DNA from: Chlorobiota bacterium | GTDB taxonomy: Bacteria; Bacteroidota; Ignavibacteria; OLB7 | Assembly: GCA_021296135.1 (NCBI GenBank) | Contig: JAGWAZ010000010.1 | Coordinates: forward strand, 1 to 43,360 | Direction: 5' to 3' | Length of the DNA: 43,360 nt | Shown here: positions 1-43,360 of the stretch, in pieces | Layout of the letters: each line of letters starts with the position of its first letter | How positions within the stretch are numbered: the stretch's first letter is position 1 | Translations under genes and position numbers: made by a program | Notes under the pieces: generated by a model | What the model was told of the DNA's origin: nothing | The model's input: the letters and a program-made list of their open reading frames with translations, nothing else | Databases searched by the model: none

Positions 1-194
1 AGTGTACCAACATGCCGCATGAGAAACTTTTGATAACTTAGCTATCAAGAAAAGCTGTCCAGGAAAACGAGACCAGCTTAAAAATGGTTGTTGAAGGAAC
101 TCGAAAATAGACCCTTAATCCAGTCATGACCCTTTGATTTTTAAATCTTATTTTTATCCATGAGATCAGCGATCAATCACTAATTTCAAGTGTT

Positions 195-710
195 ATGGCG
201 GATCAGAGCGAGGCACCACGCGTTGGTATTATCATGGGGAGCAAGTCGGACTGGCCAACGATGAAAGAGGCCGGGGTAATTCTTGAGGAATTTGGGGTCC
301 CTTATGAGGCGAAGGTGATTTCCGCTCATAGAATGCCGGACGAGATGGCCGAATATGGTCGGACTGCTCAGAAACGTGGAATTCAGGTGATAGTCGCCGG
401 TGCAGGGGGAGCCGCTCATCTTCCAGGTATGACAGCGGCACACTCTTCGGTGCCGGTTATTGGTGTTCCGGTCAAATCGAGTGCTTTGAGCGGGTTAGAC
501 GCGCTTCTTTCGATTGTGCAAATGCCTGGAGGTGTGCCTGTGGCAACAGTAGCCATTGGTGGGGCCAAAAATGCCGGATTGCTCGCCATACAGATTCTTG
601 GACTGGAGGATGCCGATCTTCATCGGAAAATCATTGTCTACAAAGAACAACTTGCTTCTGTAGCACGGGCTATGAACGAGGAAATTTTGCGGGATATAGA
701 GAATACATAG
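195..710 (+). CDS. purE: N5-carboxyaminoimidazole ribonucleotide mutase (PurE)
   Basis: 171 aa; PurE signatures [67 protein letters not shown]. Confidence 0.97.
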
Positions 711-1086
711 ACTTGCGGTAGGAAAATAATTGCTTCTTTTATCGGCTTTATTCTCCTCCAATTCTAAATCTTGACCCAGTTATACCGTGACAAGGCTTCA
801 CATCAGGTGAACCGAGTTCACGGAGGAGAGAGGAATTCCGTAACTCTTTCCTACACTCTCAGGATTCCTGTTTCTGGCACTCAAATTGCACTGGTTTCTG
901 TGATACAACCCACGTCATCGATCAAAACAGGGGGTAAATTTCTTCTGTTGGGAGTGGGGAAATTTGAAAATGGAACCGTAGTCTACGAACGTTTGAAATC
1001 GCGGAATTCATTGCAGGAGAAGAGAAATCGCGGTATATTTGCGTTTCGCCTGCTTTGCGGAAGCGTTCGGCAGGTGCTAATCGTAT

Positions 1087-1160
1087 GCGCCCGTAGCTCA
1101 ACTGGATAGAGCATCAGATTCCGGTTCTGAAGGTTAGGGGTTCAAGTCCCTTCGGGCGTG
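1087..1160 (+). tRNA. tRNA-Arg (anticodon CCG)
   Basis: Cloverleaf folds by eye: acceptor GCGCCCG/CGGGCGT, D stem GCTC/GAGC, anticodon stem TCAGA/TCTGA with loop TTCCGGT, T arm AGGGG-TTCAAGT-CCCTT, discriminator G followed by CACCA. Confidence 0.93.
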
Positions 1161-1227
1161 CACCATAGAGCAGCCAGAACAGAAGAACGATATTCAGTAC
1201 TAACGATTCAGGAAGAAGAGAAAGATC

Positions 1228-1932
1228 ATGGCGGAAAGGCCATTGAAAATAAAGGGACCGGAACGAATTGAACGGCATGAGGCCGGAGCCAGTTCATCCT
1301 TATTGGATGGGAAGATCAAGCTGCTCGGGATTCTTGGCGTAGTTATTCTCGTGGTTGCAGGAGGTTGGTTTTTCCTGAATCGCCAAGCAAAGGCCAATAA
1401 CGTTGAAGCCGAGATTGCTCTTGGCCGCGTAGCTCCCTATGTAGAAGGTGGTGAGTATGAGAAGGCCATCAGTGGGGATCAGTCCATTCTTATAGATGGA
1501 CGTCCGATGTTGGGGCTTGCCGATATTGTTGATCGGTATGGATCAACCAATGCAGGCAGACGGGCAGCGCTCATGCTTGGCAATGCTTACATGGCTACAG
1601 AAAAACGTGCGGAAGCTGCCAACGCATATCAGATTGCAGCAGAGGCTGATCATAAGATGGCTCGTGCGGCAGCTCTTGCTGGAATTGCGTCAGTAGCTGA
1701 AACTGAAGGAAAGTATGAAGAGGCTGCGGCGCGATATGATGAGGCTGCAGCTCTTTTTCAATCGGAAGTTGCACGCCCACTCTACCTGTTTGGTGCTGCC
1801 AAAAACTATGAGATCGCCGCAAAGAATAAAGAGGCGATCGAGCGTTATCGTGAGATCGCTATTGAATACCCCACGTCGGAACAAAACACTATTGCCCGGC
1901 TTGCGCTGGCGCGACATGGCGTGGAAATATAA
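1228..1932 (+). CDS. Membrane-anchored tetratricopeptide-repeat protein (YfgM-like architecture)
   Basis: Single N-terminal TM (LLGILGVVILVVAGGWFFL) followed by TPR-like helices (ALMLGNAYMATEKRAEAANAYQIAAE, KYEEAAARYDEAAALF, NKEAIERYREIAIEYP). Confidence 0.75.
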   Translation: MAERPLKIKGPERIERHEAGASSSLLDGKIKLLGILGVVILVVAGGWFFLNRQAKANNVEAEIALGRVAPYVEGGEYEKAISGDQSILIDGRPMLGLADIVDRYGSTNAGRRAALMLGNAYMATEKRAEAANAYQIAAEADHKMARAAALAGIASVAETEGKYEEAAARYDEAAALFQSEVARPLYLFGAAKNYEIAAKNKEAIERYREIAIEYPTSEQNTIARLALARHGVEI

Positions 1933-2102
1933 AAGGAGTTTCATCCAAACGTTAATGTTAATCAGGAACACTCAGAGGATTATTCATGACAGTTGAGACC
2001 CCTTGCCTGTCGCCGATCAGTGGCGACACTCTATATCTCGAAGAATTGTCTCGAAAGAACATATATCTTCAATTATTCGGTTTTCTTATTTCAGGAGGAA
2101 CC

Positions 2103-5100
2103 ATGCGACGTTTCTTGAAGGCACTACTCCTGTTTGTGATGTCTGTTGCGGTCGGCCAAAGCGTTTACGCGCAAGTTAAGCCGATTGTGCAGGTTGCCGG
2201 ACGTCTCGGCCAATCGGAGTATCGCGTCTTTACAAAGGACACACTCTATCAGATCGCTGGTGACTATCATGTCTCCGGTCTTCTGGTTATTGAGCCTGGA
2301 ACTACAGTCGAGTGGCTGCCCGACGGTCGCCTTATCGACTCAGTTGGTGGCAAGATCATCGCGGACGGTGAGCTTGACGCTATCTGGGATGGCAATACTG
2401 CGGCGGTGACTTCGTTCTCCGCACGCTATTGTGATTTGGATTATATCCGTGCTCACGTCACGATAACGGGGCGACCCGAGTATACTGCACAAGGAGGTCC
2501 GAACGGTTCACCTAACTGGGTGAATTACGCTTCACATCTCCTTTTCTATTATGCAAACAACTTGCAGCACTGTGCGACTGATCCGAACCTCAAGTTCCTT
2601 CAGTACAAGCGCGACGTTCAGCGCCAGCCGATCATCTTCCGTGGACGTCCGGTCAACCAGAACTCCGAAGAGTGGGGACACATCGTGATTCTCCCTGGTG
2701 CCGATACCGCTGTATTCCGGAATGTTCAGTTTGTGAACTTCCGCAAGGATACCGGTGTTGTCCGCAATCAGCAGTTTTACAACCCGACGCCAGCACAGGG
2801 ATATGATAATCAGCAGATCAATGCTGCGGATATCCTCAACAAGAAGATGCGGAGACTGACATCAGGTGGTGGTGGTGCTCTCACAACCTTCTCGTCAAAG
2901 ACGTGGATTCTTAACAGTCGCTTCGACAGTAACATGGCGCGTTACCATGGTGGTGCGTTGCAGCTGTTACAGGCTCCTTGGGATCAAAATGTGGAGAATT
3001 CCGGGGCGCGTTCGTTCTTCCCGCACGATCCTTCGCTGGGAAGTGCGCATGACTTGAATACGTATCCGGCAGGCGACCTGAATTCTTACCTGGATACCAT
3101 TGATCAGTACGGCAGCTTTATCTCGACTCCGTTCGGATCGATTCCGAGGATGCGGATAACTTCGCCGAACAGCGGCCCGGTCCAATACCGTATGCTGTAT
3201 GACGACGGTCGACAGGCTGCGAACATGGGGCGCATTCGTCGTCTCTATTTCCGTGATAACCGTGCGATGGTCATCAGCGCTCTTCGCGACATCAACGGGT
3301 ATCGTGATGATCCGACGAACCCGCCACCAGTCATCAACGACGGCTTCATTGGCGGTATAGCAAAAAATGAGGCGTATGGTGGAGCGCTTTATATCTCTGG
3401 TCGTCGTTACGACACGATATACTTCGGTAACGGTCTCGCTCTGTCGTTAATGACAAATGGGGTGGTTTCCGATCCGACCGATACAATGGTCTTCGAGCGT
3501 AACTATGCTGCGAACTTCCAACGCGATTCCACTGGCGGTGCTAAGGGTGGTGCTATTTATGTAGATGACAGCACGGCACTCGACTTGGGTCTGTCGCGTT
3601 TTAATGACAACTTCACAGCAACACCGAACGTGCCGGCAACCGATTGGTATCGTCGCTCGCATATGTCGCAAGGTGGCGGTATTTATATGGCCAAGGCTTC
3701 GCCGTATCTGCGGATTCGTGACAACGTCAGCTTCATAGGCAACCGCTCCGGTCAGGGTGGTGCAATCTATGTTGAAGCGATTGTCAATCCATTCGGTAAG
3801 AATATTGCGATCTACGATCCGTTCCTCTCGCCGGAGATCCTCGGCAGAGACGATATCTACTTTATCAACAACAAGGCTGAGTATGATGGTGGTGCTATAT
3901 ACACCATGCGCAACATGGTTGTGCAGGGTCGATTCATTACCACGTTCGATTCGGCTTCTGGTGGTTTGATAGATCGTCGAATCCTCTTCGATAGCAACGC
4001 AGCCGGTCTTGCCGGTGGCGCTATTGCTATTGACAATCAGACGAACCACTCGATCACGCTTGAGAGCAATGCGCGTGTTCTGAACACTCTCTTCAGCTAT
4101 AATGCTGCGGGTGATTCGGCACGCGTTGACGACACGCGTCTGATCAAGTATTACGATCCACTTGCCAACCCGGCCAACCCGACGAATCCGTACAGCGTTA
4201 CTACGCTAGCTGATCGGTATCAGTTGCCGGAGTCGATCCGGGATGAGATCCTGGGTGGTGGTGCGATCTACTCACGTTATGGCAATACAAATCTCTTCCG
4301 TGCTGTTGAATTCCTGAGCAACTGGACAATCGACGGAAACGGCGGTGCTATCTCGATGATTACACCGGTTGAGACGAATCGCTACTTCCTGGCTCATGGA
4401 GATGCAGCGTATGCGTACTCATCGAGTTTCCCCGGTGGTAGTGCACTGCCGTTTGATGACGGACCTGAGCCTTCTGATATGCGCTATATGACGCGCTTCC
4501 TGAAGAACAAGGCTGTCAAGGGGAGTGCACCGTTCCGTGCCCATCCTCGTGATACCACGACGCTGGTCGAGAATACACTGAATGATCCGTATCGTAACGG
4601 TACGGGCCTTGGTGGTGCGATTTACCTGAACGATCGCTTGCAGCCAGTCGGTGGAGCGCCTGGCTTCCCACGTGAGGACTCAGTGATTCTGCATCGTGTA
4701 CGTATCCAGGGTGGTACGGCATACTCGGGCGCAGCAGTCTACTCAGACAACTATGATTTGAAGGTCACCTTCTCCCGTTCGTTGATTGCCAACAACATGG
4801 CAGTCTCAACGGAGGGACGCAACGTTGATACCTTCGCAAATCAGACGTCACCTGCAGCGTCTCGTACAGCAGGGGCAATCCTGTATGGTGAGGTTATCGG
4901 CCCAATGCCTTTGATGGATTTTCATACGGGAGCCAACTCGATTTACGACAACGATGCTCGTTACCTCGTCCGCGTAGCCGATGCTCCTCAGGGAACATTC
5001 GGGTTGGGCGAAAGTGGTGCAGACACTCTTCGCGGAAACTTCTGGGGAGAAGTGCAGGCACCGGTAACAACGATTCTGCCAACAGGCACTCAACAGGAGA

Positions 5101-8100
5101 CCTTCTTTATTCAGGGAGAGAGTTGCTCGCTGCCATTGAAACCAGGTGGGGCTGTCAATGAGCAGGGGCCATTTGAATCGAAGCATGTCTACGAATATAC
5201 ACCGGTCCCTTACGGAATGATTCCGGATACTCTTCTTATTGAGGGGCGTGTCTATGATATCTACGACAAGGGACTTGACATCCGTGCGGTTGATTATTCT
5301 GGTCCACGTATGGCACCAGCCGAGGACTTCTCAGTTGGTATTCCACCGGTACTTCGTCAGTATCCGGCTGGAAGTGTCTACGAGGGCAAGGTTGTACGCC
5401 GTCTGACTCGCGATCCGTTTAAGGCTGAGACAGACACTACATATGCAAAACTGATGAGTGAGTTCTTTGGCAATCATCCGATTGGTTATCCGCTCTTCCT
5501 TGAGGCACGAGCCGGTTACCTGGGTGATCTGAATACCGATAACAACGATTCATGCTCGTTGAACCACACAGTCATGCTCGTTATCAACGCAGAGACTGGT
5601 GAGTTCATCCGCTCGAATCTGAAACAGTATCAGGAGGGTGATCCTCGCTTCTGGTCACGTGTCGAGTTCGTACCCGATTCTATCAACCGGGACGTACTTG
5701 GTCGTCGTGCAACAGAGCGTCGTGCAGCATTCTCGATTGGTGAGCTGTATCGCTTGACCCCTGCTTACTACATAGAGCAGGGTGCATCGCTTGAGCAGGC
5801 TCGCTTCTTCGCAGCACGCTACGAGGATTCGGTTGCGTTGGATGGACGTCGTTATGGAGGAGCACCGAACATTCTTGGTGGCCCGACTTTTAATTATGTC
5901 AATCGTCCGAATTCGCCAACATTTGTAGACATATACGCAGGTGAGCGCTACCATGCACTTCCTGTGAAGACGGGGGATCGCATCTGGGTGATTTCGCGTA
6001 CAATGCTTTGGAACACTGATAGTAGCCGTACATGGGTTGAGAACATCTCACGCTTTACCGGTATGGAGTTCCTTATTGATGCTGGCAACAGCGTTCTGGC
6101 TCCGCTCCTGCGTGGTCAGGCAGAGTTGCGCAACACGCTTTTCCTCTGGGAGGATCGGGTTTATGAGAGCGATTCTACCGGACGTAGGGAGTCGCCAATC
6201 TTGGAAGTGACAGCAAATGACACGAACAACTTCTACGATCCACGTTCACTCTTCTACCCGGATCGCTATACAGGTCTGCGGTATGAGTGGACGCCGTTGG
6301 TCGAGACTCCTGGCTTTGCACCATCGCCGAGCACGGATCCGGCTGTAAGCCGTCTGGCGTCATGGTTGAGGGCAGATACGGTCTATCCGGCCAATGTTGA
6401 TCCAGCCGCGATTCAACGTGATATAGTACATGAATGGGGCTTCATCCGCTTCTGGGGTAATCCACATAATCCGGATGTTGTACCTGGTGGTGAATTGCTC
6501 GAGGTCAACGTCTCGAATTATCCACCAGACCAGCGGACAATCGACAGTCTGAAGGGTCTTGTCGGGATCGACACAGTTGCAAGCTACATCTTCCTGTATC
6601 CGCCGTACTTCAACTGTCAGGTCTACGATCCGGTTAATGCGCGGTACTTGCAGCAGGATACGGTTAATATCAGCTCGGCAAGCACAGCTACCTATCGTCT
6701 GCGCATCTTCGTACAGGATTCAATTCCGGTCGAGTTGAACAGTGTTCCTGGTTGCTGGGATCCGGCACGCAATCTTGTGATTGCTCAGTGGACCGATGAG
6801 TTACGATTCAACTATGATATCAATACTGATGACGAGGTTGAGGACAGATCTGCCGAGGCAGAGTCCTGGGACTTCCGCTACGGACGTACCACATATGGCT
6901 TTGTCTTTACGCAGGGGAACACGGGCACAACTGACGATGTGACGGAGGTTCGCCCGGTCTGGCTTGCTGATCAATATCTGAGCGATGTTAATCATGCAGT
7001 TGACAACGGGGCTACAGTGTTGCAGACAGGCAACATCATTGTTCGACTTGACTCAACTGAGGCGGATGGTCTGTTGCAAAATCCTGGACAGGCGAATAAC
7101 ACATACAACCTTGATTCTGTCTTCACAGTTATTGTGAACGATGGACATACGGGTAATAACAAGTTTGACTTCAGAGTTCTGGTTAATGCTCAGCCACGGC
7201 TTCTGCCAAGTGCAAGTGGCGACTTTATACTACCGAACGCTAAGGAGGACTTCGATTATAACCGGACGTTGTTCGACCTGAGCCGTGCGATCAGATCTGA
7301 AGATCGTAACCGTGACCAGCGTCGTCTCTATCAGCTTGTTTATCGCGATGACGCACTGAACGATTCCTCAATTCAGGATGGTGCAGTTGTGAAGGACATG
7401 ACAGTAACAAGCACAGCGACGATTGCGAAGGTTCGCAGGGATACCTGCTATCTCGAAGCAGGCATACTCGACGCACCGAAGACAACGCCAAGCTGGATCA
7501 GCATCAATCCGATCTCGGGTATCCTTTATGGAACACCTGGCCAGAACGATGCTCCACGGACTGATTCAATCACTGTTATCGTAACTGATGAATATGGATT
7601 GAGCGATGTGCGGAGTTATGCAATCACAGTCGACTCAACACAGCACCCGCCGGATCTCCGTGGCTTGCCACCGATTCGCTGTGCTATCGTTGGTCAAGAG
7701 TACAAGGACTCGCTCTGCGTGAGTGACCGTGACTTCGGACGTCTTGCATCGCCAGATAGGGTGAACTTAAAGGCCGTTGGTAAAGTAGCAGGAGAGACGG
7801 ATGTGCCGTTGACCGTTAGTCCATCGACATGGTCAGGGCCACATAATCCGGATACCTGCGTGCCAATCTCGATTAATACTAACGCCATCCCTTCCCAGTT
7901 CGCTGGGCAGAAGATGACTGTTGAGGTGATTGCAGAGGATCAGGCCGGTAACAAGGACACGTTGACCTACGAAGTTGCTGTCAGCGATGTTGTTGACTTT
8001 GAAATGACGGTTCACGTGGAGAACACAAACACAACTGATGGCCATGCGTCACAGGAGCTTGTCTTCGGACTCGCACAGAACGCAACTACGGGTGAGGATT

Positions 8101-8882
8101 CAGCAGATCTCGGTCGGCTTGACGTAAACTACTGTGAGTATGAGCTCCCACTGCTTCCGCCACCGGATGTGTTCGATGCTCGCTGGACAATCCCGAGCCA
8201 AAACGGTATGCTGAGGAACTTCTATCCGACGAATCCGCCGTCAGGTCGGGGGCGTTCAGCATGGAAGGCCTTTGTACAACCAGGTAACTTGCCTGGAGGT
8301 AGCCCATTCTATCCGGTCAGGATCTGCTGGTTATTGAGCGAAGCTGCAACTGCAGATTCAGCATTGACGATCGCCGATCTCCGCAGCGATCTTACTGGCA
8401 GCAACAGAGGGGCTTTCCGTGTCAACATGAAGAACCCGACAGGACATAATGTCTATAGTGTCAACGGTATTCGTATTGAAATCAGCGGTGATAGAGCATG
8501 TGTAGTAGTTCTTGAGCCGGGTATTATCAATGGCTTCCAGATCTTCTACAGCACTGACACAACATCAAGCGTTGAGGATCCGATCGTTGCTGTTGCTGGC
8601 AAGGCTGGATTCCAGCTCGCAGCCAACGTGCCAAACCCGGTAACGAACACGACCGAGATTGCCTTCACGACGCCAACACGTAGTGATGTACGTCTTGAGG
8701 TCTTTGATGTTAACGGTAAGCTTGTCAAGACGTTGTTGAGCAGGTCAGTACCAGCAGGTCGCCAGTCGGTACCATGGGATGGTACGGATAATCGGGGTCG
8801 GAAGGCAGCGAGCGGTACGTATACCTATCGCTTGACTTCAGGCACAACCGTAATAAGCAGAACAATGATTCTGACGAGGTAA
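2103..8882 (+). CDS. Giant secreted protein with GGA(I/L)Y polymorphic-OMP-like/beta-helix repeats, putative Ig-like domain and C-terminal T9SS type A sorting domain
   Basis: ORF 1986..8882; start refined to ATG 2103 behind AGGAGG (2094-2099), giving signal peptide MRRFLKALLLFVMSVAVGQSVYAQ. Repeated GGALY/GGAIY/GGGIY motifs; WISINPISGILYGTPGQND Ig-like; C-term NVPNPVTNTTEIAF...GTYTYRLTSGTTVISRTMILTR. Confidence 0.85.
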   Translation: MRRFLKALLLFVMSVAVGQSVYAQVKPIVQVAGRLGQSEYRVFTKDTLYQIAGDYHVSGLLVIEPGTTVEWLPDGRLIDSVGGKIIADGELDAIWDGNTAAVTSFSARYCDLDYIRAHVTITGRPEYTAQGGPNGSPNWVNYASHLLFYYANNLQHCATDPNLKFLQYKRDVQRQPIIFRGRPVNQNSEEWGHIVILPGADTAVFRNVQFVNFRKDTGVVRNQQFYNPTPAQGYDNQQINAADILNKKMRRLTSGGGGALTTFSSKTWILNSRFDSNMARYHGGALQLLQAPWDQNVENSGARSFFPHDPSLGSAHDLNTYPAGDLNSYLDTIDQYGSFISTPFGSIPRMRITSPNSGPVQYRMLYDDGRQAANMGRIRRLYFRDNRAMVISALRDINGYRDDPTNPPPVINDGFIGGIAKNEAYGGALYISGRRYDTIYFGNGLALSLMTNGVVSDPTDTMVFERNYAANFQRDSTGGAKGGAIYVDDSTALDLGLSRFNDNFTATPNVPATDWYRRSHMSQGGGIYMAKASPYLRIRDNVSFIGNRSGQGGAIYVEAIVNPFGKNIAIYDPFLSPEILGRDDIYFINNKAEYDGGAIYTMRNMVVQGRFITTFDSASGGLIDRRILFDSNAAGLAGGAIAIDNQTNHSITLESNARVLNTLFSYNAAGDSARVDDTRLIKYYDPLANPANPTNPYSVTTLADRYQLPESIRDEILGGGAIYSRYGNTNLFRAVEFLSNWTIDGNGGAISMITPVETNRYFLAHGDAAYAYSSSFPGGSALPFDDGPEPSDMRYMTRFLKNKAVKGSAPFRAHPRDTTTLVENTLNDPYRNGTGLGGAIYLNDRLQPVGGAPGFPREDSVILHRVRIQGGTAYSGAAVYSDNYDLKVTFSRSLIANNMAVSTEGRNVDTFANQTSPAASRTAGAILYGEVIGPMPLMDFHTGANSIYDNDARYLVRVADAPQGTFGLGESGADTLRGNFWGEVQAPVTTILPTGTQQETFFIQGESCSLPLKPGGAVNEQGPFESKHVYEYTPVPYGMIPDTLLIEGRVYDIYDKGLDIRAVDYSGPRMAPAEDFSVGIPPVLRQYPAGSVYEGKVVRRLTRDPFKAETDTTYAKLMSEFFGNHPIGYPLFLEARAGYLGDLNTDNNDSCSLNHTVMLVINAETGEFIRSNLKQYQEGDPRFWSRVEFVPDSINRDVLGRRATERRAAFSIGELYRLTPAYYIEQGASLEQARFFAARYEDSVALDGRRYGGAPNILGGPTFNYVNRPNSPTFVDIYAGERYHALPVKTGDRIWVISRTMLWNTDSSRTWVENISRFTGMEFLIDAGNSVLAPLLRGQAELRNTLFLWEDRVYESDSTGRRESPILEVTANDTNNFYDPRSLFYPDRYTGLRYEWTPLVETPGFAPSPSTDPAVSRLASWLRADTVYPANVDPAAIQRDIVHEWGFIRFWGNPHNPDVVPGGELLEVNVSNYPPDQRTIDSLKGLVGIDTVASYIFLYPPYFNCQVYDPVNARYLQQDTVNISSASTATYRLRIFVQDSIPVELNSVPGCWDPARNLVIAQWTDELRFNYDINTDDEVEDRSAEAESWDFRYGRTTYGFVFTQGNTGTTDDVTEVRPVWLADQYLSDVNHAVDNGATVLQTGNIIVRLDSTEADGLLQNPGQANNTYNLDSVFTVIVNDGHTGNNKFDFRVLVNAQPRLLPSASGDFILPNAKEDFDYNRTLFDLSRAIRSEDRNRDQRRLYQLVYRDDALNDSSIQDGAVVKDMTVTSTATIAKVRRDTCYLEAGILDAPKTTPSWISINPISGILYGTPGQNDAPRTDSITVIVTDEYGLSDVRSYAITVDSTQHPPDLRGLPPIRCAIVGQEYKDSLCVSDRDFGRLASPDRVNLKAVGKVAGETDVPLTVSPSTWSGPHNPDTCVPISINTNAIPSQFAGQKMTVEVIAEDQAGNKDTLTYEVAVSDVVDFEMTVHVENTNTTDGHASQELVFGLAQNATTGEDSADLGRLDVNYCEYELPLLPPPDVFDARWTIPSQNGMLRNFYPTNPPSGRGRSAWKAFVQPGNLPGGSPFYPVRICWLLSEAATADSALTIADLRSDLTGSNRGAFRVNMKNPTGHNVYSVNGIRIEISGDRACVVVLEPGIINGFQIFYSTDTTSSVEDPIVAVAGKAGFQLAANVPNPVTNTTEIAFTTPTRSDVRLEVFDVNGKLVKTLLSRSVPAGRQSVPWDGTDNRGRKAASGTYTYRLTSGTTVISRTMILTR

Positions 8883-8905
8883 CACCAGAGCCATACTCCG
8901 CATAC

Positions 8906-8934
8906 CAGGGACGACCAAAGCTGTCGTCCCTGGG
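8906..8934 (+). terminator. Intergenic hairpin (no strong U tract)
   Basis: CCAGGGACGAC-caaagct-GTCGTCCCTGG, 11-bp perfect stem 24 nt after the stop of the giant ORF. Confidence 0.55.
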
Positions 8935-9006
8935 AAAAGCGGAACTGAATGCGTATAAATCATGACAGATACAGTATACAAAAACAACAATCAGAGGAGA
9001 GATAAC

Positions 9007-11043
9007 ATGAACTTCAAGAGAACACTGTTCGGTTTGCTCGGAGGTGTTGTTCTAATGCTCGTCGCTCTGGTCACGAAGTCAGAGGCGCAGATCTGGATGG
9101 AATTCACGGTAAACATCGAGAACCGGATCTATCAGCCGCTTGTTGGGGGTCAAGCGATTCCTCGGAGTAATTTTGTTGACCTCTCCAGTAACTCCGTGAA
9201 CCCGGACGATGGTGTTACCAGAACAGCGATTCCTCTCGGTTTTGAGATCGAGTATGACGGACAGCGTTTCGATCGCATTTTTGTGTCGATCAACGGTTTT
9301 TGCAGCTTTGACGGTCGATATATTGTCAATGATCCGTTCACACTCTTCACGCCAACAAACGGCCCGAATCTGACGTTGGCTCCGTTTTTTGGAGATCACT
9401 ACTATCGTGCGCCAGGTATCGATACTCGGGATGTTCAGGATCTTCAAGGACGTCCTTTCTCGGCAACAACAATAAGGTGGCGGCAGAATGCGGCTACTTC
9501 GGATCCGAAAGGTCTGAATCGCCGTTCGTTTGTTGTGGAGTGGGAGGATTTAAACATCAACTATCACTTCGATCCAGATGATGTGGATAATCCTTTCTCG
9601 CCAAACCGCCAGGCACAGGCCCCTTCAATTGGCAGCTTCCAAGTCTGGATCTTTGAGGCGGATCCGAACAACATTCCTTCAAAGAAGGGAACAATTGAGT
9701 TCCACTATGGAACTGTAGGTCCTGTCGTTAAGCTCAGTGGCGCTTCGGTCGGTATCGAAGATGAACCTGCTGTACCAAACGGCAGGACAACATGGATTAA
9801 TGCAGTAACCTTCGCTCAGACAGGAGACCAGGTTCTTGCTCGTACGGATAGACGTTATACGAACGACTGGCCTCCAAGTGGACTTCCGGGACGAATCTTT
9901 GTTTTTGACACAGACAGTTCGGCAGGTGTCCCTGGATGGGGAGATGGAGATGCGACCTTGACACAAATTGATCCAAGCGTTCCGCCGAACGTCCGGGCGG
10001 ATCAACGCCTCTTCGTAACGATGGCAGATGTTATCAGGATCCTTCGCCATCAAGCAAGACAGAACGTCGACTTTAGTACAGCGGTAAACCGTCATGGATA
10101 TCATGGAGACGTTAACCATAACGGACGTTTTTATTGGTCGACAAGTAACTATAATAACACCGGTGATTCAATCCTTTTGGGTCAGGTCCAGCAATATAAG
10201 GTCTTCTGGCCGATCAAGCACACAAATGAGAACTTGCCGTTCCCGAATGACAATACGTTTAACGGCTTCCTCTTTGATGCTGATGAGTTTGATGCAGGGT
10301 TGATTATGGAGTATCTGGCAGCGAAGTTGCCAGTCCTTCCATGGTTGTTCGGAAAGGTTGTTCCATCAATGGCAGCAAGCGATGTTGTCCTTGGGGAGAA
10401 CGCGATAGTCACTGGAAAGCGGGTTAAGATTCCGGTCACGTTGAATGGCTATAACAGCGGCCCACTCGGCATCAAGTTGCGTGTTGCTGAGGGGACGAAA
10501 ATTCTTGAGGTCTACACACCCGAGATGAACGATCATCGGCAAAGCCTTGCGGTTGCTGGTGAGTCGGTTGTTTCGATTGCCGGTGCAGGCCAATTCGAGC
10601 CAGGTGATGTTGTTGCCACGATTGTGGTTGAAGCCAATGGCAATGGCGATGTAGTCTTTGAGAACGTTGTGTTCAACGAAAAGGAGATCGGACTGAAGAA
10701 GTTCAACATTCATGGTACGGCCAACATTCATGGTACGGCGGTCGGAACTACTGGTGATCTGACCATAAGCAATCCCTTCCCTAATCCAATGAATGTGAAT
10801 GCAAACGCAACGATAACATTTGACTATAGAGTACCTACTGATGGTCAGGTACAGATTCGGGTTTTCGATATGCTTGGCAAGGAGATCGCAACGATCCTTG
10901 ATACCGAGCTGAGGTCAGGCACATACAGTGCGGAGTGGAATGGTCGCGATGCTTCCGGTGCACAAGTCAACGCTGGAGTCTACATGCTCCGTGTTGAAGC
11001 CGCGGGACGTAGCGGAGTCACTCGCGTACAGGTAGTGCGATAA
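9007..11043 (+). CDS. Secreted protein with dockerin-like segment, cohesin-like segment and T9SS type A sorting domain
   Basis: ORF 8962..11043; start refined to ATG 9007 (AGAGGAGAGATAAC upstream), signal MNFKRTLFGLLGGVVLMLVALVTKSEAQ; GDVNHNGRFYW; C-term NPFPNPMNVNANATITFDY...GVYMLRVEAAGRSGVTRVQVVR. Confidence 0.8.
   Translation: MNFKRTLFGLLGGVVLMLVALVTKSEAQIWMEFTVNIENRIYQPLVGGQAIPRSNFVDLSSNSVNPDDGVTRTAIPLGFEIEYDGQRFDRIFVSINGFCSFDGRYIVNDPFTLFTPTNGPNLTLAPFFGDHYYRAPGIDTRDVQDLQGRPFSATTIRWRQNAATSDPKGLNRRSFVVEWEDLNINYHFDPDDVDNPFSPNRQAQAPSIGSFQVWIFEADPNNIPSKKGTIEFHYGTVGPVVKLSGASVGIEDEPAVPNGRTTWINAVTFAQTGDQVLARTDRRYTNDWPPSGLPGRIFVFDTDSSAGVPGWGDGDATLTQIDPSVPPNVRADQRLFVTMADVIRILRHQARQNVDFSTAVNRHGYHGDVNHNGRFYWSTSNYNNTGDSILLGQVQQYKVFWPIKHTNENLPFPNDNTFNGFLFDADEFDAGLIMEYLAAKLPVLPWLFGKVVPSMAASDVVLGENAIVTGKRVKIPVTLNGYNSGPLGIKLRVAEGTKILEVYTPEMNDHRQSLAVAGESVVSIAGAGQFEPGDVVATIVVEANGNGDVVFENVVFNEKEIGLKKFNIHGTANIHGTAVGTTGDLTISNPFPNPMNVNANATITFDYRVPTDGQVQIRVFDMLGKEIATILDTELRSGTYSAEWNGRDASGAQVNAGVYMLRVEAAGRSGVTRVQVVR
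10705..10740 (+). repeat. 18-bp tandem duplication (NIHGTA x2)
   Basis: aacattcatggtacggcc / aacattcatggtacggcg, in frame, just before the sorting domain. Confidence 0.95.
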
Positions 11044-11056
11044 GTTTTCCGAGATT

Positions 11057-11089
11057 GATGGGCGAGAGAAAAAACTGGTCTCGCCCATC
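11057..11089 (+). terminator. Intergenic hairpin
   Basis: GATGGGCGAGA-gaaaaaactgg-TCTCGCCCATC, 11-bp perfect stem 14 nt after stop 11043; no poly-T. Confidence 0.55.
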
Positions 11090-11138
11090 ATATCCGGAAA
11101 TGTTGATCACCTTCACGACTAAAGAGAGAGGCGGAGTT

Positions 11139-12533
11139 ATGAAGCCCGCAGGTGAAAAAGTAAAGGCTTATCGAAGCGAGGGAGATAGTCGGTGCAGAGA
11201 AGGCAAAGCTTTGTGTGTTGGAGTGCTGATTCTCTTTGCTCTTTCATTCTTGACAGAGCAAACGGCAGCACAAGAGAGACGTTCTTTGAGAGTTTGGGTC
11301 GATACGCTCGATCTTAATCTGTGTGCTATTGATGAGGACGTCCCGTTTGATAATTGGGGAGTCTGGCTCGAGACAGCTTCCGAAAGCGACACAGTAATTG
11401 GATTCCGTCCTCAGGATAGTGTGCTATCGTGCAGCATTGAGGTTCTATGGGATGTATCAAGAATTCGTCTTGAACCGCCTTATGCTCTAAGGCCGCCGCA
11501 AACATTGTTTGCACGGTTTTCTAGCAAGTTGCAGCAGGTGGATACCAATATTGGTCAGTTGTACATTGAAATGTCTGCTATGAATTTAAAAAGTCCTGCG
11601 GTCGGTACTGATATTCCACTTTTCTACATGAAAGGGCGTTTTCTAAAGACAGATACCGCAATCGGACCACCGGAAGGAGGTGCTAAGACAGATGCCTTCA
11701 AGATCATAGATGGAGATCTGAAGAGCAATATCAGCACAAGCCGATTTGTTCCCGGTTTTATTAGAGCTATCCGAGATACAACACCTGAGTATACCGGAAC
11801 GCTCAGGGCTTCTGAAGAAGATCTCGACACGAACAGAACCGATACAGTATCGTTGTTCATACGCAACTTTGCAAATCGCAAAGTACGTAAGGTTCGTTTC
11901 TCTTTGCATGCGGACACGATGACGTACAGGTTTATTGGTACAGTTGTGGCGGATATGGTGAGCGGGGTGAACTGGAGTGGGAAAGAAGTGAAAATAGCTC
12001 CTGATCTGATAACCGGACACTTCGTTTCGAAGACCGATATCAGTTCGGAGGATAGTCTGGTATTGCGAGTTGAGATAGAGCGAACAACAGACAGTGCTTT
12101 TTTCAGCTTTTTGACAATAGATGAGTTTGGTGTAAATGACGAATCCTGTCTTGGGAAGTTAGTTGTTGAGAGAGGGAGCGTATCGGGTAAAAAAATACCT
12201 GTTCGTGATTCGGTCGATACAACAATGAGTTTAGCCAGAAGGGAAAGAGACCTTTATGGAGGAATACAGGTCGTCAGTCTGTCACAAGGGAATGCTCTTC
12301 AGATTATTACGACAGGGCGTTCACTGCAAAGTATTTCGATGTACGATGTAACCGGTATTCGCATTAAGCATTGGGCTGATTTCACAGCCGGAAAGGAAGT
12401 AATAGTAAACATGGAACAAAAATTGCAGAGTGGAATGTACTTCCTTGTGATCCGGGATATAGCCGGCAATATTTGGAATAGGCAATTCATACAACAAACA
12501 ACGGTAAATTATTCACTATTACCACAGGAGTAG
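11139..12533 (+). CDS. Secreted protein with cohesin-like N-terminal region and T9SS-like C-terminal domain
   Basis: ORF 11055..12533; likely start ATG 11139 (MKPAGEKVKAYRSEG...). Hydrophobic segment ALCVGVLILFALSFLTEQTAAQ; C-term SISMYDVTGIRIKHWADF...LQSGMYFLVIRDIAGNIWNRQFIQQ. Confidence 0.7.
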   Translation: MKPAGEKVKAYRSEGDSRCREGKALCVGVLILFALSFLTEQTAAQERRSLRVWVDTLDLNLCAIDEDVPFDNWGVWLETASESDTVIGFRPQDSVLSCSIEVLWDVSRIRLEPPYALRPPQTLFARFSSKLQQVDTNIGQLYIEMSAMNLKSPAVGTDIPLFYMKGRFLKTDTAIGPPEGGAKTDAFKIIDGDLKSNISTSRFVPGFIRAIRDTTPEYTGTLRASEEDLDTNRTDTVSLFIRNFANRKVRKVRFSLHADTMTYRFIGTVVADMVSGVNWSGKEVKIAPDLITGHFVSKTDISSEDSLVLRVEIERTTDSAFFSFLTIDEFGVNDESCLGKLVVERGSVSGKKIPVRDSVDTTMSLARRERDLYGGIQVVSLSQGNALQIITTGRSLQSISMYDVTGIRIKHWADFTAGKEVIVNMEQKLQSGMYFLVIRDIAGNIWNRQFIQQTTVNYSLLPQE

Positions 12534-12537
12534 ATCC

Positions 12538-15528
12538 ATGCGTAAACGCTATTGGTTCTTGGGGATTCGATTAGTAGTGATCTTGGCTCTGGTCGTCATG
12601 AGCACTTCAATTGTTCATGCGCAGAGTGAAAAGTACCTGCCAACGCTCTCCTTACAGAAAAAGTCGCCAACCAATAATCCCGGTGGCGACGTTGTAAGTG
12701 GTGACACGGTCTACGCGTCAGAACCGGCCTTCAACGAGAAACGGTTTTTGAGGTTACCGGTCTTCATTCATAACTGTCTTAACTTATTAGCAAGTCAGAA
12801 TCCGGTTGGACATCCTGGCGAGCCCATTCTCGGCTTCCGCTTCCAGATGCAGTATAACAACTGTATGTTGAGGGCAGTGGGTGTATCAAAGCGCGGAGCG
12901 CTTCCACAGGATGTAGATGTTCTTGCAAAGCACTTTAACTTGAGTTGGCAAACCGAAGCAGAACCGAACTACAAGTTCTCCACAACGGGAGGTTCGTCTG
13001 CGTTTGGCGATCGGATAACTATTACGGGAAGCTCATCACTGCCGTTACCACGTTCTCCGCTTTCAGGGACTTCGAGTCGGGACTGTGACGACTTCGATTA
13101 CACACCATTCCTCTACGTTGTTTTTGAGGTTATTGGTAATGCCCAGGGGGGCACGTGCGCTATTACTACAGACCAGATAGTTCTGGTTCGTGACTCGATT
13201 CGCTGGAATAACTATAGTCCGGCAAATGTCACACCGGAAATGATCGCACGCGGTTTCGCTCCGGTTCAGCTCGGTGTTTTCCCACAGCCAGTTTTCCCGA
13301 TTATGTTCCCAAACAACTATGGGTCGACAATTGTTCAGATCACGCGCCGTCCGCGTATCAATCTGATTCCGAATTCGCAGGTTGTGCGGAGGAATTCCAC
13401 GGACGACTCGAACTATGAGTTGGTCTTCCCGATGCAGACACAGTTTGGTAACGTGCGGCGCATTTTCCGCGGGTTAAAAATCGCCAATGGAATTGCCGGG
13501 ACATTCTTGCGTAATCTGATTGTGGAAACCGATCAGCCATGGCTCCGGATTGATACGAATGATCCTAGTACTGGGCCAGGAGTTAGGTCTGGTCAGCGTA
13601 GAGTGATTATTCGTAATTCTGTTAGCGGTGGTGGGGACTTCTTCAACATAGTTGCTAATCCGGAGATGTTACCATCACCGCCAGATGATTATCCGACTCC
13701 TGGTATTTATGAGGGCTTTGTTACGGTTCGCTCGGTAGATGCCCAGAACAGTGCAGTTCGTCTTCGTGTATTGTTGATTGTGAATCGGAACCCGCTTGAG
13801 AGTGGCTTAGATATAACCACGGAGCCTAGAAACACACGCGGCATTCTGATGAAGCTGCGTAGCTCAGCAGATCCGCTGCAAGATGAAACCTACTTGACAA
13901 TGGGAACTGGTATCGGAGCGACTGACGGCGTCGATTCTCTATTTGGAGAATTGGAGGCCGGTGTTCCACCAGCAGCCGGAAACTTCTATGCTCGTTTCTT
14001 CCCACCATCATCATTAGACGACTTTAACGGGTTGGTTGATGGTCGTGGACTCTATACAACGCCTGGCCGTGTTCCTGAAGCAACGAATAGCGAAGCAAGC
14101 ATTGACATTCGCAACTATGACATCGAGACAATTCACACGTACTGCGTCGACTTCGATGTCAATGACGTCAATGACTACCCGGTCGTTTTGGAGTACGATC
14201 TAAATGACATTCCAGTGGGAGCGCAACTCTTCTTCAAGCAGAATATAGCTGGTGTCGAACAGGTTCTGAACATGCGGACAGAGGGAGCCATCATTGGCAC
14301 TACTGGTCGTGCAATCTTTATTGTCGACCCAAATGTGAAGTCGTTCTGCATTGATTATTTGTTGCCGCGTGTTGTTCAGTTCCCGGAGATCAATCGGGGC
14401 TGGAACTTTATTTCGTTGCCTGTCGATCCATCCGATCCGAATGCATTGGCAGTCTTCCCGAACTCAAACTCGGGTGCGCTACGGTTCTCGCAGAACCATT
14501 ATGCAAAGGAGGATGAAGTTCGCGCTGGCATAGGATACTTCGTTAAGTATAGCGATGTTCTTGATGAAACAGTTCCCGGTGTGCCTGTCTCGTTGATTCA
14601 TGAGGGCCTGACAAAACATAGGATCCGCCTCTTCGAGGGCTGGAATACGGTCGGTGCACTTTCCGTACCGACAACTGTTGCCGGTATTCAATTCGGACCA
14701 TTCCAAGGTAACCCGGTTCCGTCACTTGATGGTGAGATCTATCGCTATCTGACCAGTCGTGGTTATGAGCAGACTTCCCGTATTATTCCAGGTTATGGTT
14801 ACTGGATCAAGGTAACGAGAACTGGTTGGTATCGTCTTGAGCAGAGAGAGCCGATCAGATCGAAAGGTGTTGCGGGTGAGGTTGTCAAGCCATATCGTGC
14901 TCTCAACAATCTGACGATTGCCGACAACGAACAGCGTGGTAACTCACAGCTCTGGTTTGGCTTTGGTGACGTTGATAACAAGCGGTACCAAATACCACCG
15001 GTTCCGGGTGAGGGATTGTTCGATGTCCGTTTCGATAACAACGGATTTGTCAGTGCGTCCCTTGATTGCAATGGCGAGCACGTTGTAGAGTTGAGCGGCA
15101 TGAGCTATCCGGTAGTTCTCACGGTTGAGAACGTTGATGCAACGTATATGGTTACGGATGCCGAGACTAGTGCATATATCGGCGAGTTCACAGCTGGTGA
15201 GACAGGCGCGGTCCGTATCAACAATGTACTGACGAAGTCAGTGAAGCTGACGCGCGTTCCGTCATCGACGATTGACCTGGGTGAGGCATATCCGAACCCG
15301 GTCATCGACGAGATGAGGTTCGACATCGCCGTTCCTGGTGAGCGCTATGTCACTGTTGGTCTCTACAACTCATTAGGTGAGAAAGTAGCTGATCTCTTTG
15401 ACGGTGCGATTACAGATCATGAGTCAGTCGAGTTTAACACCAAGGGACTGAATGCAGGCGTTTATCTCTACAAGATGACGACTTCATACGGTGAAACCGA
15501 GCTTCGTCACGTGGTAATTGCACGATAA
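12538..15528 (+). CDS. Large secreted protein with cohesin-like domain and T9SS type A sorting domain
   Basis: Signal MRKRYWFLGIRLVVILALVVMSTSIVHAQ; RGWNFISLPVDP...FEGWNTVGAL...GYGYWIKV module; C-term LGEAYPNPVIDEMRFDIAV...GVYLYKMTTSYGETELRHVVIAR. Confidence 0.85.
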   Translation: MRKRYWFLGIRLVVILALVVMSTSIVHAQSEKYLPTLSLQKKSPTNNPGGDVVSGDTVYASEPAFNEKRFLRLPVFIHNCLNLLASQNPVGHPGEPILGFRFQMQYNNCMLRAVGVSKRGALPQDVDVLAKHFNLSWQTEAEPNYKFSTTGGSSAFGDRITITGSSSLPLPRSPLSGTSSRDCDDFDYTPFLYVVFEVIGNAQGGTCAITTDQIVLVRDSIRWNNYSPANVTPEMIARGFAPVQLGVFPQPVFPIMFPNNYGSTIVQITRRPRINLIPNSQVVRRNSTDDSNYELVFPMQTQFGNVRRIFRGLKIANGIAGTFLRNLIVETDQPWLRIDTNDPSTGPGVRSGQRRVIIRNSVSGGGDFFNIVANPEMLPSPPDDYPTPGIYEGFVTVRSVDAQNSAVRLRVLLIVNRNPLESGLDITTEPRNTRGILMKLRSSADPLQDETYLTMGTGIGATDGVDSLFGELEAGVPPAAGNFYARFFPPSSLDDFNGLVDGRGLYTTPGRVPEATNSEASIDIRNYDIETIHTYCVDFDVNDVNDYPVVLEYDLNDIPVGAQLFFKQNIAGVEQVLNMRTEGAIIGTTGRAIFIVDPNVKSFCIDYLLPRVVQFPEINRGWNFISLPVDPSDPNALAVFPNSNSGALRFSQNHYAKEDEVRAGIGYFVKYSDVLDETVPGVPVSLIHEGLTKHRIRLFEGWNTVGALSVPTTVAGIQFGPFQGNPVPSLDGEIYRYLTSRGYEQTSRIIPGYGYWIKVTRTGWYRLEQREPIRSKGVAGEVVKPYRALNNLTIADNEQRGNSQLWFGFGDVDNKRYQIPPVPGEGLFDVRFDNNGFVSASLDCNGEHVVELSGMSYPVVLTVENVDATYMVTDAETSAYIGEFTAGETGAVRINNVLTKSVKLTRVPSSTIDLGEAYPNPVIDEMRFDIAVPGERYVTVGLYNSLGEKVADLFDGAITDHESVEFNTKGLNAGVYLYKMTTSYGETELRHVVIAR

Positions 15529-15584
15529 CGAAGAATGCTGTGTGGAGTCTTGCCTCGGCAAGCGTAATCCGCACAGATAGTAAT

Positions 15585-15618
15585 AAGGGCGGACTCGACA
15601 AGATCGAGTTCGCCTTTT
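15585..15618 (+). terminator. Rho-independent terminator
   Basis: AAGGGCGGACTCGA-caaga-TCGAGTTCGCCTTTT, stem with wobble pairs, ends in TTTT; preceded by a second hairpin around 15540-15575 (CTTGC-CTCG-GCAAG). Confidence 0.8.
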
Positions 15619-15658
15619 GTTATAGAGTCTTTCTATGCAAACTCTAAAGAGGAAGAGT

Positions 15659-16504
15659 ATGAAATTAATGATAAGGTCAGTGCTAATTCTTGTTGTTGGA
15701 ATAATAACAACATCCTATCAGCTTAGATCACAAGATAGAATAGTTGACATTGTTGGTACTCTTCGTTTTTCTTCAGAGCGGTCAAGTATTATATATAATC
15801 TGTCATACGGAGTTGGTACTAATTATACAGATACTACGGAGAGGGAGTATGAAGAGTCCGTCCCACCCTTTTTACCTCCGGGTGGTTATCTGATCGTATT
15901 TGAACGGGAGTGCACTCCCAGTGATGGTGATCCACCGTGTTATTGGAAACAGGATCTCAGAGGAATTCCTGACTCTGTAGGTGACCAATTGAGGACACAA
16001 TTTGCTCTTAAGTACAATATTCACATACATAATCAGACGGGTGCTGGATTTCAACTAAGTATTCTAAACTCAGATTGGCCCGTTGGCGTAGATTCTGTGA
16101 ACATAGTAGATCCGAATGTTCCAACAGCCTTTAACGAAACGTTTACTGGGCCCGCTATAGTTACCATAGAGGATGAATTTACGGCTCGACTGGCTGTTAC
16201 GGCGTATTATAACCTCGCGACATTGTCGGTTATGGATTTCATCCAGGGGACTTCGGAGAAGCAATTACACATCGGTCCAAATCCCTCATTTAGAGAGACT
16301 ACAGTTGTTACTGAAATGCGACCAGGTGATCGGATCATTGTGATGAATCTCATGGGAGAGACTGTATTGTCGCGGGAAATCACTGAATCTACCAACCGAT
16401 TTGTGTTACCTATAGAAGGTCTGACTGAGGGAATGTATATCGTAGCATATAAAGATGCCAACGGATTACTTACTGCGCAGAGCAAAATGCAAATTATCCG
16501 GTAA
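15659..16504 (+). CDS. Small secreted protein with T9SS-like sorting domain
   Basis: ORF 15635..16504; likely start ATG 15659 (MKLMIRSVLILVVGIITTSYQLRSQ); C-term HIGPNPSFRETTVVTEMRPGDRIIVMNLMGETVLSREI...EGMYIVAYKDANGLLTAQSKMQIIR. Confidence 0.75.
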   Translation: MKLMIRSVLILVVGIITTSYQLRSQDRIVDIVGTLRFSSERSSIIYNLSYGVGTNYTDTTEREYEESVPPFLPPGGYLIVFERECTPSDGDPPCYWKQDLRGIPDSVGDQLRTQFALKYNIHIHNQTGAGFQLSILNSDWPVGVDSVNIVDPNVPTAFNETFTGPAIVTIEDEFTARLAVTAYYNLATLSVMDFIQGTSEKQLHIGPNPSFRETTVVTEMRPGDRIIVMNLMGETVLSREITESTNRFVLPIEGLTEGMYIVAYKDANGLLTAQSKMQIIR

Positions 16505-16684
16505 GATCGATGCTGTTATGTGGTTGCAAGGTTGCCTCAGTCTTTCAGGATGTCACAATGGAAATCTTATTGCAATTCAACCACGAGCGATACGTGTTAA
16601 ACGATATTGCTCTCAATCCATCAGAGAAAGGTCTCAAATCTAGAGATGATCTATTATTCTTTTATATAAACGGAACACAGCAAT

Positions 16685-17218
16685 ATGCGAATCAAGAACC
16701 TTATTCCGACAGCCATTCTTGCTCTCTTTGTTACCGGAGTAGGTCTGATGGCACAGAACCTGTCAACTCTCGATATTCCCCTTGAAACACCTGACGGAGA
16801 CCAAACATCAATTGCCGAAATCGGAGCCGACAAGGTTACTATTGTCAGTTTTGGTGCAACATGGTGTGTGCCATGCAAAAAGGAGATGAAGGCGATCAAC
16901 GAGATTTATAGCGAGCTGCAGGACAAAGGTGTGGAGTACATAGCAGTCTTTATCGATAATACCAAGACGATGGCAAAGGTTGGGCCTTACGTAAAGGGAA
17001 AGAAGTTCAAGTTTCCTGTTTTGCTCGATCCGAATAGTGAAGTCTTTGAGACAGTGAATGGCACGGAGGTTCCGTATGCGTTAATCTATGACCAGAATGG
17101 TGAACTGCAGTTCAAGCATGACGGATATCTCGACGGGGATGAAGAGCATATAAAAGAGGAGGCATTCAGTTTGACTGAGAGCCCGGAGAATGGCTCTGAG
17201 GCTGAATCGGGTATGTAA
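16685..17218 (+). CDS. TlpA/ResA-like thioredoxin-fold protein
   Basis: Signal peptide; VTIVSFGATWCVPCKKEMKAINEIYSEL with CxxC (CVPC); acidic C-terminal tail. Confidence 0.88.
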   Translation: MRIKNLIPTAILALFVTGVGLMAQNLSTLDIPLETPDGDQTSIAEIGADKVTIVSFGATWCVPCKKEMKAINEIYSELQDKGVEYIAVFIDNTKTMAKVGPYVKGKKFKFPVLLDPNSEVFETVNGTEVPYALIYDQNGELQFKHDGYLDGDEEHIKEEAFSLTESPENGSEAESGM

Positions 17219-17247
17219 AATAATAGTTCATTCAGAGCCTCTTTTTT
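17192..17247 (+). terminator. Possible terminator of the tlpA-like gene
   Basis: GGCTCTGA...TCAGAGCC followed by TCTTTTTT; long loop. Confidence 0.5.
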
Positions 17248-17391
17248 AATTGTGACGGAATTCCTGATGTTTGATGTGTAGCTGGAGACTTATGCACTAA
17301 CTTGCTGGCTAAGATGAGGAGACCACAGATTCCCTTTCTGAATTCTCTTACGAGAAGATTGAACAAGAATCAGATAACTACCGTCAACACA

Positions 17392-17429
17392 GTATAAGAG
17401 CTGTATTCCGCCGGGTACGGCTCTTATAC
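17392..17429. terminator. Hairpin between convergent genes
   Basis: GTATAAGAGCTGTA-ttccgccggg-TACGGCTCTTATAC, 14-bp stem with one wobble, between the tlpA-like gene (+) and the aldehyde dehydrogenase (-). Confidence 0.6.
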
Positions 17430-17459
17430 AAAGTTGCGTCCAACAGCCCGGCTCTCCCC

Positions 17460-18968
17460 TCACAGCTTCACACACACGTTTCTCAACTCACTGTAGAAGT
17501 TCACCGAGTGGATCCCACCTTCCCGTCCAATTCCACTGATACCGGTTCCTCCAAAGGGAGTCCGCAGGTCACGTAGGAGCCAACTGTTGATCCAGGTTAT
17601 ACCGACGTCGATCTGTGCGGCAAGCCGGTGAGCGCGAGACAGGTTTTGTGTCCAGAGTGCAGCGCAGAGTCCGTACTCCGTATCGTTTGCCATCGCAAGG
17701 GCTTCTTCTTCTGAATCGAACGGCTGCACATGGCAGACAGGGCCAAAAACTTCTTCTTTCACTACACGAGCATTCTCGGAGAGACCTGTCAGGATTGTCG
17801 GCTGCACAAATGAACCGTTACTGTATGGATCCTCAAGCTCTGGTACTCCGCCGCCGGTCACAACCGTTCCTCCCTCTTCACGGGCAAGCTCGTAGTAACC
17901 CAACACTTTCTCGCGATGCTCTTTCGAGATCAGCGGCCCCATTGTCGTTGACCCCTGGAACGGATCACCCATCTTCAGTTTTCCGGCGCGGTCGGTCAGT
18001 GCCTCGACAAATCGATCGAAGATCGAACGTTCAACGTATACCCGCTCGGAACAGAGGCAGACCTGACCGCAGTTCGCAAACGTGGAACGGGCAACACCTG
18101 AAACGGCAGCACTAAAATCGGCGTCGGCAAAAACAAGCGCCGGGTTCTTCCCTCCCAATTCGAAGCTGACCGGTTTCACACCATCGGCAACTCTTTTCAT
18201 GATTGCAGCACCTGTCTGGCTCTCACCTGTAAAGGTAATCGCAGCCACATCAGGGTGCTGCGTCAGAGCCTCACCCGCCGAGCCGGGACCAAACCCATGT
18301 ACAACGTTGTAGACACCGGCCGGAACGCCGACCTCGTTCATCACCTCCCCAAGAAGCGTTGCCGTGCCGGGCGTCTCTTCCGATGGTTTCACCACAACAG
18401 TGTTTCCACAGGCAAGAGCCGGCGCAACTTTCCAGGTCATCAGCAAGAGTGGGAGGTTCCACGGACAGATGACACCGACAACGCCGAGCGGAACCCGGAT
18501 TGCGTAGTTGAGTGCACCAAATCCATCCTCGGTATCGGTCTGGTATGATTCGTTCGGGACGTTGCGAACAAGATTTGCAAAGAGACGGAAGTTTGCTGCT
18601 CCACGCGGAATGTCGATTGCCTTCGCCCAGGAAACGGGTTTGCCGGTGTCGGCAATCTCGGCTTCCAGGAACTCATCGAAACGGTCCATGATTCGATCGG
18701 CAACACGGGAGAGAAGATCGAGCCGGGCATTTGTCCCCATCTTCCCCCACTCACCACTCATTGCCCGTTTGGCAGCCTGCACAGCACGATCAACATCATC
18801 AACGTTGGCCTCAGAGACACGAGCTATCACCTGACCATTGACAGGATTAATGTCTTCGAACGTCGCCCCAATCGATGCGTCAACGTACTCACCGTTGATA
18901 AAAAGTCGATAGCTCTGGATTTTCGAGCTTCGATTTTCGAGTGTCGAATGAAGAAGTGTCTCGCTCAT
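17460..18968 (-). CDS. NAD(P)-dependent aldehyde dehydrogenase (2-hydroxymuconic/aminomuconic semialdehyde dehydrogenase-like)
   Basis: GVICPWNLPLLLMTWKVAPALACGNTVVVKPSE, FELGGKNPALVFADAD, FANCGQVCLCSERVYV catalytic Cys motif, EEVFGPV. Confidence 0.92.
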   Translation of the reverse strand: MSETLLHSTLENRSSKIQSYRLFINGEYVDASIGATFEDINPVNGQVIARVSEANVDDVDRAVQAAKRAMSGEWGKMGTNARLDLLSRVADRIMDRFDEFLEAEIADTGKPVSWAKAIDIPRGAANFRLFANLVRNVPNESYQTDTEDGFGALNYAIRVPLGVVGVICPWNLPLLLMTWKVAPALACGNTVVVKPSEETPGTATLLGEVMNEVGVPAGVYNVVHGFGPGSAGEALTQHPDVAAITFTGESQTGAAIMKRVADGVKPVSFELGGKNPALVFADADFSAAVSGVARSTFANCGQVCLCSERVYVERSIFDRFVEALTDRAGKLKMGDPFQGSTTMGPLISKEHREKVLGYYELAREEGGTVVTGGGVPELEDPYSNGSFVQPTILTGLSENARVVKEEVFGPVCHVQPFDSEEEALAMANDTEYGLCAALWTQNLSRAHRLAAQIDVGITWINSWLLRDLRTPFGGTGISGIGREGGIHSVNFYSELRNVCVKL

Positions 18969-19238
18969 GAAATCTGCCGCTCTGTGTTGATTGAAATCGA
19001 TTGGAAGTTACGCATGGATTTTCGATTTTCGAGTGTCGAATTATTTGGAAAGGACTGGGTGAATCTTTGTGTTCTTTGTGCCTTCGTGATAATTCAGAAA
19101 GAGATGCCACAAAGAGATCAAGAGCACTTTAGAATTGAATTCAAGCCGAGGAAAAGAGATTCTTGCTATGAAAATGACCGTTGCGTCAACCAATCAACTA
19201 CTTAACTATTGAACTAACAACTAAGGTTGTTTATTATC

Positions 19239-19533
19239 TTACCCCATAGTGTATGGAAACGCGTTCCCGATCCACGTTCCCTGATTATCACGCACGTTCG
19301 GCTGGCCGATCAACTGGGCGTTTCTTGCCCAGTTGACCAACGCATCGAGCATCAGTTCTCCAATTCCGAGTCCCCAGTATTCCTTTCGAACTGACATGCC
19401 GATCTGGCTCCTGTGTTTTGGACTCACCGCTGATCGTTTCCACATGGTCGATAACTGCTCTGGCATCCTCTGGCTCCGCTTCGCGAATGAGAAGAGTGTT
19501 GCCGTTGTTGATTTGGTGTTGTTGTGGTTTCAT
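19239..19533 (-). pseudogene. Degenerate GNAT-family acetyltransferase
   Basis: N-terminal NTLLIREAEPEDARAVIDHVETISGES in one frame and C-terminal IGMSVRKEYWGLGIGELMLDALVNWARNAQLIG in another; the usual middle of the domain is missing. Confidence 0.75.
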
Positions 19534-19594
19534 AGCATGTATCCTCTGGAACGCCGCCAGGATGGTGACGCTCTATGAAGCAATTCACTTGAGC

Positions 19595-19612
19595 GCAGGC
19601 ATCCTTGCCTGC
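19595..19612. repeat. Short GC-rich intergenic palindrome
   Basis: GCAGGCA-TCCT-TGCCTGC perfect stem. Confidence 0.7.
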
Positions 19613-19728
19613 ATGAACGAATGTCAATGTATCTATCCCAACCCCACCAAGATAGATGGTGGCATTCCAGAGGCAAATTGTCAAGTTGCGACAATAAGCG
19701 GGTCACTCTGTTAAGCAGAGCACTCTCT

Positions 19729-21048
19729 TTAGGATGCCATCCCTGGAAACAGAATGAGCAGAATCAAAGCTAACAATTGAATCAGGATAAACGGAATAGT
19801 GCCGCGATAGATCGCCGTTGTCTTTACATTAGGCGGAGCAACGCCTCGCAGATAGAAAAGAGAGAAGCCGAACGGAGGCGTAAGGAAGGAGGCCTGGAGA
19901 TTTAGACTGATCATCACGCCGAACCAGACAAGGTCGATGCCAAGATAGACCGCTGCTGGAGCAAGCAACGGCACAACAATAAAAGCAATCTCGAAAAAGT
20001 CAATAAAGAATCCGAGAATGAAGATGACAACGTTGGTAATTACCAGCAGACCGATCACTCCTCCCGGAAGCCCGGTCAGGTATTCCTCGATCCAGATGTC
20101 GCCATAGAGTCCACGGAAGACGAGCGTAAAGGCGGTTGCGCCGATAAGCAGGAAGATGACCATTGTGGTCAGCTTCGTTGTCTCCTCAGTTGTCTCACGC
20201 AGGCACTTGCGGGAAAGACGCTTGTTCAGAGCTGCAAGAATCATGGCTCCGACAGCACCAAGTGCGCCGGCTTCAGTCGGTGTGGCAATACCGGCAAAGA
20301 TACTGCCGAGAACAATCAGGATCAGGATGAGGGGTGGAAGCATGACCAGGGTCACACGGCGTCCGAGGCCTTTGCGTCCGGCCTTCCTGATTTTCTCCGA
20401 CAATGCAGGTACTTTCTCCGGTCGAACGATAGCAATCCCGCCAACATAGAGCCCGTAGAGAACTGCAAGCATCACTCCGGGAATCAAGGCTCCCTTAAAG
20501 AGATCACCAACCGAAACTCCAAGCTGATCGGCAAGCACAATCAGCACAATGCTGGGGGGAATAATCTGTCCAAGCGTACCACTCGCTGCAATCACGCCGG
20601 AGGAGAGTTCTTTGGAATAACCATTGCGAAGCATCACGGGAAGAGAGATCATTCCCATGGCAACCACGGATGCGCCAACAACTCCGGTAGCCGCTGCCAG
20701 CAACGCGCCGACAATGATGACCGCTATTGCAAGCCCGCCACGCACAGGCCCGAAGAGGAAACCGATTGTATGGAGGAGGTCCTCGGCAAGGCGGGAACGC
20801 TCCAACATTGTGCCCATAAAAATGAAGAGGGGGACCGCCAGCAACACACCGTTTGACATCACGCCAAATGTCCGTTTGGACATCGCAGTCATGTAAGACC
20901 AATCAAAGTAGCCGAACTCGACTCCAAGGAAGGCGAAGAGAAGGGCTGTTCCACCAAGCGAAAAAACAACGGGATAGCCTGAGAAGATCAGGACGAGCGC
21001 CACCAGGACCATCCAGAGTGCAAGCCAGTCGCTGAACCACTCGATCAT
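19729..21048 (-). CDS. dctM: TRAP transporter large permease (DctM family)
   Basis: Highly hydrophobic 439 aa; VPLFIFMGTMLERSRLAEDLL, GVVGASVVAMGMISLPVMLRNGYSKELSSGVIAASGTLGQIIPPSIVLIVLADQ, ATPTEAGALGAVGAMI. Confidence 0.95.
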   Translation of the reverse strand: MIEWFSDWLALWMVLVALVLIFSGYPVVFSLGGTALLFAFLGVEFGYFDWSYMTAMSKRTFGVMSNGVLLAVPLFIFMGTMLERSRLAEDLLHTIGFLFGPVRGGLAIAVIIVGALLAAATGVVGASVVAMGMISLPVMLRNGYSKELSSGVIAASGTLGQIIPPSIVLIVLADQLGVSVGDLFKGALIPGVMLAVLYGLYVGGIAIVRPEKVPALSEKIRKAGRKGLGRRVTLVMLPPLILILIVLGSIFAGIATPTEAGALGAVGAMILAALNKRLSRKCLRETTEETTKLTTMVIFLLIGATAFTLVFRGLYGDIWIEEYLTGLPGGVIGLLVITNVVIFILGFFIDFFEIAFIVVPLLAPAAVYLGIDLVWFGVMISLNLQASFLTPPFGFSLFYLRGVAPPNVKTTAIYRGTIPFILIQLLALILLILFPGMAS

Positions 21049-21187
21049 TTGATCTCCCCGGTTGGTGTGGTGGTGGGGAAGGGGGATAAGTAGTTGAGGG
21101 GACGAGGGAGAGGGGGGCCGGAGAGAGGAAAGTGGAGGTGCAAAGGAAAGAAGAAAGCGGTCCTATCTCTACGAACGTGACGGGTAT

Positions 21188-21745
21188 TCATCCGACTTTC
21201 TCCTCAACAACTCTTCCATTGTGGGACAACAGGCTTATCCCCTTCAACATAGTGGCAATTCCCTGCAATAACAAGAGCACAAAAGCTAACAGCACGGCCA
21301 TGCGAATCGGCCAGCGTGGGAGTCCGCCCGGATCAGGAGACATCTCCTTGATCTCCCACGAGTCGACCACAGAGGGCCAGACTGCCCAGATCATGAAGAG
21401 ACAGAAAGGAATAAGGAGTAGAAGTGAACCAAGCAAGTCTGTCCAGGTTTTACCCCGTTCGGTGAGTCGGGAATAGAAGATATCGACACGGACATGTGCA
21501 TTCTTTCTCAAGGTCCAGGCAGCGCCGAAGAGAAAGAGAGCAGCGAACATGTACCATCCCGTTTCCAGCCAGGTATTAGAACTCAACTCTGTACCTATCT
21601 CTCGATCCAGAAATCGGGCTACCGTATTCCAGGCACCAACCAAGACCATACCGAGCGCAAGCCAGGAGACAAGACGACCGATGAAATCGTTGAGGCCATT
21701 GATCCCCTTAGAGAATTGACTTAATAGTGAACTATCATTTGTCAT
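21188..21745 (-). CDS. dctQ: TRAP transporter small permease (DctQ family)
   Basis: 185 aa, four hydrophobic segments; WLETGWYMFAALFLFGAAWTLRKNAHVRVDIFYSRL. Confidence 0.9.
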   Translation of the reverse strand: MTNDSSLLSQFSKGINGLNDFIGRLVSWLALGMVLVGAWNTVARFLDREIGTELSSNTWLETGWYMFAALFLFGAAWTLRKNAHVRVDIFYSRLTERGKTWTDLLGSLLLLIPFCLFMIWAVWPSVVDSWEIKEMSPDPGGLPRWPIRMAVLLAFVLLLLQGIATMLKGISLLSHNGRVVEEKVG

Positions 21746-21795
21746 GGTAAATATGACCTACTCTCCATGAATTAACGCCCAACTGAAGTCAGGTG

Positions 21796-22917
21796 TTAAT
21801 GAGATGTTCTTTCAAACGCAAATCCTGTATACATTTCCTCAGCCAACCCAAGCCAGGCAGATGATTGATCCCGCCACTTCGTAAAAGCTTTATAGACCTT
21901 GGCATAGCCTGGATCAGCAACCGCCCGATCTTCCATAATCTGCTGTGCCGCTTCCCGTGCTCGCTTCAGTACATCAGCCGGGAATGGGCGGAGCGCAACA
22001 TCGGCCTCACGAATTGTGGTAAGCGCTGCCATATTCTTTGCATCATAGCCTGCCATCATCGTCACATTTGATTCAGCACAAGCAGTCTCCAGGGCCCCTT
22101 GATATTCTGATGGTAGCTTCTCCCAGGCATCCCGATTTATGTAGTAGCTGAGCATTGCTCCCGGTTCCCACCAACCGGGATAGTAGTAGTTCTTCGCCAC
22201 TTTGTGGAGTCCGAGCTTCACGTCATCGTGTGGTCCCACCCATTCCGCCGCATCAATTGCACCCCGTTCAAGCGCGATATAAACTTCACCTCCAGGAATC
22301 ACCTGGGCCGTAACACCAAGCTCTTCCATCACTTTTCCGCCAAGTCCGGGAATCCGCATCTTCCTTCCCTTTAACTCACTCAAATCAGCAAAGGGTTCGC
22401 GGAACCATCCTCCCATTTGCACGCCGGTGTTACCACCTGGGAAATTGAGCACATTAAAGTCAGCGAACAACTCACGCATTAACTCCAGTCCACCACCATA
22501 GTACATCCAAGCATTCTGCTGGCGGACGGTCAGACCGAAGGGGACCGTACAATCGAAGGCAAGAGCAGGATTCTTTCCGATGAAATAATAGCTGGCTGTA
22601 TGTGCCATCTCCACGCTTCGACGATCTACAGCTTCAAGAACTTCAAGAGGAGGAACAATCTCTCCTCCCTGATAGGTCTTGATTGTGAAATTGCCGTCAG
22701 TCAGTTGGCTTACTCGCTCGGAGAGTCGTTCTGCTGTACCATAGAGGAGATCAAGCGATCCGGGGAAGCTGGAGGCAAGTCGCCATCGAACCTGTTCGCG
22801 CTTTCCAGCACTCACTTTCCGGCGTCGTGCACCAGGCCCCTCTCCACAGCCATTGAGGATCACTCCTCCGCTTGCCGCTCCTACGGCTGTCGCTTTAATG
22901 AAGTGGCGTCGTTTCAT
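21796..22917 (-). CDS. dctP: TRAP transporter substrate-binding protein (DctP family, alpha-keto-acid TakP-like)
   Basis: MKRRHFIKATAVGAASGGVILNGC twin-Arg/lipobox-like leader; GRKMRIPGLGGKVMEELGVTAQVIPGGEVYIALERGAIDAAEWVGPHDD. Confidence 0.92.
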   Translation of the reverse strand: MKRRHFIKATAVGAASGGVILNGCGEGPGARRRKVSAGKREQVRWRLASSFPGSLDLLYGTAERLSERVSQLTDGNFTIKTYQGGEIVPPLEVLEAVDRRSVEMAHTASYYFIGKNPALAFDCTVPFGLTVRQQNAWMYYGGGLELMRELFADFNVLNFPGGNTGVQMGGWFREPFADLSELKGRKMRIPGLGGKVMEELGVTAQVIPGGEVYIALERGAIDAAEWVGPHDDVKLGLHKVAKNYYYPGWWEPGAMLSYYINRDAWEKLPSEYQGALETACAESNVTMMAGYDAKNMAALTTIREADVALRPFPADVLKRAREAAQQIMEDRAVADPGYAKVYKAFTKWRDQSSAWLGLAEEMYTGFAFERTSH

Positions 22918-22942
22918 ATCGCATACAATGAGAATACTTCCT

Positions 22943-24325
22943 CTAATAATTTCCTGTTGTCACCACGTTATCTAATGGACCTTTTCTTCGGAAAAGCCTC
23001 TTCAGTCTGGGAAAATCGAACCGAAGCGAAACTGTTTCACGTGAGACAAGGATGGTGAAGTAAGCTCCAAACCCACCAACGATGATATTACCAAGCCACA
23101 TGCCGAGAGCCGGATGAAGGACATCCCGATCTGCCAACTTCTCTCCAGCAACAAGGCAGGCCCAGTAAATAATGAAGAAACCGAGTGCAATCACCGCCGA
23201 AACACCGAAATTGCCACGGCGGACAACTATGCCAAGGGGTGCACCAACAAAGACAAAAATCAAGCAAGCGGCTGGTATGGAATACTTCTTGTGAATCTCG
23301 ACAAGATACTTGTTTGCTTCCTTGCGGGCACGTTCTATCGAGCCACTCACCCGCTGTAATTCCCCTCGCAGGCCAGCCAAACGTCCAAGCGCTAACTGTG
23401 CAGCCTGACTTCGCGTAATGGCTGTAGTATGTGCTGTATCATTACGCTTTTGATCCTCCTCCATTACACTATCCTTCATTGCTATTTCCTTCAACTCCAA
23501 CAACCGACGTTTCTGCTCTGCACGGGACGTATCGACGATTTCCTGCATCCGTGCAATGTTCATGGTTCTATCGGTCCTGCCGAACGCTGTCGGGTCAGTC
23601 TGCTCAAACGTTTGATTTCTGGTAGTGATAGTGATGCGATACTCACGAAAAGCGACACGCCTGAACTCTCCGGGTGCGTTTCTGTTAACCCGCTGGGTCT
23701 CACCATCATATAGCGTCATCAGGACTTTTGTCAGGTCCTTGTTATAGGAAAGTTCCGCGCGTCTTGCGTTAAGTAGACTGAGCTGTGGACCTTGGCGCTG
23801 ATAGATAGTCACTTCACCCAGGATATCGTTCTCCCGGTCAACTTCTCGCGCAAGAATACTGTAGCCTTCAAGAGAACTGAACTGTCCCGGCTCAATCGCA
23901 GCAGTCGGACGGAACTGCTTGATATCAGTCAGCATTACATAGGCTTTGTGGTTGGTTTCGGGAAGCACTCTGTCGTTAAAAAGATAGAGGAGGACAAAAA
24001 GAATTGTTCCGCCCACAATTGCCGGCATCATTGCACCGAAGGCACTCCCTCCGGCGCTTTTGATGATTGTCAATTCATTCTGGCCGCTCAGCTTTCCGTA
24101 GGCCATTAACGTTGCAAAGAGAACGCCCATCGGTACCGCGAGAACAAGCATCCAGGCAAGATTGTAGACATAGAGCTCTGCGATAACTCCATAGGAAAGG
24201 TCTTTTCCGACAAGCTCTTCCAGCGTCTTGAAGACAAACTGCAGAAAGAAGATGAAGACAACAACGGCCGTTCCGAACAGAAATGGTCCGATGTGCATTT
24301 GGAGTATATATCGGGTAAGACGCAT
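22943..24325 (-). CDS. LptF/LptG (YjgP/YjgQ) family lipopolysaccharide export permease
   Basis: MRLTRYILQMHIGPFLFGTAVVVFIFFLQFVFKTLEELVGKDLS, VPMGVLFATLMAYGKLSGQNELTIIKSAGGSA, SIPAACLIFVFVGAPLGIVVRRGNFGVSAVIALGFFIIYW. Confidence 0.92.
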   Translation of the reverse strand: MRLTRYILQMHIGPFLFGTAVVVFIFFLQFVFKTLEELVGKDLSYGVIAELYVYNLAWMLVLAVPMGVLFATLMAYGKLSGQNELTIIKSAGGSAFGAMMPAIVGGTILFVLLYLFNDRVLPETNHKAYVMLTDIKQFRPTAAIEPGQFSSLEGYSILAREVDRENDILGEVTIYQRQGPQLSLLNARRAELSYNKDLTKVLMTLYDGETQRVNRNAPGEFRRVAFREYRITITTRNQTFEQTDPTAFGRTDRTMNIARMQEIVDTSRAEQKRRLLELKEIAMKDSVMEEDQKRNDTAHTTAITRSQAAQLALGRLAGLRGELQRVSGSIERARKEANKYLVEIHKKYSIPAACLIFVFVGAPLGIVVRRGNFGVSAVIALGFFIIYWACLVAGEKLADRDVLHPALGMWLGNIIVGGFGAYFTILVSRETVSLRFDFPRLKRLFRRKGPLDNVVTTGNY

Positions 24326-24477
24326 GACAACCGTTCAAGTCAATTGGGTAAAGATAGGGAACTCCCCGGTCTGTGCTGATCGATTTCTGAGTCTGGTCTG
24401 CTGTGCGACCTTTACGGTATGCGTAATTCTGAATTGGGTGAACGCCGTTACCCCCTATATCCCTCCGTACTGAAAAC

Positions 24478-26040
24478 TCACCATACCCAAACCCCGCTCA
24501 GGAGAGGAAGCACCTGAAGACCGTTATCGGGGATCAGATCAAACGCCAGCCCCCCATCGACGGCGAAGCGATTGTTAAACCAACGAAGCGTTAGAGCAAC
24601 CGGCTGGAACTCGGAGTTCTCCAGCAGAAAGACTTCACCAGCAACTTTCCAGTTGTTCGCAAAACGATAATCTCCGCCGAGACCGACTAACACAGCCCGT
24701 TGCTCGAAGGGTGGTACTGCTGTATCGCTTGGGCTGTGGCGTCGCCACGAATATCCGGTAGTTACGGTTGCCGAGTAATCAAGCGCTCCCCAATTCGCTG
24801 TCAGGTAAGGAAGAATCAAGGCAATATTGGATTTATTCGTGTTCGAAAGATTCCCCTGTATTCCGCCGGCAACGCGGAATTCTTCACCTCTATAAAATTC
24901 GTACTTAGCGCCAAGAGTGGCAACAAGCGTCTCGCTGATAAACGATGGCACAAAGATTCCGCCGCCAATCAGCGTAAGTCGTTCAGTTGGACCGTACCCG
25001 GCAACAATTCCGGCAACGTCATAGCTTGCCAGGAAGCCTCGCTCTTTACCGACAGATCGAGCGGTCGGAGTCAGGATTGTTCTGAAAGTGGTCGGATCAT
25101 GCACAAACTCCGGGAGCGGTTCAAGCGCGATCGTGTCGAACGACGAAGGCTTCTCTGAAATCAATAGTCCGGCCGAGTCGGGAAAGAGTGGTTCTCCCGG
25201 AATCGGCTCTATCGGGAATGCATGAGGTGGCGGCGGTGGCGGTGGAACGGGCCCTCCAGGTAGCATCCTCGGCGGTTTTGGTCGTGGGGGAGGTGTGATG
25301 GGAGGAGGGTCGGGATCCGGATTCTTTGGCCGTGATGGCTCGATAACGTTGACGTATGCTGTGTCTGCTACAACGTACGTTGTGTACTTACCGACAGGTT
25401 GCCCACGACGGATATGAACGAAGATCGGAGCTTTAATGCGCCCCAATCGCTCGGGCCGGAAACAGACCGAGTAGCGATAGGTTCTTATTCCTCTGATTCG
25501 GAGCGGGGGCTTCTTGAAGGGATAGCGAATCGAGAACTGTCGAGAGGGACTTTCCACCTTGTCAACAATGAAGTCTCCACCTAAGGATTTCACAACAAAC
25601 GTATGGCATGGCTTGTCATCAAGCGTGACCGTGCCAAAGTCTTCGTGAGAGAGTGACCATACGTTCTCAAGGTCGAGGTCGTATGTCCTCTTTGATCCAT
25701 CGCAGTCAGTCACTCGAATCTCGACCTCAAAATTGCGGTCAATCCGCTCAACCCATAGAGAAAAGGTTGTCTGCTTGGCACAGTAACCAAAGACCGGAGC
25801 GGTCATGACACGGTAGTAGCTGGTCTTGTAGCTGAGGGTGATTGGTTTCCATCCATCTCGTGTTTTCATCTCGATTTTCGAGATGCCGTCAACATCATAA
25901 ACTGTCAACGGATTCATCCCGGAATAGAGAGAGGTAGGATAGAGACGATCCTGTCCGATAGTTGCCGTATGACTCAGACACAAAAGAGCAAGCGCAATGA
26001 AGGGAAGCAGACGCAACGGCAAAGCTAGTGAACCAAACAT
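24478..26040 (-). CDS. Hypothetical envelope protein with Pro-rich linker and C-terminal beta-barrel-like region
   Basis: ORF 24478..26091; likely start ATG 26040 (signal MFGSLALPLRLLPFIALALLCLSHTATIGQ); PPPRPKPPRMLPGGPVPPPPPPPHAFP; alternating C-terminus ending PLLSGVWVW. Confidence 0.6.
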   Translation of the reverse strand: MFGSLALPLRLLPFIALALLCLSHTATIGQDRLYPTSLYSGMNPLTVYDVDGISKIEMKTRDGWKPITLSYKTSYYRVMTAPVFGYCAKQTTFSLWVERIDRNFEVEIRVTDCDGSKRTYDLDLENVWSLSHEDFGTVTLDDKPCHTFVVKSLGGDFIVDKVESPSRQFSIRYPFKKPPLRIRGIRTYRYSVCFRPERLGRIKAPIFVHIRRGQPVGKYTTYVVADTAYVNVIEPSRPKNPDPDPPPITPPPRPKPPRMLPGGPVPPPPPPPHAFPIEPIPGEPLFPDSAGLLISEKPSSFDTIALEPLPEFVHDPTTFRTILTPTARSVGKERGFLASYDVAGIVAGYGPTERLTLIGGGIFVPSFISETLVATLGAKYEFYRGEEFRVAGGIQGNLSNTNKSNIALILPYLTANWGALDYSATVTTGYSWRRHSPSDTAVPPFEQRAVLVGLGGDYRFANNWKVAGEVFLLENSEFQPVALTLRWFNNRFAVDGGLAFDLIPDNGLQVLPLLSGVWVW

Positions 26041-26047
26041 TATTGTT

Positions 26048-26079
26048 GGTTGAAGGATACTCTGGTTGAAGGATACTCT
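26048..26079. repeat. 16-bp tandem duplication ahead of the likely start of the hypothetical envelope gene
   Basis: ggttgaaggatactct x2. Confidence 0.95.
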
Positions 26080-26220
26080 CACACTGATCATGGCCTTTCA
26101 CATCGACCAACAACAACCGTTACGCTATAGAATCAGGGGAGGGGTTGCAGTCATACCTTGCACTTGTGTTCGCCCGATGAAGCAGGGCGCTATACAACAT
26201 TCTCCTGAATTGTCCTGAGT

Positions 26221-27180
26221 TCATCCTTCCACTCTTTTCTCCCTCATCTCTGACGAGAATTTCCAACCAGCAGCAACGCTAAAGCTGTTCAGGCGAAATG
26301 TGTTAACGCCGAATAACTTGACCTGATATTGGGCACTGAGCGTTAGATGTTGGTTAAGCTGTACAAATCCTCCGGGCTGTAGAGCAATGTAATCCTCACG
26401 ATCGATTGTGGTAAAACGACCGGTTCCCCCATCCTGTCGCAGCTTTTCACTTTCGGTTCCATCTGCTCCCGCGTAAAAAGGCCGAAGTGGTTGCGAGGCA
26501 TCCTCTGTCGCCAAAACTCCACCGAACCCTACAAAGATCCCTGCCCCTTCAACACGTGAGATACCAGCCTGCCCATAATAGACAATCTCATCAACCGGTT
26601 CCTCTGTGCGCACGTTGTATCCTATTGATCCTTTCAGCCAGAACTCGTCCCCTGCATATCCAAAGTGGAGTATGTTCAGGAACTGGAGGTATCCGTCACT
26701 CAGAAATGTTGGATGATTAGGGTCATCATAGATACCATTATGAAAACCGGGTGGAATACGAACCATTGAGCTGACGGCCGTTCGGAAACGCCCGAAAGGC
26801 ATTCCGTAAGTCAACCCGACACCGAACCAGGCGGGGGCAAAAATCGATCGATCGGGAAACCGGGATTCACTTGTGAGGGTGTAATAACCGATAGGAAGCT
26901 CAACGTTGGCTTCCAGATTCTTTATGATCTTGTAATCAGCAGAGAGACCCAACGTAAAGGCGGTGAAGGTCGTTTTCACGCTGTCAAAGAGTCGGGTCTG
27001 CCCGTCAACGTTAAAGTAATCTCGTGTGCTTCCCCAATTGATCGAGAACCAGGCTTCCGCTGTTCCCTCAGACTGCAAAAAAGCATCTCCCTGTGCCGGG
27101 ATCTCTGCAGAGACTGCGAACAGAAGAATGACAACCACACATAGTCGGTGAAGATGCTTATGGTTTTGCATTGATTTCAT
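26221..27180 (-). CDS. Hypothetical outer-membrane beta-barrel-like protein
   Basis: Signal peptide MKSMQNHKHLHRLCVVVILLFAVSAEIPAQ, then alternating amphipathic segments (FGVGLTYGMPFGRFRTAVSSMVRIP, LSAQYQVKLFGVNTFRLNSFSVAAGWKF). Confidence 0.6.
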   Translation of the reverse strand: MKSMQNHKHLHRLCVVVILLFAVSAEIPAQGDAFLQSEGTAEAWFSINWGSTRDYFNVDGQTRLFDSVKTTFTAFTLGLSADYKIIKNLEANVELPIGYYTLTSESRFPDRSIFAPAWFGVGLTYGMPFGRFRTAVSSMVRIPPGFHNGIYDDPNHPTFLSDGYLQFLNILHFGYAGDEFWLKGSIGYNVRTEEPVDEIVYYGQAGISRVEGAGIFVGFGGVLATEDASQPLRPFYAGADGTESEKLRQDGGTGRFTTIDREDYIALQPGGFVQLNQHLTLSAQYQVKLFGVNTFRLNSFSVAAGWKFSSEMREKRVEG

Positions 27181-27256
27181 TGTAGTTACGTGAGCTATTC
27201 AATAATGGTATGTAAGATACGGCGATCCATCACTCGCTTTAATGCCATTGAAAGAG

Positions 27257-27298
27257 AACGGGCGGGAGGTTGTCAGGAGACAGACCATCGCGCCCGTT
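27257..27298. terminator. Hairpin between anti-sigma gene and downstream OMP gene
   Basis: AACGGGCG...CGCCCGTT (8-bp arms) with inner TGTC-AGGA-GACA helix. Confidence 0.5.
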
Positions 27299-27325
27299 AT
27301 GAACATCTACACTTCCGAGCAATCC

Positions 27326-28906
27326 TCAAAATCCAAGCTCTACACCTGCGTTGACCCCATAGTTCGCATTGAAATCAACCTCTTGGGAGAACTCATGGAG
27401 CATTGATCCACCAACCCCCAAAGTCCAGGCAACGTTTTCATGTGTAGAGATCGCTGCATAAGCCCGGGCATTCAGAACGATGCCTCCGTCAGCTCCACCA
27501 ACTCCAACACGACCGTGAATGTTCAATCTCTTGTTCACCGATGTGACCTTATGATCATAGAACACGAGACCATAGACCATTGAGGCCTCGGACTCATAGG
27601 AATGGAAATAATACTGTGGACGGTTCGGTTGAGAGGCAGTTCTGCCATCCGTTTGTTCTTCTCCTAAACTTCCACCGGCCCGGGAGTTTACTCTGCTTCC
27701 CCCTTCAGATTCTATTGCCGAGGAGAGATCATCCGGACCAATGTTGCTCCGTGCAAACCTATGCAACGGCTTTTCTCCCTCTACCCCCCCTTCAAGACCA
27801 ACTTTATGATAGCCGAACATTGCGCTCCCCCCTTCAAGACCAATCCGATTTTTCTCGCCCAGAGCCAGAGCCAGGTATGCAGATCCTTGAACCGAGAAGG
27901 TTGACTTCTTGGTAGTGATGCCGGAGGCGAGCGTTCCACCGAACATAATGCGACGACGACTCGATTCCGAATTGCCAAGCATCGGAATTTGGCGGGAGTT
28001 TGATCGCAATACCACAACAGTACCATTATCACCCCCTTGTCCATAGCGAGCCTTCGGTTGAGTTTTGTCTAACAGCTTGGGACTTGAGAGAGCTGACGCA
28101 AGAAGCTTATCAGGATTTTCTCCAAGGGAACGCAATGATTGTCCGTTCAGAACAACTGAGCTTACCTCAGGAATAGTAAGACCAGACTCAGTATCGAGTG
28201 ACGGATGACGATCCACATCTTCTCTGAGGAAGGATTCGTTTGCAACGGACTCCGATCTGTTTGGTTCGATTTCAGGATCTGAGATCTCGGCAAAACCATT
28301 TGGATCAGCCTCTATTGAACTTCTATCGAGTATAGCTATAGACTGATCAGCCTGATTATACACTTGTTGTCTCGGCTCAGAGACGCGTTTTGTTCTCAGG
28401 CTTGATATACCTGAAGCCGTTGCACGAGTTTCCTGCGATGCCGAGGAAAGAAGCGGCGTTGACCCCTGACTATTTGATGCCTCTGCGAGAAGCGCTGTTG
28501 AGGTAGCTTGGGGATCTATATCGGGCAATTCCAGTCCGGCCAGGCGATCACTTCCAGAGGGAGCGATCAAGGTTGGTGCCAGCGCAATCAACACAAGGGT
28601 GACCATCGCAACAAGTGAAGCACCGGCAATACGCTCCGGGAAAAAGAGCGGACGTCGTTTTTCCTCTTCTTCCTCTGCCAACTCAGCAAACTGCTCCGAG
28701 AGAGTCTCCCGGACAACCATAGAGAGGGCCTCGGGAGGAGTCAATATCAACAAATCATCGTGGATAATCGAACGCAACTCGAGCGTCTGCAACAATTCAG
28801 TTCGCAGTCGAGGCTCGGTGTCGAAAAGGTCACGGAAGTGCTGAAGCTCTCCCTCGGAAATCGACCCGTCGAGATATTTTTCGAGATAGTTATCGACTTT
28901 TGTCAT
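27326..28906 (-). CDS. Transmembrane anti-sigma-like protein with C-terminal outer-membrane barrel-like domain
   Basis: Start overlaps the sigma stop (ATGA); N-term MTKVDNYLEKYLDGSISEGELQHFRDLFDTEP; TM at about residues 93-115 (IAGASLVAMVTLVLIALAPTLIA); beta-rich end (RLNIHGRVGVGGADGGIVLNARAYAAIS...NYGVNAGVELGF). Confidence 0.65.
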   Translation of the reverse strand: MTKVDNYLEKYLDGSISEGELQHFRDLFDTEPRLRTELLQTLELRSIIHDDLLILTPPEALSMVVRETLSEQFAELAEEEEEKRRPLFFPERIAGASLVAMVTLVLIALAPTLIAPSGSDRLAGLELPDIDPQATSTALLAEASNSQGSTPLLSSASQETRATASGISSLRTKRVSEPRQQVYNQADQSIAILDRSSIEADPNGFAEISDPEIEPNRSESVANESFLREDVDRHPSLDTESGLTIPEVSSVVLNGQSLRSLGENPDKLLASALSSPKLLDKTQPKARYGQGGDNGTVVVLRSNSRQIPMLGNSESSRRRIMFGGTLASGITTKKSTFSVQGSAYLALALGEKNRIGLEGGSAMFGYHKVGLEGGVEGEKPLHRFARSNIGPDDLSSAIESEGGSRVNSRAGGSLGEEQTDGRTASQPNRPQYYFHSYESEASMVYGLVFYDHKVTSVNKRLNIHGRVGVGGADGGIVLNARAYAAISTHENVAWTLGVGGSMLHEFSQEVDFNANYGVNAGVELGF

Positions 28907-29463
28907 TCATTCTGATTGTGAACCACTGGAGAGAGGATCGTTCGCAACATTTTTCTCGCTCGGTAGATCCGGATCTTTACCGCTGCAATCGAGGCTCCGG
29001 TTATCTCCGCAATCTCCTTGTATGCATAGCCATCATACTCATAGAGCACAATCGTTTCCCGATAGTCATTGGGCAACCGTTTTAACGCGGCTGCAACCTC
29101 TTCATGCAATGCCACATCTCTGATGCGAGCCGGAGAGATGTCGGCAACAGAAGCCTCAAACGGCACAGTCTGCTTTTTGTTTCGCCGCATGTTCAAACAA
29201 ACATTACGGACAATCGTAAAGAACCAGACCATAAAACTGCGTCCATCATAAGTATGGCGATGTTCATGTAGTCTCATAAAAGCCTCCTGGAAGGCATCAT
29301 GTGCCATTTCCTCATCGTAAAGGACCCTCATACAGTAGACATAGACCTTCTTTTCATATCGCCTGAAAATCTCATTGAAGGCCTGAACATCCCCCTTTTG
29401 GGCACTTAGGAAAAGCTCGTTATCGGAACGATCTTCCTGCCGTCTGGTCTGTTCTTCTTTCAT
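28903..29463 (-). CDS. ECF-type RNA polymerase sigma-70 factor
   Basis: ORF 28903..29493, likely start ATG 29463; region 2 AFNEIFRRYEKKVYVYCMRVLYDEEMAHDAFQEAFMRLHEHRHTYDGRSFMVWFFTIVRNVCLNMRR; region 4 LKRLPNDYRETIVLYEYDGYAYKEIAEITGASIAAVKIRIYRARKML. Confidence 0.95.
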   Translation of the reverse strand: MKEEQTRRQEDRSDNELFLSAQKGDVQAFNEIFRRYEKKVYVYCMRVLYDEEMAHDAFQEAFMRLHEHRHTYDGRSFMVWFFTIVRNVCLNMRRNKKQTVPFEASVADISPARIRDVALHEEVAAALKRLPNDYRETIVLYEYDGYAYKEIAEITGASIAAVKIRIYRARKMLRTILSPVVHNQNE

Positions 29464-29628
29464 AACTTGGGAACATACTATATAAACATACACAGGATTT
29501 CAGGAATGGTTACCGCGATTATGCGACTTTCCGACCCTGCTGACTTGATAGTATATACCTATATTAGATTGATGTGTCATAATCACAACTGAGCTATCCC
29601 CTGGATCATATTTGAGAGCACTATTTTC

Positions 29629-32124
29629 ATGAGTTCGAAAGCATCAAGATCTGAGACAATTACCACACTCCCGGTGCTGCCTCTGCGTGACATCGTGATT
29701 TTCCCAAACATGATTTTTCCTGTTCTGGTTGGTCGTGAGTCGTCCCTGAAGGCAGCAACAGAAGCCCTGAATAATGACAAGCAGATCCTTCTGGTGACGC
29801 AACAGAACCCGGAAGTTGATGAGCCATTTGAGGAGGATGTCTACAGATCAGGTACGGTGGCAACTATTGCTCAGATGCTACGCCTTCCGAACGGTCTGAT
29901 GAGAATACTTGTAGAGGGAGAATCTCAGGGAATCATCCGCGAGATTGCGTTCAACGGTGAGTATATGGAGGCGGCAGTTGCTATCATTAGTCCTGTCCCT
30001 TCAACGGACAAGCAGATGAAAGCGCTCAAACGTCAAGTCGCTCTCTTGTTCCAGGAGTATGTTCGCCTGCACAACGAGATGCCGCCCGAAATGTTCGCTA
30101 CCTTTGAAAGTATTGAGGACCCGGTCCGGCAGCTCTATTTCGTTGCCGGAAATTTGGGAAGCAGTACCGAGTCGAAGCAACGCATCCTTGAGGCGACCGA
30201 GGTGAAGGAACAATACATGGAGTTGGTAAAGCTCCTGAACGAGGAGATTGAAATCCTGAGGCTGGAACAGGAAATTGACTCGAAGGTGCAGGACACCATT
30301 CAGAAATCCCAACGACAATTCATCATTCAGGAACAGATTCGAGCACTCCAGGATGAGCTTGAAGATGAGGCCAGGGAAGTCTCTCCCGAACTGACAAAGC
30401 TGAGAGAGGCTATCGAAAAAGCAAAAATGCCAAAAGAGGTGGAGGCAAAGGCCTTTGAAGAGCTGGATAAACTCCGCAGAACGCCAGCAATGTCTCCGGA
30501 ATTTGCCGTTAACCGGAACTATCTCGAATGGATTACAACTGTTCCATGGACGAAGAAGACCCGGGATAAACTCGATATTGAACACGTCAAGGGAATTTTG
30601 GATGAAGATCATCACGGCCTGGAAAAACCTAAGGATCGCATCCTGGAGCACATCGCTGTCCTGAATCTTGTTCGAGAGATGCGAGGACAGATACTCTGCT
30701 TCGTCGGCCCGCCAGGCGTTGGCAAGACATCTCTTGGCAAGTCAATTGCGCGCGCTCTGGGACGGAAGCTTGTCCGTGTGTCGCTCGGTGGCGTCCGGGA
30801 TGAGGCGGAGATTCGCGGCCACCGTCGCACATATATTGGCTCAATGCCTGGAAGAATCATTCAGTCGATGAAGAGGGCCGGAACAACGAACCCCGTAATG
30901 GTGCTTGATGAGATCGACAAGATGAGCATGGATTTTCGGGGTGATCCATCCTCTGCTATGTTGGAAGTGCTTGACCCGGAACAAAACGTGGCCTTCAACG
31001 ATCACTATCTCGAAGTTGACTACGATCTTTCTCATGTCCTCTTCATCGCCACTGCTAACGTGCTGCACAACATTCCACTACCCCTGCAGGACAGAATGGA
31101 GATTATCCGCCTCAACAGCTACCTTGAGCACGACAAACTGGAGATAGCAAAACGACACATTGTCCCCAAGCAGTTGCAAGAACATGGGCTGAACGATCGA
31201 TCAGTAGAGTTTACAGATGATGGCCTGTTGAAAATTATCAGGGAATATACCTCTGAAGCAGGAGTGCGAAATCTTGAGCGGGAAATTGCTGCGGTCTGTC
31301 GGAAAGTTGCCCGCGAAATTGTATCACAGAAAAGCAAGACATCACGTAAAAAAACAAAATCATCGAGCCGCACTTCACCGACATCCTCTGCCGCAATAGG
31401 TGTCACTCCTGAACTGGTGGAGCAATACCTTAAGATACCCCGTTTCCGCAATCGTGCATCGGAGAGTGAAGATCTGCTCGGCACTGCGACCGGCCTTGCC
31501 TGGACACCAACCGGCGGTGATACACTGACGGTTGAGGTTTCCATTGTGCCCGGCAACGAACGCCTGACACTGACCGGGCAACTTGGAGATGTCATGAAGG
31601 AGTCTTCGACCGCAGCGTTGACCTATGTCAGAGCAAATGCCAAGAGACTCGACATCCCTGAAAACTTTATCAAGGAGCGGGAGGTACACATCCATGTGCC
31701 TGAAGGGGCAATTCCTAAGGATGGTCCTTCAGCTGGTATTACGATGGCAGTTGCTCTTATCTCGGCGGCATCCGGTCGTCCTGTTCGATCTGATGTGGCA
31801 ATGACCGGCGAAATCACGCTGCGAGGAAGGATCCTGTCGATTGGTGGCCTTACCGAAAAGCTCTTGGCCGCACAAAGAACGGAGATAAAACGTGTGATTA
31901 TTCCTAAGGAGAATGAGATTGATCTGAAGGAAATTCCTGATCAAATCAAGGAGGGGTTGGAGATTATTCCGGTTGAATCATTGGCTGAAGCCGTTCCCCA
32001 TGTTTTTCGAGAATCTTCAGTGGTCACATCGAACGGCCTTGCCAAAACGATCAAGTCACGAAAAACCACAAATTCCAGAAAGAAGAAAACAGGCGTTAAG
32101 AGATCGAAAACCTCCTTATCGTAG
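29629..32124 (+). CDS. lon: ATP-dependent protease Lon (class LonA)
   Basis: N-domain [23 protein letters not shown]; Walker [22 protein letters not shown]; Walker [11 protein letters not shown]; catalytic [17 protein letters not shown]. Confidence 0.98.
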
Positions 32125-32337
32125 CTTTCCACGCTGAGAGAAGATAGAGAGAAGGAAAGCTGTTAAACCGGTCTGAACTGCTGGGGTCATACCTCGCGGT
32201 TACAACAACCGAAGGGAGTTGCGTAGCCATCCGAAGCTCAAGAGGGGAAGTTTTTTGTGAGATTATACCGCTTCAGTGCAAAGTTATGTATATTCAAACG
32301 TATGTATCATATTACTGATCACAGGAGAATCCATAGC

Positions 32338-32724
32338 ATGGTTTGGCAAAGCAACCGATGGAGAGGGTTTACTGTAGCCCTGTTGATGACGATTCTCAGT
32401 TCCGGGATCGCCTGGAGTCAGGACAACGAGTCGATTGAAGCACAACTCAACCTGACACAGCAGCAAAAGGAAAAGATCACCGAACTTCGCAAAACGTTCA
32501 AGAAGAGTTCCGCTCCAATCAAGAGCCGGATTCGCTCGCTCCGACAGGAACAAAAGAATCTTGAAAATGATGGGGCAGCAGAGGCAGAAATCAAGAAAGT
32601 ACTGGACAAAATTGCACCGGAAGAAATCTCGCTGTCACTTCTTCTGCTGAATTTTAAACGAGATTACCTGGCAGTTTTAACACCAGACCAACAGAAGAAA
32701 CTGCAGAGGTTAAAAAAGAAGTAG
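32338..32724 (+). CDS. Spy/CpxP-like periplasmic protein
   Basis: ORF 32257..32724; likely start ATG 32338 (AGGAG upstream), signal peptide ending GIAWSQ; LNLTQQQKEKITELR and LTPDQQKKLQRLKKK LTxxQ-type motifs. Confidence 0.65.
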   Translation: MVWQSNRWRGFTVALLMTILSSGIAWSQDNESIEAQLNLTQQQKEKITELRKTFKKSSAPIKSRIRSLRQEQKNLENDGAAEAEIKKVLDKIAPEEISLSLLLLNFKRDYLAVLTPDQQKKLQRLKKK

Positions 32725-32749
32725 CTCTTCGGCAAACAGCATCAAAAAG

Positions 32750-32790
32750 AACGAGCCACTCGCAACCGATGTCGAATGGCTCGTTTTCTT
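32750..32790. terminator. Bidirectional terminator between convergent spy-like gene and dapD
   Basis: AACGAGCCA...TGGCTCGTT with A/T-rich flanks on both sides. Confidence 0.75.
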
Positions 32791-32804
32791 GTATAGCTAT
32801 GAAT

Positions 32805-33647
32805 TCAGCGTAAGGCTTCTTCCATTGCTGTTCGCGCATCAGTCTTTTCATCGCGATACTTGACGATAACCGGCGTTGAGAGAGATAGACCATACTCGGC
32901 AGCGAATTTGCCAGCAATGGTACGTGATCCCATCACGACCACACCTCCTTCAGGAATTATGAGTGGGCTATTATCAGCTCTCCGCTCAAGTATCTTCTCG
33001 TTGATCAAATCATACACCTTGGATGAGGCGGTCAAAATCACTCCACTGGCCAGGACAGCACGCCGACCCACGATCGTCCCTTCGTAGATTCCACAATTTC
33101 CTCCCACAAGAACCTCATCTTCAATGATGACCGGATTCGCACCGACCGGCTCCAGCACACCCCCTATCTGAGCAGCAGCACTCACATGCACTCCTTTGCC
33201 GATCTGGGCACATGTTCCGATAAGAGCATGAGAATCGACCATGCTCCCCTCATCGACATAGGCGCCGATATTTATGTACATCGGCGGCATGCAGATGACT
33301 CCCGGGGCAACGTATGCTCCGTCCCGAATTGCCGATCCCCCCGGCACTAACCGGACATTATCGGAAAGGGAGATTTGTCGCAGCGGCAAATTCTCCTTGT
33401 CAAAGAAGGGAAACCCATCGAGCGAGACATCTGCCAACGCTCCCACGCGAAAACCGAGCAAGATTCCCTGTTTCACCCAACTGTTTGTTTTCCACCCACC
33501 CGATCCATCCGGCTCAGCAGATCGAATTTCGCCACTGTTCAATCCCTTTTTAAGCATGAGGAAAAGATCACTCGCTTCCTCACGAGGGAATGAAGCACCA
33601 CTCAAGGGAAATACTTCTTCAATACGCTCCTTTAGTTTTTCGATCAT
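32805..33647 (-). CDS. dapD: 2,3,4,5-tetrahydropyridine-2,6-dicarboxylate N-succinyltransferase
   Basis: Left-handed beta-helix transferase: [70 protein letters not shown]. Confidence 0.96.
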
Positions 33648-34369
33648 ACGAGTTTTCTACAACGTCGTTCTTCAGTTTCTTTCTCTGTCTCTGTTGAAGA
33701 GCGATCGAAGAAAATTATACCAATTTCATGTGTTAATGACGTGAATCTGAAAGGAGGTAGAGTGAGTCTCCCGTCGCTCTCTTCTCCCTGTTTCTTTCAA
33801 GTATATGCTCAACAATTCTGATTTCGGTATATGACATCGATGAATGAAATTAGCACTAATCAGAGAACGGTTCTCTCTGTTCAGCCAGATTACTTCCCTC
33901 CTGTTTCGAGACATCGGAGCTTGTCTGACTTTCGGAGCAAGTATATCCATCACCTGGTTGACCTATCAGATTATCGTCGTCCGTAGGTGGCATTGGTGGC
34001 AGCTTGTCCGAAGCTCATGGAAAGAGAAGCGAAAGAACCGATGAAAGAGCCAGAAGTCCTATCACAAGAACGTGGAATTCTATTGCGTGTGTTCAGATTA
34101 TTGAAAAAACAGGTGTGGAAAACGTGCGGAATTCGTGGGTTCGTCGGATCGTGGGAGCAAATTATCGGACGGCGAAGTTCCTTAATTCGTACGGGTGTGC
34201 GGGATACGCGCGAAAAATCGCCGGTTGTTTGGGAACTTGCGGAACGCAGTTTGGAACGTTTGCCGCGTCAATTGTGAACACATTACGGAACTCATATTGT
34301 GCTCACAGTGAATAGCATTCGTGGAGTTGTGAGTTCATAGAGTCTGTAAGGTAGAAGAATCTACCCCTT

Positions 34370-34397
34370 CTACTCACTACCCGCTATTGACTACCCA
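34370..34397. repeat. Degenerate heptamer array (4 units)
   Basis: CTACTCA CTACCCG CTATTGA CTACCCA. Confidence 0.7.
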
Positions 34398-34814
34398 CAG
34401 ACATCGAATGGGGTTGGGGTTGCTTCTCAAGAGCTGTCAGAATCTATACCGAAAGATCAGTCGCTATTGTGCTCGACGATATAGTCTCGTATTCTGTGCT
34501 ACGACCAGTCCGGTTGCTGTAATAGTTCCAGCTCTTCTCTCAGCAATGGGAGTTCCGTAGGTTCAATGCGATACTGAACCGGTGCCAACTCTCTTGCTTT
34601 GCCTACAGGATTTCTTCCTGAAATTCTTACTCTTCCCGTAGAATCGTGTTACCCGCACGATTGTTGCATAGTAATTTTTGTGTGTCTTACACATGAAACA
34701 AAGTAGAGGAAGGGAGTAAACTTTATTCAGAATGACGCATCAGAACCATTACAGTTTTTACAACCTAAGCTCGTTCGATCTGTTCCATAAATGTGAGTTT
34801 CCGAGGCAGTGTAA

Positions 34815-34833
34815 CGCCCGCTACATCGGGGCG
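34815..34833. repeat. GC-rich hairpin element
   Basis: CGCCCG-ctacat-CGGGGCG (one bulge), just upstream of the SRPBCC-like gene. Confidence 0.5.
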
Positions 34834-34850
34834 TGGGGAGAAAGAGATAG

Positions 34851-35438
34851 ATGGATTATACCTATAAATATCCCGGCAACGTAAGCGAAGTCATTGGTCG
34901 CCGGTTCGGACATATCACTGTACCGGATGAATTCCTTGCGCAGACGCATGAAGAGTTAATGAAGCGTCTCGGCGCTCCGAACAAGACTATTGCTGTTCAG
35001 ATAGAGGTAAATGCCTCAAAAGAGCATATTTGGGAGATTGCTGCCGGATCGGTCGATGTCTTCTTTTCACATCAACCGGTCTATGCGGGAATTTCTCCGA
35101 TCAACTCGCTCGGTTCGGAGGAGGGTGGAAGGTACATTATTCACCGTATCATTGATGGGTGTGTGATCGATCGGGTTGGCGAGGTGATGCTCAGTATGCC
35201 ACTCTCCCAGTTTACCGTGAGCGATATTGATAGCGCCGATGTCAGTGTGAGTGGTTTCTTCCTGTCACTGTACTCGATTAATCTGGAAGATCATCCCGAT
35301 AATCCTGACAGTACGCTTGTGCTTCTCTCCTACACAATGTTAGGAGTTGCTCATCCCTGGGCCCTCGGAATGCTGGCATATCAGGCTAAGAGCATCAAGC
35401 ACTATGCTGAATCGGGTGGTGATGATATTGAGCGATGA
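34851..35438 (+). CDS. SRPBCC (START/Bet v1-like) superfamily protein
   Basis: 195 aa; IAVQIEVNASKEHIWEIAAGSVDVFFSHQPVYAGISPIN and C-terminal helix consistent with the polyketide-cyclase-like fold; by-eye call. Confidence 0.5.
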   Translation: MDYTYKYPGNVSEVIGRRFGHITVPDEFLAQTHEELMKRLGAPNKTIAVQIEVNASKEHIWEIAAGSVDVFFSHQPVYAGISPINSLGSEEGGRYIIHRIIDGCVIDRVGEVMLSMPLSQFTVSDIDSADVSVSGFFLSLYSINLEDHPDNPDSTLVLLSYTMLGVAHPWALGMLAYQAKSIKHYAESGGDDIER

Positions 35439-35498
35439 GCAGTGAGCCGTGGAGACTAACCCCCTTGACTGCTCACAGCTCATTGCTCAATGCTTACT
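35430..35498. repeat. Inverted arrays of degenerate heptamers forming an imperfect hairpin at a convergent gene end
   Basis: GAGCGAT GAGCAGT GAGCCGT GGAGACT ... GCTCACA GCTCATT GCTCAAT GCTTACT. Confidence 0.75.
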
Positions 35499-36548
35499 CT
35501 CCCTCCCCTTTGTCAAAAGCCGGATAAAGAGAGGAGCGCCAACCAGGGCTGTCACAGCTCCGACAGGGAGCTCCCCTCCGCTTGCGCCGGTTGCCGGAAG
35601 GAGCGACCGGGCTGCCGTATCGCAGAGGAGCAAGAATATCCCTCCTCCTATTACCGAGAGAGGCATCAACAACCGATGATCGGGTCCGACAAGTCGACGA
35701 ATAATGTGAGGGACAACCAATCCGACAAAGCCGATAGCTCCACAAAAAGAGGTGGCCAGACCGATCACAAGGGATGCTCCGAGGTAGGCGACAATGGTTG
35801 CTCCCCGTACGTTCAGACCAAGGCTCGCAGCCTGTTCTTCGCCGAGCGCCAACGCATTCAACGAGTTGCCGACAAAGAAGGAGAAAAAGAGAAGTCCGGC
35901 AAAAAGAATGAGCGACATATAACCGACATCAGATGAGACACGGCTGAGATCGCCCAGCATCCACTGAATCGCTCCCCGGACGTTTGGCAGGAGATGCAGA
36001 AGCAAAAAGATGATTGCCGCTCCAATCGCCGCTACCATTACCCCACCAAGCACCATGGAGTCCGTATCGGAACCGACACTACGCCGACCAATCCAGAGAA
36101 CTACCATCACGACTATGGCTCCACCCAGGAACGAAAGCAGGGTTACGCCAACCTGACCCGGGTTAAAGGCGATACCGAGCATCGCGGTAATTATCGGCAG
36201 GTTGATCCCGAGGATAGCTCCGACCGCACAGCCGTTGGAAATGCCAAGGATGTATGGCTCGGCAAGCGGATTCTTCAAGAGCGCCTGAAAGACGGCCCCG
36301 GTTGTTGCCAGAGCGGCCCCCACACCAATAGCAAGCAGAAGTCTGGGAAGTCGGAGATCATAGATGATTGTTGAGATAACCTGATCTCCTTTTCCCGCAA
36401 GAGCGGTAAGTATATTCCCTGGGGAGATTCTCTCCGCTCCTACGGCAAGACAGAGCGGTGTCAGAAGAAGGAGAAGGAATAGAAAGAAAAGAAATGGTGG
36501 GAAGAAGCTTCTCCTGGTTAACCTGTGGCGACTCAATGGGAGGCTCAT
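35487..36548 (-). CDS. FecCD-family (iron-siderophore/B12-type) ABC transporter permease
   Basis: LRLPRLLLAIGVGAALATTGAVFQALLKNPLAEPYILGISNGCAVGAILGI, SFCGAIGFVGLVVPHIIRRLVGPDHRLLMPLSVIGGGIFLLLCDTAAR. Confidence 0.95.
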   Translation of the reverse strand: MSLPLSRHRLTRRSFFPPFLFFLFLLLLLTPLCLAVGAERISPGNILTALAGKGDQVISTIIYDLRLPRLLLAIGVGAALATTGAVFQALLKNPLAEPYILGISNGCAVGAILGINLPIITAMLGIAFNPGQVGVTLLSFLGGAIVVMVVLWIGRRSVGSDTDSMVLGGVMVAAIGAAIIFLLLHLLPNVRGAIQWMLGDLSRVSSDVGYMSLILFAGLLFFSFFVGNSLNALALGEEQAASLGLNVRGATIVAYLGASLVIGLATSFCGAIGFVGLVVPHIIRRLVGPDHRLLMPLSVIGGGIFLLLCDTAARSLLPATGASGGELPVGAVTALVGAPLFIRLLTKGRESKH

Positions 36549-37540
36549 TGCAATTCCCTCGTCCGAACGAGTGCATTTTCAAGAGCATGAATCAGCTCCT
36601 CAAGCCCTGTACCGCTTACCGATGAAATGAGCATAGCAGGTTTTCCATCAACAGTAAGATCACGCAGCGTATCGATCTGTTCCTGACTCATGGCATCAAT
36701 TTTCGTGATACAGACGAGGCGTGGCTTCCAAAGCATACCAACGTTGTACTTGCCAAGCTCGGCCAACAACGTGGCGAAGTCCTCTTCAGGAGTGAGACCT
36801 AAGCCATTGATCAGGAAGCAAAGGATTCCGGAACGTTCTACGTGACGCAGGAAATCATGTCCCAACCCTTTCCCCTCACTCGCCCCTTCTATCAAGCCGG
36901 GAATATCTGCCACAACAAACGACCTTCCGGGTTCTACCTGAACAATGCCAAGATTGGGGATCAATGTGGTAAAGGGATACTCGGCCACCTTTGGCTTTGC
37001 GGCACTTATCCGGGAGATAAGGGTTGACTTGCCGGCGTTCGGGAAACCGACAAGCCCGACATCGGCAAGAAGCTTCAGTTCAAGTCGAATTCTTCTCTCC
37101 TCTCCGGAGGTTCCTTCCTCGAACCGTCGTGGAGAGCGATGGCTCGGGGTTGCAAAAACAGCATTTCCTCTCCCCCCTTTTCCCCCACGAGCAACGACTG
37201 CCACCTCTCCCTCGGTTGCAAGATCTGCCAGCAGCTCACCCGTCTCCTCGTCGTAGATCATCGTCCCAACCGGAACGGAAACGGTGACTGACTCACCGAA
37301 CTTGCCATCTTTGTTTCCCCCGGCACCATTCTGTCCGTTCCTGGCTGTGTACTCTCGCTTGTAACGAAGGTCCATCAGCGTTGAAAGATTGCTTTCAGCA
37401 TGAACCTTCACATCGCCGCCGTTCCCGCCATCGCCGCCGTCAGGACCTCCCTTAGGCACAAACTTTTCCCGACGGAAACTGACGGCCCCATGTCCGCCTG
37501 ACCCGGATCGAACCCGTATAGTCGCAGTGTCGATGAACAT
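36545..37540 (-). CDS. obgE: GTPase Obg/CgtA
   Basis: Gly-rich Obg fold (GGHGAVSFRREKFVPKGGPDGGDGGNGGDV) and G domain (GFPNAGKSTLISRISAAKPKVAEYPFTTLIPNLGIV, DIPGLIEGASEGKGLGHDFLRHVER). Confidence 0.97.
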   Translation of the reverse strand: MFIDTATIRVRSGSGGHGAVSFRREKFVPKGGPDGGDGGNGGDVKVHAESNLSTLMDLRYKREYTARNGQNGAGGNKDGKFGESVTVSVPVGTMIYDEETGELLADLATEGEVAVVARGGKGGRGNAVFATPSHRSPRRFEEGTSGEERRIRLELKLLADVGLVGFPNAGKSTLISRISAAKPKVAEYPFTTLIPNLGIVQVEPGRSFVVADIPGLIEGASEGKGLGHDFLRHVERSGILCFLINGLGLTPEEDFATLLAELGKYNVGMLWKPRLVCITKIDAMSQEQIDTLRDLTVDGKPAMLISSVSGTGLEELIHALENALVRTRELQ

Positions 37541-37555
37541 ACTATCGATCAGTTT

Positions 37556-37578
37556 CCCCGCGCTGAAGCGCGGGGCTA
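37556..37578. repeat. GC-rich palindromic element overlapping the stop codon of the acidic hypothetical gene
   Basis: CCCCGCGC-TGAA-GCGCGGGG-CTA; the CTA is the TAG stop of the minus-strand ORF 37576..39375. Confidence 0.8.
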
Positions 37579-39375
37579 TATCCCTGATACGGTTGTTAGG
37601 TACCTTCCATAGATAGCGTCAGTAAACCGGATCGCGGTGCGAGAATATGGATCGACGTCAAATCGAATGAACAATTCATCCAGAACTTTGGAGGCATCAC
37701 GCCATGAACCGGCTTTGTTCAACGCTTCAAGCGTCTCCTCATATTGGCCCCGATTACGCGCAAAGATTTTCTTGATGACCTTGCGCTCCAACATTGCATC
37801 GATATGAACCCGGATGTCGCTCAGATTCTGCGCTGTGGGAGGCCCATCATCCTCAACAGTACCTTCATCAGTGTCGACCTGTCCCTCTTCAATCAATCCA
37901 TCGTCGACCTCATCACCATTTTCGGCAATCTCCTCGTCTCTTGCTTCTACAACTTCAGGTTCCGATGGAATCGACTTTTCTATCACCTCGTCATCAGAAG
38001 CGACCGTTTGCGAAGTTTCTTTCTCTTCAACACTTTCGGATGAATATCCACCTCCGAGTTCAAACTCGTGCCTCTCACCGACAATAATCTGCCCACCATT
38101 TTCCGGCTCGACAAGAATGTCAATGATCTGATCGGTTGCAGTATCAAGCTCATCGTCCTCTTCTAACTCTACCACCCCAACATCCCCCGGTTCCACATCG
38201 TCATCATCAAGTGGTCTCAACCCGATGAAGAACTCATCAGATGCACGTTGAACAGCTTCGCTTTCGCTCTCTGGCTCGTTCTCTTCTAAAGGCAGTTGAT
38301 CGGAATTCGGCACAAGGCTTTCAGCTTCATCGTTATCCGACCTGATGCTTTCTCTCTCCGGTTCCATCTCGCTCGGGGACTCATCAACAACAACTTCTTC
38401 TCCCTCCTCTTCCGGTGGTAAAGCCGCTTCTTCCTCTTCGGGTTGCCCCTGCTGCACAGGAGATGAAGGGCTTTCACCCTTGATTCCATTGACAGCTTCC
38501 ATCACTTCTTCCTCTCTTGCGTCACTTTCCTGCAAATGCTCCCTGACAACCGCATCGAGCGTATCGTTCTGGTAGACTGAGGAGAAATCTGCCTCAAGTT
38601 CGTCATCGGCACTGCTCAAGAGTTCTTCAATCAGATGTGAAAAAGACTCGAGGGTCACGTGTGATTGTTGTTCTCTTTTCTTTTCAAGAAATTCGACCAA
38701 TCTTGCGATATGTTTGTCATCGAAATAGACAATCAGAGCATCGATTGGAACGCTTCGAGCCTCACCCTTTCCGATAAAATCGAACAACGGGTATATGATA
38801 TCCCGCAATTCTTCAATCGTGCAACTCAGGAGAATCTGGTCATCTATACGTCGGATAATACGCTCGAACTCGCGAGCAGAAATGCTGTCAAAGGTTGGGC
38901 GTTCCTCCCGTTTACGATCCACCCAATCGGTAAAAACCGTTTTGAAATAGGGATAGTCGCGGAAAGCGTTCATCCTGAGCATGGTCTCTCCCAACGGCTT
39001 TGTTGGTTCTCCTCGAAAGACATACCACTTCAGCGTTGTTTGAGGACGGCAGATATAATTGTAGGAAAGCTTAACCCCTTTGTCAAGAACCGAGAGGAAG
39101 TCATCACGTTCAAACTGCGCGTGTTTTGCCTGAATCTGTTCAAGGTAGCTCAGAAGCGAGGCGATCTCCGGATGGAAGAAATCGAACCGTCTGTCCCGCT
39201 TCCTCGATAGAGACTCGGTATAAATCCACCAATGGACTTCCGTCTCAAAAAATGCCTTGAATCGATTCGATATCGAAGGCTTTTCGAGGATTTCTACCAG
39301 GGGAATCAGCGTCTTATCCTGCAATACATCTCGTGTAATTCGCTGGATTGTTTCGTTGATTTCCTGCTCGAACAT
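37576..39375 (-). CDS. Hypothetical protein with acidic low-complexity middle and globular ends
   Basis: 599 aa; N-terminal ~285 aa helical, Glu/Asp-rich middle (EEEAALPPEEEGEEVVVDESPSEMEPERES...), C-terminal module DIRVHIDAMLERKVIKKIFARNRGQYEETLEALNKAGSWRDASKVLDELFIRFDVDPYSR. Confidence 0.75.
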   Translation of the reverse strand: MFEQEINETIQRITRDVLQDKTLIPLVEILEKPSISNRFKAFFETEVHWWIYTESLSRKRDRRFDFFHPEIASLLSYLEQIQAKHAQFERDDFLSVLDKGVKLSYNYICRPQTTLKWYVFRGEPTKPLGETMLRMNAFRDYPYFKTVFTDWVDRKREERPTFDSISAREFERIIRRIDDQILLSCTIEELRDIIYPLFDFIGKGEARSVPIDALIVYFDDKHIARLVEFLEKKREQQSHVTLESFSHLIEELLSSADDELEADFSSVYQNDTLDAVVREHLQESDAREEEVMEAVNGIKGESPSSPVQQGQPEEEEAALPPEEEGEEVVVDESPSEMEPERESIRSDNDEAESLVPNSDQLPLEENEPESESEAVQRASDEFFIGLRPLDDDDVEPGDVGVVELEEDDELDTATDQIIDILVEPENGGQIIVGERHEFELGGGYSSESVEEKETSQTVASDDEVIEKSIPSEPEVVEARDEEIAENGDEVDDGLIEEGQVDTDEGTVEDDGPPTAQNLSDIRVHIDAMLERKVIKKIFARNRGQYEETLEALNKAGSWRDASKVLDELFIRFDVDPYSRTAIRFTDAIYGRYLTTVSGI

Positions 39376-39611
39376 CTCAGTAGTATTGACTGTTTGTGTA
39401 TGCCTGAAAGAGGCTTATCAGCATATTTCATTCCGGGTCGGCAGTCCTCATCTCAACCGGAAAGTCGGGAGGCACGATCGATCGTTGGCCGACATGGGAA
39501 ACGTCCCAAAACTCTTAGTGCGGCGGAATTTACGGCAGATGAGTGAAATATCCCTCTGGCTTCAAATACTTGCCCCTAATGTTTTTGTCAAGTGTTACTT
39601 CGGGGATTGTT

Positions 39612-40652
39612 CTACGAGGAGATATAAATTTTCTCTCCACACTTCGCGCTGTCGTAGAGCGCATCCAAGATTTGCATGAAGATATATGCATCTGGGGCAG
39701 AGACATCTGGTGCCACCTCGCCCGCTATTGCCATGGCGAAGTGATTGAGTTCGTAGTAGAAGACAGGCACCTCCTTAGGGAGCTCACCGTGATCAATTTC
39801 GAGCGGTTCATCAATAGTTTCCCGAATGAACTCGCCATCTCTGAATCGGGATATACCGCCGTTTGTGATTGCGCCGGTAGTGCCGTAAAGTTCAACGATA
39901 CTGGCGGAATCCGAGTGGCTCATCCGGGAACAGTCGATCTGGATGGTCTTCCCACCTTCGCACCCGAGGATGCCGGTGAAATAGTCCTCCGCCGCGCCTT
40001 CAGGTCCATCATATTGCGGATAAAGTACGTGCTTCGCAGCAAACGCCCATTCCGGTTTCGGACCTCCCATCCACCACCATGTCAGGTTAAGTTCGTGGGA
40101 ATAGTGTTGCCCTAATGAACCCCCCTTCTGCCCGTAGACATGTGGCCGGCGACTGTTGGCATCGAGGGTTGGAATGAAATTGTATTTCCCAAAGACGCGT
40201 GCATGATAAAGGTCTCCGATGGCTCCGTTCAGGACGGCACGCCGAATCTTTCGGTTGTTTGGGAGGTGGTGCATAAAATAGCAGAACTGGAGCGTTTTGC
40301 CGGATTGCTGCGCGGCTGCTTCCATCTCTAAAATCTCAGGGGCGCGGATGGCGTGCGGTTTTTGCACCAAGACATGCTTACCCGCATTGAGCGTATCCAG
40401 CACTTGCTGCAGCCTACCATCTGGAGAAATCGCGAGATAGACGGCTTCAACAGCGGGATCGTCAAGGAGTTCGCGATAGTCGGTGTAGCGGTGTGGTACT
40501 GCATTGTCATTCCCTGCCTGCGCACGACGGACTGGATCCGGTTCTGCGATCGCGATGAGGTTCAGTCGAGAGGTAGCATTGGCGGCGTTGATAGCTTGGC
40601 AGCATGCCCATCCACACCCAACGACTCCGAGTTGAATGAATTGATTTATCAT
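39612..40652 (-). CDS. Gfo/Idh/MocA-family oxidoreductase
   Basis: ORF 39612..40835; start refined to ATG 40652 (GGAGGCAACACTT upstream); QLGVVGCGWACCQAINAANATSRLNLIAIAEPDPVRR, EAVYLAISPDGRLQQVLDTLNAGKHVLVQKPHA. Confidence 0.9.
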   Translation of the reverse strand: MINQFIQLGVVGCGWACCQAINAANATSRLNLIAIAEPDPVRRAQAGNDNAVPHRYTDYRELLDDPAVEAVYLAISPDGRLQQVLDTLNAGKHVLVQKPHAIRAPEILEMEAAAQQSGKTLQFCYFMHHLPNNRKIRRAVLNGAIGDLYHARVFGKYNFIPTLDANSRRPHVYGQKGGSLGQHYSHELNLTWWWMGGPKPEWAFAAKHVLYPQYDGPEGAAEDYFTGILGCEGGKTIQIDCSRMSHSDSASIVELYGTTGAITNGGISRFRDGEFIRETIDEPLEIDHGELPKEVPVFYYELNHFAMAIAGEVAPDVSAPDAYIFMQILDALYDSAKCGEKIYISS

Positions 40653-40701
40653 AAGTGTTGCCTCCGATACTTCTTTGGAAAAGCACTGGAAAACATCGTG
40701 C

Positions 40702-41491
40702 TCAAAACAGTCGCGATAACTCCGAAACGTTATCAAGCACCCATGTCGGTTCTGCAACAGGGTCTTCCAATTGATTGGGTTTAAACTTCCCAGTCTTGAC
40801 GAGGATACTCCGCATCTCCATTCTTCGTGCCCCAACTATATCGGAAGTGATGTCGTTACCTACTACAACCACTTCACTTGGAGAAAGTTGAAGACTCTAA
40901 AGCGCGATTTTGAAGAACGTCTCACTCGGCTTGCCCATCACCTCGGCGGTTTTGCCTACGGCTGTCTCCAGAAGTGTCACGAATGCACCACAATCCAAGA
41001 ACATTCCTTCAGAAGAAAACCAATAGAGGACCTTCTGCAACGCTATAAGTTCGGCACGATCCATTAACAACCGAAAGGCGTGGATTTAAAGCGTGAAAGT
41101 CAAACCGTTCACCGTAGTCTCCAACAACAACAAAATCAGGGGCATCGTTATCTACGGGTATCTCTCTGAAAAATGCTTTGACGGCATCATCGACCATGAA
41201 GTGACAACTTACCTTAGGTTGTGAGCGTAAGTATTGGAGACAAGCATAAGTTGCATTAAAGATTTCATCTTGGTATATGTCAAAACCGAGTGCCTGCATC
41301 TGATCGTGAAGCATTTTTGGGGTTTTAGCAGTCGTATTTCGTCAAAAATCGGAGTTGATACTTCTTCTGCCGCAAGTAGTTAACAACTTCAATTGCACCG
41401 GGGAAGGTTTGCCTTTAAAATAAAGCGTCCCATCCAGGTCAATCAAAAAAGCTTTAGGGCGTGTTGGTGTCATCTGCTGCATTGTATCCAT
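40702..41491 (-). pseudogene. Frameshifted HAD-IIA (NagD/LHPP-like) phosphatase
   Basis: Pieces in successive frames: KAFLIDLDGTLYFKGK / PGAIEVVNYLRQKKYQLRFLTK / TTAKTPKMLHDQMQALGF...DFVVVGDYGERF / AFRLLMDRAELIALQK...GKPSETFFKIAL(stop)SLQLSPSEVVVVGNDITSDIVGARRMEMRSILVKTGKF. Confidence 0.88.
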
Positions 41492-41497
41492 CGTGTG

Positions 41498-42667
41498 TTA
41501 CGGTTCCACAACCTTGTAGTGTTCAACCTGCCCGCCACTAATTGTCTGGATTGCGAGGCTTTTGACAGGATGCCGGTTTTCGTCGTAATGTGAAATGGTT
41601 GTGGCACCTTTGTAACCACTGACTGCAGCGAACGCATCGCGAACCGCAACCGGATCAAGCGAATCCGCTTTCTCTATCGCCAATGCTAAAAGCCGCATCG
41701 CATCATAGCCCGACGCAGCGATGCCATCAGGCGGACTTTTGAACAGCCCATTATATGCTTCCACAAATTCTTGTACGTCTGCGTCCTGTGTCGCAACAGA
41801 GAAATTCGTCGGATAATAACTGCCATCCATCACACTATTATCGTCTAAGACACTGAAGAAACGTTCCCTGTCATCCCATGCGCTACCACCGAGGAAAGTT
41901 GCTGCGATGCCAACTGGGCGTGCTTCGTTTATCAACAGTGGCACTTCTGGCTGAAAACCGGGACAGAAGATAACATCTGGCTTCGCATCGTGAATTTCTC
42001 TGAGCAGTGTGATAAACGTGGTATCGCCGACAGAGTAGGCACCGCTGTGAACGATTTCCCCACCGTTTTCCCGAAAAGCCTCCTCAAACGCCTGCACAAG
42101 ATCGGTAGAATAAACATCGCCCTCCTCGTGAATTGTTGCTGCTGTCGTAGCACTAAGTTCGTCAGGATTCATCGCGAAGCCTGCCATCACTTTCCCTTGA
42201 AATGGGTTGGGGACCGTAATGAGAAAAACATAATCTCCAGCTTCAGGAACATTTGAACCGCTAGAACCGGGAAGCATGAGACGCTGTGCCTGTTGTGCAA
42301 TCGGACCCACTTCAACGGCATTCGTGGAATAAACAGGACCTAATAGTGCGAAAACGTTTTCCATCTCAATGAGTTCTGTCGCTGCACTGACGCTCGCTCC
42401 CGGCGTTGGTGGTTCACTCGCCACAGGTTGATTATTTCGAGTGATGAACACTACTTGCATACCGAGCACCCCACCTTGCTCATTAATTCGGACACGAGCG
42501 GTTTCAGCACCTTGGCTAAAGGCGGTAAAGGTGTTCGACGGTTGAATCACACCAATTTTTAATGTTGTATCAGGCTCAACCACCTGATTCACTCGTTCGC
42601 ACCCTGTTAGTACGGCTAGTACGGCGAGTAGAACGATTGAAGTCAAGGCGAACATTCTCACATTCAT
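41498..42667 (-). CDS. ABC transporter substrate-binding lipoprotein (branched-chain amino acid/LivK type)
   Basis: ORF 41498..42766; start refined to ATG 42667; leader MNVRMFALTSIVLLAVLAVLTGC with lipobox; LKIGVIQPSNTFTAFSQGAETARVRINEQGGVLGMQVVFITRNNQ periplasmic-binding fold. Confidence 0.9.
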   Translation of the reverse strand: MNVRMFALTSIVLLAVLAVLTGCERVNQVVEPDTTLKIGVIQPSNTFTAFSQGAETARVRINEQGGVLGMQVVFITRNNQPVASEPPTPGASVSAATELIEMENVFALLGPVYSTNAVEVGPIAQQAQRLMLPGSSGSNVPEAGDYVFLITVPNPFQGKVMAGFAMNPDELSATTAATIHEEGDVYSTDLVQAFEEAFRENGGEIVHSGAYSVGDTTFITLLREIHDAKPDVIFCPGFQPEVPLLINEARPVGIAATFLGGSAWDDRERFFSVLDDNSVMDGSYYPTNFSVATQDADVQEFVEAYNGLFKSPPDGIAASGYDAMRLLALAIEKADSLDPVAVRDAFAAVSGYKGATTISHYDENRHPVKSLAIQTISGGQVEHYKVVEP

Positions 42668-42837
42668 AACGCAGCTTTTCTCCTTTTGGTAAAAATGCTT
42701 GAAAAATATTTGGGTTTGTGTTAACCTCTTACCTAATATTCTAAAACTTCGTAAAAACAACAACACAACCCACTGATTTTGTCAAATTTCGGTGCAGCTT
42801 GCAAGCCAAATTTGGCCCACACACGGCTAAATTTGTC

Positions 42838-42861
42838 TTTTTGAAATTTTTTTTTCAAAAA
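42838..42861. terminator. A/T-rich hairpin downstream of the 58-aa ORF
   Basis: TTTTTGAAA-tttttt-TTTCAAAAA, 9-bp perfect stem. Confidence 0.35.
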
Positions 42862-42899
42862 TGTAGATTTCAGATTTCAACGGTAGCGTTTCCTGTTAG

Positions 42900-43076
42900 T
42901 TAGCGTTGATGACGAATCCCTGCCTGTCTTCGGCGGTCCAGTGACTCAATGAGATTGGAACGCGCTTGACGGATTCTCTCAGCATTCTGACGGATATGTT
43001 CAAAGATTTGCGGTCTTTGACGCACAACCCTTTGGCGTTCTTGTCGTAATGGCGTCAAAAGGATTGACAAAAGCAT
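42900..43076 (-). CDS. Small Arg/Gln-rich basic ORF, 58 aa
   Basis: Not in the supplied ORF track. Translation MLLSILLTPLRQERQRVVRQRPQIFEHIRQNAERIRQARSNLIESLDRRRQAGIRHQR; AAAGGAGGTGATACCC upstream, but the spacing fits a nearer out-of-frame ATG better. Confidence 0.45.
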   Translation of the reverse strand: MLLSILLTPLRQERQRVVRQRPQIFEHIRQNAERIRQARSNLIESLDRRRQAGIRHQR

Positions 43077-43240
43077 GTCGCATTGGGTATCACCTCCTTT
43101 AGCACAGGATGTTAGATGTTAATGCAAAAGGAGACCCTACCGCTGAAATCTGCGGTTATTGATATGTTAAACGAGGTATCGCCCGTAGGCTCGCTAACAC
43201 CTTTTCACTGGTGAGGACAGGACTCAACGCTGGATGCGTT

Positions 43241-43360
43241 TGTAGACTTCCCCAAAAACTGGACAGTTTGAAAATAGACTCATTAACCTTAAACTCTCAA
43301 TCATGAAGAAGAGTAAGTTTACCCCCAATCAGATCGTAGGTATTCTAAAGGAATACGAAT
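43241..43360 (+). mobile_element. Left end of an IS3-family insertion sequence (truncated by window end)
   Basis: TGTAGACTTCCCCAAAAACTGGACAGTTTG resembles IS3-family left inverted repeats, followed by a transposase OrfA start. Confidence 0.75.
43303..43360 (+). CDS. IS3-family transposase OrfA, N-terminal fragment
   Basis: MKKSKFTPNQIVGILKEYE..., typical N-terminus of IS3-family OrfA; runs off the window. Confidence 0.8.
   Translation, partial: MKKSKFTPNQIVGILKEYE

Follow-up and report, generated by a model that had tools for sequence, protein, structure and literature searches.

A predicted anti-sigma factor with an outer-membrane barrel tip as a candidate one-protein relay from the outer membrane to RNA polymerase

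The window, a 43,360-nucleotide stretch of DNA from a Chlorobiota bacterium, encodes a 526-residue protein that probably acts as a one-protein signal relay from the outer membrane to RNA polymerase. Its gene layout, its domain layout, the conservation of its family and a conserved promoter are supported by computation. In cells carrying such a protein, one molecule may by itself link the cell surface to gene expression. Known anti-sigma factors of this kind, termed Dma, are a small number of Bacteroides proteins; the new family comprises at least 87 distinct proteins of another lineage, nearly all adjoining their sigma factor and most with a recognisable promoter. With this promoter, the regulon can be read from sequence, and what a barrel-tipped anti-sigma factor senses can be tested directly. 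The family also bears on the question of how a single protein stays in both membranes simultaneously.

Results

Gene cluster and family

Four genes of the window are considered here:
28903..29463, minus strand: ECF sigma factor, 186 aa from ATG 29463 (Pfam Sigma70_r2 8e-15, Sigma70_r4_2 3e-16)
27326..28906, minus strand: barrel-tipped anti-sigma factor gene, 526 aa (open reading frame, homologs, predicted structure)
26221..27180, minus strand: third gene of the cluster, predicted exported and barrel-like product of 319 aa, position kept in 4 family genomes
24478..26091, minus strand: fourth gene, 537-aa exported protein, position kept in 4 family genomes

The ATG of the 526-aa reading frame falls within an ATGA overlap with the stop codon of the ECF sigma gene, and re-reading of the DNA returned the same positions that an earlier note on this stretch had given. 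The sigma gene most likely starts at ATG 29463, since an upstream GTG at 29493 lies inside a promoter-like site (see below). A Pfam search with the 319-aa product of the third gene returned no family above cut-off. In the 537-aa protein, a Pro-rich hinge lies between a beta-rich domain and a barrel-like C-terminus whose last residues are WVW; the match of this protein to the Autotransporter beta-domain is weak (Pfam E 0.06), and no family scored above cut-off. The cluster of a divergent lon, the sigma gene, the anti-sigma-barrel gene, the gene for an outer membrane protein (OMP)-like product and the exported gene of the 537-aa type is intact in the four nearest genomes.

The ECF sigma factor is 66-69% identical to 4 orthologs of the same family. 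Identity of the anti-sigma protein to its four same-family orthologs amounts to 43-51% in the head and 30-47% in the barrel strands, and to 9-18% in linker and loop. Class-wide, 27 full-length homologs align with the same head and strands, and 87 distinct homologs possess head, transmembrane (TM) helix and barrel, although such family counts do not represent independent events, given that the loci are related to one another and that some of them served to build the profiles. As head and strands are conserved in the four orthologs, and the 87 homologs keep head and barrel, the reading frame is not a chance one. The pairing of sigma and anti-sigma-barrel genes proved to be conserved across the lineage: 76 of the 80 named loci fetched by the sigma factor alone, mainly Kapaibacterium, Ignavibacteria, Chlorobiota and Bacteroidetes metagenome-assembled genomes (MAGs) with loose labels, carry a head-plus-barrel reading frame. 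NCBI places Kapaibacterium in Bacteroidota and the Ignavibacteria-labelled MAGs in Ignavibacteriota. These loci were found by a scan with the sigma alignment; a protein scan of genome contigs with a single sequence gave no match. Most barrel-paired sigma factors cluster together in the sigma tree, with moderate support.

Two further candidate barrel-tipped anti-sigma factors are encoded in the window's genome, each after an ECF sigma gene: for one (L162:2149-3543, plus strand), hhalign gives a match to the barrel region (97%), and for the other (L015:5279-7078, minus strand) a match to the head only. In a subgroup of the family (L140, L142, L143, L149, L150 and others), the gene that comes after the anti-sigma-barrel gene encodes a small lipoprotein-like product containing CTSPLDTDAPR close to its N-terminus.

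Head and transmembrane helix

The N-terminal part of the protein comprises two features:
28670..28903, minus strand: cytoplasmic anti-sigma head, residues 2-79, with AlphaFold helices at 2-13, 18-30, 32-54 and 59-79
28565..28627, minus strand: single transmembrane helix, residues 94-114, with a hydropathy peak of 2.42 and an AlphaFold helix

The head is modelled with pLDDT values of mostly about 83-93, the last block being lower at 74 (AlphaFold, 62 homologs), and the predicted helices show the class I anti-sigma arrangement of a three-helix bundle plus a fourth helix. In a search of the PDB with the head profile, the sole matches at E<=1 were RseA (E 0.2) and RsiW (E 0.52), each weak, and both are class I anti-sigma domains. 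A comparison with the NCBIfam anti-sigma family gave E 0.002, and 10 of 27 homologs match it. The charged, cytoplasmic-type N-terminus had been read earlier as anti-sigma-like; the class I helix layout and the pairing with an ECF sigma factor agree with this reading. The TM helix, previously called at about 93-115, is placed by the model at 94-114; a KRR motif and a further R immediately N-terminal to it indicate an N-in orientation.

Linker

The TM helix is followed by one long feature:
27950..28564, minus strand: disordered periplasmic linker, residues 115-319, 205 aa, free of Cys, pLDDT mostly below 50

The linker had been described as a Ser/Pro/Gln-rich stretch of residues 116-318, approximately. 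Its boundaries and its richness in Ser hold, but enrichment in Pro and Gln does not (Ser 16.6%, Leu 10.7%, Ala 8.3%, Pro 6.8%, Gln 5.4%, Cys 0). Identity to the four family orthologs is 9-13%, and linker lengths in the 87 homologs range from 87 to 221 aa (median 149). The periplasm is 20-30 nm wide. By our own estimate, a relaxed chain of 205 residues has an end-to-end distance of ~13 nm and a contour length of ~74 nm, which upholds the earlier view that the linker is able to cross the periplasm.

Disordered linkers are generally prone to proteolysis, and one RseP-family protease, i.e. a site-2 protease, is encoded in the window's genome. Both observations would fit a constitutive split of the head from the barrel, resulting in two proteins from one gene. 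However, all 87 homologs have a linker of at least 87 aa, as fits periplasm spanning, and the fusion is retained throughout the lineage, so that a constitutive split appears unlikely.

C-terminal barrel

The C-terminal part of the protein comprises the following features:
27329..27949, minus strand: 8-stranded outer-membrane beta-barrel, residues 320-526, with C-terminal Phe (AlphaFold, Foldseek)
27611..27790, minus strand: long loop of variable sequence joining strands 3 and 4, residues 373-432, flanked by strands 353-372 and 433-456

Four helices in the head, a single TM helix and eight strands are predicted by AlphaFold already from five orthologs, at an overall pLDDT of 45; the model from 62 sequences has the same strands, with overall pLDDT raised to 66 and strand pLDDT mostly 94-97. 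By Foldseek, both models match outer-membrane barrels in the PDB, namely OmpA, NspA, OprF, PagL, OmpX and Ail, with OmpA, NspA, OprF and PagL at the top. The predicted topology is self-consistent, with periplasmic entry, eight strands, loop 373-432 on the outer side and the last Phe of the final GVELGF at the periplasmic face; eight strands, two periplasmic termini and a C-terminal aromatic residue are the marks of an OmpA-like OMP. The terminal residue is F, Y or L in 78 of the 87 homologs. The loop (60 residues) shares 12-18% identity with the orthologs; it is extracellular by predicted topology and constitutes a candidate sensing surface.

A Pfam search with the barrel domain of the window protein matched no barrel family, which might be taken to favour a soluble periplasmic beta domain at the end of an ordinary anti-sigma factor. 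Eight mostly amphipathic strands, their high pLDDT and the OMP barrels heading the Foldseek matches render this highly improbable. The outer-membrane barrel with terminal Phe claimed in the earlier note was thus recovered as a confident 8-stranded model, with no soluble domain. Two outcomes that would have spoken against that note, a soluble C-terminus and a head devoid of an anti-sigma-like fold, were looked for, and neither is seen in the models.

Promoter and candidate regulon

Upstream of the sigma gene lies the following element:
29485..29513, minus strand: promoter-like site GTAACCATT-N10-TGTGTATGTT, 21 nt upstream of the sigma ATG (29463)

The family promoter GTAACYATT-N10-TGTGTAWGTT is located just upstream of the sigma gene in 5 of 5 family genomes, within surrounding DNA that is unalignable. 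Within the window, this ECF-type GTAAC..TGTGTA site occurs once, against 0.03 matches expected; a search of the 2.86-Mb genome that tolerated up to 2 mismatches found no other. At the class loci, GTAAC precedes the sigma gene in 71 of 74 cases (vs 19 in reversed controls), and TAAC-N17-TGTC in 40 of 74 (vs 0).

Reversed-pattern controls with up to 1 mismatch gave 5-8 matches per genome; only exact promoter sites therefore carry weight, and even these are predictions. In three other genomes, exact GTAAC-N17-TGTC sites precede genes for TonB (two genomes), ExbD (the third) and BNR-repeat proteins (TonB and ExbD sites at loci L215, L219 and L217). Exact sites of the class promoter also precede an M28 peptidase gene with a type IX secretion system (T9SS) sorting tail and, in two of the three sampled genomes, the sigma gene itself. 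Predicted class promoters at TonB and ExbD genes are hinting at a Ton-system regulon. At class loci, the gene downstream of the anti-sigma gene often encodes a TonB-dependent receptor or a T9SS-sorted protein, and genes for surface or exported proteins are found as neighbours.

The barrel may also be a mere anchor or assembly gauge for BAM or outer-membrane insertion, binding no ligand. The C-terminal beta-signal kept in most homologs and the long, featureless linker would agree with such a role. On the other hand, the length and variability of loop 2 match what a surface-exposed sensor would show, and the promoters of TonB/ExbD and secreted-protein genes in relatives indirectly suggest regulation of nutrient uptake or export. 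We regard a barrel without ligand as possible, if rather doubtful.

Discussion

Proposed mechanism

In the preferred reading, a signal relay within one protein, the head would hold the product of the directly preceding ECF sigma gene at the inner membrane, where the TM helix would anchor the anti-sigma factor. The linker of ~205 residues would cross the periplasm, and the OmpA-like 8-stranded barrel would be inserted in the outer membrane with its 60-residue variable loop outside. The trigger would be a change at the outer membrane, i.e. a ligand on the loop, failed or altered barrel insertion, or tension. The signal would probably be relayed via site-1 cleavage in the linker and subsequent site-2 (RseP-type) cleavage, freeing the sigma factor. 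Freed sigma could then transcribe its own operon from GTAAC..TGTGTA, adding the two exported proteins. Barrel insertion in a protein that is also held by an inner-membrane helix would be mechanically unusual.

Head and barrel beyond the lineage

A search in Bacteroidia with the head profile retrieved ECF-linked anti-sigma factors carrying other C-termini. Since the head-profile matches in other Bacteroidota come after ECF sigma genes, the head marks ECF partners. Barrel-profile matches (E<1) are present in 0 of 41 distinct proteins with heads from outside the lineage, a set gathered with the same head profile and thus no unbiased census of anti-sigma factors. This argues for the barrel being a feature of this lineage's version; judged from sequence, the barrel tip is not a by-product of having the head. 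Among other Bacteroidota, four anti-sigma-like proteins (L186:1483-2508, plus strand; L189:1486-2490, plus strand; L177:736-1794, minus strand; L191:1480-2754, plus strand) appear by eye to contain the head in two or three tandem copies, followed by a single TM helix.

Comparison with known systems

Dma proteins are described as restricted to Bacteroidota, with adjacent sigma factors of the ECF21 group, and their loss as raising vesiculation (PMC13088901). Dma2 combines an anti-sigma domain, a TM helix, a long disordered tether and a C-terminal beta-barrel with ECF pairing (PMC13088901), a plan which agrees with the earlier note's mention of barrel-tipped Dma anti-sigma factors in Bacteroides. 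The window protein likewise possesses an anti-sigma head, one TM helix, a long disordered tether and a C-terminal beta-barrel, next to an ECF sigma gene. Based on these four Dma features, and likened by described plan rather than by sequence, its predicted mode of working is Dma-like. In contrast to Dma, it belongs to a Kapabacteria/Ignavibacteria lineage, its barrel is 8-stranded and OmpA-like with a 60-aa loop, and its gene lies behind a conserved GTAAC..TGTGTA promoter in a cluster with exported proteins. A literature search for this lineage found no description of such an anti-sigma factor, and a PF13568 search for Dma in Bacteroidia returned only short stand-alone OMPs among the matches listed.

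The family could still represent a diverged form of the Bacteroides Dma, i.e. one homologous family spread through Bacteroidota, which would be compatible with the relay mechanism. The four-part plan and ECF pairing shared with Dma2 (PMC13088901) and the head homology reaching other Bacteroidota speak for common descent, but none of the sampled outside heads carries a barrel of this type, and two carry a different one, PorP/SprF. Common descent is thus a serious possibility, falling just short of an even chance. More tentatively, we propose a lineage-wide relay class with several copies per genome, which would have originated separately from Bacteroides Dma when a common anti-sigma head acquired an OmpA-like barrel by fusion, and which would control Ton-driven uptake and surface protein export.

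The two PorP/SprF-tipped anti-sigma factors belong to another Bacteroidota family (L199:562-2301, minus strand; L200:1217-2929, plus strand; PF11751 E 3e-24 and 3e-20). They resemble the window protein in head, TM helix, linker, outer-membrane barrel and adjoining ECF sigma gene, but their barrel derives from a different family, PorP/SprF (PF11751) of type IX secretion. Their occurrence suggests that anti-sigma factors acquired barrel tips on more than one occasion. Dma3 of B. thetaiotaomicron is also a barrel-tipped anti-sigma factor, but has its sigma domain within the same protein, whereas the window locus has a separate sigma gene. RseA and RsiW (class I) are alike in head layout, inner-membrane helix, ECF partner and likely regulated proteolysis, but, unlike the window protein, possess no outer-membrane barrel. 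In the FecA-FecR-FecI system, an outer-membrane event likewise controls an ECF sigma factor; there, outer-membrane receptor and anti-sigma factor are separate proteins, whereas in the window both are part of one polypeptide.
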